The notes beneath the pieces are model-generated. The model made no database searches. It saw nothing but the letters and a program-made list of their open reading frames with translations, and had not been told where the DNA came from. Positions 1 to 64,000 of a DNA stretch of 64,000 nucleotides are shown piece by piece. The position numbers and the translations under genes were made by a program. The DNA lies in the NCBI RefSeq assembly GCF_002224485.1, contig NZ_CP022463.1, forward strand, positions 3,020,205 to 3,084,204, in the 5' to 3' direction. The stretch comes from Sinomonas sp. R1AF57. Its GTDB lineage: Bacteria; Actinomycetota; Actinomycetes; Actinomycetales; Micrococcaceae. Every line of letters starts with the position of its first letter. Position 1 is the stretch's first letter.

Positions 1-1330
1 CAGGAATCCCGCGGGCGAGTACGTGCGATCTGTCCACGTGCAGGACAACCGAAGCAGCACGGAAGGGTGCCGCGTTTCGGCCCGTTCCAGCGGGACGGTG
101 GAATCGCCCTCGGATTCGCAGCTGGCCGGGCTCTACTGAGATCCCTTCCGTTTCCCATGCCCCGGCGCCCTTGGGAACAACGTCGATGCCGCACAAGTCG
201 AGCGGCACCACGGTGTCCGCCGGACCAGTCCAGGAAACGAGGATGTCGATTTCCGCCGACGTGGGCCGTCGGCCCACGAGTGGATCCGTCGCCAGCGGAA
301 CGATGAACGGCGTGGTTAGAGAATCGGGGGTGAGACGGAGGTTCCCCCTCCCGACCAGATCCATGGTCAAGTACGCGTCGGAGGCCGTCCCCGAGGGATC
401 CACGAAATCGGCAACGCTGATCCGGGACAGGACATCGAGTCGTTCCGGGCTACCTGCGACCCATGCAACGAGCCCTGACTTGGGGTCGCCGGTCTGGAGG
501 ACAGCCTGGTTATACCCGTCCGCGGTGACCGCGCTGAAGGACGGGTCGTCCGTACGCATGGCGATCTGGGCCAACGACTGCTTGAGCGAGTCTTCGTCCG
601 CCCAATACTCATGGAAGGCATCCGCGACTTCGCGAACAACACTCGGCGCGCTCTTCGTCACGGTCGCGGGCCGAGGGAGGCCGAAGGACGCAAAGCACCA
701 CCTCTCCATGAACTCTGAAAATCCTAGCTCGGAACCTTCGCTCACCTGTGTTTTGAAAACTTCGGCCAAATTCCGCAGCGCCGATTCCACATGACGGAAC
801 CACCGCACATTCCAGCTGCCGACGCCTTGCTGATCTGCCACGTGGAGCACCCGCAACATCCCCAGACACCGCTCAAGAACTTCGATCGCATCATTGTCCG
901 GCTTTGTATCCAGGCCAGCTTGAGCGCCGAGGCGTTCAAGGAGGATCCGCGCGACCTCGCGCAAGCCCAATCGGTCGTTAGCGGCGTCAGGGTAGCTCGG
1001 GCCCGCTACCTCAGTGAACGTCTGAAGGAAGGATGCCAGATCCGGCTGCCGCCCGTACACCACGGCGAGGCGATCTCCTTGGCGATAGCGCACCGACTCT
1101 TTGGCCGACACGACCACGACTTCACTGCCGGCAGACTGCTGGCTCGCAGCTGCATTGATGAGGATCGCAAAGGGGCTAGGGGCGGTGGGGCGCGCAATGT
1201 TGGCAGCCCGGACGATATCCACAGCACTGGCAAAGTCAATACCATCGGGAAGATGGAAGAAGCTCAGCCCGTCAATACCTGCAAGTGCCTGCCCCAGGGC
1301 TCCAGCGAGGCTCGCCGTCCTGTCGGTCAC
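1..1330 (-). CDS. Large uncharacterised protein, N-terminal 443 codons; third gene of putative defence operon (partial)
   Basis: This frame is open from a GTG at 1330 to the window edge, so the C-terminus lies outside. Reading every codon of the frame shows no stop. The GTG sits 1 nt after the stop of the upstream gene, with a GGAAAGGG Shine-Dalgarno-like stretch inside that gene's end, so translation is probably coupled. The part seen is soluble, with no membrane segments, and mixes a Val-rich segment (near residues 75-90) followed by SVRYRQGDRLAVV with long helical stretches. I cannot assign a family with certainty. By position it corresponds to the large DptH component of dptFGH-type restriction operons, but no ATPase motif is visible in the portion present. 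The gene order is the main support for that idea. Confidence 0.72.
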   Translation of the reverse strand, partial: MTDRTASLAGALGQALAGIDGLSFFHLPDGIDFASAVDIVRAANIARPTAPSPFAILINAAASQQSAGSEVVVVSAKESVRYRQGDRLAVVYGRQPDLASFLQTFTEVAGPSYPDAANDRLGLREVARILLERLGAQAGLDTKPDNDAIEVLERCLGMLRVLHVADQQGVGSWNVRWFRHVESALRNLAEVFKTQVSEGSELGFSEFMERWCFASFGLPRPATVTKSAPSVVREVADAFHEYWADEDSLKQSLAQIAMRTDDPSFSAVTADGYNQAVLQTGDPKSGLVAWVAGSPERLDVLSRISVADFVDPSGTASDAYLTMDLVGRGNLRLTPDSLTTPFIVPLATDPLVGRRPTSAEIDILVSWTGPADTVVPLDLCGIDVVPKGAGAWETEGISVEPGQLRIRGRFHRPAGTGRNAAPFRAASVVLHVDRSHVLARGIP

Positions 1331-1331
1331 G

Positions 1332-2807
1332 TCAGAATGCCCTTTCCACAATCACCGCATTGTCTGCATCAGCGCTTCCACGCGCCATGCCCGCCCGCTC
1401 AAGGAGAGACACTAGGTCCCCCAGTTCTGGGCGCATGCCCAAACGACCCAAATCGGCCAAGACATCGCCGACCGTGCACTGACGCGATGGACCGTCGCAA
1501 GCAAGGCTCGCGACGACCGTCACCCATTCGGTGCCCGGGTCGACGAGAACAAACCGCCGACCATGTGACTTCAGTATCCCGTAATAGTCGGTATATGGAC
1601 CGCTCGCCTCACGGACCTGCAAGCCATACTTAACTGTTTCGTGAACAGTCTTGCTCCTGTCCGTACTGTCGGCCAACGATTTCACGAGACGTTCGACATG
1701 CCCTTTTTCGCTGGCCAGTTCCCTCAGGAATTCCGTCGCAGGGATCTCGCTGAGCGACCGCTTCTGGGAATGCTCCTTCATCCGATCGAGCAAATACGTG
1801 CGTACTTTTTCACCACGCCGGAGTCGATGTTTTATAAGGGATGCAACATCCCGTGTCGTCACCGTGGCGCGGCTCGACTGCCATGGCAGAGGCGGACTGA
1901 CGGTGGCCACCAGCTCAGCGAACGTGGGCGGAACGGAAGTGTCGATGATGGCAGTTGCGAGACGTTCGTACCACGCTGCCTCCCACAGGAATCCGAGCCC
2001 CATCGTCAGTCGAAGGATAGTGGTGGCCCAATCGACCCAAACCCTCGCAGGCAGGGCATCGACCCATCCATCCGAGGTCAGGGTCTTCCAGACACGAGCG
2101 AACCATTCGAAGGGCGTATCGGGGAACAAGCCCGCCCATTCACGAGCATCGCTATTGCCGAGGTCGCCTTCCCGTGGGATATAGCCGTCTCGAAGAATAC
2201 CTGTCATGACAACCCTGTCAATTTCTCGCAACACAGGATCGCTCGCAAGACGCACCCCTACTGCTTTTCGCCACAGGCCGCTCGCCGAACACATCGGGTC
2301 GTCTACCTCATGATGTCCCACGGCGAACATCGCTTCGAGGATCTCAGCGAAGTCTGGCGGGTTCTTCTTGACGAGAACACCTCTCGCGTCCTGAAGGAGT
2401 GCGAGCGCCGGCGAAAGAGGACTTGCGGGCTGGTTACCGGTCTTCTCTACGCGAATGCCCAGAACACTGCGGGCGACCGCATCACCCAGATCACGCGCAG
2501 GACCCTCGATCGCAACCTTCAAGTCTGGTGAACCCTGGCTGAAGAGGTCGCCAAGCCGATCGAGCCCCTCGCCCTTCGGGAATGTAGACCTGACATCCAC
2601 AAATTTGCTCTGCTTGGAATCGGCCTTGTACATGTATCCCGTCGCCTTTCCAGCGGCCGCAATAGTCCCACCTTCACCAATGGGGTCCGCGTCCGACCTT
2701 CGTTGAAAAGCGCGATGGGCCAACGAAGAAATCAAAAGTTCTGGTATGGAAAAATACTCAGGCCGGTTGAAAGGAAGCTTGAGGTGCACGGCGGACGGAA
2801 TAGACAA
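1332..2807 (-). CDS. Uncharacterised 491-aa protein, second gene of putative defence operon
   Basis: The gene starts with TTG at 2807, directly abutting the TAG stop of the upstream ATPase gene. An AGAAGGG Shine-Dalgarno stretch lies about 8 nt upstream, so the rare start is supported by coupling. No catalytic motif or membrane segment is recognised. The last ~70 residues (from about 420) alternate short helices and turns, with LGDLVSLLERAGMARGSADA and a hydrophobic end, and could be a winged-helix or scaffold domain; that is a guess. Position and size match the middle component (DptG-like, about 440 aa) of dptFGH operons. Codon use has more A/T in third positions than genes to the right, consistent with acquisition by transfer. 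Confidence 0.75.
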   Translation of the reverse strand: MSIPSAVHLKLPFNRPEYFSIPELLISSLAHRAFQRRSDADPIGEGGTIAAAGKATGYMYKADSKQSKFVDVRSTFPKGEGLDRLGDLFSQGSPDLKVAIEGPARDLGDAVARSVLGIRVEKTGNQPASPLSPALALLQDARGVLVKKNPPDFAEILEAMFAVGHHEVDDPMCSASGLWRKAVGVRLASDPVLREIDRVVMTGILRDGYIPREGDLGNSDAREWAGLFPDTPFEWFARVWKTLTSDGWVDALPARVWVDWATTILRLTMGLGFLWEAAWYERLATAIIDTSVPPTFAELVATVSPPLPWQSSRATVTTRDVASLIKHRLRRGEKVRTYLLDRMKEHSQKRSLSEIPATEFLRELASEKGHVERLVKSLADSTDRSKTVHETVKYGLQVREASGPYTDYYGILKSHGRRFVLVDPGTEWVTVVASLACDGPSRQCTVGDVLADLGRLGMRPELGDLVSLLERAGMARGSADADNAVIVERAF

Positions 2808-5213
2808 CTATTTGCCCTTCTGTGTTATCAGGGTCACAATCTTGCTCTCTCGGCCCTCAGCAATACGCAGTTGGGTGTCGGAAAGGACATCGCTGCGAAG
2901 ATGGACAGCGCGAATTCGCTCGAGCCGCGGTGAAGTCGCATCTACGAGATTCGTGACACCCGCGTGGTCATCTACACAGGCAAGCGCCTCGCGAACAAGG
3001 GCGAAATCGAGTGCGATCCGCCCCAATTCCTTGCCCTGCCTTTCGAGCAGGACCACCGTCTGATCCGCAGCGACCGGCATGGTCTTCATCTCAAGACTCG
3101 GCATGAGGATGGCCAGCTTCCGCGATTTTGCCCACCCCAGAATAGGCTCGGCTCGGCTGTCGAACAGGGGCAGCAGAGATTCGTCGGTACCTCCGCCCGG
3201 CTGCCGCTGGGGACGGATTAGAGTCCGCAGGGACTTGGACAGGGCCTTCGGGATGTTGGGGGCGAAGTAGGCGGCATCCAAGAGGACACTCACCTCGCGT
3301 CGAAATGCAGATATGCCGTGAGCCACGGCGTACAAGCGCATGAGATATGAGCCATACCAGCTAATGGCGTCCAGCCGGTCGTTCTGCTTCAGCGAGTTCA
3401 GCCCCATCAGCTCGACGTAGGCGTCGTCGAGGGACTCGTCGAAAGGCTGCACGATGGCTTCGAACGTCTCCGCTCTGTCCGCTGCGCGGAGGATCGCCAA
3501 AGGCGAGCTCTCGCTGTAATGGCTTGCAAACGCCTCGTTTATCGGCGTCGCCCACCCGCTCGTCGGATCTGTAGGCGCGTTTCCGGGGATTGCGTCCTTG
3601 ACCGGATCGATCAGACGCGTCAGCCGTAGGACAGGATCCCGCCGCGCTGCTTCGACCTCAGCCGTTCCACTGCCCGCTCCGAACATTGCCTGCGTTCCCC
3701 GAAGGCATGCCAGCTTACGCAGCCGAGTGAAGTTCTCGACGGGACCTTCTGTTGGCTGATGCAGAGCGATGAACTCCTCCAACTCAGTCCGACCCATTCG
3801 GCTTGGAGCTTCACCGACCACGACCCTGCTGATCAATCCCCATAGCTCGCGGTATGTGAAGCGCAAACCGGAGGCCATTTCGGCGGACCGGCCCAAGGTT
3901 AGTATCGAGGAGCGAACGGCCGGCTGCTGAAGCATCGCGACATTGGCTTGCACCGGATCGGCCACCATGCGACTCCCCCGTGATGTGGACTCCAGCATCT
4001 CGGCGACCTGCTCAATAAGATCGTGAGACGGCGATGCTGCCCGAGGCAACGAACTACGCGCGCCGAGTGGCGTGATGCTGTGGGGGACAGCTACAACTCT
4101 TGCCCGACGGCCGACCTCAACTTCCGGGGCGGGCTCGAACAGCGAACACTCATCCACATAGACTGCCAGCACCTCCGCCTTCTCACGGCCTACATGCTCG
4201 AGAAGTCCGGACCGGATAAACCTTGGAGTCGTCTCAGACGTTATAGTCCAAGCAGACTCGTCCCATGGGGTGTCGGCCAGCCACCGAATGACGCACGCTC
4301 CAGCCGAGTCGACGAAATTCTCGGTCACCGGATGACCAGTGAGCGCTGACAACTCCTCTATGAGAATTCCTCGATTGACGCAAGCCATCAGATGCATGGG
4401 CCGCACCCCGGGAACAGCGACCATCTGGTCTATGTCTGTGGCGAGCGGGGCAGATGACTCTGCGTAGCTTCCGATCGTCGCATCATTCACAACTAGAACA
4501 TCAGCTGAATCGCCCGAGTATCTGTATGTACGGTGGGCCAGTCCGTCGTCATGCCGGCTGACCAGATGCAGACCGGCCACAGCTCTCGCACTCGCATGCG
4601 ACTTGCCCGCACCTGGGCCACCTACGAGAAACAGGAGTCTGGGAAGGTCCGCTGGTCGACTTTCGCCGCGAAACCAGTCCAGTGCTGCGTCGACGCCGGC
4701 CGCACTGGCAGCTACTGGCCAAACAGCATCAACGGCATCGTCGGGTCGAGCTGCAACGTCCGTTCCGCCAGTTGCACGATCCCAGAACCCTGAGAACAGG
4801 GTGTACGGGCTCTCCTCTTCCGCAATCGGGTCAGACAAGATCGTGCCTCCTGAATTTGATAGTGCATTGGCAGCCTCGAGTGCGACCGGTGGAAAGTCAG
4901 CGGGGACCTGAGATGCCTGACGGACGCCGAGCGAATTCTGAATCGCAACCCGCAGGGACTCTTGAACGTGACTTCGAGGCTTGTAGCCGACGACATATGG
5001 CCGGCCCATTTCCCACAGCACGTGGCTGATGTTGCAGAACTTGAACTCTATCGAACCCTTGCTTCGGCCTGTTTCGGCTTGAACCCTGCGGTTGTGCTCG
5101 ATCTTCGAATAGCGCTCTCCGCGGAGCTCGCTGTCCAACATGGACCAGTACGCGCTCAACAAGGATTGCGTTTCCTCTTCAGTCCAAGGCCCGTTCAGCG
5201 CTTCTACCCCCAC
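2808..5213 (-). CDS. P-loop ATPase with N-terminal WTEEE/NIS module; candidate defence ATPase (DptF-like?)
   Basis: First gene of the three-gene operon, 801 aa. Residues about 8-95 form a module with WTEEE, YSKIEHNR, SKGSIEFK, NISHVL and GYKPR, which I recall at the N-terminus of HNH-endonuclease and DUF3883 proteins of defence islands. Residues 198-205 (GGPGAGKS) are a Walker A motif. VLVVNDATIG (239-248) fits a Walker B strand, and ACVNRGILIEEL (278-289) fits an AAA-type sensor-1 region such as the one in DptF. The C-terminal ~400 residues are helical and unassigned. The likely role is an ATP-driven regulator or motor in DNA restriction (inferred). The start is GTG; no clear ribosome site precedes it. 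Confidence is high for a real ATPase gene and low for the DptF name. Confidence 0.8.
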   Translation of the reverse strand: MGVEALNGPWTEEETQSLLSAYWSMLDSELRGERYSKIEHNRRVQAETGRSKGSIEFKFCNISHVLWEMGRPYVVGYKPRSHVQESLRVAIQNSLGVRQASQVPADFPPVALEAANALSNSGGTILSDPIAEEESPYTLFSGFWDRATGGTDVAARPDDAVDAVWPVAASAAGVDAALDWFRGESRPADLPRLLFLVGGPGAGKSHASARAVAGLHLVSRHDDGLAHRTYRYSGDSADVLVVNDATIGSYAESSAPLATDIDQMVAVPGVRPMHLMACVNRGILIEELSALTGHPVTENFVDSAGACVIRWLADTPWDESAWTITSETTPRFIRSGLLEHVGREKAEVLAVYVDECSLFEPAPEVEVGRRARVVAVPHSITPLGARSSLPRAASPSHDLIEQVAEMLESTSRGSRMVADPVQANVAMLQQPAVRSSILTLGRSAEMASGLRFTYRELWGLISRVVVGEAPSRMGRTELEEFIALHQPTEGPVENFTRLRKLACLRGTQAMFGAGSGTAEVEAARRDPVLRLTRLIDPVKDAIPGNAPTDPTSGWATPINEAFASHYSESSPLAILRAADRAETFEAIVQPFDESLDDAYVELMGLNSLKQNDRLDAISWYGSYLMRLYAVAHGISAFRREVSVLLDAAYFAPNIPKALSKSLRTLIRPQRQPGGGTDESLLPLFDSRAEPILGWAKSRKLAILMPSLEMKTMPVAADQTVVLLERQGKELGRIALDFALVREALACVDDHAGVTNLVDATSPRLERIRAVHLRSDVLSDTQLRIAEGRESKIVTLITQKGK

Positions 5214-5234
5214 AGTGGTTCAACATACACCGAC

Positions 5235-5277
5235 GCTCCGACATCGGAGCACAGGTGCTCAGTGGGTGAGACCACTG
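5235..5277 (-). promoter_or_regulatory. Three adjacent short palindromes upstream of the ATPase operon
   Basis: Three palindromes overlap or abut 22-64 nt upstream of the ATPase start. At 5235-5250 GCTCCGA and TCGGAGC flank CA; at 5247-5260 GAGCAC and GTGCTC flank AG; at 5260-5277 CAGTGG and CCACTG flank six bases. Such a cluster at an operon start could be an operator or a structured leader. No cognate regulator gene is visible in the window. Confidence 0.4.
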
Positions 5278-5411
5278 CCGAATAGTGCCGTGCGACCGCC
5301 GTGGCCTAGCGCATGGAAACGTGATTGCCTTGGAGAGCGCGGCGTCCGCGCAAAAGGACCGGACCTGCGCAGGATTGCGACGAAATAGCGGCGTTTCGGG
5401 GTTCTCGGCCC

Positions 5412-5612
5412 CTACTTCCCCTCCGCCTTCTTCCGCCGCTCGACCTCCTCGCGGTGGCGGCGGATCTGCTCGTGGATGAGCCGTTCTTCCTCGGTGAAGC
5501 GGAGCGCGTTGGCGTCGTCGACTGAATCCCGTGCACCGTCCACCTCCTGCTTGGCGGGGTACTCGACGTCGTCGTCGGTCGGCTCGGGGGCGGCGCTGCG
5601 CTGCTCAGTCAT
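5412..5612 (-). CDS. Small charged hypothetical protein, RFTEEERLI motif
   Basis: A 66-aa, highly charged, probably helical protein with no membrane segment. It starts at the ATG at 5612; the longer in-frame extension upstream overlaps the neighbouring divergent gene and is unlikely. The C-terminal half contains ALRFTEEERLIHEQ followed by an Arg/Glu/Lys-rich helix. The same core, IRFSEEQRLIREQ, occurs in the small acidic protein at 23755-24030, so the two are paralogues. Function is unknown. It lies divergently from the NmrA-like reductase gene, at the boundary with the compositionally different left part of the window. Confidence 0.65.
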   Translation of the reverse strand: MTEQRSAAPEPTDDDVEYPAKQEVDGARDSVDDANALRFTEEERLIHEQIRRHREEVERRKKAEGK

Positions 5613-5697
5613 GGGCACACTGTAAACCCGCTCTTCCAAGGCGGGTATAGGGGCCGTGGTTGCGATTTGGTGTGGTTTTGAGCGGTAGTCTCGCCCC

Positions 5698-6543
5698 ATG
5701 AGCGACTTCCCCAGCCTCGGCATCACCGGCGTCACGGGCGCGATAGGCGGCGAGGTCGCCCGCCTCTTGTCCAACGACGGCATACCGCTCGTCCTCCTCG
5801 CGCGGACCCCCGCGAAGGCACCCGAGCTGCCGCGCGCCGTCGTGCGTCCCGCCGACTACGGTGACCGGATGCTCTGCGAGCGCTCGCTCGAGGGCGTCGA
5901 GGCGGTGTTCATGGTCTCCGGCCGCGAGAGCGAGAACCGCATGGACGAGCACCGCAGCTTCGTCGACGCCGCGGTGGCCGCGGAGGTGCGGCACATCGTG
6001 TACACCTCGTTCATGGGGGCCGCGCCGGACGCCACCTTCACCCTGGCCCGCGACCACTTCGCCACCGAGGAGTACATCAAGGACACCGGCCTCGCCTACA
6101 CCTTCCTGCGGGACTGCCTCTACGCCGACTTCCTCGAAGCGATGGTGGGGGACGACGGCGTCATCCGCGGTCCCGCGGGGACCGGCGCCGCCGCCGTGGT
6201 CGCCCAGCAGGACGTCGCGGAGTGCGCCGCCGCGGTGCTCCGGGACCCCGCGGCCCACGCGGGCGTCACCTACACCCTCACCGGCCCCGAGGCACTGACG
6301 ATGGCGCAGGTCGCGCACATCATCTCCGAGGTCCGCGGCACGCACGTCACGTTCCACGACGAGACGGTGCCCGAGGCGTACGAGTCGCGGAAGAAGTGGC
6401 CCGCGCCGGACTGGCAGTACGACGCCTGGGTCTCCACCTACACCGCCATTGCCGCCGGGGAGATGGCCACCGTGACGGAGGACGTCGAAGACCTCACCGG
6501 CCACCGTGCGCGCAGCCTCCGGGACGTGCTGCGGGGCGAGTAG
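5698..6543 (+). CDS. NmrA/QOR2-like NAD(P)H-binding oxidoreductase (atypical SDR)
   Basis: A 281-aa cytosolic Rossmann protein. The dinucleotide-binding GITGVTGAIGG lies at residues 8-18 and is followed by the atypical-SDR pattern LLART and later VEAVFMVSGRES. Mid-protein HIVYTSFMGAAPDATFT and a Tyr near TGLAYTFLR match the NmrA/QorB group, which includes NADPH-dependent quinone reductases and redox sensors. No neighbouring gene suggests a specific substrate. It is monocistronic, flanked by opposing small genes. The family assignment is firm; the exact reaction is not. Confidence 0.85.
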   Translation: MSDFPSLGITGVTGAIGGEVARLLSNDGIPLVLLARTPAKAPELPRAVVRPADYGDRMLCERSLEGVEAVFMVSGRESENRMDEHRSFVDAAVAAEVRHIVYTSFMGAAPDATFTLARDHFATEEYIKDTGLAYTFLRDCLYADFLEAMVGDDGVIRGPAGTGAAAVVAQQDVAECAAAVLRDPAAHAGVTYTLTGPEALTMAQVAHIISEVRGTHVTFHDETVPEAYESRKKWPAPDWQYDAWVSTYTAIAAGEMATVTEDVEDLTGHRARSLRDVLRGE

Positions 6544-6560
6544 CCTCAGCCGACTGCGTT

Positions 6561-6791
6561 TCAGCCGGCAGGATGGCCGTGGCTGCAGGTCTCCTGTCCG
6601 GGGAGGATGTCGTGCCCTTGGATGCAGGTCCTCGACGGCGCGGTGTGCTCGTGGCCCGGGGTGAAGAAGAGGCTGCTCGGGCCGTTGGCGATGCCGTCGT
6701 TCTCCCGTCCCAGCCAGCCCTTGTGGGTGCGCCGCTCCCGTGGCGGCGCCTCCGCGGTGGCCTCGGACTTGTGCGCGAATGGATTCTTCAT
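6561..6791 (-). CDS. Small hypothetical protein with paired Cys/His residues
   Basis: A 76-aa basic, hydrophilic protein. It starts at the ATG at 6791 (MKNPFAHKS); longer upstream frames have no support. The C-terminal part has TPGHEH, then CIQGHDILPGQETCSHGHP, giving two Cys and several His residues at spacing compatible with a small metal-binding knuckle. The central GWLGRENDGIANGPSSLFF segment suggests a conserved fold. I do not recognise the family. It converges on the NmrA-like gene, with 17 nt between their stops. Confidence 0.55.
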   Translation of the reverse strand: MKNPFAHKSEATAEAPPRERRTHKGWLGRENDGIANGPSSLFFTPGHEHTAPSRTCIQGHDILPGQETCSHGHPAG

Positions 6792-6947
6792 GACGCCCAC
6801 CGCCTCTGGGATCCGGCGCCGGCATGCGCCGCGCCGATACCCCATGATAGGCGCGCGGAGGCGCCGCAGAAGTGGCGGAATCGAAGCCTTCGCAGCGGCG
6901 CCCAGCGGGGGTATGGTGGCGCCACTGACTGCGGGAGGAGGCCCACG

Positions 6948-7256
6948 ATGCCGCGGTTCCTGATCACCTACCACAACATGCTCTACCCCAACCCCGACTA
7001 CGTCACGGCGAGCAGGAAGGCCCTGAGGGCCTGGGCCGACGAGAAGCTCGGGGACGCCCTGGTCGACTTCGGATCCCCCCTGCTGCTCGGCGGCCAGCTG
7101 TGCTCCGGCCAGCCAGCGGACTCGGTGGAGATCTCCGGCTTCACCATCATCCAGGCCCGCTCCCTCGCCGAGGCACGGGACCTGCTCTCCGACCACCCGT
7201 ACCTTGCCCGGGGGGCCACGATCCAGATCGACGAGTGCGTCGAAGTCGACGTGTGA
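6948..7256 (+). CDS. YCII-related (YciI-like) small protein
   Basis: A 102-aa protein starting at ATG 6948, preceded by GGGAGGAGG at 6933-6941. The beginning MPRFLITYHNM, a central GGQL, SGFTIIQARSLAEARDLL and ending DHPYLARGATIQIDECVEVDV match the dimeric alpha-beta ferredoxin-like fold of YCII/DGPF proteins. These often act as small accessory or hydrolase-like enzymes, and some have a catalytic His-Asp pair. The substrate is unknown. The gene precedes the subtilisin-like protease by 59 nt, but a functional link is not evident. Confidence 0.75.
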   Translation: MPRFLITYHNMLYPNPDYVTASRKALRAWADEKLGDALVDFGSPLLLGGQLCSGQPADSVEISGFTIIQARSLAEARDLLSDHPYLARGATIQIDECVEVDV

Positions 7257-7315
7257 AGGTGCAGAGCCCGGGAGCGCTGCTCGCGGCATAGACGTCCATT
7301 GAGGGGAGTACGGCT

Positions 7316-8593
7316 ATGAAGAAGGCGTTCATCGCCAGTGTTGCGGCAGCGGTCTTCGCGTTCGGACCGCTCGCGCTCGCGCCGGCAGCCGGGGCGGCCT
7401 CTCCCCCGCCGGGAGCCAGTGCGCCGAGCGTCGACGGGCCGATCGCGTCGGGGCAGATCCTGGTCAAGTTCCGAGACGCGGGCGCGGCCGACGGCGTGCT
7501 GCGCCGGCACGGGCTCAGCGACGGGCCCGCCGTCGGCAGCACCGGCGCCCACCTGATCACGGTCCCGGCCGGCGCGGAGCTCCGGCTCGTCCAAGCCCTC
7601 GCCAGCAACCCCGCGGTCGAGTACGCCGAGCCGGACGCGATCGCGAGTGCGACCGCCACGGGAGACCCCGACTACGTCCCCCGGCAGTACGCGCTGCACA
7701 ACACGGGCCAGTCCTTCACCAACACCGCCGGGACCATCACCGTGGCCAGCGGGAAGCCCGGCGCCGACGTCGACGCGGTGGACGCCTGGACCGTCACGAG
7801 GGGCGACGGCGTCAGGGTCGCCGTCCTCGATTCCGGTGTCGCCGCCGACAACGACGACATCTGGCCCAAGGTGGTGGCCACCGCCAATCTCAGCACCTCC
7901 TCGAACCCGGACGACATGTACGGCCACGGCACCCACGTGGCCGGGATCGTCGCCGCGTCCGATAACGGCTACGGCGTCACCGGCGTCTGCCCCGGCTGCC
8001 TGATCCTGGACGGCAAGGTCCTCGACGACAGCGGCTACGGCACGTCCTCCGTCATCGCGCGGGGCATCGACTGGGCCGTCAGCAACGGCGCACAGGTCAT
8101 CAACATGAGCCTGGCCATGCGGTTCTCCTCCAGCACGCTCCAGACCGCCGTGAACAACGCGTGGAACAAGGGCGTGGTCATCGTCGCCGCGGCCGGGAAC
8201 ACGGGCGCGCAGTCGAAGATGTACCCGGCCGCCTACACCAACGTCATCTCAGTCGCCGCCACGGACAACACCGACACCATGGCGTCCTTCTCGACCTACA
8301 GCGGCAGGTGGGTGGACGTCGCGGCACCGGGCGTCAGCGTCTACTCGACCTTCCCGAACCACCACTTCGCCCTGCAGGACACCTACAACCGCTCATGGGG
8401 CTATGACATCGGCAGCGGCACGTCCATGGCGTCGCCCATCGTCGCCGCCACGGCCGCCCTCGCGCTGAGTTCCCACAGGGGTGCCTCCAACGCGCAGGTC
8501 CGGCAGTACGTGGAGTCCACGGCCACGAAGATCGCTGGCACCGGAAGCGACTGGATCTACGGGAGAGTCAACGCGAACAACGCGGTCCACTAA
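7316..8593 (+). CDS. Secreted subtilisin-like (S8) serine protease
   Basis: This 425-aa preproprotein is a secreted endopeptidase. Residues 1-28 form a signal peptide (KK, hydrophobic core, AGA-A cleavage region). Residues about 38-115 fit an I9-type propeptide (GQILVKFRD, NPAVEYAEPD). The catalytic triad is visible: Asp172 in VAVLDSG, His204 in GHGTHVAG, Ser370 in GTSMASP; Asn295 in AAGN supplies the oxyanion hole. There is no C-terminal anchor or added domain, so it is a minimal subtilase. A GAGGGGAG ribosome site precedes the ATG. It probably digests protein outside the cell. Confidence 0.93.
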   Translation: MKKAFIASVAAAVFAFGPLALAPAAGAASPPPGASAPSVDGPIASGQILVKFRDAGAADGVLRRHGLSDGPAVGSTGAHLITVPAGAELRLVQALASNPAVEYAEPDAIASATATGDPDYVPRQYALHNTGQSFTNTAGTITVASGKPGADVDAVDAWTVTRGDGVRVAVLDSGVAADNDDIWPKVVATANLSTSSNPDDMYGHGTHVAGIVAASDNGYGVTGVCPGCLILDGKVLDDSGYGTSSVIARGIDWAVSNGAQVINMSLAMRFSSSTLQTAVNNAWNKGVVIVAAAGNTGAQSKMYPAAYTNVISVAATDNTDTMASFSTYSGRWVDVAAPGVSVYSTFPNHHFALQDTYNRSWGYDIGSGTSMASPIVAATAALALSSHRGASNAQVRQYVESTATKIAGTGSDWIYGRVNANNAVH

Positions 8594-8646
8594 GGTCGGA
8601 TTCAGCCGCTGACCTTGGGCAGTGGGCTGCCCTCCGCGCACCGCAT

Positions 8647-9855
8647 TCACCGGGCACCGGCGTCTGCCGCGACCTCCGGCTCGCGCAGGAACAGCTCAGG
8701 CGAGCTTTCCAGAACGGCCAGCAGCCCGCTGGCCAGACCCGTCCGCTCGAGCATGCCGTCCACGCTCACCCACTCGTTCCTGGCGTGCGCGCCGTCGCCC
8801 ACCGCACCGAGGCCGTCGAGAACCGGCAGCCCGAGGGCTGCGGCAAAGTTCCCGTCGCTGGCTCCGCCCACGAAGGCCTCGGACAATTCAGTGCCCAGTT
8901 CCTTCGCCGCAGCTTCGGCTGCGGCAAAGAGCCTCCCAGTCTGCGGGGAGCGCATCATCACTGGCCGATTCCACTCCCCTGCCACTGACAAGGTCGCGGC
9001 TGGATGGCGAGTCGAGAGCGTGTCCAGTATCTCGGTGATGCGGTGCATCTCGTCGTCGGAGGAAACCCGGACATCCAATCTCGCCCTCGCCCTGCCAGCG
9101 GTCACGTTGGTCCTGGTACCTCCCTCGACGATCCCGACGTTGACCGTGGTCCCCTTGGCGAGGTCCGTCTGGGCATGAAGGTGGAGGATAAGCCGTGCGA
9201 TTTCATCGATGGCGCTGACGCCAGCATGGGGGTCGAGCCCCGCGTGGGCCTCCAGCCCCTCAACAGCTACTTCGAAGATGCCGACTCCCTTGCGAGCAGT
9301 CTTCAGGGCACCTTGGGCGCTTGCTTCGAAGACCAGCACGACGTTTCCGCGGGCGGCCTCCTGTTCTATGACCGGTCTGGACGCCGGGCTCCCCAGCTCC
9401 TCGTCACCATTGAGGACAAGGCGCACATTCGGGCGCGGAAGCCCCAGCGCGCTCGACGCCGTCATGGCCCAGACGAGCTGTACGAGGCCAGCCTTCATAT
9501 CGAACGCCCCAGGTCCGGTGAAGCGGTCGCCCTCGACTGTGGCGGGCCACTCCCTCAGCGTTCCCGCGGGCCACACGGTGTCGTAGTGGCAGAGAGCCGT
9601 GATCCAGAGATCCGATTCTGCTTCAGACGGGTAGTCGAGCACCACGGTGTCGCCCCATTCGCCGCCTTCGAACACCGCGCGCGCGGCAGGGATGCCGAGA
9701 CGGTGCTCCAGCCACGCCTCGATCCAGGCCAGCCCTGAGGCGAGCAGTGCCTTGTCATCCGATGGGGTCTCCTGGGAGACGTAGGCGGCCAAATCGGCCA
9801 CCATCTCCGTACGCCTGGGCTCGAGCCAAGCTTTCAGATCTCGAATGGCACTCAT
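8647..9855 (-). CDS. M20 family metallopeptidase/amidohydrolase (CPG2-like)
   Basis: A 402-aa M20 dizinc hydrolase. Metal ligands and catalytic residues are in place: His90/Asp92 in CHYDTVWP, Asp119 in GAFDMKAG, Glu152-Glu153 in NGDEELGS, Glu177 in VFEAS, and a C-terminal His in GDGAHARNEW. It resembles glutamate carboxypeptidase, which removes C-terminal glutamate or splits N-acyl/N-carbamoyl amino acids. It is the last gene of a five-gene operon, its ATG overlapping the preceding stop by 4 nt. The context implies it cleaves the amide made by an upstream hydrolase, but the substrate is inferred only. Confidence 0.88.
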   Translation of the reverse strand: MSAIRDLKAWLEPRRTEMVADLAAYVSQETPSDDKALLASGLAWIEAWLEHRLGIPAARAVFEGGEWGDTVVLDYPSEAESDLWITALCHYDTVWPAGTLREWPATVEGDRFTGPGAFDMKAGLVQLVWAMTASSALGLPRPNVRLVLNGDEELGSPASRPVIEQEAARGNVVLVFEASAQGALKTARKGVGIFEVAVEGLEAHAGLDPHAGVSAIDEIARLILHLHAQTDLAKGTTVNVGIVEGGTRTNVTAGRARARLDVRVSSDDEMHRITEILDTLSTRHPAATLSVAGEWNRPVMMRSPQTGRLFAAAEAAAKELGTELSEAFVGGASDGNFAAALGLPVLDGLGAVGDGAHARNEWVSVDGMLERTGLASGLLAVLESSPELFLREPEVAADAGAR

Positions 9856-10910
9856 CGCGCAGCGTTCTTCCCGGCGAGGGAGACGCTCTCGCTGACGGCA
9901 AGGGCCATGCGATCGAGGTCAGTCAGGTGCGCCTCATCCATGCGGCTTCGCCCGTTCTCGAGTTCCCGGATCGCCGTCACCAGTTGCTCGACCAGCGGAA
10001 GCGGCACGCCACGCTTGGCGCCCATCTCGATCACGGGACCGTAGTGTGAGGGGATTTCCGTCCCGCGATGCCGGACGGCAATGTCCCGCCAGATGCCCGA
10101 CCGCGTCTTGCTCTGGGTGGACAGCCACGTGACCAGATCATCAGTGGCGGCGGAGTTCTTCTTCGGGTCTGCTCCCCGAACATAGGCGACCGGGTCGAAG
10201 GCATCGAATGCCTCGAGGACAATGCCCTCCGCCGCCGCGAGGTCGAACACCTCTGCCGCCAGCTCGTTCATCGCGGGCCGGTGCCGGTCGATGAGCTCAT
10301 GCATGTCAGCGTCCGCAAGGGCTGTCGCCGCCAGCATCGCCCCGAAACCCAGCTTCGACCAGAGGAATCCCGCCACGTTGTCCGTGACCCTCGGCTCACC
10401 CCAATGCCGGAGATCCTCTGCCAGCTCGCGAACGCGCTGGCTGGTGCCGCCCGCGTATTCGCCCAGTGCCATGGCTCCGATGCCGCCGTCATTGATGACG
10501 CCGGGTTCGAGCACGTCGGCGAAGAGATCGACGAAAGCTGCCACGGTCCTGTCCGCGCCGACGTGCTCGGCGATGGTCGCCTCGTTGAGCCCGTTCTGCA
10601 GGGAGGCGACATATCCGTCGCGGCTCAGCCTCGGTGCGATCCACGCTGCCGCTCTGTCAGTGGCCTGCGCCTTGACTGCGAGGAGCACTCGGTCGAGGCG
10701 AGCCGGAGCATCCTCAAGGGTGTAGGCGGGCACACGGGCCACGAGAGTGCCCGACGGGCTCTTGATCTGCAGGCCGTTTCGGCGGATCGCCTCGACGTGC
10801 TGGGGATCCGCGTCCACCACCTGGACCGGGACTCCCTGGGCATCCAGATGGGCTGCCAGAGTGCCGCCGATGGCGCCGGCGCCAACTACCGTGTAGGGAT
10901 TCTTGGTCAT
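9852..10910 (-). CDS. Ketopantoate reductase (PanE/ApbA) family oxidoreductase
   Basis: A 352-aa NAD(P)-dependent 2-hydroxyacid/2-ketoacid reductase. The GxGxxG loop VVGAGAIGGTLAAHL lies at the N-terminus, LLAVKAQ follows the Rossmann fold, and the helical C-terminal domain carries LWSKLGFG with the family's conserved Lys. Two ATG codons are adjacent (10913, 10910); the second is chosen because GAGGA is then better spaced. In this catabolic operon it more likely acts on a pathway hydroxy/keto acid than in pantothenate synthesis; that is inference from context. It overlaps the M20 gene by 4 nt. Confidence 0.82.
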   Translation of the reverse strand: MTKNPYTVVGAGAIGGTLAAHLDAQGVPVQVVDADPQHVEAIRRNGLQIKSPSGTLVARVPAYTLEDAPARLDRVLLAVKAQATDRAAAWIAPRLSRDGYVASLQNGLNEATIAEHVGADRTVAAFVDLFADVLEPGVINDGGIGAMALGEYAGGTSQRVRELAEDLRHWGEPRVTDNVAGFLWSKLGFGAMLAATALADADMHELIDRHRPAMNELAAEVFDLAAAEGIVLEAFDAFDPVAYVRGADPKKNSAATDDLVTWLSTQSKTRSGIWRDIAVRHRGTEIPSHYGPVIEMGAKRGVPLPLVEQLVTAIRELENGRSRMDEAHLTDLDRMALAVSESVSLAGKNAAR

Positions 10911-10917
10911 CATTTCC

Positions 10918-11718
10918 TCAGTTGTCTCGATTGCCGGATTCGCTCATGGAACGCGGCGTCCAGTGGAGGGGCAGATTCATGGCGCCAGCAGAGGAGCCGC
11001 CGTCGACCCGCAGTGTCTCGCCAGTGATCCACGCAGCCTCCTCCCCTGCGATCCACACGACAGCTCGGGCAATGTCGTCGGGCTCGCCTCTCCGGCCCAG
11101 AGGGTTTCCCGAGACTGCTGCCGCGTATTCCTCAGTGACGGGGTTCGCTGTGCTGTTCACGGTGACGAAGCCGGGGGCCACCGCATTCACCCGGATCCCG
11201 TAGGGACCCAGTTCGAGGGCCGACGCCTTGGTCACCATCTCCAGAGCTGCCTTGGACGTCGAGTACGGCGCAGCTCCGGGCCGGGCACGCAGCGCCGCCC
11301 CCGAGGAGATGTTCACGACGCTCGCCCTCCGCCCGGATTCCACGGCCCTGCGGGCCAGAGCCACGGTCGCCAGCAGCGGCGCCCTCGTGTTCAGGTGGAG
11401 CACGCTGTCCCAGCTGCCGGCATCCAGCGAGAGGAACGGCGTTGCCGGATAGACCCCCGCGGAGTTCACCAGAACATCCACGGGCGCAACCGACCACGCT
11501 TCAGCCACCATGTCTTCCGGGCCGTCTGGAGTCCGGAGGTCCGAGACCACCGCTCGGACCTCCTTCGCTCCAGATCGGACGCACTCATCGGACGCAGCCT
11601 GAAGCTGGGCGGCATCGATGTCGACCAACGTCAGACGGCAGCCGAGACCTGCGAAGCGGACCGCCGTCTGACGGCCGATGCCGCTGCCGGCTCCTGTGAC
11701 CACAACATGCCGGCTCAA
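10918..11718 (-). CDS. SDR family oxidoreductase (TTG start)
   Basis: A 266-aa classical short-chain dehydrogenase. TGAGSGIG at residues 8-15 binds NAD(P), NSAG follows, and the Ser...Tyr-x3-Lys active site is seen as NISSG and YSTSK. The C-terminal GGSSAG region is typical of FabG-like enzymes. The chosen start is a TTG overlapping the transporter's TGA stop as TTGA, which puts MSRHVVVTGAG at the right distance from the Rossmann loop; a GTG slightly downstream is the alternative. The gap to the PanE-like gene is about 5 nt, so the genes are co-translated. The substrate is probably a hydroxy intermediate of the operon's pathway. Confidence 0.85.
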   Translation of the reverse strand: MSRHVVVTGAGSGIGRQTAVRFAGLGCRLTLVDIDAAQLQAASDECVRSGAKEVRAVVSDLRTPDGPEDMVAEAWSVAPVDVLVNSAGVYPATPFLSLDAGSWDSVLHLNTRAPLLATVALARRAVESGRRASVVNISSGAALRARPGAAPYSTSKAALEMVTKASALELGPYGIRVNAVAPGFVTVNSTANPVTEEYAAAVSGNPLGRRGEPDDIARAVVWIAGEEAAWITGETLRVDGGSSAGAMNLPLHWTPRSMSESGNRDN

Positions 11719-13031
11719 TCGAGTTCCTTGCCCTTGGTCTCCGGCATGGTCAGGTAGACCGCGACGCCGATCGCGGCCGCGATAGTGCAGTACAGCCAGA
11801 CGAATCCACCCAGGCCGCTCGTGGTCATCCACGTGGTGATGTAGGGGGCAGTGCCACCGAAGATGGCCACCGCCAGGGCGTACGGGAGGCCGATGCCAGT
11901 CGCCCGCACTTCTGCCGGGAACTGCTCCGCCATGATCACCGCGCAGTTGCCCGAGTAGCCCAGCAGAAGGATGATGCCGACCACCTCGATGAACAGCAGC
12001 ATCCAGAAGTTGCCGTTGAGCAACGTGAAGGCGGGCCAGGAGAAGATCAGGAAGCCACCTGCGAAGGCTGTGAGCGTGGGCTTTCGGCCGATCTTGTCCG
12101 ACAGGAGACCGGCAAACGGGAGCAGGACGAGGAACAGTGCGACCGCGATGAAATTCGCGAGCAGCGCCTGGCTCAGGGGGATGCCGGTTGCCACCGCGGC
12201 GTAAGTGGGCATGTAGGAGACCCACATGTAGTAGAGCAGCGTGCCGGCAATGGTGATCCCGAACACGCGCAGCGTCGCCTTGGGGTGCTGGACGAACATC
12301 GCGAAGACAGGGTTGCGACGACGCTGGCCGGACTCCTCGACGCGGGCCTCGGCCTTGATGAAGGAGTTGGTTTCCGCCACGGAGGAGCGGAGCCACAGGC
12401 CCACGAGGCCCAGCAGCGCTGCGGCGATGAACGCCGCGCGCCAGCCCCAGCCATCCAGCGCTTCCTTCGGAAGGCTGCTCGTGACGATGGCGCCCATGCC
12501 AGAGGCCAGCAGAACTCCGGCGCCCACCGAGACCTGCTGCCACGAGCCTGCGAACGCCCGACGACGGGGCGCGGCATACTCAACGAGAAACGCCGAGGAG
12601 GAGCCGAACTCGCCGCCAGCGGCGAAGCCCTGGACGATCCGGGCCGCGACCAGGATGAGCGGGGACAGGATGCCGACAGCCTCGTACGTCGGGGCGATGC
12701 CGATGACTGCGGTGGCGCCGGCCATCATGCCGATGGTGAGCACCAGGCCCTTCTTGCGTCCCTTTCGGTCGGCGTAGGCGCCCATGATCGCGGCCCCGAC
12801 CGGCCTCATGACGAAGCCGACGGCGAAGATCGCCAGCGTGGCCAGCAGGGCTGCGACCGGGTCGCCGCTGGGGAAGAAGTGGTGGGCGAACACCGAAGAG
12901 AAGGTGGTGTAGACCGCCCAGTCCACCCACTCGACCGCATTTCCGATGCCTCCGGCGATGATCGCCTTGCGTCCGTGGGCAGTGAGCTTGGTTTCGTCTG
13001 CTGACACCATCGTCAGCCGCTGTGTGCTCAT
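11715..13031 (-). CDS. MFS transporter, metabolite:H+ symporter (MHS) family
   Basis: A 438-aa protein with 12 predicted membrane segments. The cytoplasmic loop GAYADRKGRKKG after TM2, the AVGFVMRPVGAAIMG stretch and AAGGEFGSSSAFLVEYA are hallmarks of the MHS group (ProP, KgtP, ShiA relatives) that import organic acids or zwitterions with protons. It lies in the operon between the hydrolase and dehydrogenases and probably imports the compound the operon degrades. Its ATG overlaps the upstream stop by 4 nt. The substrate cannot be read from sequence. Confidence 0.88.
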   Translation of the reverse strand: MSTQRLTMVSADETKLTAHGRKAIIAGGIGNAVEWVDWAVYTTFSSVFAHHFFPSGDPVAALLATLAIFAVGFVMRPVGAAIMGAYADRKGRKKGLVLTIGMMAGATAVIGIAPTYEAVGILSPLILVAARIVQGFAAGGEFGSSSAFLVEYAAPRRRAFAGSWQQVSVGAGVLLASGMGAIVTSSLPKEALDGWGWRAAFIAAALLGLVGLWLRSSVAETNSFIKAEARVEESGQRRRNPVFAMFVQHPKATLRVFGITIAGTLLYYMWVSYMPTYAAVATGIPLSQALLANFIAVALFLVLLPFAGLLSDKIGRKPTLTAFAGGFLIFSWPAFTLLNGNFWMLLFIEVVGIILLLGYSGNCAVIMAEQFPAEVRATGIGLPYALAVAIFGGTAPYITTWMTTSGLGGFVWLYCTIAAAIGVAVYLTMPETKGKELD

Positions 13032-13948
13032 GAGATACCGATCCTCGAGGTCAGTTGGGCGGCAACGTGCGTTGCCAGGTCTTCATGGGTTGCCAGCCAC
13101 ACGCCGTCGTGCGTGCGGATGTATGCCATCAGCTCTTCCAGCACGAGCAGGCGGGAGCGGTGGCCGATGATGTGGGGGTGGAGGGTGAGCTGGAAGACGC
13201 CGTTCTCGGCATAGGCGGCGTCGAACTCGTCTTTCCAGATCTGAACCAGCTGCCGCGGCGGCATATACGGGCGGAGACCGGTGTAGCGGTCCATCATCAA
13301 GTACGGCGCGTCGTCTCGGATCCACTCGACGGGTATCTCGATGACCCCGGTCTGCGCGCCGTCCGCCAGGAGCTCGTACGGTTCGTCGTCCGCCATGAGC
13401 GAGGAGTCGTAGAGGAATCCGAGCTCGCGGATGACGTCCAGAGTGGAGTCCGAGAAGTCCCAGGAGGGCGTCCTGATTCCTGTGGGCCTCTTGCCCGACT
13501 GCTCGTGCAGTACGTCTGTCGCGCGGCCGAGGAGATCCAGCTCCTGGTCCTTGCTGAGCAGGGTGTTCCTCTCGTGGATCCACCCATGGACCCCGACCTC
13601 GTGGCCGTTGTCCACGTACATCGGAACCTCCTCCGGCCGCAGCAGTGCGCACACCGCAGGGACGTAGAACGATGCCGGGGCCTCGTAGCGGCGTAGCAGG
13701 TCAAGGATCCTCGGAACGGCCACCCGCGCGCCGTACTCGCCCTGCGCCATCCGCCCCGGCGAGGTCTCGCCGTCGCGAAGTGAGGGGGTCTCGTGATCGG
13801 AGTCGAAGGACAGCAGGACTGCGACCTTCGCGCCGTCTTTCCAGCGCAGGTCCGGATCGGGGTGCAGGAGAGGCTGACCGGCGCGGATCTTGTTGACATC
13901 GCCGCGCCACTGCGATTCGGGCCATCCCCACGGCTCTGACCGTGTCAT
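13028..13948 (-). CDS. Polysaccharide deacetylase-like (NodB/PuuE fold) hydrolase
   Basis: A 306-aa metal-dependent hydrolase and the first gene of the operon. The NodB-fold motif 1 appears as SFDSDHET (Asp49/Asp51), and metal-binding motif 2 as HGWIHER (His121, His125). RTPSWDFS and the late HPHIIGH complete the family pattern. There is no signal peptide, so it is cytosolic, as in the PuuE allantoinase and cyclic-imide hydrolase branch rather than peptidoglycan deacetylases. With an M20 amidohydrolase and MHS importer alongside, opening of a cyclic amide or imide is a reasonable inference. The gene is divergent from the AsnC-type regulator, 225 nt away. Confidence 0.82.
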   Translation of the reverse strand: MTRSEPWGWPESQWRGDVNKIRAGQPLLHPDPDLRWKDGAKVAVLLSFDSDHETPSLRDGETSPGRMAQGEYGARVAVPRILDLLRRYEAPASFYVPAVCALLRPEEVPMYVDNGHEVGVHGWIHERNTLLSKDQELDLLGRATDVLHEQSGKRPTGIRTPSWDFSDSTLDVIRELGFLYDSSLMADDEPYELLADGAQTGVIEIPVEWIRDDAPYLMMDRYTGLRPYMPPRQLVQIWKDEFDAAYAENGVFQLTLHPHIIGHRSRLLVLEELMAYIRTHDGVWLATHEDLATHVAAQLTSRIGIS

Positions 13949-14173
13949 TGGGTGGTTCTCCTTCCAGACCTTGGGTGCGTCGCCTGAGAGCGGGATGTCG
14001 CTCCAGGAGCCAGTGACGCAGCTCTCACCTCATCCACGGTAGGTCCTATCGTTCCCACAGACAAGAGCAGTTGGGAAATTCATGCACGCTCGGCTACCCG
14101 ATCGGTGTTTTCGACCTGACCAAGCCTGCGAATCAAGGTACGCTGAAGCACGACACTGAGACGGGTGGAGGAC

Positions 14174-15241
14174 ATGACTGCAGTTCAGACAGAGGGCGAG
14201 GCAACGCCGACGCCCATCAGGAACGGGAGCTCGCGCCTCGATGAGACCGACCACGACCTGGTGGCCGCGCTCCAGATAGCGCCGAGGGTCCCGGCCAACA
14301 CCCTGGGTGAGATCCTCGGCGTGCCCACCAGCACGGTCACCCGAAGGCTCAAGCGACTTCAGGACGAGCGGCTGCTGAAGGTGGTCGGAAGGTTCGCCTG
14401 GCCCCTGATCCTCTCTGGCAACCCTCAGCAGCTGTGGATCCACTGCCACCCGGGCCAGACGTTTCGGGTGGCCGAGCAGCTCAAGGCCTTTCCGGAGATC
14501 CAGTACATCATGGTGACCTCCGGCAGCAGCGACATCTACGCCGACCTGTTCCCGCTCATCGGATCAGACCTCGACGAGCTCATCGGGCACAGAATTCCCT
14601 CACTGGAGGGGATTGCGGCCGTCGAGACGCGGCTGGTCCTTGATTCACGGCGCGTCGGTGTCTCTTGGCGGCTTCAGCGCCTGAGCCCTGAGCAGAAGGA
14701 CGCACTCTCCGCGCATGTCGTGCCCGTGAACCAGCCGGGCCTCCGGTCGACACGGGACCTGTCCGACGTCGAGTTCCGTACCATGTGTGAACTGGGCCGG
14801 AACGCGCGGGCCTCCGCCGCAGAAATCGCCCGTACCCTCAACGTGGGGAACTCCACGGCCTACCGGGCCATCCAGATGCTGCTGACCTCCGGCGCGGTCT
14901 CTCCTCGCGTGGAGGTCGAGCCCGGCGCGGTCGGATTCCCGCTCGCCGCCGTCGTCTCTCTCCAGCTCAAGCCGAAGCACATCGAGACCGTCCTCGAGAC
15001 CCTCGGAGAACATCCCTCAGCCCGCATGGTGTCGATGGTCACCGGCAAGGCACCCATAGTGTTCCACGGCGTCTTCAGAGGCCCGCAGGAGTTCAGCCAG
15101 TTCCTCATGAAGGACGTGGGCGCTTTGCCCGGCATCCAATCCATGGACACCTGCGTGGGCCTCAGCATTCTGCGGCGCTACTGGATGGACCGCGACGGAC
15201 TGCGGATCGGGGACCAGGTGGAGGGCCTCCTGAGGCGGTAG
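14174..15241 (+). CDS. Lrp/AsnC family regulator with two AsnC modules
   Basis: A 355-aa transcription factor. Residues about 20-65 contain an AsnC helix-turn-helix (LDETDHDLVAAL, VPTSTVTRRLKRL) followed by a RAM-like ligand domain. A second set begins near residue 195 with LSDVEFRTMCELGRN and NVGNSTAYRAIQML, again followed by a ligand-binding half. The tandem architecture is about twice the usual 150 aa. ATG 14174 follows GGAGG closely; GTG 14165 is an alternative start. Divergent placement suggests it controls the 8647-13948 operon, probably responding to the pathway substrate. Confidence 0.87.
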   Translation: MTAVQTEGEATPTPIRNGSSRLDETDHDLVAALQIAPRVPANTLGEILGVPTSTVTRRLKRLQDERLLKVVGRFAWPLILSGNPQQLWIHCHPGQTFRVAEQLKAFPEIQYIMVTSGSSDIYADLFPLIGSDLDELIGHRIPSLEGIAAVETRLVLDSRRVGVSWRLQRLSPEQKDALSAHVVPVNQPGLRSTRDLSDVEFRTMCELGRNARASAAEIARTLNVGNSTAYRAIQMLLTSGAVSPRVEVEPGAVGFPLAAVVSLQLKPKHIETVLETLGEHPSARMVSMVTGKAPIVFHGVFRGPQEFSQFLMKDVGALPGIQSMDTCVGLSILRRYWMDRDGLRIGDQVEGLLRR

Positions 15242-15251
15242 CGGCCCCCGC

Positions 15252-16253
15252 CTACCGCTGCACCGGCTCCGTCGAGCCGAGCAGGGCGAGGTCCCGCCGC
15301 CGGGGCAGGCCCTCCCAGTCGCTGGGCACCATGCAGACGAAGGCCCCGGTAGCAACGGCGGTCGCGAGCCGCTCGTCCACGCCGCGTCCCTCGACGAGCT
15401 CGGCCAAGTACCCGGCGACGAACGCGTCGCCAGCCCCGACGGTGTCCACCACCGGGACCGGGATGGCCGCGCGCCGGTGCACCACGCCGTCGACCAGTGC
15501 GAGCGCGCCCTCGGCACCCAGCTTCACCACGGCCTGGCCCGCGCCCAGGGCGACGAGGCGGCGGGCGGCGGTCTCGGCGTCGAACGCCTCGCCCGTCTCC
15601 CCCGGCTCGCCGACAGCGAGCGCGGCCTCCTCGAGCCCGGCGAACACCACGTCGGCGAGCGGGATGACCTCGCGGTAGAGGGCGCGGGCGTCGGCGTCGC
15701 TCCAGAGGGACGAGCGGTGGTTCAGGTCGAACGAGACGGTCACGCCGGCGTCGTGCGCCACCGCCACGGCGTGCCGGAGGGCGGCCGCCGCGGTGGGAGA
15801 GATCGCGGCCGTGATCCCGGAGACGTGCAGGACCGCGGCGCCGGCGATGAGGCGGGGGTCGACGTCGTCGGGGGTCATGCGCGACGCTGCGCTGCCCGCC
15901 CGGTAGTAGGTGACCCGCTGCGAGACCGCGGTGCGGCGCTCCTTGACCATGAGGCCGGTCGGGGCGGCGGGGTCAACGACGGCGCGCACATCCACCTGCT
16001 CGGCGCGCACCTCCCGCGCGACCAGCTCGCCGAACGCGTCATCGCCGAGCCTGCTGCACCACACCGCCTGCACGCCGAGGCGCTGCAGCCCGATCGCCAC
16101 GTTCGACTCCGACCCGCCCACCCCCAGCCGCAGCGCCGACGCGTGCGCGAGCGGCCCCACCTCGTCCGGTGACATGAGCGCCATGGTCTCCCCCAGCGTC
16201 ACCACGTACCGGACGTCCGGCACGGGACGCACGACGGCGTGCGGCTGGCTCAC
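15252..16253 (-). CDS. kdgK: PfkB-family carbohydrate kinase, probable 2-dehydro-3-deoxygluconate kinase
   Basis: A 333-aa ribokinase-fold kinase. LGETMALMSP at the N-terminus, GGSESNVAIGLQRLG as sugar site, SFDLNHRSSLW, and DTVGAGDAFVAGY as anion hole with catalytic Asp mark the PfkB family, closest to KDG kinases. The start is a GTG overlapping the aldolase stop (GTGA). The pairing with a KDPG aldolase gene makes phosphorylation of KDG to KDPG the likely reaction, feeding pyruvate and glyceraldehyde 3-phosphate from uronate or gluconate breakdown. It converges with the AsnC gene, 10 nt apart. Confidence 0.87.
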   Translation of the reverse strand: MSQPHAVVRPVPDVRYVVTLGETMALMSPDEVGPLAHASALRLGVGGSESNVAIGLQRLGVQAVWCSRLGDDAFGELVAREVRAEQVDVRAVVDPAAPTGLMVKERRTAVSQRVTYYRAGSAASRMTPDDVDPRLIAGAAVLHVSGITAAISPTAAAALRHAVAVAHDAGVTVSFDLNHRSSLWSDADARALYREVIPLADVVFAGLEEAALAVGEPGETGEAFDAETAARRLVALGAGQAVVKLGAEGALALVDGVVHRRAAIPVPVVDTVGAGDAFVAGYLAELVEGRGVDERLATAVATGAFVCMVPSDWEGLPRRRDLALLGSTEPVQR

Positions 16254-16933
16254 GCCGCACCGCCTGCCTCTGCCACGAGGCCGCGGAGCCGGCGCGCCCG
16301 GGCGGTGAGCTCCGACAGGTCCCCGCCCTTGAACGCGTCCCCGAGGAGCGGTCCGCCGAGGCTGACCGCGAGCGCTCCGGCGCGGATCCACAGGGGTGCG
16401 TCCTCGATCCCGACCCCGCCCGAAGGGATCACCTGGATGTCCGGGAACGGCCCGCGGAGCTGGCCGACGTAGCCCGGGCCCACCGTCGCCGCCGGGAAGA
16501 CCTTGACCGCGGTGGCACCCGCGCGCCAGCCTGCGAGCAGCTCCGTGGGGGTCAGGCCGCCGGGGAAGACCGGCACCGCGCGCCCCACCGCGGCCTCGAC
16601 GATGCCCAGGTCCATGACCGGGGTGACGAGGTAGTCGGCGCCGAGGTCCAGCGCCGTGACGGCCTCCTCGGGGCGGGTGACCGTGCCGACCCCGATCTCG
16701 AGGTCCGTCCCGAAGCGCTCCTTGAGCCGCGGCAGCTCATCCCACACTCCGGGCGTGCTGAGGGTGAGCTCCATGCTGAGCACCCCGCCCTCGGCGAGGG
16801 CCTCGACCACGGGCGCGTACTCCGTGGCGTGCTTCGCGCGCAGTACGGCGACGACGCGGGTCCGCGTCAGGATCTCGGACGGCTGGGGGCGGAAGGCTGC
16901 GGGCTCGGCGGCTGTGGGATCGGTGGCTGGCAT
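16250..16933 (-). CDS. eda: KDPG/KHG aldolase
   Basis: A 227-aa class I aldolase that splits 2-keto-3-deoxy-6-phosphogluconate into pyruvate and glyceraldehyde 3-phosphate. The catalytic Glu55 (LSMELTLSTP) and Schiff-base Lys144 (AVKVFPA) are visible, with GVGTV, YLVTPV and the phosphate-binding VIPSGGVG. About 20 extra N-terminal residues precede the barrel. It overlaps the KDG kinase gene by 4 nt and is first in this two-gene operon. The operon is divergent from the aldehyde dehydrogenase gene, with 126 nt between them. Confidence 0.93.
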   Translation of the reverse strand: MPATDPTAAEPAAFRPQPSEILTRTRVVAVLRAKHATEYAPVVEALAEGGVLSMELTLSTPGVWDELPRLKERFGTDLEIGVGTVTRPEEAVTALDLGADYLVTPVMDLGIVEAAVGRAVPVFPGGLTPTELLAGWRAGATAVKVFPAATVGPGYVGQLRGPFPDIQVIPSGGVGIEDAPLWIRAGALAVSLGGPLLGDAFKGGDLSELTARARRLRGLVAEAGGAA

Positions 16934-17059
16934 GCGGGTCCTTCCAGTGGTCCGGCGGGTTCGGTGTCAGGCTACCGGGATTCCCCCTCAGGACACCTCA
17001 GCAGCCTGTTGTTACTCAGTAGTAGCTTCCGACCGCCCCACGCTCTACGCTTCTGTTGC

Positions 17060-18607
17060 ATGACCACGCGCACGACGGCGCCCTCCCGCCCCCTGCCCGA
17101 CCTCGCGGCCCTGGCGGCGCTCGCCACCGGCACCGGACCCGCGCTCGAGGTGACGTCCCCGAGCGATGGGCGACCCCTCGGCGTCGTGCGCCAGGCCGAC
17201 GAGCGCGAAGTGGCGGCGGCCGTCCGCGCGGCGCGAGAGGCCCAGAAGGCCTGGGCCGCCCGGCCTCCTCGCGAGCGCGCGGCCGTCGCGCACCGGTTCG
17301 CGCGGCTCGTGCTGGATCGGCGGGACCAGATCCTGGACCTCCTGCAGGCCGAGACCGGCAAGGCCCGCATCGCCGCCCTCGAGGAGGTCCTCGACGCCTC
17401 CCGCACTGCGGCCTACTACGGCCATTCCGCGCCCGGACTGCTGCGGCCACGCGCGCGTCTGGGCGCACTGCCGTTCGTCACCAAGACGACCGAGCTGCGG
17501 CACCCCAAGGGCGTCGTCGGTGTCATCACTCCCTGGAACTACCCCTTCACCCTGCCGGCCTCGGACACGGTCCCCGCGCTGCTGGCGGGCAACGCCGTCT
17601 TCATCAAGCCCGATGAGAAGACCCCGTTCAGCGCGCTCCTCACCCTCGCGCTCCTGCGGGAGGCCGGGCTGCCGGAGGGGGTCGCTCAGGTGGTGGTCGG
17701 GCCGCGCGAGGTGACCGGGCCCGCCGTCGTCGACGCGGTCGACTTCGTCATGTTCACCGGCTCCACCGCCACCGGCCGGAAGGTCGCGGCGCGCTGCGGG
17801 GAGCGGCTCGTCGGCTTTTCCGCCGAGCTGGGCGGCAAGAACCCGCTCATCGTGCTCGAGGACGCGGACGTCCCTGCCGCCGCGGCAGGCGCCGCGCGCA
17901 CGTGCTTCGCGAACGCCGGGCAGCTGTGCATCGGGCCCGAGCGCATCTACATCCACGAGGCCGTGCGGGAGCGCTTCACCGGCCTGTTCCTGGACGAGGT
18001 GTCCCGGCTGCAGGTGGGCCCCGGATCGTCGTGGGAGATGCAGGTCGGCTCCCTCGCCTCGCCCGCCCAGCTCGCCAAGGTGCGCTCCCACGTGGACGAC
18101 GCCGTCGCGAAGGGCGCGCGGATCCTCGCCGGCGGCGCCGCCCGGCCCGAGCTCGGGCCGAACTTCTTCGCGCCCACCGTGCTCGCCGACGTCCCCGAGA
18201 CCGCGGTGCTCTGCCGCGAGGAGACCTTCGGCCCGGTCGTGGCGCTCTACCCGGCGGCGAGCGAGGAGGAGGCGTTCGCCCGCGCGAACGACAGCGGGTA
18301 CGGCCTCAACGCGAGCCTGTGGACCGCGCCCGCGCGGGGGCGGGAGCTCGGCGCCCGGATCGAGGCCGGGTCAGTGAACGTCAACGAGGGGTACGCCGCG
18401 GCCTGGGGCTCCCACTCGGCGGGGATGGGCGGCTGGAAGGAATCCGGGATGGGCCGGCGGCACGGGCCCGAGGGGCTCCTGAAGTACACCGAGTCCCAGA
18501 CCGTCGCCGTGCAGCGGCTGCCGATCGCCCCCTCCGGGCGCATGTCCGCCGAGCGGTTCGCCGATCTTGTGACCGCCGGGGTGCGGGTCATGAACCGCTT
18601 CCTCTGA
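17060..18607 (+). CDS. Succinate-semialdehyde dehydrogenase-type aldehyde dehydrogenase
   Basis: A 515-aa NAD(P)-dependent aldehyde dehydrogenase. The catalytic Glu256 (AELGGKN) and nucleophile Cys290 (AGQLCIGPER) are present, with GVVGVITPWNYPF and FTGSTATGRKVA of the cofactor fold. QLCIG is typical of actinobacterial succinate-semialdehyde dehydrogenases oxidising the semialdehyde to succinate. It starts at the ATG at 17060. It precedes an SDR gene by 53 nt, possibly co-transcribed. Other small aldehydes remain possible substrates. Confidence 0.88.
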   Translation: MTTRTTAPSRPLPDLAALAALATGTGPALEVTSPSDGRPLGVVRQADEREVAAAVRAAREAQKAWAARPPRERAAVAHRFARLVLDRRDQILDLLQAETGKARIAALEEVLDASRTAAYYGHSAPGLLRPRARLGALPFVTKTTELRHPKGVVGVITPWNYPFTLPASDTVPALLAGNAVFIKPDEKTPFSALLTLALLREAGLPEGVAQVVVGPREVTGPAVVDAVDFVMFTGSTATGRKVAARCGERLVGFSAELGGKNPLIVLEDADVPAAAAGAARTCFANAGQLCIGPERIYIHEAVRERFTGLFLDEVSRLQVGPGSSWEMQVGSLASPAQLAKVRSHVDDAVAKGARILAGGAARPELGPNFFAPTVLADVPETAVLCREETFGPVVALYPAASEEEAFARANDSGYGLNASLWTAPARGRELGARIEAGSVNVNEGYAAAWGSHSAGMGGWKESGMGRRHGPEGLLKYTESQTVAVQRLPIAPSGRMSAERFADLVTAGVRVMNRFL

Positions 18608-18660
18608 GCGGCAATCCCAACGGCGGCAATCCCACAGGACCCACGCTCGAGGAGGAGCAC

Positions 18661-19482
18661 ATGTACCGAGGAACCCGCCTGCGCGGCGCCCGCGTCCTGA
18701 TCACCGGCGGCGCGTCCGGCATCGGACGCCTCATGGCCCTCGAGGCCGCGCGGCGTGGTGCGGAGGTGGCCGTCTGGGACCTCGCGGACGACGGCGGCGC
18801 CTCGGTGGCCGCTGAGATCGTCGCCGCCGGGGGACTCGCCTCCGCCCACCGGGTGGACATCACCGACAGTTCCCGCGTGGCCGAGGCTGCCAGGGATACC
18901 GGGGACGTCGACGTGCTCGTGAACTGCGCAGGCGTGGTGGCCGGGAAGCCGCTGCTCGAGGCGACCGAGGAGTCCATCCGGCGCACGTTCGAGGTCAACA
19001 CGCTCGCCCCGTACTGGGTGACGCGGGCTTTCCTGCCCGGGATGATCGCCCGGGGAGGAGGCACCGTGGTGACGGTGGCGAGCGCGGCCGGGCTGATCGG
19101 CGTCGCACGCCAGACCGACTATTCGGCGAGCAAGTTCGCCGCCGTCGGCTTCACGGAGTCCCTGCGCGCCGAGCTGCGCGCCGACGGGCACGACGTCGGA
19201 ACGCTCCTCGTCTGCCCGTACTACATCAACACGGGGATGTTCGAGGGGGTCGAGACGAAGTTCCCGCGGCTCCTGCCGATCCTCGAGGAGCACGATGTGG
19301 CGCTCGCGGTCATCGACGGCATCGAGTCCGGGCGCGAGCAGATCATCCTGCCGCCGTTCGCCCGGCTCGTGCCGCTCATGCGGTTCCTTCCGACGCGCGC
19401 CTTCGACCGCGTGGCGGACTTCTTCGGCATCAACCACACGATGGACCACTTCGTGGGCCGGGCGCAGCAGAGCGTGCGCTGA
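18661..19482 (+). CDS. SDR family NAD(P)-dependent oxidoreductase (retinol-dehydrogenase-like)
   Basis: A 273-aa classical SDR. TGGASGIG near residues 15-22, NCAG, and the active-site Ser/Tyr/Lys as VASAAG and YSASKFA are present. The extended C-terminus, with LPPFARLVPLMRFLPTRAFDRV and an amphipathic tail, resembles actinobacterial SDRs related to membrane-associated DHRS/retinol dehydrogenases acting on lipophilic alcohols. GAGGAGGAG precedes the ATG. It lies just downstream of the aldehyde dehydrogenase, so an alcohol-aldehyde-acid sequence is possible. Confidence 0.85.
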   Translation: MYRGTRLRGARVLITGGASGIGRLMALEAARRGAEVAVWDLADDGGASVAAEIVAAGGLASAHRVDITDSSRVAEAARDTGDVDVLVNCAGVVAGKPLLEATEESIRRTFEVNTLAPYWVTRAFLPGMIARGGGTVVTVASAAGLIGVARQTDYSASKFAAVGFTESLRAELRADGHDVGTLLVCPYYINTGMFEGVETKFPRLLPILEEHDVALAVIDGIESGREQIILPPFARLVPLMRFLPTRAFDRVADFFGINHTMDHFVGRAQQSVR

Positions 19483-19537
19483 GCCGATCAGGCCTTCGGC
19501 CCTACCGGACGGCGCTCCGGGCCCCTAGCCTGTCCGC

Positions 19538-20296
19538 ATGACGACGGGGGTGCCGTTTGCCGGAAACGGGCAGGTCCATGGGCTGCTCGTGGGCCTCGGC
19601 GTGGCGGCGGCGCTCCTGTTCTACGCCCTCGAGAAGCGGCGCCGCGGCATGACCGACCCCCGGGTGTGGGCCCTGGCCGGGTTCGCCATCTCGTTCGGAG
19701 CCATCGGGGCGCGCCTCCTCACGTGGAACTTCGTCCGCCAGCCCTCCCTCGAGGAGTGGTGGATCGACGGCGACCGGAGCATCCTCGCCGGCCTCGTCGG
19801 GGCATGGCTCGGCGTGCATCTGGGGAAGCGGCTGCTCGGGTACCGGGGTTCCACGGGCGACCTGTTCGCGCCCGCCGTCGCGCTCTCGATGGCGATCGGC
19901 CGCGTCGGCTGCCTGCTCACGGAACTCCCCGGGACCCCGACCGGCGGCGACTGGGGGATCGTGCTCACGCCGGAGCAGGCCGCGATGTTCGGGGCGCAGG
20001 CCGGGGTCGGCCTGCACCCCTCGTTCGTGTACGAGATCGCGTTCCACGCGGCGGCGTTCCTCTTGATGTGGCGATTCCGCGACCGCCTAGCCCGTGCCGG
20101 GGACCTCTTCATCCTCTACGTGAGCGCTTACGCCCTCTTCCGGTTCGCCGTGGAGTTCGTCCGCGGCAACTCGATCCTCTGGCTGGGCCTGAGCGGCCCC
20201 CAGTGGTTCCTCCTGGTGATGCTCCCACTGCTCATGTGGCGGGTGTGGAAGGTCTTCGCGGCCCTGCGCCGCGCGCCCGCAGGGCAGGCGGCGTGA
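19538..20296 (+). CDS. Lgt-like (prolipoprotein diacylglyceryl transferase family) membrane protein, atypical
   Basis: A 252-aa protein with about seven membrane segments. SMAIGRVGC, GLHPSFVYEI and FRFAVEFVRGN align with Lgt signature regions, so phospholipid binding and transfer are plausible. The central loop where Lgt has His-Gly-Gly reads RSILAGLVG, so the catalytic-type His is absent, and the IGRIGN Asn is Cys. It may therefore not be a functional lipoprotein transferase. It opens a chain of overlapping genes leading to a radical SAM enzyme; the next gene begins in its stop codon (GTGA). A modified lipid or lipid-anchored product is an inference. Confidence 0.8.
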   Translation: MTTGVPFAGNGQVHGLLVGLGVAAALLFYALEKRRRGMTDPRVWALAGFAISFGAIGARLLTWNFVRQPSLEEWWIDGDRSILAGLVGAWLGVHLGKRLLGYRGSTGDLFAPAVALSMAIGRVGCLLTELPGTPTGGDWGIVLTPEQAAMFGAQAGVGLHPSFVYEIAFHAAAFLLMWRFRDRLARAGDLFILYVSAYALFRFAVEFVRGNSILWLGLSGPQWFLLVMLPLLMWRVWKVFAALRRAPAGQAA

Positions 20297-20646
20297 GCGG
20301 GACGTCCGGGCCTGCGGGGCCTGCGGAGCCCGCGGAGCCCGCAGGGCCCGGGCCCGAGAAGCGGGACCGGGGCGGCTTCCTCCCCATCGGCCTGGCGGTC
20401 GGCCTCGCATTCCTCTACCTCGTGGGCATCGTCTATATCGCACCCCGGGCGATTCCCCGGCAGAACTCCATTGCGCCGCTAACGGAGAACGTGCTCCTCT
20501 GGGCGCCCCTCGTGCTGTACGCGGTCGTCGCGGTCGTGCTGACGCTGGTGCGGCGGACGTCGATGACAGGGGCGGGACTGCTCATCGCCCTCGGCGTCTG
20601 GCTCCTGCTCGGAGGCGAGCTGTGCATCTCGGCGATGGTTGCGTGA
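20293..20646 (+). CDS. Small membrane protein with GxGLLI...C C-terminal signature (paralogue A)
   Basis: A 117-aa protein starting at a GTG overlapping the Lgt-like stop. A Pro/Ala/Glu-rich cytoplasmic N-terminus (about 30 residues) precedes three hydrophobic segments. The last one carries GLLIALGVWLLLGGELC near the end. The same C-terminal signature, GxGLLIxxGxWLxxGxxxC, appears in the proteins at 20969 and 23367, so this is one of three paralogues in the locus. No enzyme motif is seen. The shared terminal Cys in a small-residue context could be a modification or metal site. Confidence 0.7.
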   Translation: MSGTSGPAGPAEPAEPAGPGPEKRDRGGFLPIGLAVGLAFLYLVGIVYIAPRAIPRQNSIAPLTENVLLWAPLVLYAVVAVVLTLVRRTSMTGAGLLIALGVWLLLGGELCISAMVA

Positions 20647-20664
20647 AAGTGGAGGGCAGCCGGT

Positions 20665-20808
20665 ATGAGCGATGAAGAGCCCGCGCGTGACCGACGCGAA
20701 AGGTGGCGGGACGTCTTCCTCGCCGTCTTCGCCACCGTGCTCCTCATCGGCGTCGGTGTCTGGCTGCTCGTCTTCGTGGCCAATACCTGCTTCGGAGGCC
20801 TGGGATAG
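20665..20808 (+). CDS. Very small single-pass membrane protein, 47 aa
   Basis: A 47-aa ORF starting at ATG 20665 after GGAGGG. Charged residues (DEEPARDRRERWRD) are followed by one hydrophobic span and the ending NTCFGGLG. It sits 18 nt after the previous gene and 2 nt before the next, in a run of co-directional coupled genes, which supports its being real. The terminal Cys-x-Gly-Gly-Leu recurs in the next gene's protein (CIGGLAGG). It could be a subunit of a membrane complex or the substrate of a neighbouring enzyme; neither is shown. Confidence 0.6.
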   Translation: MSDEEPARDRRERWRDVFLAVFATVLLIGVGVWLLVFVANTCFGGLG

Positions 20809-20810
20809 CC

Positions 20811-20972
20811 ATGGAACCGGACGAGACTCGAGACCCCGGGGAGGACCGGGGAACGTCCCACGAGGAGGACAGGCCCCCCAGGGAGTTCGTCGGCGCACTC
20901 TTCGCTCTGGGAGCGTTCCTCGGCGGCGGCCCCTGCATTGGCGGTCTGGCCGGCGGAGGAGTCCTCGCATGA
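20811..20972 (+). CDS. Small Gly-rich peptide, 53 aa, acidic leader
   Basis: A 53-aa ORF starting at ATG 20811. The first 25 residues are Asp/Glu/Arg-rich, then REFVGALFALGAFLGGG leads into PCIGGLAGGGVLA. The acidic leader plus short Gly-rich, single-Cys tail next to a radical SAM gene is the shape of a RiPP precursor, though a small membrane subunit is equally possible. Its stop overlaps the next start (ATGA), so it belongs to the translated chain. Confidence 0.58.
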   Translation: MEPDETRDPGEDRGTSHEEDRPPREFVGALFALGAFLGGGPCIGGLAGGGVLA

Positions 20973-21313
20973 ACCGCGATCAGGAGCCCCGGGGCTTCAG
21001 CGGCGCCGCCCTCACGGCCGGCCTCTTCGGCGGTGCCCTCGTCCTAACGGCCGTCTACATCGTCCTCCTCGTCGGCCATGACCCCGTAAGCCAGGGAGGC
21101 GCTGGGCTGGGCCCCTCGCTCCTGCCCCTCGTCCTCTACCTTCTCGCCGCGTCGGCCCTCACATGGAACGAGGGAAGCCGCAGCTTCGGAGTCGGGCTGC
21201 TGATCAGCGTCGGTCTCTGGCTGCTGTTCGGCGGCGGGATCTGCATCGCCGGACTGTCCCGGGCCCCCTCGAATGCCGCAGCCTTCGCCTCACCCACAGG
21301 AGGAATCGCATGA
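20969..21313 (+). CDS. Small membrane protein with GxGLLI...C signature (paralogue B)
   Basis: A 114-aa protein with three hydrophobic segments, starting in the stop of the 53-aa gene. The third carries GVGLLISVGLWLLFGGGIC followed by IAGLSRAP and a flexible Ala/Ser tail. It shares its C-terminal signature and preceding LVLYLL segment with the proteins at 20293 and 23367. It overlaps the radical SAM gene by 4 nt, so stoichiometric expression with that enzyme is likely. No known domain is recognised. Confidence 0.7.
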   Translation: MNRDQEPRGFSGAALTAGLFGGALVLTAVYIVLLVGHDPVSQGGAGLGPSLLPLVLYLLAASALTWNEGSRSFGVGLLISVGLWLLFGGGICIAGLSRAPSNAAAFASPTGGIA

Positions 21314-22947
21314 AGACCTCAACCACCCGCCGGGCGCCCCTCGGGCCGGGCCAGCCGCTGCGCGGCGACCGGATCCACCGGTACGTCACCGCATTCTGTC
21401 CCGAGTGCCACAAGGAGAACCCGCCGCTCGCGCAGGTGAGGCGGCTCTCGGGGGCGCTGCTCGTGCGGGACGGACGGGTGTGGCTCGAGCGAGGGTGCCC
21501 CGACCATGGGCTCGTCCGGACCATGTACGACGAGTCCCCCGAGATCCTTGCCTACCTCGAGAAGTGGCAGGCGCCCACCAAGCAGCACGTGCCCGACGCC
21601 GTCGGCAACTACCGGCCCATCCCCGAGGCCTACGCCTACGGGCTCCCGGCCATGCAGACGCAGCACACGTGCATCCTGCTCCAGGACGTGATCGAGCACT
21701 GCAACCTGCGCTGCCCCACGTGCTTCACCGCGTCAGGGCCGAAGCTGCAGGGCGTTGCGCCGCTGGCGGAGGTGCTCGCCAACGTCGACACGCGGCTGTC
21801 GCGCGAGAACGGCCGGATCGACGTCCTCATGCTCTCTGGGGGCGAGCCCACGCTCTACCCGTATCTGGGAGAGCTGCTCGAGGAGCTGGCGGCCCGGCCG
21901 ATTGTGCGGATCATGGTCAACAGCAACGGCCTGCTCATCGCCACCGACGACGGCCTCCTCGAGACTCTCACGAAGCACCGCGAGCGGGTCGAGGTCTACC
22001 TCCAGTACGACGGGCCGTCCAAGGAGTCCTCCGTGTACCACCGCGGCGGGGACCTCACACGGTTCAAGGACCTCGCCATCTCGCGCCTCTCCGAGGCCGG
22101 CGTCTTCACGACCCTCACCATGACCGCGACCCTCGGAGTGAACGACGGCGAGATCGGCGACGTCGTGATGCGGGCCCTCGACACCCCGTACATGGGCGGC
22201 GTCGCGCTCCAGCCGGTCTTCGGCTCCGGCCGCGGCCATGGCATCGACGCCATGGACCGGCTCACCCACGGCGGCGTCCTGGCCCGGCTCGAGGAACAGA
22301 CCGGCGGCGTCGTCTCGTGGCACGACCTCACCGCACTCCCCTGCTCCCACCCGCACTGCGCGTCGGTGGGCTACATGCTCAAGGACGACTCCGGCGTCTG
22401 GCGCTCCCTCGCCCAGCTCATCGGCCACGACCGGCTGCTCACCTGGCTCCAGCTCGACCCGGACTCCCTCGCGAACCGGATCGCTGACAGCGCCCTGCCG
22501 CTGGGCATGCGCTCCATCATGAAGTCCTCCCTGCTGGACCTCCTGAGCGAACAGTCCTCCCTCTCCCACCCCAGCACCGCCGAGCTCTGGAAGAACATCT
22601 GCACCCAGTGCGACCTCGGCATCGGCACCCTCTCGACCCTCGCCATGGGATCCCTGCCGGGCCAGTACCAGCGGCTGCGGAAGCTGCTCGCCGAGCGCGT
22701 CACACGCATCACCGTCAAGCCGTTCATGGACATCTCGACCATGATCGAGGAGCGGCTCATGCAGTGCTGCGTCCATGTGGGCACCAAGTCCGAGGACGAC
22801 GCCCACCAGTGCGCCCCCTTCTGCGCCGTTCAGGCCTGGCCGCAGCTCGCCCGCCAGCGAATGAGCACCGCGACCGGCGCCGCCCTGCCGGAAGGCCACC
22901 GCCGCGAGCCGGTCGCGGTGACGCTGGGGTCGCGGGGGTCGCTGTGA
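21310..22947 (+). CDS. Radical SAM protein with extra Cys clusters (MJ0619/tetraether-synthase-like)
   Basis: A 545-aa radical SAM enzyme. The SAM cluster motif is CNLRCPTC (Cys131, Cys135, Cys138), followed by LSGGEPTLYP. An N-terminal CPEC (30-33) and GCPDHG (Cys63) form a rubredoxin-like site. Further cysteines occur in CSHPHC, CTQCDLG, and CCVHV...CAPFC, suggesting auxiliary clusters. This layout matches MJ0619-type proteins, whose archaeal member Tes joins lipid chains by radical C-C bonds. With an Lgt-like protein upstream, action on a lipid or lipidated substrate is attractive but inferred; peptide modification is the alternative. It overlaps genes on both sides. Confidence 0.85.
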   Translation: MKTSTTRRAPLGPGQPLRGDRIHRYVTAFCPECHKENPPLAQVRRLSGALLVRDGRVWLERGCPDHGLVRTMYDESPEILAYLEKWQAPTKQHVPDAVGNYRPIPEAYAYGLPAMQTQHTCILLQDVIEHCNLRCPTCFTASGPKLQGVAPLAEVLANVDTRLSRENGRIDVLMLSGGEPTLYPYLGELLEELAARPIVRIMVNSNGLLIATDDGLLETLTKHRERVEVYLQYDGPSKESSVYHRGGDLTRFKDLAISRLSEAGVFTTLTMTATLGVNDGEIGDVVMRALDTPYMGGVALQPVFGSGRGHGIDAMDRLTHGGVLARLEEQTGGVVSWHDLTALPCSHPHCASVGYMLKDDSGVWRSLAQLIGHDRLLTWLQLDPDSLANRIADSALPLGMRSIMKSSLLDLLSEQSSLSHPSTAELWKNICTQCDLGIGTLSTLAMGSLPGQYQRLRKLLAERVTRITVKPFMDISTMIEERLMQCCVHVGTKSEDDAHQCAPFCAVQAWPQLARQRMSTATGAALPEGHRREPVAVTLGSRGSL

Positions 22948-23324
22948 GCAGCGAAGAGGACGCCCGGCGCATCGCTGCCGGCCCGCCTCCCTCCGAGCTG
23001 GTGGGCACGGCGCACGACGACGGGCCGCACCTGGGCGAGCAGCCGCCGTCGTCCGTCTCCGGATCGCAGGCGACGGCGCCGTACGACCCGCTGCGGCTGT
23101 GCATCTTCGCGACCATCGCGCTGCTGGGCTGGCTCGCGGGGCCCGTGGCGCTCGTGGTGTTCGCGGGCGTCGGGTTCGCCGGGTACTGGAAGGCGCGCCG
23201 CGCGGGACTCACCCGCTCCAAGTGCTACCTGCGGGACACGCGGCTCGTCCTCGCCTACCTCGCGGCGCTGACGGCGGCGGGGCTGTGGGGCATCTACTCG
23301 CTCGTGGCTGGTGTGGGACGCTGA
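22944..23324 (+). CDS. Small two-TM membrane protein in the radical SAM locus
   Basis: A 126-aa protein starting with GTG in the radical SAM stop (GTGA). About 45 hydrophilic residues are followed by DPLRLCIFATIALLGWLAG, a Gly-rich hairpin, a basic loop (KARRAGLTRSKCYLRDTR) and a final span ending SLVAGVGR. The ending AGVGR also terminates the protein at 23367, suggesting relatedness. No enzyme motif is present. The overlap indicates co-translation with the radical SAM enzyme. Confidence 0.7.
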   Translation: MSSEEDARRIAAGPPPSELVGTAHDDGPHLGEQPPSSVSGSQATAPYDPLRLCIFATIALLGWLAGPVALVVFAGVGFAGYWKARRAGLTRSKCYLRDTRLVLAYLAALTAAGLWGIYSLVAGVGR

Positions 23325-23366
23325 CTCTGGCCGAATCGTTCGGCAGAGCTGACAAGGGGGAACGCC

Positions 23367-23732
23367 GTGAGCCAAGGACCGCCGCAGTACCCGCCGCCGG
23401 GCTCCTGGCCGCCGCCGGAGCAGTGGCCCCAGCGGCCCCCGGGGCCTCCGCCGAGGCCGCCGGGAGGTGGCTCCATGGTCCTCGGGCTCGTGGTGGGGAT
23501 CCTGGTGCTCGGCGGCCTCGGCTGGCTGACCTTCTACACGGCCGCGACCTCGATCCCGGTCGTGAGCGTGGTGGCTCCCTGGCTCATCCCGGCCTACCTC
23601 GTGGCCGCCGTGACGCTGGCCCTGATCCGGACGACCACCCGGTTCGGCTCGGGCCTGCTCATCGCGATCGGCGCATGGTTGGTCATCGGGGCGGGCCTGT
23701 GCGTGGCGCTCATCGCCGGAGTGGGGCGCTGA
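23367..23732 (+). CDS. Pro-rich small membrane protein with GxGLLI...C signature (paralogue C)
   Basis: A 121-aa protein starting at GTG 23367 after AAGGGGG. The first 35 residues are Pro/Gly-rich (PPPGSWPPPEQWPQRPP). Three membrane segments follow, the last with GSGLLIAIGAWLVIGAGLC and the end ALIAGVGR. The C-terminal signature matches the proteins at 20293 and 20969. It is the last gene of the locus, 42 nt after the preceding one. The Pro-rich N-terminus may mediate protein contacts. Confidence 0.7.
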   Translation: MSQGPPQYPPPGSWPPPEQWPQRPPGPPPRPPGGGSMVLGLVVGILVLGGLGWLTFYTAATSIPVVSVVAPWLIPAYLVAAVTLALIRTTTRFGSGLLIAIGAWLVIGAGLCVALIAGVGR

Positions 23733-23754
23733 CGGTAGGCCCGCCCCCGGCCGG

Positions 23755-24030
23755 CTACTGCTCCTTGCCGTTGAAGGCGGGATCGTCGCTCGCGTCCCCG
23801 CCGCGGAGGTCGGCATCCGGAACATCGATGCCCGCCGCGGCCTCGTCGAGACCGGGCACGCCCTCGGGGATGTCCTGCTTCTCGGCCTGGACGCCGTGCG
23901 CCTGCTCGCGGATGAGCCGCTGCTCCTCGGAGAAGCGGATGTCGTTGGCCTCTTCGCCCGAATCCTGGGGCTCGACCGTCTCCGACTGGTAGTCGTTGTC
24001 GCTTGCGTTCCCGCCGGTGTTCTCAGTCAT
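23755..24030 (-). CDS. Small acidic hypothetical protein, paralogue of 5412-5612 protein
   Basis: A 91-aa strongly acidic, hydrophilic protein starting at ATG 24030. ANDIRFSEEQRLIREQ in the middle matches ALRFTEEERLIHEQ of the 66-aa protein at 5412. The C-terminal half (IPEGVPGLDEAAAGIDVPD) looks disordered. Function is unknown. It converges on the membrane-protein chain, 22 nt from the last stop there. Confidence 0.65.
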   Translation of the reverse strand: MTENTGGNASDNDYQSETVEPQDSGEEANDIRFSEEQRLIREQAHGVQAEKQDIPEGVPGLDEAAAGIDVPDADLRGGDASDDPAFNGKEQ

Positions 24031-24103
24031 GGCCCACCGCTACCCCGGGCCTTCCGCGGTCAATCACTGCGACCCGCGCCGGGTGGGCACCGAGGTGTGT
24101 TCC

Positions 24104-24236
24104 GAACTCCCCAGCTTCCAGGGCCGAACTCCCCAGCTTCGGGCGGTCATGCCCGCGACACGCCGGGCAGAATCAGCGACACGCCGGTACGCGACGACTA
24201 AAGCTGGGGAACTCTGCACCCAATGCTGGGGAAGTC
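24104..24236. repeat. Short direct and inverted repeats in a gene-free stretch
   Basis: Within the 244-nt gap between the acidic protein and the GntR gene, GAACTCCCCAGCTT occurs twice (24104-24117 and 24126-24139), GACACGCCGG occurs twice, and AAGCTGGGGAACTC (24201-24214) and GCTGGGGAAG (near 24225) appear in the opposite sense. The CCCCAGCTT/AAGCTGGGG arms could pair. No gene is seen here. It looks like a small intergenic repeat, possibly acting as a terminator between convergent transcripts. Confidence 0.45.
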
Positions 24237-24274
24237 GGTACAGCGCGCGCGCCGGGCGGAGGCGCCCAGCCCCG

Positions 24275-24925
24275 TCAGCTGACGAGGTTCTCCGAGGCGG
24301 CGTCCATGTGGGACAGGATGGTCTCCCGGGCGGTGACGGCGTCGCCGGACTCGATGGCGTCCACGATCTCGCGGTGCCGCGCGACGCTCATGTTGCTCGT
24401 CGCCCGCTCGAGGCCGGCGAACATAATGGACATCCGGATCGACCCCTCGAGGGACTGCCACTGGTGGAGGAGGGTCTCGTTGCCGGAGAGCCTGCAGAGG
24501 AGCCGGTGGAAGTCCAGGTCCGCCTCGATGCGGTCCTCGAGGGAGCGGTCGGCGGCGTCGGCCATGAGCTCGAGCGCCTCGCGCAGTTCCCCGACGGCCT
24601 TGGCGCGGCGGGGCTGGTCGATGAGCGTGCGGGCGGCGAGGGATTCCAGCGCGGCACGCACCGAGAAGATGTCCCGGATCTCCTTCTCGTCGAGGTGGCG
24701 CACGCTCAGCCGGCCGCGGGGGCCGGCGGACGCCAGGCCCTCCTGCTCGAGCTGCCGCAGCGCCTCGCGGAGCGTGCCGCGGCTGATGCCGAGCATCTCC
24801 GAGAGCTCGGTCTCGACCAGGTGCCGGCCCGGCTCCAGCTCGCCGGAAGTGATGGCGCGGCGCAGGGCGGTCACAGCCTGTTCGCGCAGGCTCTTCTTCT
24901 CGAGCCCCAGCAGTGACGCGGTCAT
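24275..24925 (-). CDS. GntR family (FadR/FCD) transcriptional regulator
   Basis: A 216-aa repressor-type protein. Residues 15-75 form the winged helix (REQAVTALRRAI, EMLGISRGTLREALRQLE); residues about 85-205 form an FCD ligand domain with DFHRLLCRLSGN and RHREIVDAI carrying metal-binding Asp/His residues. ATG 24925 is preferred because AGAGGGGG precedes it; an upstream ATG at 24955 lacks a ribosome site. It lies downstream of the transketolase genes and probably regulates this sugar locus through the palindromes at 28369-28453. Confidence 0.87.
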   Translation of the reverse strand: MTASLLGLEKKSLREQAVTALRRAITSGELEPGRHLVETELSEMLGISRGTLREALRQLEQEGLASAGPRGRLSVRHLDEKEIRDIFSVRAALESLAARTLIDQPRRAKAVGELREALELMADAADRSLEDRIEADLDFHRLLCRLSGNETLLHQWQSLEGSIRMSIMFAGLERATSNMSVARHREIVDAIESGDAVTARETILSHMDAASENLVS

Positions 24926-24947
24926 GGCCACGCCCCCTCTCGTGTCG

Positions 24948-24971
24948 ACTGTCATCCGACGGTCGTTGACA
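24948..24971. promoter_or_regulatory. Possible GntR autoregulatory half-sites
   Basis: ACTGTCA (24948-24954) and TTGACA (24966-24971) lie just upstream of the GntR gene. They match half-sites of the strong palindromes upstream of the transporter and isomerase genes. The 11-nt spacing is wider than in those operators, so binding here is uncertain. Confidence 0.25.
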
Positions 24972-25053
24972 TTGATGATACGGGCAGGCGCGGGGATCGC
25001 ACCCGCGCCTGCCCGGCAGCTCCCAGCCTGCTCGGCTCTGGGCCGACTCGGCG

Positions 25054-26061
25054 TCAGCCCAGCTCGGACAGGACCTTCGCGACGATCCGGTCCACGCTCA
25101 GCCCGTACTTGGTGTGCAGGGTGGGCAGGGCGCCGGCGTCGAGGAACTCGTCCGGCAGGCCCACGGGCACCACGCGCCGCGTCTGCCCGTTCCTGACCAG
25201 TGCGGACGCGACCGTCTCGAACAGCCCGCCGACCACCGTGTGGTTCTCGAGCGTGACCGCGAGCCGGTCCCCGGCCAGCTCGGCGAGGACGGTCGCCTCG
25301 TCGAACGGCTTGATGGTGGGGGTGTGCACGACGGCGACGTCCACCTTGTGCTTCTCCAGCGCCTGGGCGGCCTGCAGCGCGCGCATGGTCATGAGCCCCG
25401 AGGAGACGAACACGACGTCTCGCCCGCCGCGCAGGACCTTGGCCTTGCCGAGCTCGAACTCGTAGTCGTACTCGTCCAGCACGGTCGGGACCTTCCCGCG
25501 CAGGAGGCGCAGGTAGGTCGGGCCCTCGGAGGCGGCAAGCTGCGGGACGGCCTGCGCGATGTCGACCGAGTCGCACGGGTCGACGATAGTCAGGTTCGGC
25601 ATGCCGCGGAAGATCGCCATGTCCTCGGTCGCCTGGTGCGAGGGCCCATACCCCGTGGTCAGGCCCGGGAGGCCGCCCACGACGTTGACGTTCAGGTTGG
25701 GCTCGGCGATGTCGAGGCAGATGAAGTCGTATGCGCGGCGGGCGGCGAACACCGAGTAGGTCGAGGCGAACGGGACCAGCCCGGCCTCGGCCATGCCCGC
25801 GGCCGCGCCGAAGAGCAGCTGCTCGGCCATGCCCATCTGGAAGAACCGCTCCGGATGGGCCTGGGCGAAGATGTGCATGTCGGTGTACTTGCCCAGGTCT
25901 GCGGTCAGGCCCACGATCCGCTCGTCCGCCTCGGCCGCGGCCGCGAGAGCGTGGCCGAACGGGGCCGAGTCGGTCTTCTGCCCCGGGTCCGCAAACGAGG
26001 CGATCATCGCCGAGGTCTTCAGCTTGGGTGCCGCGCCCGTCGCGACTGCTGCCGTGTTCAT
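25054..26061 (-). CDS. Transketolase C-terminal subunit (split transketolase)
   Basis: A 335-aa protein equivalent to the pyrimidine-binding and C-terminal domains of transketolase. GLTADLGKYTDMH, MGMAEQLLFGAAAGMAEAG with the catalytic-type Glu, and YDFICLD are visible, followed by VTLENHTVVGG in the C-terminal domain. It works with the N-terminal subunit encoded just upstream, whose stop overlaps its start by 4 nt (ATGA). Together they transfer a ketol group using thiamine diphosphate. In this locus the likely acceptor or donor is the tetrose phosphate made by the divergent operon (inferred). Confidence 0.9.
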   Translation of the reverse strand: MNTAAVATGAAPKLKTSAMIASFADPGQKTDSAPFGHALAAAAEADERIVGLTADLGKYTDMHIFAQAHPERFFQMGMAEQLLFGAAAGMAEAGLVPFASTYSVFAARRAYDFICLDIAEPNLNVNVVGGLPGLTTGYGPSHQATEDMAIFRGMPNLTIVDPCDSVDIAQAVPQLAASEGPTYLRLLRGKVPTVLDEYDYEFELGKAKVLRGGRDVVFVSSGLMTMRALQAAQALEKHKVDVAVVHTPTIKPFDEATVLAELAGDRLAVTLENHTVVGGLFETVASALVRNGQTRRVVPVGLPDEFLDAGALPTLHTKYGLSVDRIVAKVLSELG

Positions 26062-26966
26062 GCCTTCTCCTCCTGCCGGGCCGCCCAGCCCGCCTCGAGC
26101 TGCTCGTTGCAGACCGCCCACTCGTGCTCCTCGATCCGCATGAAGTGCGCCTTCTCGCGGGTCTCCAGCAGTGGCACGCCCCGGCCCACCTTGGTGTCGC
26201 AGAGCACGACGGCGGGTGCCCCCGCGCCGTCGGCCGTCACCGCGGAAGCCGACCCGGCGGCGTCGAACGCCTCCAGGAGGGCGCCAACGTCGTTCCCGTC
26301 GACCCGGAACACGCGCCAGCCGCACGCGGCCCACTTGTCGGCGACAGGCTCGGTGCGCAGCACGCCCTCGGTGGCGCCGTCCGCCTGGAGCGCATTGATG
26401 TCCACGACGGCGGTCAGCCGGCCGAGGCGGTGGTGCGCGGCGCCCATTGCGGCCTCCCAAGTGGAGCCCTCGTCGAGCTCGCCGTCGGAGAGGAAGTTGA
26501 TGACGCGGGCCGGGTTGTCGCGGTGGCGCAGGCCCAGGGCCAGGCCGACCGCGATGGTGAGCCCGTGCCCGAGGGACCCGCCCGAGATCTCCATGCCCGG
26601 GGTGTACGTGGACATGCCGGACATCGGCAGCCGGGAGCCGTCCGACCCGTAGGTCTCGAGCTCCTCGACCGGGATGATCCCGGCTTCGGCGAGCGCCGCG
26701 TACAGGCCGATCGCGTAGTGCCCCGTCGAGAGGAGGAACCGGTCGCGGCCGTCCCACTCGGGGTCCTCGGGGCGGAAGCGCAGCTGGTCCGCGTAGACGG
26801 TGGCGAGGATGTCCGCGGCGCCGAGGGCCTGGCCCACGTAGCCCTGGCCCTGGACCTCGCCCATGAAGAGGGCATGCCTGCGGATCCGGTGGGCGGCGGC
26901 CTCGACGGCGGCCCGGCGCTCGGCCGGGGTGACCGCGGCGCGCTGTTCGAGTGTCGGTGAAGTCAT
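26058..26966 (-). CDS. Transketolase N-terminal subunit (split transketolase)
   Basis: A 302-aa protein carrying the thiamine-diphosphate-binding half. GGSLGHGLTIAVGLALG precedes the ThDP motif LSDGELDEGSTWEAAMGAAHHRL. DRFLLSTGHYAIGLYAAL is the usual N-terminal block, and CDTKVGRGVPLLE ends the domain. It needs the 335-aa partner encoded immediately downstream. It lies 23 nt after the MHS transporter gene, so transporter and both halves form one operon. Two-subunit transketolases are common in dedicated sugar pathways rather than the housekeeping pentose pathway. Confidence 0.9.
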   Translation of the reverse strand: MTSPTLEQRAAVTPAERRAAVEAAAHRIRRHALFMGEVQGQGYVGQALGAADILATVYADQLRFRPEDPEWDGRDRFLLSTGHYAIGLYAALAEAGIIPVEELETYGSDGSRLPMSGMSTYTPGMEISGGSLGHGLTIAVGLALGLRHRDNPARVINFLSDGELDEGSTWEAAMGAAHHRLGRLTAVVDINALQADGATEGVLRTEPVADKWAACGWRVFRVDGNDVGALLEAFDAAGSASAVTADGAGAPAVVLCDTKVGRGVPLLETREKAHFMRIEEHEWAVCNEQLEAGWAARQEEKA

Positions 26967-26989
26967 CGGTGTCAGGTCCTTCGGGTCCT

Positions 26990-28330
26990 TCAGTGGGTGT
27001 GGGCGGGCTCGGGGGTCTCGGCCTCGACCCGCTCGGCGAACTCGCGCTCGCGGCGGCTCCAGGTCTCGCGGGTCGAGACCGCGGCCCAGAGGCCGATCGC
27101 GCCGTAGAGGCTGAAGAGCAGGGCCGGGCCGACCCAGCCGAACGCCACGAACAGGAGCGTGGTGATGAACGGGGTGAAGCCGGAGACCATAGCGGAGATC
27201 TGGTAGGCCAGCGAGGCGCCGGAGGAGCGGGTCTTCGCCTGGAAGAGCTCCGGGAACCAGGCGCCCTGGGCGCCGGCGAGGGAGTTCTGGCAGACGGCGT
27301 ACGCGATCACGATCGTGGCGACGATGAACAGGAACATCCCCGTGTTGACCAGCAGGAACATCGGCACGCCGAACACGACGGCGAACGCGGTGGACCAGAC
27401 GTAGACGGGCTTGCGCCCGACCTTGTCCGTGAGGGAGCCCCACGCCCACGTGGCGAAGATGCCGATCGCGGCGGCGATGCAGAGCGCGATGAGGGTCTGG
27501 TTCTTGTCCGCGAGCTTGGAGGAGTTGAGGTACGAGATCATGTACGTGACCGACACGGCGTAGCCAGCGGTCTCGGCGATGCGCAGGCCGATGCCCCGCA
27601 GGATGTTGCGCCAGTCCTCCCTGACCACCTGCACGATGGGCGCCTTGGCGATCTCGCCACGCTCCTTGACGTCCTCGAACACGGGCGACTCGGGCACCTT
27701 GGACCGGATGATGAGGCCCACGATCACGAGCGCGAGGCTCGCGAGGAACGGGATGCGCCAGGCCCACTCGTCCCCGAGGTGGACGCTGAAGAGGAAGACG
27801 AGGTTGGCCAGGAGCAGGCCCACGGGGAAGCCGGCCTGGACGATGCCGGTGAGGGCGCCCTTGCGCCGCCATGGGGCGTGCTCGTAGCTCATGAGGATCG
27901 CGCCGCCCCACTCCGCACCGAACGCGAGGCCTTGGATGATGCGCACGATCACGAGGAGCGTCGGGGCGAGGACGCCCACCATGGCGTAGGTCGGGAGGAG
28001 GCCGATCGCGAAGGTCGCGAGGCCCATGATGATGAGCGAGGCGACGAGGACCGGCTTGCGGCCGAGCTTGTCGCCGAGGTGGCCGCCGACGATGCCGCCG
28101 AGCGGGCGGGCCGCGAACCCGACCCCGAGCGTCGCGAACGAGGCGAGGGTGCCCGTCACCGGGTCCGCGCCGGGGAAGAAGGCGGTGTTGAAGTAGAGTG
28201 CGGCCGCGGTGCCGAACCCGATGAAGTCGTAGGTCTCGATGACGGCCCCCACGCCAGAACCCACGGCCACGCGCTTGGCGTCCTTGGTGCCGTGGACCGG
28301 GCCGCGCATGGCCAGAGCCTCGTTGCTCAT
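26990..28330 (-). CDS. MFS transporter, MHS family, of the sugar/polyol locus
   Basis: A 446-aa, 12-TM symporter. GHLGDKLGRKPVLV after TM2, GVGFAARPLGGIVGGH and FGAEWGGAILMSYEHAP are MHS hallmarks. It starts at ATG 28330 with GGAAGGAA five nt upstream; the longer in-frame extension would run through the operator region and is rejected. It is first in the operon with the split transketolase. It probably imports the locus substrate, although MHS proteins usually carry acids, so an acidic sugar should be considered. Confidence 0.87.
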   Translation of the reverse strand: MSNEALAMRGPVHGTKDAKRVAVGSGVGAVIETYDFIGFGTAAALYFNTAFFPGADPVTGTLASFATLGVGFAARPLGGIVGGHLGDKLGRKPVLVASLIIMGLATFAIGLLPTYAMVGVLAPTLLVIVRIIQGLAFGAEWGGAILMSYEHAPWRRKGALTGIVQAGFPVGLLLANLVFLFSVHLGDEWAWRIPFLASLALVIVGLIIRSKVPESPVFEDVKERGEIAKAPIVQVVREDWRNILRGIGLRIAETAGYAVSVTYMISYLNSSKLADKNQTLIALCIAAAIGIFATWAWGSLTDKVGRKPVYVWSTAFAVVFGVPMFLLVNTGMFLFIVATIVIAYAVCQNSLAGAQGAWFPELFQAKTRSSGASLAYQISAMVSGFTPFITTLLFVAFGWVGPALLFSLYGAIGLWAAVSTRETWSRREREFAERVEAETPEPAHTH

Positions 28331-28368
28331 TGCGTTCCTTCCGAGTCGAAGAGATCTGCCGCTGCCTC

Positions 28369-28383
28369 TGTTGACAGTCAACA
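28369..28383. promoter_or_regulatory. GntR-type operator O1, TGTTGACAGTCAACA
   Basis: A perfect 15-bp palindrome (7-bp arms around one base), 39-53 nt upstream of the transporter start. Its half-site TGTTGAC recurs in the large palindrome at 28415-28453. The sequence fits FadR-family GntR operators, and the GntR gene at 24275 is the likely partner. Binding here should block transporter transcription or transcript start. Confidence 0.7.
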
Positions 28384-28414
28384 TGATATGCCAGTGTGCG
28401 CTGCATCACCCCAT

Positions 28415-28453
28415 ACTGTCAACAGTCGACTTGACTAGTTGACTGTTGACAGT
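28415..28453. promoter_or_regulatory. GntR-type operators O2/O3 in the divergent promoter
   Basis: ACTGTCAACAGTC (28415-28427) and its exact reverse complement GACTGTTGACAGT (28441-28453) form a long palindrome with 13-bp arms. Each arm is itself near-palindromic (ACTGT-ACAGT). TTGACT at 28439-28444 and TACCGT at 28463-28468, 18 nt apart, are a plausible -35/-10 pair for the rightward operon overlapping O3. One regulator could thus control both directions. Confidence 0.68.
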
Positions 28454-28514
28454 CGTCCGCCGTACCGTGGTTGGCGTCACACCTCTTCCGCCTACCTCCC
28501 CGGAGGGACCAACG

Positions 28515-29351
28515 ATGTTCCACGACCGACTCGGCTGCTCCTCGATCAGCTTCCGGCACCTGCCGCTGGCCGAGGCCCTGGCCACGATGGCGGAGCTTGG
28601 CTTCGAGGAGATCGACCTGGGCGCCCTCCCGGGCGTGTGCGACCACGTCCCCTTCGAGCTCACCGCGCACGACGCCGGCCGGGTCGCCGAGGCGGTCTCG
28701 GCAGCCGGGCTGCGGGTCCGGTCGGTCAACGGGGACATCGGCGACCTCAACGTCCCGCTGGACGCCGCCGCCGAGGCAGCGCGGACCGAGCACCTCGACC
28801 GGCTCCTGGGCCTCACCGTGGCCGTCGGCGCCAAGGCGCTGGTGCTCCCGTGCGGCGCGCTCTCCCCCGAGCCGGCACGTTCCCTGGACGAGGACCTCGA
28901 CCTCGTCGCGGCCCAGCTCGCCGCAGCCGGCGAGCGCGCGGCGGAGTACGGCGTCGAGCTCTGGACCGAGTCCCTGCACTTCTACCGCCTGTGCGGGACC
29001 CTCGACCGCGCGCTGGCCCTCGCCGACCGGCTCGAGGGCACCCGGGTGCGCCACGTCGTCGACCTCTCCCACGTGGTCGCCTCCGGGAGCCAGCCGCGGG
29101 AGGCGGTCTCCGCGTTCGCCGCCCGGGGCGCGGGCAGCATCGCCCACGTCCACCTGCGCGACGCCGTCCCCGGGAACATCAACCTCAGCATCGGCAACGG
29201 CTCCGTGGACTTCGCGGACGCCCTCGCGGCGCTGCGGGAGACGGGCTTCGACGGGCATTTCTCGCTCGAGCTCGAGGCCCACGACCTCACCCACGCGGAG
29301 CGCCCGGCGGCCGCTGCCAAGGCCGCGAGCTTCATCACCGACCTCATCTGA
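28515..29351 (+). CDS. Sugar phosphate isomerase/epimerase (AP2Ec TIM barrel), possible L-erythrulose-1-phosphate isomerase
   Basis: A 278-aa TIM-barrel protein of the xylose-isomerase-like/AP endonuclease 2 superfamily. LGCSSISFRHLPL, LGFEEIDLG, VELWTESLHFYR, RHVVDLSHVVASG and HVHLRDAVPGNIN give the metal-binding Glu, Asp and His positions. It starts at ATG 28515 after GGAGGG. It is first in an operon with an SDR, a DhaK-DhaL kinase and an RpiB isomerase. This matches the L-erythrulose-1-phosphate isomerase (LerI) place in the known mycobacterial threitol/erythritol pathways; the role is inferred from context. Confidence 0.83.
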   Translation: MFHDRLGCSSISFRHLPLAEALATMAELGFEEIDLGALPGVCDHVPFELTAHDAGRVAEAVSAAGLRVRSVNGDIGDLNVPLDAAAEAARTEHLDRLLGLTVAVGAKALVLPCGALSPEPARSLDEDLDLVAAQLAAAGERAAEYGVELWTESLHFYRLCGTLDRALALADRLEGTRVRHVVDLSHVVASGSQPREAVSAFAARGAGSIAHVHLRDAVPGNINLSIGNGSVDFADALAALRETGFDGHFSLELEAHDLTHAERPAAAAKAASFITDLI

Positions 29352-29375
29352 CCCCCAGAACCTGACCCTCAGAAA
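29349..29375. repeat. GTGACCCCCAGAA-type repeat, partial copy
   Basis: TGACCCCCAGAA followed by CC and TGACCCTCAGAAA lies right at the stop of the TIM-barrel gene. It is a one-sided copy of the repeat that forms large palindromes at 32802-32858 and 45528-45588. No function is evident. Confidence 0.45.
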
Positions 29376-29392
29376 CTCGCAAAGGAACCACC

Positions 29393-30166
29393 ATGAGCAC
29401 CATCCAGCGCACTGCAGTCCTCACCGGCGCCACGTCCGAGAGGGGGATCGGCCTCACCACTGCGCGCCGCTACGCCCGCGAGGGCTGGGCCGTCGTCATC
29501 CTGGACCTCGACGGCGAGAAGTCCGCGAAGACCGCTCAGGACATCGCCAACGAGTTCAACGTCCCGGCGTTCGGGCACCAGGTCGATGTCGCCGACGAGG
29601 CCTCGGTCGCCGCGGCCGCCGACACCGTCGCCGCCGAGGTCGCCGCCGGCCGCCTGCCCGTGGTCGGCGCGCTCGCCAACATCGCCGGCATCACCTCCCC
29701 CGTGCCGTTCCTCGAGACGGACCTCGCCCTGTGGAACAAGGTCATGGCCGTGAATGCCACCGGCACCTACCTCGTGACCAAGGCCTTCCTCCCGGCCATG
29801 ATCGAGGCCGGCTGGGGCCGCATCGTCAACATGTCCTCCGTGTCCGCCCAGCGCGGCGGCGGCGTGTTCGGCAAGGTCCCCTACTCCGCCGCGAAGGCCG
29901 CCATCCTCGGCTTCACCAAGGCGCTCGCCCGCGAGATCGCCCCGACCGGCGTCACCGTCAACGCCATCACGCCCGGCGCCGTGGACACCAACATCCGCGT
30001 CGGCAGCACGGACGAGCAGGAGGCCGCCATCAACGCGGGCATCCCGATCGGCCGCAACGCCACCACCGAAGAGGTCGCGGCCCTGTTCACCTTCCTGTCC
30101 TCCGAGGACGCCGCGTACCTCACCGGCACGACGATGGACATCAACGGCGGCAGCCACATCCACTGA
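29393..30166 (+). CDS. SDR dehydrogenase, candidate tetritol (threitol/erythritol) dehydrogenase
   Basis: A 257-aa classical SDR. TGATSERGIGLT near the N-terminus is a glycine loop with a two-residue insertion, also seen in FabG-like polyol dehydrogenases. NIAG, NMSSVSAQRGGG, YSAAKAA and the ending DINGGSHIH are present. AAAGGAA precedes the ATG. Located between a sugar-phosphate isomerase and an erythrulose-type kinase gene, it fits oxidation of a tetritol to erythrulose. The exact stereochemistry cannot be read from sequence. Confidence 0.83.
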   Translation: MSTIQRTAVLTGATSERGIGLTTARRYAREGWAVVILDLDGEKSAKTAQDIANEFNVPAFGHQVDVADEASVAAAADTVAAEVAAGRLPVVGALANIAGITSPVPFLETDLALWNKVMAVNATGTYLVTKAFLPAMIEAGWGRIVNMSSVSAQRGGGVFGKVPYSAAKAAILGFTKALAREIAPTGVTVNAITPGAVDTNIRVGSTDEQEAAINAGIPIGRNATTEEVAALFTFLSSEDAAYLTGTTMDINGGSHIH

Positions 30167-30190
30167 CCACGGCAGCCGGGCGGCGCAACG

Positions 30191-30477
30191 GCGGTTGAGC
30201 GGAGCGAAGCGGAGTCGAAACCTGCTCCAGCCGGGCGGCGCAACGGCGGTTGAGCGGAGCGAAGCGGAGTCGAAACCTGCTCCTCCCGGTCGACGCAGCG
30301 GCGGTTGAGCGGAGCGAAGCGGAGTCGAAACCTGCTCCTCCCGGTCGGCACAGCGGCGGTTGAGCGGAGCGAAGCGGAATCGAAACCTGCTCCTCCCCGT
30401 CGCCACAACGGCGGTTGAGCGTAGCGAAGCGGAGTCGAAACCTGCTGTCGGCACCCCGGCTTCGACTCCGCTCAACC
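30191..30477. repeat. Five tandem 55-bp repeats with a terminal inverted copy
   Basis: GCGGTTGAGCGGAGCGAAGC begins at 30191, 30246, 30301, 30356 and 30411, an exact 55-bp period. Each unit continues with GGAGTCGAAACCTGCT and a variable 10-15 nt. The fifth copy has one change (GCGTAGC). An inverted partial copy, CTTCGACTCCGCTCAACC, closes the array at 30460-30477. The array fills most of the 351-nt gap between the SDR and kinase genes (30167-30517), which holds no other gene. Each unit can form a small hairpin. Confidence 0.85.
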
Positions 30478-30517
30478 AGCGCCATGTCCCCTCACCACCG
30501 TTCCAAGGAGTCATCCC

Positions 30518-32278
30518 ATGACGCGCATCTCCAACGACCCCGCAGACTTCGCCGACGAGGCCCTCGCGGGCTTCTGCGACCTCCACGCGGGCCTGGTCCG
30601 CCGGGTGCCCGGCGGCGCCGTCCGCCGGCGCCGCCCCGCCCAGCCCAAGGTGGCCGTCCTTGTGGGCGGCGGCTCGGGGCACTACCCCGCCTTCGCCGGT
30701 CTCATCGGCGCGGGGTTCGCCGACGGCGCCGTGGTGGGGAACATCTTCACCTCGCCCTCCACGCAGCAGGCCGTGACCTTGGCCCGCGCGGCCGAGTCCG
30801 GTGCCGGCGTCGTCTTCACCTACGGCAACTACGCGGGCGACGTGATGAACTTCGGCCTCGCCTCCGAGCGCCTCGCGGCCGAGGGCATCCGGGCCGAGAA
30901 CGTCCTCGTGACGGACGACATCGCTTCCGCCCCCGCCTCCGAGGCCGAGCGGCGCCGCGGCATCGCCGGCGACTTCGTGGTCTTCAAGGCCATGGGCGCC
31001 GCCGCGGAGGCCGGGCTGGACCTCGACGAGGTCGTGCGGCTCGGCCGCAAGGCCAACGACCGCACGCGCACCCTCGGCACCGCCTTCTCCGGCTGCACCT
31101 TCCCCGGGGCCGACGCTCCCCTGTTCGCCCTCCCCGAGGGCCACATGGGACTCGGCCTCGGCATCCACGGCGAGCCGGGCCTGCGGGACGTCCCGCTGCC
31201 GTCTGCCGCGGAGCTCGGAGCTGCCCTCGTCGAGGGCGTCCTCGCGGAGGCGCCCGCAGATGCCAGGGACGAGAGCGCCGACGGCCTGGCGCGGATCGCC
31301 GTGATCCTCAACGGGCTCGGCTCCACCAAGCACGAGGAGCTGTTCGTCCTCTGGGCCACCGTCGCGCCGCTGCTGCGCGCGGCGGGCTACGAGATCGTCG
31401 CGCCCGAGGTCGGCGAGCTCGTCACGAGCCTGGACATGGCCGGCGTCTCGCTCACGGTCACGTGGCTCGACGAGGAGCTCGAGCAGCTCTGGCTCGCCCC
31501 CGCCGAGACGCCCGCGTTCCGCCGCGGGTCGCTGACCCCCGCCGAGTCCGCCGAGGGCCCGGACGACGACGGCGGGCCGGCCGCCGCTGCCGAGGCGCCG
31601 CCGTCGTCCGAGGCCTCGCGCGGGTACGCCGCGGCGTGCGTCGAGGCGCTCGGCGCGGCCTCCGCCCGGCTCGGGGAGCTCGAGGCGCACCTCGGCGCGA
31701 TGGACGCCGTGGCGGGCGACGGCGACCACGGCCGCGGCATGGTCCGCGGCGCAGGGGCAGCGGTCGCCGCGGCGCGCGAGGCGCTCGACGCCGGCCGCGC
31801 GGCCGGCTCCGTGCTGGCCGCCGCCGGCGACGCCTGGGCCGACCGCGCCGGCGGGACCTCGGGGGTCCTGTGGGGCGCGGGACTGCGGGCCTGGGGCGAG
31901 GCGATCGGGGACCTCGAGGTGCCGGACGCCGCCGGGGTCGCCGCCGGCATCACGGCGTTCGCCGCCCGGATCGCGGCCCTGGGCGGGGCGCAGCCGGGCG
32001 ACAAGACGCTCGTCGACGCGCTGGTGCCGTTCGAGGCCGAGCTGCGCGGCGGCGTCGTGCGCGGCCTGAGCCTGGGCGAGGCGTGGGAGCAGGCGTGCCG
32101 GGCAGCCGAGGAGGCCGCCGCGGCGACCGCCGGGCTCACCCCGCGCAAGGGCCGGGCGCGGCCGCTCGCGGAGAAGAGCGTCGGCACCCCGGACCCCGGC
32201 GCGACCTCGCTCGCGGCGGTGTTCATGGCCCTCGGGCCAGCCATTGTTTCTGGAACACATCAGGAGGTGTCCGCATGA
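30518..32278 (+). CDS. Dihydroxyacetone kinase family protein (DhaK-DhaL fusion), candidate erythrulose kinase
   Basis: A 586-aa ATP-dependent ketose kinase. Residues 1-330 are DhaK-like: [26 protein letters not shown], and His217 in GIHGEPG, which binds the substrate carbonyl covalently. An Ala/Pro/Ser linker (about 335-370) leads to DhaL, with Asp401/Asp403 in GDGDHGRG for Mg-ATP and [18 protein letters not shown] precedes the ATG. Next to an SDR and an RpiB isomerase, phosphorylation of erythrulose (DerK/LerK role) fits better than dihydroxyacetone; this is contextual. Confidence 0.88.
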
Positions 32279-32742
32279 GCGGGCTGAGGATTGTCATCGG
32301 TTGCGACGAGGCCGGGGTGGACTACAAGGAGACCCTGCGGAAGGACCTCGAGGCGGATCCGCGGGTGGCCGAGGTCATCGACATCGGCGTGCACCGTGAG
32401 GCCGAGGACTTCGCTCGGCCCTACCCCTACGTGGGCGTGGCGGCCGGGGAGATGATCAGCGAGGGCAAGGCAGACAGGGCGCTGCTGTTCTGCGGCACCG
32501 GGATCGGGGTGGCCATCGCGGCCAACAAGGTCCCCGGGATCCGCGCCACGGCGGCGCACGACTCCTTCTCGGTGGAACGGTCGATCCTGTCGAACAACTG
32601 CCAGGTCCTCACGATGGGCCAGCGCGTGGTGGGGCTTGAGCTCGCACGGCGGCTGGCCAGGGAGTGGATCGGGTACACGTTCGACCCGGCCTCGGCCTCG
32701 GCGGCAAAGGTCCAGGTGCTCAGCGACTACGAAGGCTGCTGA
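32275..32742 (+). CDS. RpiB/LacAB-family isomerase, candidate erythrulose-4-phosphate isomerase
   Basis: A 155-aa sugar-phosphate isomerase. [11 protein letters not shown] replaces the usual GSDHAG start, and the active-site Cys is in [37 protein letters not shown] and TMGQRVVG follow the RpiB pattern. Its ATG overlaps the kinase stop (ATGA) with AGGAGG upstream. RpiB relatives in tetritol loci (DerI/EryI) convert erythrulose 4-phosphate to erythrose 4-phosphate, a transketolase substrate, which explains the split transketolase across the promoter. Confidence 0.87.
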
Positions 32743-32801
32743 GCGGAGGGCTGCTGAGCGCCTCTCCCCCGCGTCTGAAGGTCACCTCCTGAAGGTCACC
32801 T

Positions 32802-32858
32802 TCTGGGAGTCACGTTCTGGGAGTCACGTCACGCGACCCCCAGAACGTGACCCCCAGA
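32802..32858. repeat. Palindromic CCCCCAGA-type repeat, possible terminator
   Basis: Two 24-nt arms (32802-32825 and 32835-32858) around a 9-nt loop form a near-perfect hairpin with two A/C mismatches on one strand, G-U pairs on the other. The unit GTGACCCCCAGA is shared with 45528-45588 and 29349-29375. It fills much of the 199-nt gap after the RpiB-type gene. A run of T is lacking, so terminator function is uncertain. Confidence 0.55.
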
Positions 32859-32941
32859 TGGGTGCGGTCGTCATGCGGGCGTGAGGAACGCGAACGCGGG
32901 TAAGTGACTCCTGTCCCCGCCCCGCGGCCAAGGAGAGCACG

Positions 32942-33790
32942 ATGAACCTGTTGGACGACGCCGTCAGCCGGCTCGAGCGCTGGAAGGCCCTCGACGCCGT
33001 CGCGGAGCCCGTGCGGACGGCAGCCCATGCCCTCCTGAAGCCCCGCTTGGTCCGGAACGCCCTCAGCGGCATCCCGACCGGGCACCCCCTGCACCCCGTC
33101 CTCACCGACTTCCCGATCGGCGCCTGGAGCATGGCAGGGGTCCTGGACCTGTTCGGCGAGCCGACGGAGAAGGCGGCCGACATCCTGGTCGCCACCGGGC
33201 TCGTCGCGGCGGTCCCGACGGCGGCGGCCGGCTTCAGCGACTGGTCGGACACCCAGGGCGGGGAGACCCGGCTCGGGATCGTGCACGCCGCGCTCAACGT
33301 CGCCGCGCTCGGCCTCTACGGCGCCTCCCTCGTGGCGCGGAAGGCGGGCGCCCGCACCGCCGGACGCGGGCTCGCGTTCGCGGGCCTCGGGGTGCTGCTC
33401 ACGAGCGGGTACCTCGGCGGGCACCTCGCCTTCACGAAGGGCGTGAGGGTCTCCCGGACGGCGTGGCACGAGGGTCCCACCGACTGGCAGGACGTCGGCG
33501 CGGCCAGCGAGCTGTCCGTGGACAAGCCCACTCTGGTCCAGGCCGACGACATCCCGGTGCTCGTCGTGCACGACGCCGGCCGCTTCCTCGCGCTCGACAA
33601 CGTGTGCACCCACGCCGGCGGCTCCCTCAACGAGGGAACCATCGAGAACGGGTGCGTGACGTGCCCGCTCCACGGGAGCACCTTCCGGCTGGCGGACGGC
33701 GGAGTCGTGCACGGCCCCGCGAGCACGCCGCAGCCCAGCTACGACACCCGCATCCGCGACGGGCGCGTCCAGATCCGCGCGCGGCGGTAG
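32942..33790 (+). CDS. DUF2231 membrane domain fused to Rieske [2Fe-2S] domain
   Basis: A 282-aa protein. Residues about 40-165 form a four-span DUF2231-like membrane domain (GHPLHPVLTDFPIGAW). Residues about 180-282 form a Rieske ferredoxin domain with cluster ligands Cys222/His224 (CTHAGG) and Cys241/His244 (CPLHGS). It may move electrons between a membrane partner and a soluble carrier. GGAGAG precedes the ATG. No oxygenase or cytochrome gene is adjacent, so the partner is unknown. It converges with ku. Confidence 0.87.
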   Translation: MNLLDDAVSRLERWKALDAVAEPVRTAAHALLKPRLVRNALSGIPTGHPLHPVLTDFPIGAWSMAGVLDLFGEPTEKAADILVATGLVAAVPTAAAGFSDWSDTQGGETRLGIVHAALNVAALGLYGASLVARKAGARTAGRGLAFAGLGVLLTSGYLGGHLAFTKGVRVSRTAWHEGPTDWQDVGAASELSVDKPTLVQADDIPVLVVHDAGRFLALDNVCTHAGGSLNEGTIENGCVTCPLHGSTFRLADGGVVHGPASTPQPSYDTRIRDGRVQIRARR

Positions 33791-33794
33791 GGCC

Positions 33795-34745
33795 TCAGCC
33801 GGTCTTCCTGGTGCGCCGCTTCGGAGGCACCTTCTCCTCCTTGGGCGACCCCTCGGCGTCGTCCGCGGCCTTCGCCTTCGCCGACCGCGAGCCGGACGCC
33901 TTGGTGCCGGACGCCCTAGTGCCCGACGCAGGTGCGGCGGACGGGGCACCCGACGCCTTGCGCCGGCTCTCGACGCTGCGCCGCAGCGCCTCCATGAGGT
34001 CGAGGACCTCGGCGCCCTCGCCCTCCTCGGCGGGCGCGCCGAAGGTCTCCTCGGTGTCCACCGCGTCGCCCTTGGCGAGCTTCGCCTCGAGGAGCTGGCG
34101 CAGCTGCTCCTGGTACTCGTCGGTGAACTGCTCGGGCTCGAACTCGGAGGAGAGGCTCTCCACGAGCGAGGAGGACATCTTGAGCTCCTTGTCGGAGATC
34201 TTCACGTCCGTGTCCTCGAGGATGGGGAAGGCGGCCTCGCGCACCTCGTCCGGCCACAGCAGGGACTGGAGGACCATCACGTCCCCGCGCACCCTCAGGG
34301 CCCCGAGCCGCGTCTTCTGCCGGAGCGCGAACTTCACGACGGCGGTCAGCTCGGTCTGCTCGAGGGTGCGCCGCAGCAGCTGGTAGGGCTTGACGCCGAC
34401 CTTCTCGGGCTCGAGGTAGTAGCTCTTCTCGAAGAACATGGGGTCGATCTGCTCGTCGGGGACGAACTCGACCACCTCGATCTCGCGGCTGCGCTCCACC
34501 GGGAGCGACTCGAGGTCCTCGTCCGTGAGGACCACCGTGCGGCCGCCCTCCTCGTACGCCTTGTCGATGTCCGCGTACTCGACCACCTCGCCGCACACCT
34601 CGCAGCGGCGCTGGTAGCGGATCCGGCCCCGGTCCTTGTCGTGGACCTGGTGGAGCTTGATGTCGTGGTCCTCGGTGGCGCTGTACACCTTCACGGGCAC
34701 GCTGACCAGGCCGAAGCTGATGGCGCCCTTCCAGATTGACCGCAT
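33795..34745 (-). CDS. ku: Non-homologous end joining protein Ku
   Basis: A 316-aa homodimeric DNA-end-binding protein that recruits LigD. The start is the ATG at 34745 (MRSIWKGAISFGLVSVPVKV), the family's invariant N-terminus; a longer frame is rejected. RRCEVCGEVVEYADI, YYLEPEK and LGALRVRGDVMVLQ are Ku core motifs. The C-terminal ~60 residues are a Lys/Arg/Ala/Ser-rich tail (KASGSRSAKAKAADD), common in actinobacterial Ku and thought to bind DNA. It lies about 1.4 kb from ligD in opposite orientation. Confidence 0.96.
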   Translation of the reverse strand: MRSIWKGAISFGLVSVPVKVYSATEDHDIKLHQVHDKDRGRIRYQRRCEVCGEVVEYADIDKAYEEGGRTVVLTDEDLESLPVERSREIEVVEFVPDEQIDPMFFEKSYYLEPEKVGVKPYQLLRRTLEQTELTAVVKFALRQKTRLGALRVRGDVMVLQSLLWPDEVREAAFPILEDTDVKISDKELKMSSSLVESLSSEFEPEQFTDEYQEQLRQLLEAKLAKGDAVDTEETFGAPAEEGEGAEVLDLMEALRRSVESRRKASGAPSAAPASGTRASGTKASGSRSAKAKAADDAEGSPKEEKVPPKRRTRKTG

Positions 34746-34868
34746 GTGCCTAAGTGAACCGCACATTGGAGGGCTTGGATAGGCGGACGCCCCGAGTGGC
34801 GCGGCTTTCGGCCCTAGTCGAGTGGACGCGGAGGGGCCACCGTGGAGTCATCCATGAAAGGAACCCCT

Positions 34869-35411
34869 ATGAACGTCCTCGTTGCCTATGCCAGCAAGCA
34901 CGGGGCGACCGCCGCGATCGCCGAGCGGATCGCCTCCACTCTCACCGCCGAAGGGCTTCCGGCGACCGCCAGACCCGTCGGCGAGGTCGACGACCTCACG
35001 CCCTACGACGCCGTCGTTCTGGGCAGCGCGGCCTACGCGTTCCACTGGATGCGCGAGGCGACGGCGTTCGCGAAGCACCACGAGGCCGAGCTCGCGCAGC
35101 GGCCCGTCTGGCTCTTCAGCAGCGGTCCCCTCGGAGACGACAAGGTCGACAAGGAGGGCCGCGACGTCCTCGAAACGAGCGAGCCCAAGGAGTTCGGGAA
35201 GTTCGCGGACCTCCTCCGAGTCAAGGGCGAACACGTGTTCTTCGGCGCGTGGGACCCCTCGACACCCCCGGTCGGGCTCATGGAGAAGGCCATGAGCCAC
35301 CTGCCGGGGAATCCGCTCAGCGCGATGCCCAGCGGGGACTTCCGCGACTGGGATGACATCGAAGCGTGGGCCCGCGGGATTGCCGAGGAGCTCCGCGCTC
35401 ACCGGCCCTGA
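34869..35411 (+). CDS. Flavodoxin-domain protein (HemG-like)
   Basis: A 180-aa FMN-binding flavodoxin fold. VLVAYASKHGATAAIAERIA at the N-terminus is the phosphate-binding loop, and VVLGSAAYAFHWM and WLFSSGPLGDD are the isoalloxazine loops. It matches actinobacterial flavodoxins related to menaquinone-dependent protoporphyrinogen oxidase, but heme genes are absent nearby. ATG 34869 with AAAGGA upstream is chosen over GTG 34842. It is divergent from ku, 123 nt apart; any role in repair is not implied. Confidence 0.85.
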   Translation: MNVLVAYASKHGATAAIAERIASTLTAEGLPATARPVGEVDDLTPYDAVVLGSAAYAFHWMREATAFAKHHEAELAQRPVWLFSSGPLGDDKVDKEGRDVLETSEPKEFGKFADLLRVKGEHVFFGAWDPSTPPVGLMEKAMSHLPGNPLSAMPSGDFRDWDDIEAWARGIAEELRAHRP

Positions 35412-35553
35412 TCCCCGAGGGGGGCGGACGACGGCGGGTGCGCACCCGCCGTCGTGCGCCACCTCGCAGGTGGGGTCTTGCGACTCTTACCGCCAGACCG
35501 CCGCCACGCCTAGCGTGGGGCATCGGCAGCGTCCAGTTGAAAGGAACGGTTCG

Positions 35554-36084
35554 ATGACCGTCCACCAGCCTTCGTACCCAGCCAGCGGTGGCGCAGTGCC
35601 TCCGCTCGAGCTTCCCTACTACGGAGCCCCGCCCGTCGAGGCGGTCAAACGCGTCTTCCAGAAGTACGCCGTCTTCTCCGGACGCGCGAGCCGCAGCGAG
35701 TACTGGTGGTGGTTCCTCGCCTCAGCGCTGGCATCCGCGGTCCTGAACTCCATCGGTCCGACCGTGGTCAACGGGCAGCCGACCGGTACGAGCGGGCTCG
35801 GCGGCCTCTGGTTCCTCGCCACGGTGGTCCCCGGGCTGGCGGTGGCGGCGCGGCGGCTCCATGACGTCAACCTCAGCGGGTGGCTCCTGCTGCTCGCGGT
35901 GATTCCTGTGCTCGGTTGGATCGCGCTCATCGTGATGCTCGCCCAGCCGGAGAACCCGAGAGGCCAACGCTTCGACAGGTACCCGGCGGCGTACGGCCAG
36001 ATGCCATCGCCTCCCACCTACACACCGCCGCAGCCTCCGCAGCCGCCCTACCGGCGCGAGCCGGGCGGTCCGCCCTCCGAGTAG
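35554..36084 (+). CDS. DUF805 family membrane protein
   Basis: A 176-aa inner membrane protein of unknown function. The DUF805 pattern is clear: FQKYAVFSGRASRSEYWWWFL, LAVAARRLHDVNLSGW and a closing PENPRGQRFD. Three to four membrane segments lie at residues about 50-135. The N-terminus is Pro/Tyr-rich, and the C-terminus (TYTPPQPPQPPYRRE) is a cytoplasmic Pro-rich tail. AAAGGAA precedes ATG 35554. It stands alone between the flavodoxin and ligD genes. Confidence 0.85.
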   Translation: MTVHQPSYPASGGAVPPLELPYYGAPPVEAVKRVFQKYAVFSGRASRSEYWWWFLASALASAVLNSIGPTVVNGQPTGTSGLGGLWFLATVVPGLAVAARRLHDVNLSGWLLLLAVIPVLGWIALIVMLAQPENPRGQRFDRYPAAYGQMPSPPTYTPPQPPQPPYRREPGGPPSE

Positions 36085-36182
36085 GGCTCCTGGTGCGCGG
36101 GCATCGGTTCGACCCTCCGCATGGCGGGTAGGTGCAGGGGGACATCTTCCCCGCCCGACGCACCCCATGGGAGGGTAACCGC

Positions 36183-38828
36183 ATGGCCCCGCAGCGCGAG
36201 ACCGTCGAGATCGAAGGCCGCCGGCTCAGCCTGTCCAACCTGGACAAGGTGCTCTACCCGGACGCCGGGACGACCAAGGGCGACGTCATCGAGTACTACC
36301 GGAGCGTCGCCGCCGTGATGATCCCAGCGGTACGGGACCGGCCCGCGACCCGCAAGCGCTGGGTGCACGGGGTCGGCACTGCGGAGGAGCCCGGAGAGGT
36401 GTTCTTCCAGAAGAACCTGGACGACCGCTCGACCCCGGAGTGGGTCCAGCGCGTCACGCTCCACCACCGCCGCTCGACCAACACGTACCCGCTGGTCAAC
36501 GACCTGCCCACCCTAGTCTGGCTCGCCCAGATCGCCGCCCTCGAGATCCACGTGCCGCAGTGGCGCGCGGTCGAAGAGGACACGATGATCAATCCGGACC
36601 GGCTCGTGATCGACCTCGACCCCGGCCCCGGCGCGGGCCTTCCCGAGTGCGTCGAGGTGGCCCACCTCGTCAAGCCCATCTTCGACGACATGGGGCTCAC
36701 GTCCGTGCCCGTCACGAGCGGCTCCAAGGGCATCCACCTGTACGCGAAGCTGGACGGCAGCCAAGCATGGGAGCAGGTCGCAGCGGTCGCGCGCGAGCTC
36801 GCGAAGTCCCTCGAAGCGGACCACCCGGACCTGATCGTCGCCGACCAGAAGAAGACCCTGCGCACCGGCCGCGTCCTCGTGGACTGGAGCCAGAACAGCG
36901 GCCAGAAGACCACGATCGCCCCCTACTCCCTGCGCGGGCGCGCCCAGCCCATGGTCGCCGCGCCCAGGACGTGGGAGGAGATCGGCTCCCCGGATCTGGC
37001 ACACGTGCGCTACGACGAGATGGCCGCCCGGCTGGAGACGTTCGGAGACCTGTTCGCCCCGCTGCACCCCCCGACGCTGTCGGAGCACGACGGCGCACGC
37101 TCGTCCCTGCCACGGGCCCGCGCCTCCGCGGGGGCCGCCTCGCGCTCGGGTGCGCGCGCGTCAGGCGGGGACGACGACGGCGGCGGCCGCGCGGCGTCGT
37201 CCGCCGACCCGCTGACCGAGTACCGCGCCAAGCGCGATGCCGCCAAGACCCCGGAGCCCGTCCCCCTCGAGGCGCCCACGCCGGGGCGGGGGGACACGTT
37301 CGTGATCCACGAGCACCATGCGCGGCGCCTCCACTGGGACCTACGGCTCGAGCACGAGGGCGTGCTGGCCTCGTTCGCGATCCCTAAGGGCATCCCCACG
37401 GATACCCGCGCGAACCACCTCGCCGTGCACACCGAGGACCACCCGATCGAGTACCTCACGTTCACCGGCACCATCCCGAAGGGCGAGTACGGCGCCGGCG
37501 AGATGTCCGTGTGGGACACCGGGACGTACGAGGTCGAGAAGTGGATCGACGGCAAGGAGATCATCGTCCTGCTGCACGGGCGCGAGGGCGGCGGCCTCCG
37601 CGGGGTGGCCGCCGGGCTGGGGCGGCCCGGCGAGGGGGTCCGGCTCGCGCTCATCCACCCTGATGGCGGCTACGGCGGCGGCGACTCGGGCGGGAAGGAG
37701 AACTGGCTCGCCCACCTCATGAAGGACCAGGAAAAGGGCCACTGGCGCCACGACGCCAAGGGCGCGAAGGAAGCGAAGGCCGCCGACGTCACCCCCGGTG
37801 ACGCCGAAGTCACCCCCTCTGCCGCCGAAGTCACCCCTAGTAACGCCGAGGTCACCCCTGCCGCGCGGACCGGCCCGGCGCCGTCGCCCATGCTCGCCCA
37901 GCAGGGCACCCTCGGGATGGTGCGCGGCGACGACTGGGCGCTCGAGATGAAGTGGGACGGCATCCGCGCGATCGTCGACGCCCGCGCCGAGCCGCTGCGG
38001 CTCATGAGCCGGAAGGGGATCGACCAGATGACCACCTACCCGGAGCTGTCCGGCCTCGCCGAGCTCGGGCCGGCCGTGCTCGACGGCGAGATCATCGCCC
38101 AGGACTCACGCGGCCGCCCGGACTTCGGGCGCCTCCAGCAGCGCATGAACCTGACCCGGCCCGCCGACGTCGAACGCGCACGCCGCGACGTCCCGGTGCG
38201 GATCGTGCTGTTCGACCTCCTCGAGTACGAGGGCCGCGACCTCACCCGGCTTCCGTTCCGCGAGCGCCGCGCCGCGCTCGAGCTCCTGGCCGACGGCGGC
38301 CTGCCGGAGAACGTCCAGCTCTCCCCCCTGTTCGACGGCGACGCCGAGCACGTCCTCGCCGCCTCCGCGGAGCACAGCCTCGAGGGGATCCTCGCGAAGC
38401 GGCTCGGCTCGCGCTACGAGCCCGGCCGGCGGTCCGGGGCCTGGCTGAAGGTCAAGAACGAGCGCACCCAGGAGGTCGTGGTGGGCGGCTGGCGGGAGGG
38501 CAACGGGAGCCGCGCCGCGACGCTCGGGTCCCTGTTCGTGGGCATCCCGGACGACGCCGGGCGGCTGGTCTACGCCGGAAGGGTCGGCTCGGGCTTCACG
38601 GACGCGATGCTCGACGAGATCTCCTCGAAGCTGCGCCCGCTGGAGCGGAAGACCTCTCCCCTCGAGGAGATGCCGGCGGCGGACGCGAGGGAGGCGCACT
38701 GGGTCACCCCGAAGTACGTCGGCGAGGTGTCCTACTCGGAGATGACCTCCGGCGGACGGCTCCGCCACCCGGTCTGGCGCGGCTGGCGGCCGGACAAGGC
38801 CCCCGAGGATGTGGTGCTCGAGCGCTGA
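36183..38828 (+). CDS. ligD: Multifunctional ATP-dependent DNA ligase LigD (polymerase-phosphoesterase-ligase)
   Basis: An 881-aa end-joining enzyme that works with Ku. Domain order is polymerase/primase (about 5-300; LVIDLDPGPG metal site, TSGSKGIHLY), 3'-phosphoesterase (about 375-490; FVIHEHHARRLHWDLRLE), then ligase (about 575-881) with the adenylated Lys590 in EMKWDGIRAI. This is the mycobacterial order. The PE-ligase linker contains four 7-residue repeats of AEVTPxx type. The start at ATG 36183 has GGGAGGG upstream. Confidence 0.95.
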   Translation: MAPQRETVEIEGRRLSLSNLDKVLYPDAGTTKGDVIEYYRSVAAVMIPAVRDRPATRKRWVHGVGTAEEPGEVFFQKNLDDRSTPEWVQRVTLHHRRSTNTYPLVNDLPTLVWLAQIAALEIHVPQWRAVEEDTMINPDRLVIDLDPGPGAGLPECVEVAHLVKPIFDDMGLTSVPVTSGSKGIHLYAKLDGSQAWEQVAAVARELAKSLEADHPDLIVADQKKTLRTGRVLVDWSQNSGQKTTIAPYSLRGRAQPMVAAPRTWEEIGSPDLAHVRYDEMAARLETFGDLFAPLHPPTLSEHDGARSSLPRARASAGAASRSGARASGGDDDGGGRAASSADPLTEYRAKRDAAKTPEPVPLEAPTPGRGDTFVIHEHHARRLHWDLRLEHEGVLASFAIPKGIPTDTRANHLAVHTEDHPIEYLTFTGTIPKGEYGAGEMSVWDTGTYEVEKWIDGKEIIVLLHGREGGGLRGVAAGLGRPGEGVRLALIHPDGGYGGGDSGGKENWLAHLMKDQEKGHWRHDAKGAKEAKAADVTPGDAEVTPSAAEVTPSNAEVTPAARTGPAPSPMLAQQGTLGMVRGDDWALEMKWDGIRAIVDARAEPLRLMSRKGIDQMTTYPELSGLAELGPAVLDGEIIAQDSRGRPDFGRLQQRMNLTRPADVERARRDVPVRIVLFDLLEYEGRDLTRLPFRERRAALELLADGGLPENVQLSPLFDGDAEHVLAASAEHSLEGILAKRLGSRYEPGRRSGAWLKVKNERTQEVVVGGWREGNGSRAATLGSLFVGIPDDAGRLVYAGRVGSGFTDAMLDEISSKLRPLERKTSPLEEMPAADAREAHWVTPKYVGEVSYSEMTSGGRLRHPVWRGWRPDKAPEDVVLER
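37782..37865 (+). repeat. Four 21-bp in-frame repeats in the LigD linker
   Basis: Four units of GCCGAAGTCACCCCTnnTGCC type run from 37782 to 37865 in exact 21-bp steps, encoding ADVTPGD, AEVTPSA, AEVTPSN, AEVTPAA. They lie between the phosphoesterase and ligase domains, so they lengthen a flexible linker without touching either active site. Copy number may vary between strains. Confidence 0.75.
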
Positions 38829-38848
38829 CGCGCTCGCCTGACCGAAAG

Positions 38849-38861
38849 ATTGTTGAACAAT
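38849..38861. promoter_or_regulatory. GntR-type operator ATTGTTGAACAAT upstream of pxpA
   Basis: A perfect 13-bp palindrome 53 nt upstream of the pxpA start. The following bases, through TGCATGCTGGAT, closely match those after the site at 44046, indicating a duplicated promoter-operator. The GntR protein encoded at 43218 in the same operon is the likely ligand-responsive binder. Confidence 0.7.
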
Positions 38862-38913
38862 CCCGGCTCATGGTGCATGCTGGATGCAGCACACCGATGA
38901 GACGGAGATCACC

Positions 38914-39669
38914 ATGGCCACCATCGACCTCAACAGCGACGTCGGGGAATCGTTCGGGAACTGGACGTTCGGAGACGACGCGGCGATCTTCGCGAGCGTC
39001 TCGAGCGCGAACGTCGCCTGCGGCTTCCATGCGGGCGACCCGCTCCAGATCCGCGCCACCTGCGAGGCCGCGGCAGCCGCCGGCGTAACGGTCGGCGCCC
39101 ACCCCGGCTACCGGGACCTCGCCGGATTCGGCCGCCGCTTCATGGACGTCCCGGCGAGCGAGCTCACCGACGAGGTCATCTACCAGATCGGCGCCCTCCA
39201 GGGCCTCGCCCGCGCGGCGGGCACCGAGGTCAAGTACGTCAAGCCGCACGGCGCGCTCTACAACGCCATCGTCCACCACGAGGCGCAGGCCAGGGCCGTG
39301 GCGAAGGCCGTCGCCGAAGTCGCCCCCTCCCTCCCGCTCCTCGTCCTGCCCGACTCGGAGATCCGCCGCGCCGCCGAGTCCGCCGGGCTGCGCACGGTCA
39401 CCGAGGCCTTCGCCGACCGGGCCTACACCCCCGAGGGCAGGCTCGTCTCGCGGCGCGAGCCGGGCTCCGTGCTCCACGACATCGACGAGATCGTTGAACA
39501 CGTCCTCCGCCTCCTCGACGGCAAGGTCCGCGCGGTCGACGGAAGCCACGTCGCCGTCGCCGCCGACAGCATCTGCGTGCACGGCGACACCCCCGGCGCC
39601 GTCGCCATGGCCGCCAGGATCCGCGCAGCCCTCACGGACGCGGGCGTCGAGATCAAGAGCTTCGCGTGA
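38914..39669 (+). CDS. pxpA: 5-oxoprolinase subunit PxpA (LamB/YcsF)
   Basis: A 251-aa subunit of ATP-dependent 5-oxoprolinase, which opens 5-oxoproline to glutamate. The diagnostic N-terminus [14 protein letters not shown], then [29 protein letters not shown] and [12 protein letters not shown] are all present. ATG 38914 (GGAG upstream) is chosen over a longer frame from 38884 that lacks family residues. The next gene starts inside its stop codon (GTGA). Confidence 0.95.
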
Positions 39670-41432
39670 TGGCCCAGACCCTCGTGAACCCGGTCGTCGG
39701 AGTGCGCCCCGCGGGGGACCGGGCCCTGCTCGTCGAGCTGCGCTCGCTCGGCAGCGTCCTGGCCCTGGCGTCCCAGCTCACCGCCGCCCGGAGGGACGGC
39801 CGGCTCGACGTCGTCGACGTCGTGGCCGCCGCGACGACAGTCCTCGTGGTCGCGGAGTCCGCCGCCGGCGTCGCCCGCGCCGCCGACTACGTCCGCGGGC
39901 TCCACCTCGAGGACGCCGAACGGGAGCGCGGCCGGCTCGTGCGGATCGAGACCGTGTACGACGGCGCCGACCTCGCCGAGGCCGCCCGGCTCACCGGCGC
40001 AAGCCCCGAGGCCCTCGTCGCCGGGCACTCGGGCCAGGAGTGGGACGCCGCGTTCGGCGGCTTCGCGCCCGGGTTCACCTATCTGACGCACGACGGCGCC
40101 CCCTCCGTCCCGCGGCGGACGTCGCCCAGGACGGTGGTTCCGGCCGGGTCGGTGGCACTGGCCGGAACATACACCGCGGTCTACCCGCGGGAGTCGCCCG
40201 GAGGCTGGCAGCTGATCGGGCACACGGACGCGGTCATGTGGGACCTCTCCCGGGAGGATCCCGCCCTCGTCCAGCCCGGCGACCGGGTCCGATTCGTCCC
40301 CGTCCGGGCGAGCGCAACGCTCACCCACGCCGCCTCCAGCCCCGCGGATTGTCGGCCTGCCGCGGGTGCAGGCGCCGCGCACCCGCGCGCAGCCGACAAT
40401 TCCGGGGAGGACGGGCGCTCGGCCGCGCAGCCTGCCGACGCCTCGGGGAGGCGGGCCGCGTCAGGAGGGCTCGTCGTCGTGCGCGCCGGGCTCCAGACGA
40501 CGGTGCAGGACCTCGGGCGGCCAGGGCGCGCGGCGCTGGGGGTGAGCGTCTCGGGAGCGCTCGACCGCGGGGCACTGCGGCGCGCGAACCGGATGGTGGG
40601 CAACGAGCCCGGGGCCGCGGGCCTCGAGGTCCTGCTCGGCGGCCTCGAGCTCCGCGCCGAAGCGGACCAGGTCCTCGCCGTCACCGGCGCCGACGTCCCG
40701 CTGCGCATCACGCCACGGGCGGACAGCGCGCAGGGACATGACCCCTCAACGCACGGACATGACCCCTCAACAGCGCAGGAGGCGCCGCGGGAGGCGCCGC
40801 GGGACGCGCCGTTCGCGCTGCTGGCCGGCGAGACCCTGGCCCTCGGCACCGCCGGCGCAGGGCTGCGGGCGTACGTCGCGGTGCGCGGCGGCCTCGACGT
40901 CCCGCCCGCGCTCGGCAGCCGCTCGGCCGACTCGCTCTCCGGGATCGGACCGGCCCCTCTGGCCGACGGCCAGACGCTCGCGGTGCTGCCGGTGCGCGGC
41001 GCCCATGTCGTGGGGCATCCCGAGGTCCCGCCGCAGCTCCCGGGAGCCGTCACCGAGCTGCACGTCCTGCCCGGCCCGCGCGACGACTGGTTCACCGACG
41101 CGTCCAAGGCGGCGCTGTTCGCCCAGGAGTGGACCGTGACCCCGCAGTCCAGCCGGGTCGGCCTGCGGCTGGACGGTGCACCCCTGGAGCGGTCCCGCGA
41201 GGGCGAGCTCACTAGCGAGGGGACGGCCCGCGGCTCCCTCCAGGTCCCCGCGAGCGGCCTGCCCGTCCTGTTCCTCGCCGACGCCCCGGTGACCGGCGGC
41301 TACCCGGTGATCGGCGTCGTCGTCGATGCCGACCTCGACCTCGCGGCCCAGCTGCCACCGGGCGCCGCGGTGCGCTTCGTGCCCCAGCCCGGCGCCGCCC
41401 CCACGACCCCCGAAGGAAATGCCGATGCATAA
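39666..41432 (+). CDS. pxpBC: 5-oxoprolinase PxpB-PxpC fusion protein
   Basis: A 588-aa fusion of the two remaining 5-oxoprolinase subunits. Residues about 10-215 are PxpB (AHS1; [26 protein letters not shown]). Residues about 272-588 are PxpC (AHS2; [48 protein letters not shown]). The joining linker (about 220-270) is Ala/Pro-rich and encoded by a palindromic repeat. A second insert of two GHDPST units lies in PxpC. The start is a GTG overlapping the pxpA stop. PxpB and PxpC are separate proteins in many bacteria. Confidence 0.92.
40348..40400. repeat. Palindromic element inside pxpBC at the domain junction
   Basis: ATTGTCGGC (40348-40356) and GCCGACAAT (40392-40400) are the outer arms. 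Inner GCGGGTGC and GCACCCGC extend the hairpin to about 22 bp per side with only small bulges. The element encodes the Ala/Pro/Arg linker between the PxpB and PxpC domains in frame. It looks like an intergenic palindromic repeat retained when the two genes fused, or one inserted later. Confidence 0.65.
40734..40771. repeat. Duplicated GGACATGACCCCTCAAC unit inside PxpC
   Basis: GGACATGACCCCTCAAC occurs at 40734-40750 and again at 40755-40771, separated by GCAC, giving a 21-bp period. It encodes GHDPST twice in a loop of the PxpC domain. The loop is followed by a Glu/Ala/Pro/Arg repeat ([11 protein letters not shown]). It is probably a surface insertion without catalytic effect. Confidence 0.6.
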
Positions 41433-43194
41433 GGTCCTCATCGCCAACCGCGGCGAGATCGCCGTCCGCATTGCCCGCGCGTGCGACGACGCCGGGCTGG
41501 CCAGCGTGGCCGTCTACGCCGACCAGGACGCCGACGCCGTCCACGTCGCCGCCTGCACCGAGGCCTACGCCCTCGGCGGGACCTCCCCCGCCCAGACCTA
41601 CCTCGACGCGGGCAAGATCCTCGACGTCGCGGAGCGGGCCGGGGCCGATGCCGTCCACCCCGGCTACGGGTTCCTCTCCGAGAACGCGGACTTCGCCCAG
41701 GCTGTCCTCGACGCGGGCCTGATCTGGATCGGCCCCTCCCCGGAGACGATCCGGCTCCTGGGGGACAAGGTGAGCGCGCGCGAGGTCGCTGTGCGCGCCG
41801 GCGCGCCACTGGCCCCCGGCAGCGACGGTCCCGTCGCGAGCGCGGAGGAAGTGCGCGCCTTTGCCGCCGAGCACGGGCTGCCCGTGGCCATCAAGGCAGC
41901 GTTCGGAGGCGGCGGCCGCGGCCTCAAGGTGGCCCGGACGGCGGAGGAGATCGAGGAGTCCTTCCACTCCGCGGTCCGGGAGTCCCGCGCCGCGTTCGGG
42001 CGCGAGGAGTGCTTCGTCGAGAAGTTCCTGGACCGTCCGCGTCACGTCGAGGCCCAGGTCCTCGCCGACACCCACGGCAACGTCATCGTCGTCGGGACCC
42101 GAGACTGCTCGCTCCAGCGACGCCACCAGAAGCTCGTCGAGGAGGCGCCCGCGCCGTTCCTCACCCCCGAGCAGCGGTCCCGCATCCACGAGTCCGCGAA
42201 GGCGATCTGCCGCGAGGCCGGATACGTCGGCGCCGGCACGGTCGAGTACCTTCTCGACAGCCAGGGGACCATCAGCTTCCTCGAGGTGAACACGCGCCTG
42301 CAGGTCGAGCACCCCATCACCGAGGAGACCTCCGGAATCGACCTCGTGGCGGCGCAGCTCGCGATCGCAGCCGGCGGGACGCTGCCCGTCCTGACGGACC
42401 CCGAGCCCCGCGGCCACTCCATCGAGTTCCGCATCAACGCCGAGGACCCGGGGCGCGGCTTCCTGCCCGCGCCGGGTACCGTGGCGCGCTTCGCGGTGCC
42501 GACCGGCCCGGGGATCCGGGTGGACTCCGGCGTGCGCGACGGCTCCACCGTGCCCGGCCAGTTCGACTCGCTCCTGGCCAAGCTCGTGGTCACCGGCGCG
42601 GACCGCCGGCAGGCGCTCCGGCGCGCCCGCCGTGCCCTGGCCGAATTCGAGGTCTCCGGCCTCCCGACCGTCCTGCCCTTCCACCGGGCCGTCGTGGCGG
42701 ACCCGGCGTTCGCCGCGGAGGACGGCGCGGACGGCTTCCGCGTGTACACCACGTGGATCGAGTCCGAGTTCGCGGACCCGCTCGCCGCGAGCCCCGAGTT
42801 CGCGCCCGCACCTATGGACGCGCCGCGGCAGACGTTCGCCATCGACCTCGACGGGCGCCGGGTCACCCTGGGCCTGCCCGCCGCGCTCCTCGCGGGGCTC
42901 GCCGCGGCAGGGGTGGGGTCGGCGGCGGGAGCGGCCGGCACGCCGTCGTCCGTCCCCGCGCACGACGGCGCGGCCCCCTCCCCCGACCACCTCACCGCCG
43001 CGATGGGCGGCACCGTGGTGAAGTGGCTCGTGGAGCCCGGAACGGGCGTCGAGGAGGGGACCGCCGTGGTGGTGATCGAGGCGATGAAGATGGAGACGAC
43101 CGTCTCCGCCCACCGTTCCGGGACCCTCGGCGAGCACGCAGCCGCCCCCGGCGAGGCCGTCGCAGCGGGCAGCGTCCTCACGACGATCGGCTGA
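41425..43194 (+). CDS. Biotin carboxylase fused to biotin carboxyl carrier domain (acetyl-CoA carboxylase-type)
   Basis: A 589-aa protein. Residues 1-450 are biotin carboxylase: [42 protein letters not shown]-grasp loop, [17 protein letters not shown]-terminal carrier domain holds the biotinylated Lys555 in EAMKMET. It overlaps the pxpBC stop. Similar proteins commonly accompany pxpABC; the carboxyl acceptor there is unclear. A transcarboxylase partner gene is not in the window. Start ATG 41425 has GAAGGA at good distance; 41419 is an alternative. Confidence 0.9.
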
Positions 43195-43217
43195 CCGCTC
43201 CCCACTAGGCTGGGGCC

Positions 43218-43910
43218 ATGACGTCCGAGGCAGTCCTCTCCTCCCTGCGCGCCGCCGCGAGGAACACGAAGCACGCCGAGACGAGCCAATGGGTCGCCGC
43301 CCAGCTGCGGCAGACCATCACCGAGGGGAAGCTCGCCCCCGGGGCGAAGCTGGCCGAGGAGGAGCTGCGCGAGGCCCTCGGCGTCTCGCGCAACACCCTG
43401 CGCGAGGCCTTCGCGACCCTCGCGACCGAGCGCGTCGTCACCCGCATCCCCAACCGCGGTGTCTTCGTCTCGCATCCCACGGCCGAGGACATCCGCGAGA
43501 TCTACAGGGTTCGGCGGTTCATCGAGCCCAGCTGCCTGCTCTGGGCGCCGGCCCAGACAGCGGAGCCGCTCGACGCCGTCGTGCGCCGGGCCCGGGCGGC
43601 CGCCGAGGCTGGCGACGTCCCAGCCATGGCGACGGCGAACCAGGAGTTCCACCGCGCGATCGTGGCCCGGGCCGGCAGCGGGCGGCTCGACGCGCTCATG
43701 GAGCAGATCCTCGCCGAGATGCGGCTCGTGTTCGCCACGATGGGCTCCGACCCCCGCTTCCACGCGCCGTACGTCGAGGAGAACGCCACGATCACCCGGC
43801 TGCTCGAGGCCGGGCGCAACACCGCCGCGGCCGAGGCCATGGTCAGCTATCTGGACCGCGCCGAGCTGCAGCTGCTCGAGGCCGTCGAAGGACAGGCGCA
43901 CGCCTCCTGA
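43218..43910 (+). CDS. GntR family (FCD) regulator of the 5-oxoproline locus
   Basis: A 230-aa winged-helix regulator. Residues about 25-85 hold the DNA-binding domain (WVAAQLRQTITEGKLAPG, EALGVSRNTLREAFATL, RGVFVSHP). The FCD domain follows, with NQEFHRAIVARAGS and the Asp/His pattern for a metal-bound ligand. It is 23 nt after the biotin carboxylase gene and probably in the same operon. Three TTGTTSAACAA palindromes upstream of pxpA and of the transporter are its likely operators. Confidence 0.9.
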   Translation: MTSEAVLSSLRAAARNTKHAETSQWVAAQLRQTITEGKLAPGAKLAEEELREALGVSRNTLREAFATLATERVVTRIPNRGVFVSHPTAEDIREIYRVRRFIEPSCLLWAPAQTAEPLDAVVRRARAAAEAGDVPAMATANQEFHRAIVARAGSGRLDALMEQILAEMRLVFATMGSDPRFHAPYVEENATITRLLEAGRNTAAAEAMVSYLDRAELQLLEAVEGQAHAS

Positions 43911-43938
43911 CCCTTCCGCTTCTGCTCCTCGCGCGTTG

Positions 43939-43951
43939 ATTGTTCAACAAA
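43939..43951. promoter_or_regulatory. GntR-type operator ATTGTTCAACAAA
   Basis: One base short of a perfect palindrome, this site lies just after the GntR gene and 196 nt before the transporter start. It matches the sites at 38849 and 44046 apart from the central base. It may let the regulator bridge two sites by looping. Confidence 0.6.
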
Positions 43952-44045
43952 GACCCCCTTGCGCTGGGGTGCGATGGCCGACGGACGGTGTTGGAAACCC
44001 CTCGGACGGGCATCCCAGCTCAAGCCGTCGAATTTTTCACACAGG

Positions 44046-44058
44046 ATTGTTGAACAAA
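44046..44058. promoter_or_regulatory. GntR-type operator ATTGTTGAACAAA before the transporter gene
   Basis: The 12-bp core equals the pxpA operator at 38849. The sequence after it (CCC, then AT-G-TGCATGCTTGAT) also matches, so both promoters derive from one ancestor. The region 43911-44146 holds no gene other than these two sites and the promoter. Confidence 0.68.
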
Positions 44059-44146
44059 CCCCAGTCATAGTGCATGCTTGATCTATGCGCTCGATGAGAT
44101 GAGCGTCACAGCCATCCAGAAACCGCCCCCCACGAAGGACACCAGC

Positions 44147-45490
44147 ATGAGCACCCACGCACCGTCGCACGGTACTCCGCCTGCGGCCCGCAAAATCCCC
44201 CCGGGCGCCATCAGGGCCTACATCGCGAGCCTCACCGGAACCTCCCTCGAGTACTACGACTTCGCCATCTACTCCGTGGCCTCCGCCCTGGTCTTCCCGA
44301 AGATCTTCTTCCCCTCCGGGGACGAGTTCGTGGGGCTCCTGCTCTCCTTCTCGACCTTCGCGATCGGCTACCTCGCCCGCCCCATCGGCGGCATCATCTT
44401 CGGCCGCCTCGGCGACCGGATCGGGCGCAAGCACGTCCTGGTCGTGACCCTCCTGCTCATCGGCATCGCCACCGTGCTGATCGGCGTCCTGCCCACGTAC
44501 GGCACCGTGGGCGCCGTCGCGCCCCTGATCCTGGTGCTGCTGCGCCTCGCGCAGGGCATCGGTGTGGGCGGCGAGTGGGGCGGGGCCGTCCTGCTCTCGA
44601 GCGAGTTCGGGGACCCGAGCAGGCGCGGGCTGTGGTCCTCTGCGGCGCAGATCGGGCCGCCGGCCGGAAACCTCCTCGCCAACGGCGCCCTCGCCGTGCT
44701 CGCCGCGACCCTCAGCAACGACGCCTTCCTCTCCTGGGGCTGGCGCGTCGCCTTCCTCGCCTCCGCCCTGCTCGTCGTCTTCGGCCTCGTGATCCGACTC
44801 AAGCTCGAGGAGACCCCGGTCTTCAAGAACATCGAGGCCCACGGGGAACGGCCCAAGGCGCCGATCGCGGAAGTGATCAGGACGCAGCCGCGCGGCCTGG
44901 CCGCGGCGATCCTGTCCCGCCTGAGCCCGGACATCCTCTACTCGCTGTTCACCGTCTTCGTTGCCGTGTACGCGACCAAGGAGCTCGGCATGACCACGGG
45001 CACGGTCCTGACCGCAATCCTCATCGGCTCCGCCTTCCAGCTCGTGCTCATCCCGGCCGCCGGCGCCCTCACGGACCGCTTCAACCGCCGCCTCGTCTAC
45101 GGCATCGCGGCCGCGGCGACCGCCGTGTGGATCCCGGTCTTCTTCCTCACGGTCCAGAGCCGGTCCGTGGTCGTCCTGACCATCGGCGTCGTGGTCGGCC
45201 TCGCGCTCCACGCGTTCATGTACGGCCCGCAGGCGGCGTTCATCACCGAGCAGTTCCCGGCGCGGCTGCGCTACGCCGGCAGCTCGCTCGCGTACACGCT
45301 GGCCGGCGTCGTGGGCGGCGCCATCGCCCCGCTCGTGTTCACCGCGCTGTACCAGGCCACGGCGAGCTGGGTCCTCATCGCGGTCTACCTCGCCGTGGCG
45401 TCCGTGGTCACGATCGTCGGCCTCGCGATAGGACGCGACCCGAAGACCGAGGAGGAGATCGCCCTCGTCAAGGCCGACCACGTCGGCTGA
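44147..45490 (+). CDS. MFS transporter, MHS family, probable 5-oxoproline or related acid importer
   Basis: A 447-aa 12-TM symporter. FGRLGDRIGRKHVLV after TM2, IGYLARPIGGIIFG, and IGVGGEWGGAVLLSSEF are MHS motifs. ATG 44147 has GAAGGA seven nt upstream; ATGs further upstream (44078, 44099) lack one. The operator shared with pxpA indicates co-regulation, so uptake of 5-oxoproline or a compound converted to it is the best inference. A large hairpin follows the gene. Confidence 0.87.
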   Translation: MSTHAPSHGTPPAARKIPPGAIRAYIASLTGTSLEYYDFAIYSVASALVFPKIFFPSGDEFVGLLLSFSTFAIGYLARPIGGIIFGRLGDRIGRKHVLVVTLLLIGIATVLIGVLPTYGTVGAVAPLILVLLRLAQGIGVGGEWGGAVLLSSEFGDPSRRGLWSSAAQIGPPAGNLLANGALAVLAATLSNDAFLSWGWRVAFLASALLVVFGLVIRLKLEETPVFKNIEAHGERPKAPIAEVIRTQPRGLAAAILSRLSPDILYSLFTVFVAVYATKELGMTTGTVLTAILIGSAFQLVLIPAAGALTDRFNRRLVYGIAAAATAVWIPVFFLTVQSRSVVVLTIGVVVGLALHAFMYGPQAAFITEQFPARLRYAGSSLAYTLAGVVGGAIAPLVFTALYQATASWVLIAVYLAVASVVTIVGLAIGRDPKTEEEIALVKADHVG

Positions 45491-45527
45491 CCGCCGGAGG
45501 ATTCGCCCCCCAGCACCCTTCCAGCAC

Positions 45528-45588
45528 GTGACCCCCAGAAGGTGACCCCCAGACCATTCCGGTCTGGGGGTCACCTTCTGGGGGTCAC
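45528..45588. terminator. Perfect 28-bp-arm hairpin (GTGACCCCCAGA repeat), probable bidirectional terminator
   Basis: Arms at 45528-45555 and 45561-45588 are exact reverse complements, with a 5-nt loop ATTCC. Each arm contains the GTGACCCCCAGA unit twice. It lies between two convergent genes, where a two-way terminator is expected, but there is no U-tract. The same repeat occurs at 32802-32858, so it is also a dispersed element. Confidence 0.65.
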
Positions 45589-45619
45589 TTCCTGAGAGTC
45601 ACGTCCTGTGCGCGGCTTC

Positions 45620-46081
45620 TCAGGCCGCGAGGGTGTGGCCCCTATGGTGCGCGTCGGCGTCCTTGCGCTCGACTTCGGCGAACTCGTCCTTCGGCTTCAT
45701 CAGCGCCATCACGACGACGAGGAGCCCGGAGAGCGCGACCAGTTCGGACACCACCGGCGCGGCCATCACCGCGGCACCCCAGTGCTCGAAGACGTCCCAG
45801 ACCATCATGGCCCCGAAGAACGCGCCCGCGACCACGTTGACCCAGCGCACGACCGTGTCCGTCAGGACGAACGTCAGGAACGCCAGGACCAGCGGGACCA
45901 GCACGAACGCCGCCATCTCCAGCGTCACAGGGCTGTCGACCGCCATCTCCAGGATCCGGCCGTTCCGGAGCCCATCGATGAATCCGGGCTCCATGAGCAC
46001 CAGCAGGAACAGTAGGATCATGCCCACCGCGTAGAACACCCACAGCGTGGCGATCCGGAGCTTCCACATCAACGACCGCAT
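45620..46081 (-). CDS. Four-TM hypothetical membrane protein
   Basis: A 153-aa integral membrane protein with four hydrophobic spans and short loops. The first span region reads LWVFYAVGMILLFLLVLMEPG. The C-terminus is a charged cytoplasmic tail ending AHHRGHTLAA. GAGGAGG lies eight nt before ATG 46081, so the GTG nine bases upstream is rejected. The layout resembles DUF6326-like actinobacterial proteins, but I am not certain. No functional residues are evident. Confidence 0.7.
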   Translation of the reverse strand: MRSLMWKLRIATLWVFYAVGMILLFLLVLMEPGFIDGLRNGRILEMAVDSPVTLEMAAFVLVPLVLAFLTFVLTDTVVRWVNVVAGAFFGAMMVWDVFEHWGAAVMAAPVVSELVALSGLLVVVMALMKPKDEFAEVERKDADAHHRGHTLAA

Positions 46082-46236
46082 CGTCGCCACCTCCTCAGGT
46101 GGAGAGCCGCCCGCCCGGGCGGGCCTCCACCTTCAGGATGCGCCTCTTCTACATTGCGTAGAAGTGCCGAAGGTCCCCGTTGACTGAACCGGGCAGCCGC
46201 GCGATTCGTTTGACCCAGTGAGAGCAGGAGGCCGGC

Positions 46237-46719
46237 ATGGAACTCGACGGCATCGCGGTCACGACCCTCGACGGGCGCACGACGACGTTCGGCGAGTGGG
46301 CGGGAAGGGTCCGGCTTGTGGTCAACGTGGCCAGCAGGTGCGGCCTCGCACCCCAGTACGAACAGCTCGAGAAGCTCCAGAGCCTCTACGGGGACAGGGG
46401 CTTCACGGTCCTGGCCTTCCCCAGCAACCAGTTCCTCCAGGAGTACCGGGACGCCGAGAGGATCGCGGAGTACTGCTCGCAGACCTGGGGCGTGACGTTC
46501 CCCGTGATGGAGAAGGTCTGGGTGAACGGACGCGGGGCGCACCCGCTGTACCGCGAGCTCACGAGGGCTTCCGACGCGTCCGGGCGCTCGGGCCGCATCC
46601 AGTGGAACTTCGAGAAGTTCCTCGTGATGCCCGACGGCGCCGTGCACCGCTTCCGCCCGCAGGTCCCTCCGGACGATCCGGCGATCGTCGCGCTCATCGA
46701 GTCAGCGCTGGCGCGCTGA
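46237..46719 (+). CDS. Glutathione peroxidase-type thiol peroxidase
   Basis: A 160-aa peroxidase of the thioredoxin fold. The peroxidatic residue is Cys35 (NVASRCGLAPQY), not selenocysteine. Gln in FPSNQF and Trp in QWNFEKF complete the catalytic set. Actinobacterial enzymes of this type use thioredoxin or mycothiol-linked systems rather than glutathione. The usual GQEPG loop is altered to LQEYRD. Its end overlaps the convergent LuxR gene by 18 nt. Confidence 0.9.
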   Translation: MELDGIAVTTLDGRTTTFGEWAGRVRLVVNVASRCGLAPQYEQLEKLQSLYGDRGFTVLAFPSNQFLQEYRDAERIAEYCSQTWGVTFPVMEKVWVNGRGAHPLYRELTRASDASGRSGRIQWNFEKFLVMPDGAVHRFRPQVPPDDPAIVALIESALAR

Positions 46720-48960
46720 GGAGGCCCGCTCCGCCGAACGCTCCGCCGCCCACACCGCGAGCGCGGACCGGCTGCGCAGCCCGAGCTTGGCCAGCGCGTG
46801 GGCGACATGGTTCTCCACGGTCCGGGCCGAGAGCGTCAGCCGCTCGGCGATCGCGGCGTTGCCCAGGCCGCTGCGCACGAGCTCTGCCACCTCGAGCTCG
46901 CGCGCGGTGAGGGCTGCGGGGCTCTCGGCGTCGTGCGCGTCCCAGGCGGCGCGCAGCTCCTCCGCCGCGTCGGCGAACCGGAGCTTCTCCCCCGCGCCCC
47001 AGACCGCGGCGAGGCCCCCGGGGCCGAGGAGGAGCTCGGCGGTGGCGCGCACGTGGTCGAGGTCCGCCGAGGAGATCTCGTGGAACCGCCCGCCCGCGCC
47101 CTCCCGCCGCGAGACGGCAGCAGCGGCACGCGCCGCCGTCGTCGGGTCCCGCCGCACGGTCAGCGCCGCGAGCCGCGCGAGGGCGATCGCGCGCATGGTG
47201 ACGTCGCGGATCCCCGCCAGCACCTCGACTGCTCGGAAGAGCCTGTCGCGGGCCTCGGCGCTGCGCCCCAGGGTCGACTCGGCGAGGCCACCGTAGGTGA
47301 GCGCGATCCCCTGGGCGAACGCATCCCCGGCCTCGGCGGCGAGCGGGTACGCCGCCTCGAGGATCTCGAGGGCGTCCTGTTCGCGGTGGCCCCACACGGC
47401 AGCCATGCCGCGTGCACACAGCGCCCGGCTCCTTCCCGCGGCGTCGCCAAGGGAGGTGTACGCCTCCATCGCCGCAACGGCGGCGCGGTCTGCGCCCTCG
47501 GGGTCGTGCCCGAGGGCCCGGGACACCGCACGGTAGAACAGCGCCTCGGCGGCCGCCGCGGACCGCGGGTCGAGCAGCGCCAGTGCCTCGTCGACGTGCG
47601 CCCCCGCGAGCTCGGTCTCCTGCCGGACTGTGCGCAGGTTCGCAGCGACGACGAGCCCTGCGGCACGCGCCTCGTCCCGCCCGGCGTGCCGCTCGAGGAG
47701 CCGGAGGGCCCAGCCCAGCCCCTCGTCCTGGCCGTTGCGGAACCAGAGCTCGCGTGTCGCCGCCATGAGCCGCAGGCCCTCGGCGGGCGCCGCGCGCACC
47801 GCGAAGTCCAGAGCCGCCCGCAGGTCGGGCAGCAGGTCTGAGCGCTCCCCCACCCGGGACGCCTCGAGCACCGACGGGAACGTCCCGGCGCCGAAGACCG
47901 AGCCGAGCCAGGCGAGGTGCCGCCGCTGCGCGCCCTCGAGCGTCCCCGATGCCTCGAGCCCTTCCCGCGCGAACTCGCGCAGGCTCTCGAGGAGCCTGAA
48001 CGTGGTCCTGCCCCGGGCGTCCTCGCCCGTCTGCAGGAGGGACCGCAGGACGAGCTCCTCGAGGTGGTCCAGGGTCGCGCCGGCGACGGCGGCGGCGGCC
48101 TCGGCGTCGAACGGGCTCGCGAAGACGGCACACGCCTCGAAGACGGCGCGCTCCTGCGCCCCGAGCGCGTCGACGCTCCCCGCGATGCACGCGCGCAGCG
48201 TCCGGTGGCGCGCGGGCGCGGTGGTGGGTCCGGTCCCCAGCGCGGCCAGCCGCCGGTCCAGCCGCGGGAGCAGCTCCTGCGGCGTCAGCACGGAGGCCCG
48301 GGCGGCGGCGAGCTCGACGGCGAGCGGCAGCCCGTCGAGGCGCTTGCACAGGGCGCGGGAGGCCTCGCGCGCCTCGCGTGTGTCCCCGAGCGACGGGCGC
48401 AGGGCGAGGGCGCGGTCCCAGAAGAGGGCTTCTGCGTCGTCCACGGGCAGGGGGCCGACCGCGAGGACCCGCTCGCCCGCGACGCGCAGCGGCTGGCGGC
48501 TCGTGACGAGGATCCGGCAGCCCTCCGACCCGGCCAGCAGCAGCGCCACGAGGGAGGCCGCATTCTGGAGGACGTGCTCCGCGTTGTCCACGACGAACAT
48601 CACCTCCCCGGGAGCCCCGCCGGCCTCGAGCCACCAGAGGATCGCCGAGCGCGCGGACTCGTCGGTGAGGTCCCGCAGCCCCAGCGACTCCGCGACGGCG
48701 AGCGAGACCGGGGAACCCTCCCCGATCCTGGTCAGGTCCACGAAGACGGGCCGCCCGAACCGCTCGGCGGCGGCGCCGACGGCGGCCAGCGCGACGCGGG
48801 TCTTGCCCACGCCGCCGGGGCCCGTGAGCGTCACGAGCCGGCCGGCAGCGAGAGCCTCGACGACCGCGGCCACCTCGTGCGCGCGCCCCCTGAAGCTGCT
48901 GGCGGAGGCGGGGACGCGGCCGGGCCCGTGCGGCGGTGCGGGAGCTGATCCCGTGGCCAT
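46702..48960 (-). CDS. Large ATPase-LuxR transcriptional regulator (LAL-type)
   Basis: A 752-aa regulator. Residues about 22-260 form a STAND/AAA ATPase with Walker A GPGGVGKT (47-54) and Walker B VMFVVDNAEHV. A long helical TPR-like region follows. Residues about 685-745 are a LuxR helix-turn-helix (LTARELEVAELVRSGLGNAAI, TVENHVAHALAKLG). It probably senses a ligand or protein and activates nearby genes; the small membrane protein gene is divergent from it. ATG 48960 is used; the longer frame from 49032 runs over that promoter. Confidence 0.9.
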   Translation of the reverse strand: MATGSAPAPPHGPGRVPASASSFRGRAHEVAAVVEALAAGRLVTLTGPGGVGKTRVALAAVGAAAERFGRPVFVDLTRIGEGSPVSLAVAESLGLRDLTDESARSAILWWLEAGGAPGEVMFVVDNAEHVLQNAASLVALLLAGSEGCRILVTSRQPLRVAGERVLAVGPLPVDDAEALFWDRALALRPSLGDTREAREASRALCKRLDGLPLAVELAAARASVLTPQELLPRLDRRLAALGTGPTTAPARHRTLRACIAGSVDALGAQERAVFEACAVFASPFDAEAAAAVAGATLDHLEELVLRSLLQTGEDARGRTTFRLLESLREFAREGLEASGTLEGAQRRHLAWLGSVFGAGTFPSVLEASRVGERSDLLPDLRAALDFAVRAAPAEGLRLMAATRELWFRNGQDEGLGWALRLLERHAGRDEARAAGLVVAANLRTVRQETELAGAHVDEALALLDPRSAAAAEALFYRAVSRALGHDPEGADRAAVAAMEAYTSLGDAAGRSRALCARGMAAVWGHREQDALEILEAAYPLAAEAGDAFAQGIALTYGGLAESTLGRSAEARDRLFRAVEVLAGIRDVTMRAIALARLAALTVRRDPTTAARAAAAVSRREGAGGRFHEISSADLDHVRATAELLLGPGGLAAVWGAGEKLRFADAAEELRAAWDAHDAESPAALTARELEVAELVRSGLGNAAIAERLTLSARTVENHVAHALAKLGLRSRSALAVWAAERSAERASSARQR

Positions 48961-49106
48961 GCTGCCAGTATCCGCGCGCCGGCAAGGGGGGTCCAGCGGC
49001 GTGCGGATGAGTACCCACGTGGGTGGATGCACCGATGCCCGGGCCCCCTCCCCACGCCTACCGTGAAGGCATCAGCGACAGGCACCAGACCCGAGAGGAG
49101 CCCGCC

Positions 49107-49346
49107 ATGCACACCGCAGCCCCCGCCAAGACCCCCATCCCCCTCAACGTCCACGAACGGGCGCTCGTCACGTGGGCGGCCATCTTCCCGCTCGTGCTGG
49201 CGGCGCAGGCGGTGCTCAGCCCGCTCGTCCACGCGTGGCCCGCCGTCCTGCAGGTGTTCGCGATGACCCTCGTGGTCGTCCCGGTCGCCTCGTATGTCGT
49301 GATGCCACGGCTCATGGCGCTCTACGCGCGGCTCACACGTCGATGA
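49107..49346 (+). CDS. Small two-TM membrane protein
   Basis: A 79-aa protein starting at ATG 49107 after GAGAGGAG. Two hydrophobic spans (TWAAIFPLVLAAQAVLSPLV and VLQVFAMTLVVVPVASYVVM) are joined by a short loop, with a basic end (RLTRR). It is divergent from the LuxR-type gene, 146 nt away, and may be its target. Its last 14 nt overlap the convergent oxidoreductase gene. Similar proteins are annotated only as hypothetical. Confidence 0.75.
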   Translation: MHTAAPAKTPIPLNVHERALVTWAAIFPLVLAAQAVLSPLVHAWPAVLQVFAMTLVVVPVASYVVMPRLMALYARLTRR

Positions 49347-50400
49347 GGGCCTTGCCCACCAGCCCTCCCTCAACCGCGTCGTGCGCGGCGGCCGTCTCCT
49401 CGAGCCGGAACCGGGTCAGCGGCAGGCCGTGGTCCTGGCCTACCCTGAGCGCGCCGTCGGCGAGGGCCGCGCCGACGGCGGCAACGGCGTCGTGCTTCTG
49501 GGCCCCGGTGACCGTGTAGGTGAGGATGAACTGGAACCGCACGTTCTTCCCCATCGCGGCGCGGACCGGCAGGGTGAGCGTCTCGTCGCCGGTCGCGGCG
49601 TAGGCGGAGACGGTGCCGCCGGTGGCGACCGCGGCAAGGTCGGCGCCGATGTTCGCGGCGACGTTGACGTCCACGATCAGCTCCGCTCCCCCACGCACCA
49701 CGCGGCGCACCTCCGCGGCGACGTCCTGCTCGCGGTAGTTGACGACGACGTCGGCCCCCGCCGCGCGGGCGAGCGCCGCCTTCTCGCCGCCGCTCACCGT
49801 CGCGACGACGGTGGCGCCGGCCCAGTGCGCGAGCTGGATCGCGGCATGCCCGACCGCGCCCGCGCCGCCCGTCACGAGGACGGTAGTGCCGTTCAGCGCG
49901 CCCGGGGCGAGCCGGGCCGGACCGCCCTCGCGCGCGGTGAGCGCACGGTGGGCCGTCAGGGCCGGGATGCCCAGGGACGCGCCCGTCTCGAACGACTCGC
50001 CGTCCGGGAGGGGCTGCGCCTTGTCCGCCGGCACGACGACGTACTCCTGCGCCGTGCCCTCGGTCCCCCCGTACGCGACGTCCCAGAGCCAGACCCGCCG
50101 CCCGGGTTCGAGGCCCTCGACACCCGGCCCGACGGCGTCGACCGTCCCCGCGGCGTCCTGCCCGGGCACGTGCCAGCCGTCGAGGGCGCCCGGGTAGGTG
50201 CCGCCGGCGCGGGCCTTCCAGTCCGTCGGGTTGACGCCCGCGACCGCGATGCGGACCCGGACCTGCCCCTCGCCGGGCTCGGGAAGGGCTCGCTCGCGCA
50301 GGGTCAGGACCGAGGACGGGCCCGTCGCGCTGTACATGACGGCGCGGTAGGCGGTGCCGGGGGCGGGGTTGCTGGTGGTCGTGCTGTCGGTGTCAGCCAT
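49333..50400 (-). CDS. Zinc-independent MDR oxidoreductase (NADPH:quinone reductase-like)
   Basis: A 355-aa medium-chain dehydrogenase/reductase. GVNPTDWKAR and GQDAAGTVDAVGPGVEGL form the catalytic half, and VLVTGGAGAVGHAAIQLAHWAGA is the NADPH-binding loop. The Cys/His zinc ligands of alcohol dehydrogenases are absent, placing it with QOR/zeta-crystallin enzymes that reduce quinones or enones. The start is ATG 50400; GTG or ATG codons slightly upstream add only a few residues. Confidence 0.88.
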   Translation of the reverse strand: MADTDSTTTSNPAPGTAYRAVMYSATGPSSVLTLRERALPEPGEGQVRVRIAVAGVNPTDWKARAGGTYPGALDGWHVPGQDAAGTVDAVGPGVEGLEPGRRVWLWDVAYGGTEGTAQEYVVVPADKAQPLPDGESFETGASLGIPALTAHRALTAREGGPARLAPGALNGTTVLVTGGAGAVGHAAIQLAHWAGATVVATVSGGEKAALARAAGADVVVNYREQDVAAEVRRVVRGGAELIVDVNVAANIGADLAAVATGGTVSAYAATGDETLTLPVRAAMGKNVRFQFILTYTVTGAQKHDAVAAVGAALADGALRVGQDHGLPLTRFRLEETAAAHDAVEGGLVGKALIDV

Positions 50401-50449
50401 GGACCCATCCTGCCCCATCCCCTCAACCGCCTGGGGGGGCTCGCTGGGC

Positions 50450-51988
50450 TCAGCCCTGGAAGTACTCGATCCGCGCGCCGATCGAGTTGAGCCGTTCGGC
50501 CAGGTCCTGGTACCCGCGCTCGATGACGTAGATGTTCCGCAGCTCGCTCGTGCCGCGCGCTGCCAGCATGGCCAGCAGGATGCATGCCGCCGGACGCAGG
50601 GCGGGCGGGCACCCCACCTCGGCAGCGCGCCACTTGGTGGGACCGTTGACGTAGATGCGGTGCGGGTCGAGGAGCTGCACGTTGGCGCCGAGCCGGTTGA
50701 GCTCGGTGAGGTAGATCGCGCGGTTCTCGTAGACCCAGTCGTGGATCATGGTCTGCCCGGTCGCGTTCGCGGCGATGACGGCGAAGAAGGGCAGGTTGTC
50801 GATGTTCAGGCCCGGGAAGGGCATGGGGTGGATCTTGTCCGCGGGCGAGTGGAGCTCGGACGGAATGGTCGTGACGTCCACGAGCCGCGTATGGCCGTTG
50901 CGGGCCGTGTACTCGCCCGAGATGACGAGCTTCTGCCCCATGGTCGCAAGCGTGGCGAGCTCGATCTCCATGAACTCGATGGGCACGCGCCGCACGGTCA
51001 CCTCGGAGCCTGTGACGATGGCGGCGGTGATGAGGCTCATCGCCTCGATCGGATCCTCGGAGGGCCAGTAGTCGATGTCCGCCTCGATCCGGGCCCTGCC
51101 GCGGATCTTCAGCGTGGTGGTCCCGACCCCTTCGATCTGCACGCCGAGGGCCTGCAGGTAGAAGCACAGGTCCTGGACCATGTAGTTCGGGCTCGCGTTG
51201 CGGATCACCGTCACGCCCTCGCGGTGCACCGCGGCCATGATGGCGTTCTCGGTGACCGTGTCGCCGCGCTCGGTGAGCACGAAGGAGCGGTCGGCGCGGT
51301 CCGCCTCGGGCGCGCGGACGGTGTAGAAGCCGGCGGTGGCCTCGACGGCCAGGCCGAACTCGCGCAGCGCCTGCATGTGCGGCTCGACCGTGCGGGTGCC
51401 GAGGTCGCAGCCGCCGGCGTAGGGGAGCCTGTACTCGCTGCGCTCGTCGAGCAGCGGGCCCAGGAGCATGATGACGCTGCGGGTGCGGCGCGCCGCCTCC
51501 ACGTCCATGCCGTCCAGGTTCAGGACGGCGGGGCGGCGGATCTGCAGGTCGCGCGGCTCGCCGTCGGCCGCGGGCAGCCAGACGCACTCGACGCCGATCG
51601 AGGTCAGGACCTCGACGATCCGGTTGACCTCCTCGATGCGCGCGAGGCTGCGGAGCGTCGTCGTGCCCCGGTTGATGAGGGAGGCGCACAGCAGGGCGAC
51701 TCCGGCGTTCTTGGAGGTGTTGACGTCGACGGAGCCGGAGAGGCGGCGCCCGCCCTCGACCCTCAGGTGGGTCATCTTGGGCGCGCCGACGTTCACGATC
51801 TGGCGGCCGAGGATGTCCTCGATCCGCTGGATCATCTTCAGGCTCAGGTTCTGCTTGCCCTGCTCCATGCGGGCGACGGCACTCTGGCTCGTTCCCAGCT
51901 CGGCGGCGAGCTGCCCCTGGGTCCAGCCCCGGTCGGAGCGGACGGTGCGGAGCAGCACGCCTACGGTCTCTGCGGTCTGTTGGGCCAT
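50450..51988 (-). CDS. XRE helix-turn-helix fused to MurA-like enolpyruvyl transferase
   Basis: A 512-aa protein. Residues 11-62 are an XRE domain (RGWTQGQLAAELGTSQSAVA). Residues 72-512 are an EPSP-synthase fold close to MurA, which adds enolpyruvate to UDP-GlcNAc. Substrate-site Lys93-Asn94 (TSKNAG) and active-site Cys194 in AGGCDLGTRTVEPH are kept, though the loop differs from GARPVD. The enzyme may double as a cell-wall-sensing regulator, or be a second MurA. No wall genes are nearby. Start ATG 51988 lacks a clear ribosome site. Confidence 0.88.
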   Translation of the reverse strand: MAQQTAETVGVLLRTVRSDRGWTQGQLAAELGTSQSAVARMEQGKQNLSLKMIQRIEDILGRQIVNVGAPKMTHLRVEGGRRLSGSVDVNTSKNAGVALLCASLINRGTTTLRSLARIEEVNRIVEVLTSIGVECVWLPAADGEPRDLQIRRPAVLNLDGMDVEAARRTRSVIMLLGPLLDERSEYRLPYAGGCDLGTRTVEPHMQALREFGLAVEATAGFYTVRAPEADRADRSFVLTERGDTVTENAIMAAVHREGVTVIRNASPNYMVQDLCFYLQALGVQIEGVGTTTLKIRGRARIEADIDYWPSEDPIEAMSLITAAIVTGSEVTVRRVPIEFMEIELATLATMGQKLVISGEYTARNGHTRLVDVTTIPSELHSPADKIHPMPFPGLNIDNLPFFAVIAANATGQTMIHDWVYENRAIYLTELNRLGANVQLLDPHRIYVNGPTKWRAAEVGCPPALRPAACILLAMLAARGTSELRNIYVIERGYQDLAERLNSIGARIEYFQG

Positions 51989-52109
51989 GCCCACGAAAAT
52001 ATCATGCTTGCTATACGGAGCCCCAATTCAGGCCGTCTGACACGCGAAAATCACATCCGCACCGACGGGTAACAGAAATCCATGAGATATGGTGCCCCCG
52101 CGGGCCGCG

Positions 52110-52493
52110 TCAGCTGCTGGTGATCCCGATGACGTTCCCGGCGGGGTCCGCGATCCACGCGATGCCGTGGCCGGTCGCCGGGTCCCGCAGGACGCCCCGG
52201 TCGTCGACGGGCATCTCGGGAGTGCTCGGGTACTTCTGCAGGGAGAGGCCCATCGATTCGACCTCGGCCAGCGCCGCGTCGAGGTCCGGGACGATGAGGT
52301 TCAGGACGGTGAACGTGGCGGGCTGGTGGTCGGGTTTGGGATAGAGGAAGATCCTCTGGCCCCCCGGCGCGGTGACATGCAGGCCGCCCATCTGGTCCCG
52401 GACGTCGAATCCGAGGGTCCCGCCGTAGAACTCGCGGGCCTTCTCGAGGTCATCGACGCTGAAGCTGGACATGGAGGACGCGATCTCGAACAT
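52110..52493 (-). CDS. VOC (glyoxalase/bleomycin resistance) family protein
   Basis: A 127-aa protein of the vicinal oxygen chelate superfamily. FSVDDLEKAREFYGGTLGFD starts the first beta-alpha module, and DPATGHGIAWIADPAGNVIGI ends the second. A Glu or His set for a metal site is incomplete, so a binding or resistance role is possible as well as enzymatic. AAGGAG precedes ATG 52493. It stands alone. Confidence 0.82.
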   Translation of the reverse strand: MFEIASSMSSFSVDDLEKAREFYGGTLGFDVRDQMGGLHVTAPGGQRIFLYPKPDHQPATFTVLNLIVPDLDAALAEVESMGLSLQKYPSTPEMPVDDRGVLRDPATGHGIAWIADPAGNVIGITSS

Positions 52494-52570
52494 CTCAGGC
52501 TCCTTGCTGCGGGGTTCCTCCCTCCGCCACGATCCCACCGCAGCGGCGGCGGCGCCAGTGGCCGCGCCCG

Positions 52571-53413
52571 CTAGCCCCAGACCACGTTCCAGGTGCCGAG
52601 CACGACGGCGGCCCCCACGGCGAACGCCGCGATCAGCACCCCCGCGGCAACCACCCACGCGTCGAGGCGGGAGAAGCTGGACTCGCGGGCCCAGGTGCGC
52701 GGGGCCGGGCGCCCGTCCACCATGCCACCGAAGCCGCGCGCCTCCATGGCGACGGCGAGCCGCGTGGCCCGGCGGATGGCCTGCACGAGCAGCGCGAACG
52801 CCTGCCCGAGGAAGGCCCGGGACCGGGCCACATAGCTGTGCCCGGTGCCCACGCCGCGGGCCCGCCTGGCGAGGCCGAGCGTGCGCCATTCGTCCACGAG
52901 GAGCCCCACGAGCCGCATGCCCGCCAGGGCGCCGAGCACGAACCGGCTCGGCAGGCGCAGCTTCTGGGCGAGACCGTCGGCGAGGTCGGTCGGATCGGTG
53001 GAGAACAGCAGGAAGACCCCCGGGAGGGCGATCGCGAGACCGCGCAGGCCGATCGCGACGCCGGCGAGCACCGAGTGCTCGGTCATCACCACCGGGCCGA
53101 GCTGGAGCCAGACCGGGCCGGTCTTCGCGGCCAGCAGCGCCGTCGAATAGGCCGCGAGCGCCGCGGCGGCGGCCAGCGGCCACGTCCGCCGGGCCAGCGT
53201 CCACGGCCGCACCCCGAGCAGCGGCACGAGGGCGAGCTCGCACGCGAGCGCCACGGAGGCGGAGACCCAGTCGACGCTGAACAGGAGCGCCACCGTGATG
53301 CAGAGACCGGCCGCGAGCTTCGCGACGGGATTCGCCCGGGCCAGGACCGAATTGGGGGTCTCCGGGGTGAGGATGTCGGCGCTGCCGCCGGCGCCCGGCG
53401 TGCCCGCGCTCAT
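52571..53413 (-). CDS. ykoC: ECF transporter transmembrane subunit YkoC (EcfT family)
   Basis: A 280-aa EcfT-type protein with five to six membrane spans. AMEARGFGG, the Ala-Arg-Gly coupling-helix motif, touches the ATPase; an upstream ARRARGVG acts as the second. It overlaps ykoD by 4 nt (ATGA) and is last in the TPP-riboswitch operon. It anchors the YkoE substrate subunit for uptake of thiamine or its hydroxymethylpyrimidine precursor. Confidence 0.9.
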   Translation of the reverse strand: MSAGTPGAGGSADILTPETPNSVLARANPVAKLAAGLCITVALLFSVDWVSASVALACELALVPLLGVRPWTLARRTWPLAAAAALAAYSTALLAAKTGPVWLQLGPVVMTEHSVLAGVAIGLRGLAIALPGVFLLFSTDPTDLADGLAQKLRLPSRFVLGALAGMRLVGLLVDEWRTLGLARRARGVGTGHSYVARSRAFLGQAFALLVQAIRRATRLAVAMEARGFGGMVDGRPAPRTWARESSFSRLDAWVVAAGVLIAAFAVGAAVVLGTWNVVWG

Positions 53414-54981
53414 GCGGCGGCCTCCACGAGGGCGGCCCGGCCACTGTCCACGCGGTACACGGAGTCCGACAGGGCCGTGGTGAAGTCGTCGTCGTGCGTC
53501 ACGGCCAGCAGCGAGGTGCCCTCATCGAGCAGCTCCGCGAGCAGCTTCACGAGCTCGGCCCACGTGAGGGCGTCCTGGCCGAAGGTCGGCTCGTCCAGCA
53601 TGAGGATGCGCGGGCTGGTGGCGAGCATGGTCGCCACGGAGAGGCGCCTCTTCTCCCCGCCCGAGAGCGTGAACGGGTTCGCGCCGGCGAGCTTGCTCAG
53701 GCGGAGTCGCTCGAGGAGGGGGTCGACGGCGGCGCGCACCTCGGCCTCGCCCATGCGGGCCACGCGGCGCGGGCCGAATTCGAGCTCGTCGATCACGCGC
53801 GGCGTGAGGAACTGGTGCTCGGGCTCCTGGAACACGCTGCCGATCCGGGACACGAGCTGGGCCGAGCGCCACTTGTAGGGGTTGGCCGAGGCGCCGGCGG
53901 CGAGCGCGGCGAGGGCGTCGACGCGCCCCCCGACCGCCGGGAGCAGGCCGGCGAGGGTGAGCGCGAGCGTGGACTTCCCCGCGCCGTTCGGTCCGGTCAC
54001 GCTCACGGCGTGCCCCGCGCGGAGCCTCAGGTCGACCCCGGTCACCGCCGGCGGGGCCTTCGGGGAGCGGCCGACGGCGAGCGCCTGGCCCGCGAGGAGG
54101 ACGCCTGGGTTTCGACTGCGCTCAACCGCCGTCCGGCTCCGCTCGCGGAGCGGCCGTGCAGGCTCCTCCCCGGTGAGCGGGTGCCAGCCCGGCACCCACA
54201 CGCCCGAGGCGGCCAGCCGGCGTCGTGCGCCGCGGTCGGCGAGCACGGCGTCCGGCGGCCCGTCGGCGAGGAGGCTCCCCACGGAGGACGTGGAGGGCCC
54301 GTGGGGTGCGTCGAGCACCACGACCCGGTCCACGAGGTCCGCCCACACCGAGACGCGGTGCTCGACGACGACAAGCGTCGCCCCCGTGCGCTCGAGGCTG
54401 CGGCGCACGGCGTCGCGGACCTCCTCGACGCCGGCGGGGTCGAGGTTGGCGGTCGGCTCGTCGAGGAGCACGAGGCCCGGCTCCATCGCGAGGATCCCCG
54501 CGAGGGCGAGCCGCTGCTTCTGGCCGCCGGAGAGGGACGACGTCGGGTGGTCGAGTGGGACGGAGAGGCCCACGTCGTCGAGGGCGCGGTGCACGCGGGG
54601 CCAGATCTGCTCGCGCGGCACGGCGAGGTTCTCGCAGCCGAACGCGACCTCGTCCCCCACGCGGGCCATGGCGATCTGCCCCTCCGGGTCCTGCAGGACC
54701 AGGCCGGCGCGGCCGCGCGCGAGGGGCGCGGGCACGCCGTCGACCGCGAGCGAGCCGTGCTCCTCGCCCTCCTCCGCGGCGCCGAGAACCCCGGCGAGCG
54801 CGTGCAGGAGGGTGGACTTCCCGGCCCCGGACGCGCCCAGCAGCAGGACGCGCTCCCCCGGCGCGATGTCCAGGTCCAGGCCGCGCACCGCGAAGGCCTT
54901 GCGGCCGGCATGCCGCCAGCCCCAGCCGCGGGCCGTCACGCCGGCCGGACCGCGGCGGGCAGCGCCCGAGGCCCCCGGCAC
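53410..54981 (-). CDS. ykoD: ECF transporter ATPase YkoD, two ABC domains in one chain
   Basis: A 523-aa protein with two nucleotide-binding domains. The first has Walker A GASGAGKST (49-57), LSGGQKQRL and LVLLDEPTANLD. The second has GPNGAGKST, LSGGEKRRL and ILMLDEPTFGQD. The linker between them is encoded partly by a dispersed repeat (54108-54131). The start is GTG 54981, one base after the ykoE stop. It powers vitamin uptake by the YkoEDC complex. Confidence 0.92.
   Translation of the reverse strand: MPGASGAARRGPAGVTARGWGWRHAGRKAFAVRGLDLDIAPGERVLLLGASGAGKSTLLHALAGVLGAAEEGEEHGSLAVDGVPAPLARGRAGLVLQDPEGQIAMARVGDEVAFGCENLAVPREQIWPRVHRALDDVGLSVPLDHPTSSLSGGQKQRLALAGILAMEPGLVLLDEPTANLDPAGVEEVRDAVRRSLERTGATLVVVEHRVSVWADLVDRVVVLDAPHGPSTSSVGSLLADGPPDAVLADRGARRRLAASGVWVPGWHPLTGEEPARPLRERSRTAVERSRNPGVLLAGQALAVGRSPKAPPAVTGVDLRLRAGHAVSVTGPNGAGKSTLALTLAGLLPAVGGRVDALAALAAGASANPYKWRSAQLVSRIGSVFQEPEHQFLTPRVIDELEFGPRRVARMGEAEVRAAVDPLLERLRLSKLAGANPFTLSGGEKRRLSVATMLATSPRILMLDEPTFGQDALTWAELVKLLAELLDEGTSLLAVTHDDDFTTALSDSVYRVDSGRAALVEAAA
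54108..54131. repeat. Copy of the 30-kb repeat core inside the ykoD linker
   Basis: GGTTTCGACT followed by GCGCTCAACCGCCG matches the reverse complement of the 55-bp repeat unit at 30191-30477, minus an internal segment. It lies in frame in the Arg/Ser-rich linker (ERSRTAVERSRNPG) between the two ATPase domains. A neighbouring GGCTCCGCTCGCGGAGCGG hairpin may belong to it. Confidence 0.6.
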
Positions 54982-54982
54982 G

Positions 54983-55585
54983 TCAGACGTCCGCGGTGCG
55001 GCCGGCCGCGAACGCGGACAGCGCACCCGTCCTGGCAAGGCCCCGGACGGCGAGCCAGCTCAGCAGCCCGGCGATGACGGCGCCGGAGACGACGGCGAGC
55101 ACCGTGTAGAGCGCCTGCCAGCCGAACTCCCACTCCGGGAAGTAGATGATGACCTCGGAGACGCCGAGCGCGAGGCCCGAGAGGGCGCCGGCGAGCAGCG
55201 CGACGCCGAGGTTCCAGCGGCGGTAGCGGAAGGCCGCGAAGGCCAGCTCCGCGCCCGCGCCCTGGACGAGGCCCGAGAGCAGCACGGCGAGGCCGAACTG
55301 GGACCCGAGGAGCGCCTCGACCACGGCCGCGAGGATCTCGCAGAAGAGTGCGGCGCCGGGCTTGCGGATGATGAGCCCGCCGAGCACGCCGGCGATGACC
55401 CAGCCGCCGGCGTAGAGGCCGCCCAGCGGGGCGAAGGCGGCCGTCGCCGCCTGCACGCCCACGTACCCCTGGTCCCACAGCCAGAAGATGACGCCGCACG
55501 CCACCGAGACGACTGCGGCGACGACGATGTCGACGACGCGCCAGCTGTACGAGTGCTTGGCCGGCGCCGCATTGATTGCAGACAT
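54983..55585 (-). CDS. ykoE: ECF transporter substrate-binding subunit YkoE (thiamine/HMP)
   Basis: A 200-aa S-component with about six membrane spans. WRVVDIVVAAVVSVACGVIFW, GLYAGGWVIAGVLGGLIIRKPGA and SEVIIYFPEWEFGWQALY match YkoE proteins. It is the first gene after a TPP riboswitch, which fixes its job as uptake of thiamine or HMP. The start codon follows AGGAGG sequestered in a small hairpin. Confidence 0.93.
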   Translation of the reverse strand: MSAINAAPAKHSYSWRVVDIVVAAVVSVACGVIFWLWDQGYVGVQAATAAFAPLGGLYAGGWVIAGVLGGLIIRKPGAALFCEILAAVVEALLGSQFGLAVLLSGLVQGAGAELAFAAFRYRRWNLGVALLAGALSGLALGVSEVIIYFPEWEFGWQALYTVLAVVSGAVIAGLLSWLAVRGLARTGALSAFAAGRTADV

Positions 55586-55592
55586 TGCTTGT

Positions 55593-55611
55593 CCTCCTGT
55601 GACTCAGGAGG
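55593..55611 (-). promoter_or_regulatory. Hairpin enclosing the ykoE ribosome-binding site
   Basis: On the transcript CCTCCTG and CAGGAGG pair around AGTCA; the second arm holds the ykoE Shine-Dalgarno sequence, seven nt before ATG. It lies just after the riboswitch. It would allow TPP to repress translation, the usual mechanism in actinobacteria. Confidence 0.65.
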
Positions 55612-55640
55612 GGAAGGCAGCGGCTGCTGCCTTGAGATGC

Positions 55641-55758
55641 TCGACTCCCTTCGCCGGTACTAGCCGGAGCAGGTTCGAGGGTCTGCGGTATCCCGCACTC
55701 TCAGCGTCCTTCGCCTTGCCGCCCGGCCCTGTGCCGTGCGTCGGGGCGACGCTCCCCT
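55641..55758 (-). ncRNA. TPP riboswitch (THI element)
   Basis: The minus strand carries GGGGAGCGTC, later GACGCTGAGAGTGCGGGA, then ACCCTCGAACCTGCTCCGG, and CCGGCGAAGGGAGTC. These match the conserved CUGAGA, ACCC, UGAACCUG and GCGnAGGGA parts of the THI box that binds thiamine pyrophosphate. The optional stem between GCGTC and GACGC is unusually long and GC-rich. It controls the ykoEDC operon, lowering expression when thiamine is plentiful. Confidence 0.93.
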
Positions 55759-55805
55759 GTCGTGTGTACGGTCCAGTCTACCCGCGGGGCGCTAGGCTGG
55801 CGGTC

Positions 55806-56066
55806 ATGAGCATCCTCATCAAGCTCCTCGGCACGGCCATCAGCATCGGCGCCGGAATCCTGGCGACGAAGCTCGTCGACTTCGCCTGGCAGAAGAGCAC
55901 CGGCCATGCCCCTCCGAAAGACGCGACGAACCTCGAGGAGAGCCTGAGGGACACGCTCGTGTTCGCCCTCGTCTCCGCGGGCGTCGGCGCGGTGATCCAG
56001 ACGCTCGCCCAGCGGTACACGCAGCGCGCGATCGCCCGGTACAAGTCCACGCCCGAGGTGGTCTAG
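55806..56066 (+). CDS. DUF4235 family small membrane protein
   Basis: An 86-aa protein with two membrane segments (ILIKLLGTAISIGAGILATK and TLVFALVSAGVGAVIQTLA) around a loop with TGHAPPKDATN. The Gly-rich first span, WxxxTGxxPP and final Gln/Arg-rich helix are the DUF4235 pattern, common in Actinobacteria, function unknown. It starts at ATG 55806, divergent from the riboswitch operon and convergent with mnhG, 14 nt apart. Confidence 0.85.
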   Translation: MSILIKLLGTAISIGAGILATKLVDFAWQKSTGHAPPKDATNLEESLRDTLVFALVSAGVGAVIQTLAQRYTQRAIARYKSTPEVV

Positions 56067-56080
56067 CCTTCAGGCGCCCT

Positions 56081-56524
56081 TCAGGCGCGCGGTGAGGCGC
56101 CGCCGTCGTGCCCTGTGCCCGCGGCCCCGTCTGCCGCGCCGCCGCCATGGGTGCCGTCGGGCCCGCCGCGTTCCACGCGGGCCACGACGTCCTCGAGCTC
56201 GTCGACGGAGAGCCGGGCCTTGTCCAGGTGCTTGGTGCGGTAGCCGGAGCGCCCGAGCATGTGGGCCGAGACGGGCACGGTGAGCAGCTGGAAGATCCAC
56301 GCGACGACGAGCACCGGCACGAGCGCCCACGTGCGCAGCTGGAGCCCGACGGCGGTGAGCAGCATGAGCGACCCGAGCACCTGCGGCTTCGTGGCCGCGT
56401 GCATGCGGGTGAGGAGGTCGGGGAAGCGCAGGATGCCGAAGGCGGCCCCGAGCGAGAGCGCGGAGCCCACGACCATGAGCACACCGGCGGCCCAGGTGAG
56501 GGCGGCGTCGAGTTCGGGGGTCAT
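56081..56524 (-). CDS. mnhG: Na+/H+ antiporter (Mrp) subunit G
   Basis: A 147-aa subunit with three membrane spans. LMVVGSALSLGAAFGILRFPDLLTRMHAATK is the PhaG/MnhG signature. A cytoplasmic tail with ELEDVVARVERGG and Gly/Ala/His-rich residues extends past the usual end. Its ATG overlaps the mnhF stop; it is last of six coupled genes. Confidence 0.93.
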   Translation of the reverse strand: MTPELDAALTWAAGVLMVVGSALSLGAAFGILRFPDLLTRMHAATKPQVLGSLMLLTAVGLQLRTWALVPVLVVAWIFQLLTVPVSAHMLGRSGYRTKHLDKARLSVDELEDVVARVERGGPDGTHGGGAADGAAGTGHDGGASPRA

Positions 56525-56808
56525 GGCCGCCTCCGGTCCTGGACGAAGCGCGCGACGGTCACGGACCCGATGAAGCCGATCAGCGTGATGGCCACGATGA
56601 GCGCGAGGTGGTCGGTGTGCCGGTTCGCCGCCATGTCGATGGCCAGGGCCGAGGCCAGGACGACCAGCAGGACGTCCGCGGCGAGCACCCGGTCCAGGAG
56701 CGCCGGTCCCTTGATCATGCGGACGATGGCCCCGAAGGCGGCGAGGGACAGCAGGACGCTGCAGACCACGAGGACCACGGGCATGACCGCTGAGGCGGCC
56801 CCGCTCAT
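56521..56808 (-). CDS. mnhF: Na+/H+ antiporter (Mrp) subunit F
   Basis: A 95-aa three-span subunit. IVRMIKGPALLDRVLAADVL is the MrpF/MnhF signature and LALIVAITLIGFIGSVTVARF the last span. ATG 56808 with GGAGGAG upstream is used; the long upstream frame is a shadow of mnhE. It overlaps both neighbours by 4 nt. Confidence 0.93.
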   Translation of the reverse strand: MSGAASAVMPVVLVVCSVLLSLAAFGAIVRMIKGPALLDRVLAADVLLVVLASALAIDMAANRHTDHLALIVAITLIGFIGSVTVARFVQDRRRP

Positions 56809-57392
56809 CGGACTCCTCCCTGGCCGGGCTCTGCGGAGGCCATCCGCTCCAGATGCTGTTCTTCCCGCAGCAGCTCCAGTTCCTCCCTGGTCCCCATGAT
56901 CCGGATGAGCTCGGCCTCCGCGGCCAGGACGTCGCGGCGGACGCGCTCGGCGCCCGCGGCGTCCTCCACGTTGATGTAGTGGACGTAGAGGGTCGCGTTG
57001 GCGCGGTCGACGTCGACCACCAGGGAGCCCGGGACGAGCGAGATGACGTGCCCGGTCGCGGTGACCATCAGGTCGGCGTGGCTGCGCAGCGGCACGGCGA
57101 CGACGGCGCTGCGCACGTTCGGCCCCTTGGTGACCGCGAGCCAGATCAGCTGCGCGCTCGCCACCATCACCTGCCACACGAACACGAAGGCATAGCGGAG
57201 CGCGTGCAGCACGTTGAACCGGCCGCTGAGCTCGACCGGGGGCAGGTAGAACAGCCGGGTCACGACGAGCGCGATGAGCGCACCGAACACGAGATTGCCC
57301 GCCGAGAAGTCCTGCCACAGCCCGCCCCACACGACGACGAGCCAGGCGAGGAGCGGGAGCTCCTTCTTCAGCGAGATGCGGCTCCGGCTCAC
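56805..57392 (-). CDS. mnhE: Na+/H+ antiporter (Mrp) subunit E
   Basis: A 195-aa subunit with two to three N-terminal spans and a cytoplasmic domain. FSAGNLVFGALIALVVTRLF, HVISLVPGSLVVDVDRANATLYVH and the coiled, Glu-rich end (EELELLREEQHLERM) fit MnhE; the tail is somewhat long. The start is GTG 57392 in the mnhD stop. Confidence 0.92.
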   Translation of the reverse strand: MSRSRISLKKELPLLAWLVVVWGGLWQDFSAGNLVFGALIALVVTRLFYLPPVELSGRFNVLHALRYAFVFVWQVMVASAQLIWLAVTKGPNVRSAVVAVPLRSHADLMVTATGHVISLVPGSLVVDVDRANATLYVHYINVEDAAGAERVRRDVLAAEAELIRIMGTREELELLREEQHLERMASAEPGQGGVR

Positions 57393-58993
57393 GGTGCGCC
57401 CCCTGTCCCGCCCGGGGCGGCTGCTTCGGCACCGGACTGCAGGTTCGCGGCCGCGCGCGCGGCGGCATCGGGGCCCAGCACGGCGGTGATGTAGCCCGTG
57501 CGGTCGAGCATCTCCTGGGCCGACTGCTCGCTGAGCCGGAACAGCGGCCCCGCGAACACGGTCAGGGCCAGGCCCACGACGACGAGCCCCGCCGTCGCGC
57601 CGACCATCGACCGGGGCAGGGTGCGGGCCGCCGCGGGGGCGAGCAGCGCCGGGTCCGGGTTCTCGGCGTCCTCGGGCCGCCGCCAGAACACGCGGCTCCA
57701 CACCCGGGCCATCGCGAGCAGCGTCAGCAGGCTCACGACGACGCCCGCGGCGACAAGGACGAGCGCGAGCGGCGTCCCGAGCTGCACTCCGGCCTGGAGG
57801 AGCCCGAGCTTGCCGAGGAACCCCGAGAGCGGCGGGATGCCGGAGAGGTTCATCGCGGGGAGGAAGTACAGCAGCGCCAGCAGCGGCGAGAGCTTCGCGA
57901 GCCCGGCAAGGCGGTCAGTGTTGGAGGACCCGCCGCGGCGTTCGATCAGGCCCGCGACGAGGAACAGCGACGTCTGGACGGTGATGTGGTGCGCCACGTA
58001 GTACACCGCCGCGGCGAGCCCGAGCACCGAGCTCAGGGCCACGCCGAAGACCATGTACCCCATGTGGCTCACGAGGGTGAAGGACAGGAGCCGCTTGATG
58101 TCCGTCTGCGCGAGGGCGCCCAGGATCCCCACGACCATGGTCGCGAGCGCGACGACCATGAGCGGGACGTTCAGCGTCTCGCCGGGGAACAGGAGAGTCT
58201 CGGTGCGCACGATCGCGTACACGCCCACCTTGGTCAGCAGGCCGGCGAACACGGCGGTGACCGGCGCGGGCGCGGTCGGGTAGGAGTCGGGGAGCCAGAA
58301 GGAGAGCGGGAACACGGCGGCCTTGATCCCGAACCCGACCAGGAGCATGGAGTGCAGGAGCGTCTGCATGCCCGGGTCGAGGTCGCCCAGCTTCACCGCG
58401 AGGTCGGCCATGTTGACCGTGCCCGTGGCGGAGTAGACCATCGCGATCGCGACGAGGAACAGCAGCGAGGAGACCACGCTCACGACGACGTAGGTCACCC
58501 CCGCGCGGATGCGCGGCCCGGTGCCGCCCATCGTCATGAGCACGTAGCTCGCGGTCAGGAGGATCTCGAACCCGACGTACAGGTTGAACAGGTCCCCGGC
58601 GAGGAAGGCGTTCGAGACGCCCGCGACGAGGATCATGTAGCTCGGGTGGAACACCGAGATCGGCCCGTCCTTGTCCCCGTCGGCCATGCCCTGGCCCGTG
58701 GCGTAGACGAGGACGGCCAGGCTCACCGTGGTCGAGACCACGAGCATGAGCGAGGAGAACTGGTCCACGACCATCGTGATGCCGAACGGCGGCGCCCATC
58801 CGCCGATCATCACCGCCGCCGTGCCGCCCTCCCACACCGACACCAGGAGCAGCGCCTCGAGCGCGAGCGTCAGGCTCAGCACCGAGATCGTGACGATCCG
58901 CTGGGCGCGCTCCTGCCGCAGCAGGAGGAAGGCCAGAGCGGCCCCGAAGATCGGGAGGGCGACGGCGAGCGGCGCGAAGCTTGCGATGGTCAC
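57389..58993 (-). CDS. mnhD: Na+/H+ antiporter (Mrp) subunit D
   Basis: A 534-aa, about 14-span subunit homologous to proton-pumping NADH dehydrogenase subunits. YMILVAGVSNAFLAGDLFNLYVGFEILL contains the conserved acidic residue, and FPLSFWLPDSYPTAPAPVTAVFAGLLTKVGVYAI the family signature with a key Lys. The start is GTG 58993 in the mnhC stop. An Ala/Gly-rich tail ends the chain. Confidence 0.93.
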   Translation of the reverse strand: MTIASFAPLAVALPIFGAALAFLLLRQERAQRIVTISVLSLTLALEALLLVSVWEGGTAAVMIGGWAPPFGITMVVDQFSSLMLVVSTTVSLAVLVYATGQGMADGDKDGPISVFHPSYMILVAGVSNAFLAGDLFNLYVGFEILLTASYVLMTMGGTGPRIRAGVTYVVVSVVSSLLFLVAIAMVYSATGTVNMADLAVKLGDLDPGMQTLLHSMLLVGFGIKAAVFPLSFWLPDSYPTAPAPVTAVFAGLLTKVGVYAIVRTETLLFPGETLNVPLMVVALATMVVGILGALAQTDIKRLLSFTLVSHMGYMVFGVALSSVLGLAAAVYYVAHHITVQTSLFLVAGLIERRGGSSNTDRLAGLAKLSPLLALLYFLPAMNLSGIPPLSGFLGKLGLLQAGVQLGTPLALVLVAAGVVVSLLTLLAMARVWSRVFWRRPEDAENPDPALLAPAAARTLPRSMVGATAGLVVVGLALTVFAGPLFRLSEQSAQEMLDRTGYITAVLGPDAAARAAANLQSGAEAAAPGGTGGAP

Positions 58994-59529
58994 TCGCGCT
59001 CCCCCTCCTTGCGCATGGCCGAGTGGACCTGGGCGGGCTCGGAGTGGTCGCCGTGGCGGCGGGGGTCCGGCGTCGCGAGCGCCACCTGGTCCGCGGCCGC
59101 GGCCTCCTCGGGGCTCACGAACTCGGACAGGTCCTCGGGGACGTCCGCGTCGTCCTCGGCGTCCCAGCTGGACTGGGCGGCCACGCGGCGGTCCTCGATG
59201 TCGTCGGGGACCACGTCGAGCCGGCCCAGCTGCCACGTGCGGTAGATGAGGGCGAGCATGAAGGCCGTGACCGCGAAGGAGATGACGATCGAGGTCAGGA
59301 TGAGTGCCTGCGGGAGCGGGTCGTTGTATTCGGCGGGGTCGGTCCCCTTGGAGAAGAACGGCGCGAGGCCGGCACTGCCGCCTGAGGCGAGCAGGAGCAC
59401 GTTCGCTCCGTTGGTCAGGAGCATGAGGCCGAGGAGCACCCTCGTGAGGGAGCGCTCGAGGAGGAGGTAGATCCCGGTGGCGAAGAGCAGCCCGGCCAGG
59501 ATCAGGAGGGTCAGGTTGGCCGTCATCAC
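58990..59529 (-). CDS. mnhC: Na+/H+ antiporter (Mrp) subunit C
   Basis: A 179-aa NuoK-like subunit with three spans. LLLERSLTRVLLGLMLLTNGANVLLL and DPLPQALILTSIVISFAVTAF are the MnhC signatures. A hydrophilic acidic C-terminal extension of about 60 residues (DAEDDADVPEDLSEF) is longer than in typical 110-120-aa homologues. It overlaps mnhA and mnhD by 4 nt. Confidence 0.93.
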   Translation of the reverse strand: MMTANLTLLILAGLLFATGIYLLLERSLTRVLLGLMLLTNGANVLLLASGGSAGLAPFFSKGTDPAEYNDPLPQALILTSIVISFAVTAFMLALIYRTWQLGRLDVVPDDIEDRRVAAQSSWDAEDDADVPEDLSEFVSPEEAAAADQVALATPDPRRHGDHSEPAQVHSAMRKEGERE

Positions 59530-62500
59530 TGGTCCGTTCCGTTCTGCTCGGGGCCTTCAGGTGCGCCGGGGCGGCGGGGCCCGAACGGGGCCGCCATGAG
59601 CGGTGCCTCGCGCTCGGCACGCTTCGCGGCGGCCTTGGACTCGCGGCGCTGGTCCTCGTCGATCTGCTCGTCCACCCTGCCGCCGAGCGACCGCAGGACG
59701 TCCACGACGAGGCCCACGACGACGAGGTAGACGCCGATGTCGAAGATCGTGGACGTCACGAACTTCACGTCCCCGAACACGGGGAGCCACAGCTCGATGA
59801 TGGCGCTCTGGAAGACCTGGCCGCCGAAGGCCAGCGGCACAGCGCCGGAGAGCGCGGCGGTTGCGAGGCCCGTGCCCAGGATCGCACCGGGGCTCGCCGA
59901 GGCGGCCTCGCGCAGCTCGAACCGGCCGCCCGCGAGGTAGCGGACGGTGAGAGCGAGGCCCGCGAGCAGGCCGCCCGCGAAGCCGCCGCCCGGGAAGTTG
60001 TGGCCCGCGAGCAGCAGGTACACGGACACGATGACCATGCTGTGGAACACGAGCCGGGTGACGACCTCGAAGATGATGGAGCGGCGCTCGGGCGCGAGCG
60101 TGCGCCCCGCCACGAGCCAGGCATCCCGGGCCAGGGTCGCGAACGTGCGCGCGACGGAGAGCTCGGCGGCGTCGCGCGAGAGGGCCTCGACGCCCCGAAC
60201 CCGGCCCACGCTGCCGGTCTCGACGGAATCGACCGACCCGAGGTCGCGGTGCCGCAGCCGGACGAAGATGAGGCTCGCGATGCCGGTCGCCGCGAGCGCG
60301 AGGACGGAGATCTCGCCGAACGTGTCCCACGCGCGGATGTCCACGAGCGTCACGTTGACGACATTCAGGCCGCCGCCGCCCGAGTACGCCAGCTCGGGGA
60401 ATCCGAGCGAGACAGGCGTGGCCGTCCGCGCGGCCATCGCCGCGAGCCCCGCGAGGACCGCCGCGCTGCCGAACGCGAGGGCAACGACGATCCGCACCGC
60501 CCGGTAGCGCCCGCCCGTGCGGTCACGCAGCTGCGGCGGGAGCCGGCGCATGCCGAGGATGAACGCGACGAGCACGATCGTCTCGACGAGCATCTGGGTC
60601 AGGGCGAGGTCCGGGGCGCCCTGGAGCGCGAACAGCAGTGCGATCCCGTATCCGGTGATGGAGACCATGAGGACGGCGAGGAAGCGCTTGTTTGCCCGGA
60701 CGGCCGCGAGCGCGCCCACCGCGACGGCGAGGGCGATCACGGGCTGGAGCGGGGACTTCGGGTCCAGCAGGACCATCTGCCCCTGACCGGGCATCCTCAC
60801 GGTGCCGGTGAGCAGCACCGCGAACGGCACGGCTGCGGCGACGGCGAGGATGACGGCGAGGTAGAAGTACAGCGAACCGCGCTGCGTGCGGCCGGTCACC
60901 CAGATCGCGGCGTCGTCCAGGGCCCCGATGATGGAGCGGTAGGACCGCTCCGCGTCGACGGGCGGGCCGAGCAACTCCTGCGCCCGGGCCACGGCCGACC
61001 GGGCGGCGAACAGGACCGCGCCCACGAGCCAGGACACCGCGGAGAGCGCGAGGGGAAGCCCGAGTCCGTGGAAAACCGCGAGGTGCGGGACGGCACCCGC
61101 CGAAGCGCCGCCGTCGTGCGCGCCCGCGCCGAGGGCGACCTGCTCCGCGTAGGGGCCCGCCCACGCGTCCACGGGCGCGGGCCACACGCCGTAGGCGAGC
61201 CCGGCCACCGCGAGCACCGCCGGCGAGGCGACGAAGAGCGGGGTGATCGGCGTGAAGGGGATGTCCTCGACCCCGGGCTTGCGCGCGAAGGCCCCCCACA
61301 CGAACCGCGCGCTGTAGGCGACCGTGAGCGCCGAGCCGGCCACGGCGCCCGCGAGCACGACGCCGGCCCAGGCGCCTCCCACGGGGGCGTGCGCGAACGC
61401 CTCGAGCACCGCCTCCTTGGCGACGAAGCCGCCGAACAGGGGCAGCCCCGCCATGGAGGCGGCGGCGAGGGCGGCCGTCCAGCCCAGCGCGCGCGAGCGC
61501 CGGAAGACGCCGGAGAGGCGCCGGAGGTCGCGGGTCCCGGTCTGGTGGTCGATGATGCCGACCACGAGGAACAGGGCGGCCTTGAAGAGGGCGTGCGCGA
61601 CGACCATCGCGAGGCCCGCGAGCGCCGACTCGGGGGTGCCGAGGCCCACGACGGCCACGAGGAACCCCAACTGGCTCACGGTGCCGAACGCGAGGATGAG
61701 CTTGATGTCGGTCTGGCGCAGGGCGCGGTAGCCGCCCAGGACCATCGTCGCGATGCCGAATCCGAGGACCACCGGGAGCCAGAAGTCTGTGCCGGCGAGC
61801 CCCGGCGCGAAGCGCGCCACGAGGTAGACGCCGGCCTTGACCATCGCGGCGGCATGCAGGTACGCCGAGACGGGGGTCGGGGCCGCCATCGCGGCGGGCA
61901 GCCAGAAGTGGAACGGGATGAGGGCCGACTTGCTCAAGGCCCCGACAAGGGCCAGCAGCGCGCCGACCGCTACCGGGGCCGCCGTCACAGGCTGGGCGGC
62001 GAGCTCCGGAGCGCGCTCGAGGATCGTGGAGATGCGGTACGTCCCGGCGCTCTCGCCCAGCAGGATGAAGCCGACGAGCATCGCGAGGCCGCCGGCCGTC
62101 GTGACTATGAGTGCCTGCAGGGCCGATCGGCGCGCTGCGAGGCGGGTGCTCGCGTACCCGATGAGCAGGTACGACAGGACGGTCGTCAGCTCCCAGAAGA
62201 CGAAGAGGGCGATGAGGTCGTCCGCGGTGACCAGCCCGAACATCGCGCCCGCGAACGCGAGCATCTGGCCGCCGAAGCCGCCCAGGCCGGCGTCGCCCGG
62301 CTTGAAGTAGCGGGAGCAGTAGAGGAGTACCAGCGCGCCGACGCCGAGGATGAGCAGGGACATCGTCCACGCGAGCGGGTCCAGCCGGAGGGCTATCTCG
62401 ACGCCGAGCTCGGGGATGAACGGCCACGTCTCGCTGATGCCCGAGGAGTACGCCGCCGGGTACTGGAAGGCGAGCCACACGAGCGACCCGGCCGGCACCG

Positions 62501-62594
62501 CGGCCAGTGCGAAGAACGAGCCGCGGCCCCACCGCCGGAAGATCCACGGCGCGCCGATCGCCACCGCGAAATGCAGGGCGAGGACTGGCAGCAC
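59526..62594 (-). CDS. mnhA: Na+/H+ antiporter (Mrp) fused subunits A and B
   Basis: A 1022-aa protein, first gene of the operon. Residues 1-about 830 are MnhA (NuoL-like; GVEIALRLDPLAW, FVFWELTTVLSYLLIGY, KSALIPFHFWLPAAMAAPTPVSA). Residues about 835-980 are MnhB (IIFEVVTRLVFHSMVIVSVY, GHNFPGGGFAGGLLAGLAL). Fusion of A and B is usual in actinobacteria. The complex exports Na+ for H+ and supports pH and salt tolerance. A charged Lys/Arg/Glu tail follows. Confidence 0.93.
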   Translation of the reverse strand: MLPVLALHFAVAIGAPWIFRRWGRGSFFALAAVPAGSLVWLAFQYPAAYSSGISETWPFIPELGVEIALRLDPLAWTMSLLILGVGALVLLYCSRYFKPGDAGLGGFGGQMLAFAGAMFGLVTADDLIALFVFWELTTVLSYLLIGYASTRLAARRSALQALIVTTAGGLAMLVGFILLGESAGTYRISTILERAPELAAQPVTAAPVAVGALLALVGALSKSALIPFHFWLPAAMAAPTPVSAYLHAAAMVKAGVYLVARFAPGLAGTDFWLPVVLGFGIATMVLGGYRALRQTDIKLILAFGTVSQLGFLVAVVGLGTPESALAGLAMVVAHALFKAALFLVVGIIDHQTGTRDLRRLSGVFRRSRALGWTAALAAASMAGLPLFGGFVAKEAVLEAFAHAPVGGAWAGVVLAGAVAGSALTVAYSARFVWGAFARKPGVEDIPFTPITPLFVASPAVLAVAGLAYGVWPAPVDAWAGPYAEQVALGAGAHDGGASAGAVPHLAVFHGLGLPLALSAVSWLVGAVLFAARSAVARAQELLGPPVDAERSYRSIIGALDDAAIWVTGRTQRGSLYFYLAVILAVAAAVPFAVLLTGTVRMPGQGQMVLLDPKSPLQPVIALAVAVGALAAVRANKRFLAVLMVSITGYGIALLFALQGAPDLALTQMLVETIVLVAFILGMRRLPPQLRDRTGGRYRAVRIVVALAFGSAAVLAGLAAMAARTATPVSLGFPELAYSGGGGLNVVNVTLVDIRAWDTFGEISVLALAATGIASLIFVRLRHRDLGSVDSVETGSVGRVRGVEALSRDAAELSVARTFATLARDAWLVAGRTLAPERRSIIFEVVTRLVFHSMVIVSVYLLLAGHNFPGGGFAGGLLAGLALTVRYLAGGRFELREAASASPGAILGTGLATAALSGAVPLAFGGQVFQSAIIELWLPVFGDVKFVTSTIFDIGVYLVVVGLVVDVLRSLGGRVDEQIDEDQRRESKAAAKRAEREAPLMAAPFGPRRPGAPEGPEQNGTDQ

Positions 62595-62644
62595 GGGTCG
62601 ACTCCGCTCACTAGAAGTTCAGTTGTCTCAGCTTTGGGTGCGGC

Positions 62645-62674
62645 GGCACATCAGTTGGGGGCACATCAGTTGGG
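62645..62674 (+). repeat. Tandem 15-bp direct repeat GGCACATCAGTTGGG
   Basis: GGCACATCAGTTGGG occurs twice back to back in the 119-nt gap between divergent mnhA and the MFS gene. The 15-bp spacing is one and a half helical turns. It could be an activator site for either gene; no regulator is adjacent. Confidence 0.5.
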
Positions 62675-62713
62675 TTCAGTCCCAGCAGTCTATCAACCGC
62701 TAGAGTGCGGTGT

Positions 62714-64000
62714 ATGACGTCCGGGGTCTCCGAACTCTCCCGCCATACCGCTCCCCTGCGGCGCCGCCAGGTCGTGGCATGGGCGGCCTGGGACTGGGGC
62801 TCGGCAGCCTTCAACGCGGTGATGACCACGTTCGTGTTCACCGTCTACCTGACCTCGAAGGCGTTCGGCTCCGAGGACCACGCCTCCTCGGTCCTGGGCG
62901 CGGCGCTCGGGATCGCAGGGCTCGCGATCGCGCTGCTCGCGCCCGTCACAGGGCAGAGGTCGGACTCGGGGGGCCGGCGCAGGCTCTGGCTCGGGGTCAA
63001 CACCGGAGTCGTGGCCGTCCTCACCGGGGCCTGCTTCTTCGTCTACCCGCGCCCGGAGCTGCTCGTCCTCGGCGCGTCCTTCATCGCCGCGGGGCACGTA
63101 TTCAGCGAGTTCGCGGGGGTGAACTACAACGCGATGCTCGACCAGATCGCGACACCCAGGACCATCGGCAAGGTTTCCGGCTTCGGATGGGCCGCCGGGT
63201 ACCTCGGCGGCATCGTGGCCCTGCTGCTCGTGCTCGTCCTCTTCGTCCAGCCCGCGTTCGCCTGGTTCGGCGCGTCGACCGAGGAGTCCCTGAACATCCG
63301 CCTCGTCGCGGTGTTCTCGATGCTGTGGATCATCGTGTTCTCGCTGCCGGTGCTGTTCGCCGTGCCCGAGGTGGCGCGCCGGCGCCAGGCGCGGCTCGGG
63401 TTCTTCGCCTCCTATGCGCTCCTGTGGAGGCGCATCCGGGCCATCTGGGCCACGAGCCCGCACACCATCTACTTCCTCCTCGCCTCCGCCGTGTTCCGGG
63501 ACGGGCTCGCGGCGGTGTTCACCTTCGGCGGGGTCATCGCGGCCGGTACCTTCGGGTTCTCGCTGAGCCAGGTGATCTTCTTCGCGATCTTCGGCAACGT
63601 GGTCGCGGCGGCGGGCGCCGTCCTGGGCGGGGTGCTCGACGACGTGGTCGGCCCCAAGCGCGTCATCGTGGGCTCACTCGTGGGGCTGCTCGTCGCCGCC
63701 GGGGCCATCCTGTCCCTGGGGAACGAGACCCATTCCCTGGGAGGCATGGAGTGGAACGGGGCCCTCACCTTCTGGGTCTTCGGACTGCTCCTGTGCCTCT
63801 TCGTGGGACCGGCCCAGTCCTCGGCCCGCGCCTACCTGGCCCGGCTGGCGCCGGACGGCGAGGCCGGGGAACTGTTCGGCCTCTATGCCACGACCGGCCG
63901 GGCCGTCAGCTTCCTCGCCCCCTCCCTCTTCAGCCTCAGCATCGCGATCGCGGCGCCGCTCGTCGCCCCCGGCCAGGCGCAGCGCTGGGGGATCGTGGGG
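62714..64000 (+). CDS. MFS transporter, UMF1 (Atg22-like) family, C-terminus outside the window
   Basis: An open frame of 429 codons from ATG 62714 to the window end, with no stop. It begins RRRQVVAWAAWDWGSAAFNAV, typical of UMF1 permeases, followed by GQRSDSGGRRRLWL, TPRTIGKVSGFGWAAGYLGG and GPAQSSARAYLARLAP. At least 11 membrane spans are seen. Related to yeast Atg22, a vacuolar amino-acid effluxer; bacterial substrates are unknown. No Shine-Dalgarno sequence is obvious before the ATG. Confidence 0.88.
   Translation, partial: MTSGVSELSRHTAPLRRRQVVAWAAWDWGSAAFNAVMTTFVFTVYLTSKAFGSEDHASSVLGAALGIAGLAIALLAPVTGQRSDSGGRRRLWLGVNTGVVAVLTGACFFVYPRPELLVLGASFIAAGHVFSEFAGVNYNAMLDQIATPRTIGKVSGFGWAAGYLGGIVALLLVLVLFVQPAFAWFGASTEESLNIRLVAVFSMLWIIVFSLPVLFAVPEVARRRQARLGFFASYALLWRRIRAIWATSPHTIYFLLASAVFRDGLAAVFTFGGVIAAGTFGFSLSQVIFFAIFGNVVAAAGAVLGGVLDDVVGPKRVIVGSLVGLLVAAGAILSLGNETHSLGGMEWNGALTFWVFGLLLCLFVGPAQSSARAYLARLAPDGEAGELFGLYATTGRAVSFLAPSLFSLSIAIAAPLVAPGQAQRWGIVG

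Follow-up and report, generated by a model that had tools for sequence, protein, structure and literature searches.

A small set of co-inherited genes, present in many actinobacteria, encodes enzymes that appear to modify a cysteine in the tail of tiny membrane proteins. The set was recognised in a window of 64,000 nucleotides from Sinomonas sp. R1AF57, where it comprises a relative of Lgt (g1), a radical SAM enzyme (g6), a conserved membrane protein (g7) and five small membrane proteins (g2-g5 and g8). We favour, if by a modest degree, the reading of a dedicated cassette which would S-lipidate membrane proteins carrying a G-x-C motif (GxC) and in which the radical SAM enzyme would modify either the lipid donor or the attached lipid. 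Linkage, conservation, co-inheritance and an altered catalytic signature of the cassette were observed directly across genomes, and from these, together with homology, we infer its chemistry.

The locus and its inheritance

Positions 19538-23732 are filled by eight plus-strand open reading frames with zero internal stops and GC3 of 76-95% (Table 1), in agreement with the eight co-directional genes described in an earlier note made from the DNA letters; of the five 4-nt overlaps counted there, four were found (g1/g2, g4/g5, g5/g6 and g6/g7), the other three junctions measuring +18, +2 and +42. GC3 is lowest in g4, where it does not exceed GC1, and as this weakest codon signal coincides with the lack of a phmmer homologue in other loci, g4 is the least certain gene. 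No homologue of g3 was found by phmmer in other loci either; a comparable mini ORF of 49 aa is present in another Sinomonas (L184, 4811-4960). Promoter and terminator scans of the locus returned nothing.

Table 1. Genes of the cassette in Sinomonas sp. R1AF57, in positions of the window.
Gene	Position	Strand	Description
g1	19538..20296	+	Membrane protein, Lgt-like, 252 aa; paralogue of the Lgt family carrying Y26H and N146C
g2	20293..20646	+	GxC small membrane protein; tail LLLGGELCISAMVA; 4-nt overlap with g1
g3	20665..20808	+	Mini protein with one TM, 47 aa; tail VANTCFGGLG; GGAGGG 5' of start
g4	20811..20972	+	Mini protein, 53 aa; tail LGGGPCIGGLAGGGVLA; weakest codon signal
g5	20969..21313	+	GxC small membrane protein; tail LFGGGICIAGLSRAP...; Cys then 22 residues
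g6	21310..22947	+	Tes/TrsS-like radical SAM enzyme, 545 aa
g7	22944..23324	+	Conserved membrane protein; motif DPLRLC...ARRxGLxxSxCxLxDTR
g8	23367..23732	+	GxC small membrane protein, N-terminus proline-rich; tail VIGAGLCVALIAGVGR

The Lgt-like gene adjoins the enzyme gene on the same strand in 79 of the 80 relatives' loci, with the Lgt-like gene first in 54 and last in 25, and g7 accompanies the enzyme, again on its strand, in 77/80; for both partners this adjacency is more than chance. Within a class sample of 197 genomes, the enzyme (E < 1e-250) and the Lgt-like protein (E <= 3e-70) pick out an identical set of 15; outside this set the best match of the Lgt-like protein reaches 9e-25. In a second genus the enzyme occurs in 20 of 60 genomes and the Lgt-like protein in 19, the odd genome being a 70%-complete assembly. 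The survey of neighbourhood conservation which the earlier note had proposed thus gave a strong result (co-inheritance in 15/15 and 19/20 genomes), and neither of the two outcomes named there as fatal to its proposal, unconserved neighbours or an enzyme from a radical SAM subfamily with a known non-lipid substrate, was encountered. Beyond the cassette itself, clustering of the called genes found no family in more than 11/80 loci; four non-cassette clusters were checked, namely RRF, AA_kinase, CTP_transf_1 and a Radical_SAM protein.

Both g7 and the GxC tail shared by the small proteins had been absent from the earlier note. Eight of 15 Sinomonas carry the enzyme and the same eight carry g7; three genomes of one genus and two Mycobacterium plasmids lack g7. 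Comparison of 20 g7 members with Pfam and NCBIfam gave no convincing family, the scattered matches being weak and confined to one or two of them. Perhaps g7 is a third partner, acting as an anchor or scaffold, and it probably docks the soluble g6 to the membrane, the least secure step of the scheme proposed here.

The Lgt relative and its candidate acceptors

The Lgt-like protein of the earlier note is indeed a member of the Lgt family, matching PF01790 at 91.4 bits (cut-off 24.9), and a fold search with the predicted model of g1 returned 5AZB as the closest structure. As phmmer against the PDB sequences gave no match at E <= 0.1, a canonical Lgt and the fold search were used in its place. With canonical Lgt, g1 shares the fold and R143, E151, R239, E243 and R246; R143, R239, E243 and R246 are represented by R122, R202, E206 and R209, which together with Cys125 and Glu129 are kept in 79/79 loci. 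Y26 and N146, on the other hand, are replaced by His14 (kept in 78/79 loci, thus in 78/78 with a residue there, the remaining one being an alignment gap) and by C125 (79/79). These replacements, and a score of 50.7 bits against the 118.9-bit equivalog cut-off of TIGR00544 (NCBIfam), led to rejection of g1 as a canonical second Lgt; two canonical Lgt genes are located elsewhere in the same Sinomonas genome.

A deletion study of Lgt in M. smegmatis reportedly exists. Since E. coli Lgt, in the available text, cannot do without Y26 and N146 (PMC13251419), the canonical reaction of g1 may be in doubt. MSMEG_5408, the second Lgt of M. smegmatis, is reported to have the same pair of Y26H and N146C, and the accessible part of the report credits it only with a presumed low Lgt activity (PMC13251419). 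What distinguishes the g1 family from canonical Lgt and MSMEG_5408 is that the pair is invariant and goes with a radical SAM gene. A further difference from canonical Lgt concerns the putative acceptors, which would be C-terminal GxC helices in place of N-terminal signal peptides with a lipobox.

The last segment of the small proteins is a TM helix bearing a cysteine in a G-x-C context (N-T-C in g3), as a rule 5-14 residues ahead of the C-terminus. Across the 80 loci this cysteine is present in 91 of 99 family proteins, in all 91 at 5-14 residues from the end, as found with a family profile that was seeded with cysteine-bearing proteins. Glycine occupies position -2 in 95% and position -16 in 97% (n=93), the residue at -1 is L, A, P, V or I, and K or R is found 17-27 residues before the cysteine in 93/93 proteins. 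By the positive-inside rule, such a charge bias is linked to membrane topology, and the prediction is that the cysteine faces outwards. A Pfam comparison of 42 members yielded no family, just weak, sporadic matches for one or two of them.

GxC genes are present in 76/80 loci, three of the four misses being the incomplete loci L060, L069 and L073; in the fourth, the intact locus L054, none was found even by a relaxed scan. G066 and L072, without a GxC gene in the first scans, were each assigned one (E 0.1 and 0.0012) when the relaxed scan was combined with visual inspection of position and motif; GC3 is low in the long ORF of L072. All 15 cassette-bearing genomes of the 197 carry GxC genes beside the enzymes.

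The presence of the GxC cysteine tracks the enzymes. It is absent from 7/7 relatives from enzyme-less genomes among the returned loci, an orphan paralogue in G004 has Trp at its site, and two copies outside the block in G013 carry Trp and Leu. In a profile-free test, a cysteine in the last 24 residues occurs in 59/72 small multi-TM genes within or adjoining the block and in 5/48 elsewhere (Fisher p 2e-15). These five unlinked genes with a late cysteine count against a lipidation reading, as does the motif itself, which deviates from the classical bacterial lipobox (N-terminal signal peptide, lipobox ending [G/A/S]C) in its location near the C-terminus, in a helix, with Gly at -2. Also against it are the eight of the 99 family members in the loci without the cysteine, seven of them situated in the block or <=600 bp away, and the gaps noted above for g7 and for the GxC gene of L054.

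The radical SAM enzyme and its possible substrates

The rubredoxin-like N-terminus ascribed to g6 in the earlier note was recovered as C30-x2-C33...C63-x2-H66, and the comparison with Tes it had suggested returned Tes/MJ0619 (GDGT-MAS; 7TOL/7TOM) as the closest solved structure to the predicted model (mean pLDDT 67), with 21% identity in the fold alignment and a common architecture of rubredoxin-type domain, radical SAM core and C-terminal cysteines. C30, C33, C63 and H66, equivalent to the Tes site C9-x2-C12...C33-x2-H36, are kept in 80/80 loci. Of the extra cysteine clusters likened to MJ0619, the C-terminal one stands, C486, C487 and C505 corresponding to Tes C455, C456 and C470 in 80/80; the N-terminal auxiliary cluster C73/C77/C80 does not, being aligned with R102, Y110 and P113 and with Cys in 0/80 loci. 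The motifs of g6 are CxxxCxxC (131/135/138), PCSHPHC (345/350), CxxC (431/434), the C-terminal CC (486/487), C501 and C505, and C121, C345, C350, C431, C434 and C501 are further conserved cysteines in addition to those of Tes; C350 lies opposite a Tes Ser in one alignment and opposite a Tes Cys in another.

All 26 family members scanned match both the TrsS (NF045646) and the Tes (NF045702) model at E <= 1e-20, with the lower best E for TrsS, but g6 scores far below the NCBIfam cut-offs, at 176.6 bits (490) and 140.8 bits (450) respectively, and is placed in no subfamily of known function. C121, C345 and C350 are common to g6 and six TrsS-like relatives. Five TrsS-like relatives score 328-340 bits on NF045646, compared with 177 for g6 (cut-off 490); in contrast to g6, five of the six in the tree keep the two cysteines of the N-terminal cluster, and two plasmid-borne ones adjoin a DVU_1556-like methyltransferase instead of an Lgt relative. 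The enzyme group of g6 is presumably the one named 'Class D'.

That g6 might join or alter free phospholipid tails as Tes does, with the Lgt-like and GxC proteins as lipid-presenting accessories and no protein lipidated, is unlikely; in its favour are the structural proximity to Tes, the retained C-terminal cysteines, whose cluster in Tes holds a carbon intermediate according to the available text (PMC9433317), and a CTP_transf_1 gene, from a family that includes phosphatidate cytidylyltransferase, near the cassette in 10/80 loci. Yet in 80/80 loci K470 and V490 stand in the place of Tes M439 and Y459, two residues that 1000 archaeal homologues share without exception in the accessible account (PMC9433317). 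Judged from its residues, g6 is not a tetraether synthase, because one Tes cluster and these two residues invariant in archaeal Tes are missing, and free tetraether or diacid synthesis was rejected as the main reading. The sparse conservation beyond the cassette also argues against a membrane-lipid pathway, which moreover leaves the GxC cysteine beside the enzymes unexplained. Of the membrane lipid or lipidated peptide envisaged in the earlier note, the lipidated peptide is thus favoured, on the strength of the dedicated Lgt relative and the conservation of the GxC proteins, and tetraether-type free lipids find no specific support.

Radical SAM enzymes often act on small peptides, and the GxC genes resemble precursors in size, in their 1-3 family copies per locus where found and in their conserved Gly and Cys. 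A RiPP-like system, in which g6 would cross-link the GxC cysteine to the peptide (a sactipeptide-like thioether) or alter other GxC residues and the Lgt-like protein would be a membrane chaperone or exporter, is nevertheless quite improbable: no SPASM match is among the Pfam hits of g6, its best solved relative acts on lipids, the GxC helices are membrane-embedded, and the retained Lgt catalytic arginines are unexpected in a chaperone. Lone conserved cysteines can also serve as metal ligands or disulfide partners, and two cysteines are invariant across 20 aligned g7 sequences, but that the GxC cysteine has such a role and the enzymes serve some other membrane function is very unlikely with a single conserved cysteine in the GxC tail and an Lgt-family protein accompanying the enzyme in 79/80 loci and 15/15 genomes.

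In the preferred lipidation scheme, the GxC proteins would insert such that, as the charge bias suggests, the last-helix cysteine comes to lie at the outer face of the cytoplasmic membrane, where the Lgt-like enzyme may place a diacylglyceryl-type group on it, consistent with its family, its retained arginines and the conserved cysteine. The presumably cytosolic g6 could activate an unreactive C-H bond, most likely in an acyl chain of the phospholipid donor ahead of transfer, a lipid target being suggested by the homology to Tes and by Y26H in the donor site of the Lgt-like protein; alternatively the attached lipid would be the target, with a chemically unusual anchor as product. As no membrane helix or signal was seen in g6 by eye and the cysteine is predicted outside, g6 could not act on the GxC end after insertion. 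A bolder version, which we consider tentative and on balance doubtful, has the Tes-like enzyme form a C-C bond in acyl tails, the resulting lipid, cross-linked or spanning the membrane, then being attached by the Lgt relative to the cysteine of the GxC proteins, which would covalently fix them across both leaflets.

Relation to known lipidation systems and meaning

DAG-RiPPs similarly combine a maturation enzyme with diacylglyceryl transfer to Cys on a small ribosomal product; in the available text they use an MNIO enzyme, an N-terminal lipobox and the general lipoprotein pathway of Lgt and signal peptidase II (PMC12636315). The cassette, with its putative lipidation, differs in its dedicated Lgt relative, C-terminal GxC and Tes-like radical SAM enzyme. 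In the portions of the literature covered by our search, no description of a GxC-type tail-cysteine modification of tiny membrane proteins was found.

For bacterial relatives of Tes, the accessible parts of the published accounts give no demonstrated function (PMC9433317, PMC8941075, PMC11868695). The cassette provides them, and the second mycobacterial Lgt, with a concrete set of partners, down to a specified cysteine in a specified small protein. Should the proposal be true, culturable actinobacteria would possess a further route of protein lipidation, equipped with a transferase and an acceptor motif of its own and including a step of radical chemistry; and if the anchor is C-C-bonded, it would be a new type of protein lipid anchor, present in many actinobacteria and on mycobacterial plasmids.

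Gene content and conservation of the cassette

The locus comprises eight genes, all on the + strand of a host genome of 3.94 Mb in one contig; the common direction described earlier is confirmed, but of five proposed 4-nt overlaps four were found, the remaining junctions being +18, +2 and +42. The gene products are of the kinds that the earlier note had read: that of g1 is a member of the prolipoprotein diacylglyceryl transferase (Lgt) family (PF01790, 91 bits), small membrane proteins are encoded by g2-g5 and g8, and g6 encodes a radical SAM enzyme. This enzyme carries a zinc-ribbon/rubredoxin-like domain (PF23545) at its N-terminus, and its top NCBIfam models are the (seleno)protein family TrsS (177 bits, cut-off 490) and tetraether lipid synthase, Tes (141 bits, cut-off 450). 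The product of g7, also a membrane protein, has no convincing family in Pfam or NCBIfam. Elsewhere in the window, a 55-bp tandem repeat (4.9 copies, 93% match) lies just 3' of an ORF ending at 30166.

Relatives of the enzyme are encoded in 362 stretches of the species genomes scanned; the best 80 of these stretches (67-92% identity), all actinobacterial as judged by titles, were examined. The neighbourhood, whose conservation the earlier note had named as a check, is conserved among them: at 79 the Lgt-like gene adjoins the enzyme gene in the same orientation, and at 77 g7 does so. Contig ends explain the missing Lgt-like gene of L032 and the missing g7 of L069, but not the g7 misses of L074 and L095. 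The Lgt-like gene comes first at 54 loci and last at 25, so that the linkage has outlasted rearrangement.

Across 197 genomes of the actinobacterial class sample, the enzyme occurs in 15 at E < 1e-250. Exactly these 15 also match the Lgt-like profile at E <= 3e-70 (next match 9e-25). Six further genomes hold weaker enzyme matches (6e-11 to 7e-59); G111 and G234, which were scanned, are TrsS-like, and G123 clusters with TrsS-like enzymes in the tree. Of the 15 genomes, 12 have g7 and three, all of one genus, do not; the sole match elsewhere in the sample is weak (G086, 6e-6). A gene of the GxC family, small membrane proteins with a cysteine motif near the C-terminus, lies beside the enzymes in all 15; in G211 and G066 it came to light only when the fetched locus was scanned, in G066 with a relaxed search and by its position. 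In a second genus (60 genomes) the Lgt-like protein occurs in 20, 19 of which have the enzyme, the exception being 70% complete; eight of 15 Sinomonas genomes encode the enzyme, and the same eight encode g7. Plasmids of Mycobacterium avium and M. branderi, with transposase genes nearby, carry the order Lgt-like gene, two GxC genes, enzyme; g7 is neither annotated nor profile-detected at these two loci, so that the core of this linked set is the Lgt-like protein, the GxC protein and the enzyme.

A late cysteine in the small membrane proteins

The C-terminal ends of g2, g5 and g8 resemble each other, and an iterative profile seeded from them found a GxC-family gene with a late cysteine at 75 of the 80 loci, or 76 with L072, added by a relaxed look; L060, L069 and L073 are incomplete and L054 is a real miss. 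The cysteine is present in 91/99 family proteins, a count biased because the profile seeds carried it, and lies 5-14 residues from the C-terminus in all 91. Glycine occupies position -2 in 95% and -16 in 97% of aligned tails (n=93). In the window the cysteine is followed by 6, 5, 11, 22 and 9 residues in g2, g3, g4, g5 and g8 respectively, the motif of g3 being N-T-C, not G-x-C. On the Mycobacterium plasmids L178 and L179 the tail extends to CTGLNPxxY, where most other groups have a shorter conserved end.

A profile-independent comparison agrees: small multi-transmembrane genes in or <=700 bp from the block encode a cysteine in the last 24 residues in 59/72 cases, versus 5/48 of those lying elsewhere at these loci (Fisher p 2e-15, which treats related loci as independent). 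Lys or Arg stands 17-27 residues before the cysteine in 93/93 tails, with on average 2.34 basic versus 0.16 acidic residues before it and 0.29 basic residues after it. Under the positive-inside rule, the cysteine is predicted on the outer side.

The small-protein profile also matches genomes without the enzyme. Eight of 20 listed loci come from such genomes; seven hold relatives, all without the cysteine, and the eighth looks unrelated. In G004, the only Sinomonas with a small-protein match but without the enzyme, Trp replaces Cys, and G013 has two out-of-block copies, one ~0.9 kb upstream and the other 5 kb downstream, with Trp and Leu. Cysteine presence thus tracks the cassette enzymes. Against this, the cysteine is also missing from 8/99 family members within the 80 loci: that of L023 is of the Trp type and lies ~0.9 kb 5' of the Lgt-like gene, and seven are of the type found in cassette-free genomes, at or <=600 bp from the block. 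These seven loci are among eleven with the cassette in a housekeeping cluster, a setting in which the cysteine-less gene may be part of the cluster and not of the cassette.

All eleven clusters have a ribosome recycling factor gene near the cassette, and ten also a CTP_transf_1 gene (L046, L049, L050, L052, L053, L055, L077, L088, L091, L097; L048 has the former alone). Ribosome recycling factor is a housekeeping protein and CTP_transf_1 (CDP-diacylglycerol-type) makes lipid precursors, so that the position of the cassette there may be chance or meaningful.

Features of the window and of loci fetched from other genomes
Feature	Sequence	Position
Eight-gene locus	window	19538-23732
55-bp tandem repeat	window	30176-30446
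Second radical SAM family	L160	5493-7244
Second radical SAM family	L161	5460-7394
Second radical SAM family	L162	5916-7727
TrsS-like enzyme	L163	5768-7932
TrsS-like enzyme	L164	5785-8027
Orphan/out-of-block GxC paralogue, Trp or Leu for cysteine	L183	5013-5519
Orphan/out-of-block GxC paralogues, Trp or Leu for cysteine	L184	2236-2703, 12485-12889
Cysteine-less relative at block, often WWHRDHPTF-like N-terminus	L050, L053, L055, L077, L088, L091, L097	

The Lgt-like protein and the radical SAM enzyme

The model of g1 is Lgt-like in fold (pLDDT 86), 5AZB being the sole match below E 0.001 (TM-score 0.62). Equivalents of E. coli R143, E151, R239, E243 and R246 are invariant across 79 loci, whereas N146 is replaced by Cys (79/79) and Y26 by His (78/79, one gap); the signature is GRxGC in 15 class-sample members versus GRxGN in seven canonical Lgts inspected. 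According to the respective studies, E. coli Lgt needs Y26 and N146 (PMC13251419), and Y26 is in contact with the donor lipid at its sn-2 ester oxygen (PMC4728403). The former study also describes exactly Y26H and N146C, as in the g1 family, for MSMEG_5408, the second M. smegmatis Lgt, and N146C for further distant Lgts (PMC13251419); MSMEG_5408 may be a member of this cassette type. The Sinomonas host genome has two additional, canonical Lgt genes.

Tes is the top match of g6 in both sequence and fold, in line with the earlier likening to MJ0619. The rubredoxin site and the SAM cluster are retained; of the extra cysteine clusters also proposed, the C-terminal cysteines are kept and the N-terminal cluster is gone. 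Tes residues M439 and Y459 are Lys and Val in 80/80 cassette enzymes, whereas complete conservation is stated for 1000 archaeal homologues in the Tes study, by which M439A remains active and Y459 is non-essential (PMC9433317), so that these changes alone need not alter the chemistry. In a 25-row tree, which carries long-branch caveats, the 18 enzymes from cassettes group in a single clade (100/100), with Tes and six TrsS-like or similar relatives outside it. TrsS-like relatives on M. vanbaalenii and Haloarcula plasmids adjoin a DVU_1556-like methyltransferase, not an Lgt-like gene.

A second radical SAM family, ~31% identical, occurs in cassette-free Sinomonas (G009 twice, G005; two matches in G001). 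Against the TrsS model the copy at L160 reaches 340 bits, and profiles found no Lgt-like, g7 or GxC genes at L160, L161 and L162. The TrsS-like enzymes of L163 and L164 are encoded directly 3' of a small membrane protein that carries the motif NCGCFG; this protein, perhaps MauE/DoxX-like, had no NCBIfam match.

A putative lipidation pathway

We infer that the Lgt-like protein would lipidate the GxC cysteine on the outer face, and that the enzyme, which has no evident membrane helix and is presumably cytosolic, would alter an acyl chain, the simplest scheme being that it does so in the donor phospholipid ahead of transfer. This order is consistent with the topology, the kinship with Tes and the changed donor-site residue. 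Alternatively, the cassette might serve a free-lipid pathway, the enzyme might cross-link a peptide, or the cysteine might have a metal or disulfide role. As a bolder extension of the lipidation reading, joining of acyl tails by the enzyme and attachment of a cross-linked or membrane-spanning lipid to the cysteine appears rather unlikely.

The literature search found no description of an Lgt-like protein, GxC proteins and a Tes-like radical SAM enzyme in combination. The nearest published ideas are two. DAG-RiPPs (PMC12636315) differ in that they depend on the general lipoprotein pathway and have their lipobox at the N-terminus; the other is a GS-lipobox system, proposed together with a lipocone enzyme. 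The cassette would unite protein lipidation with radical maturation.
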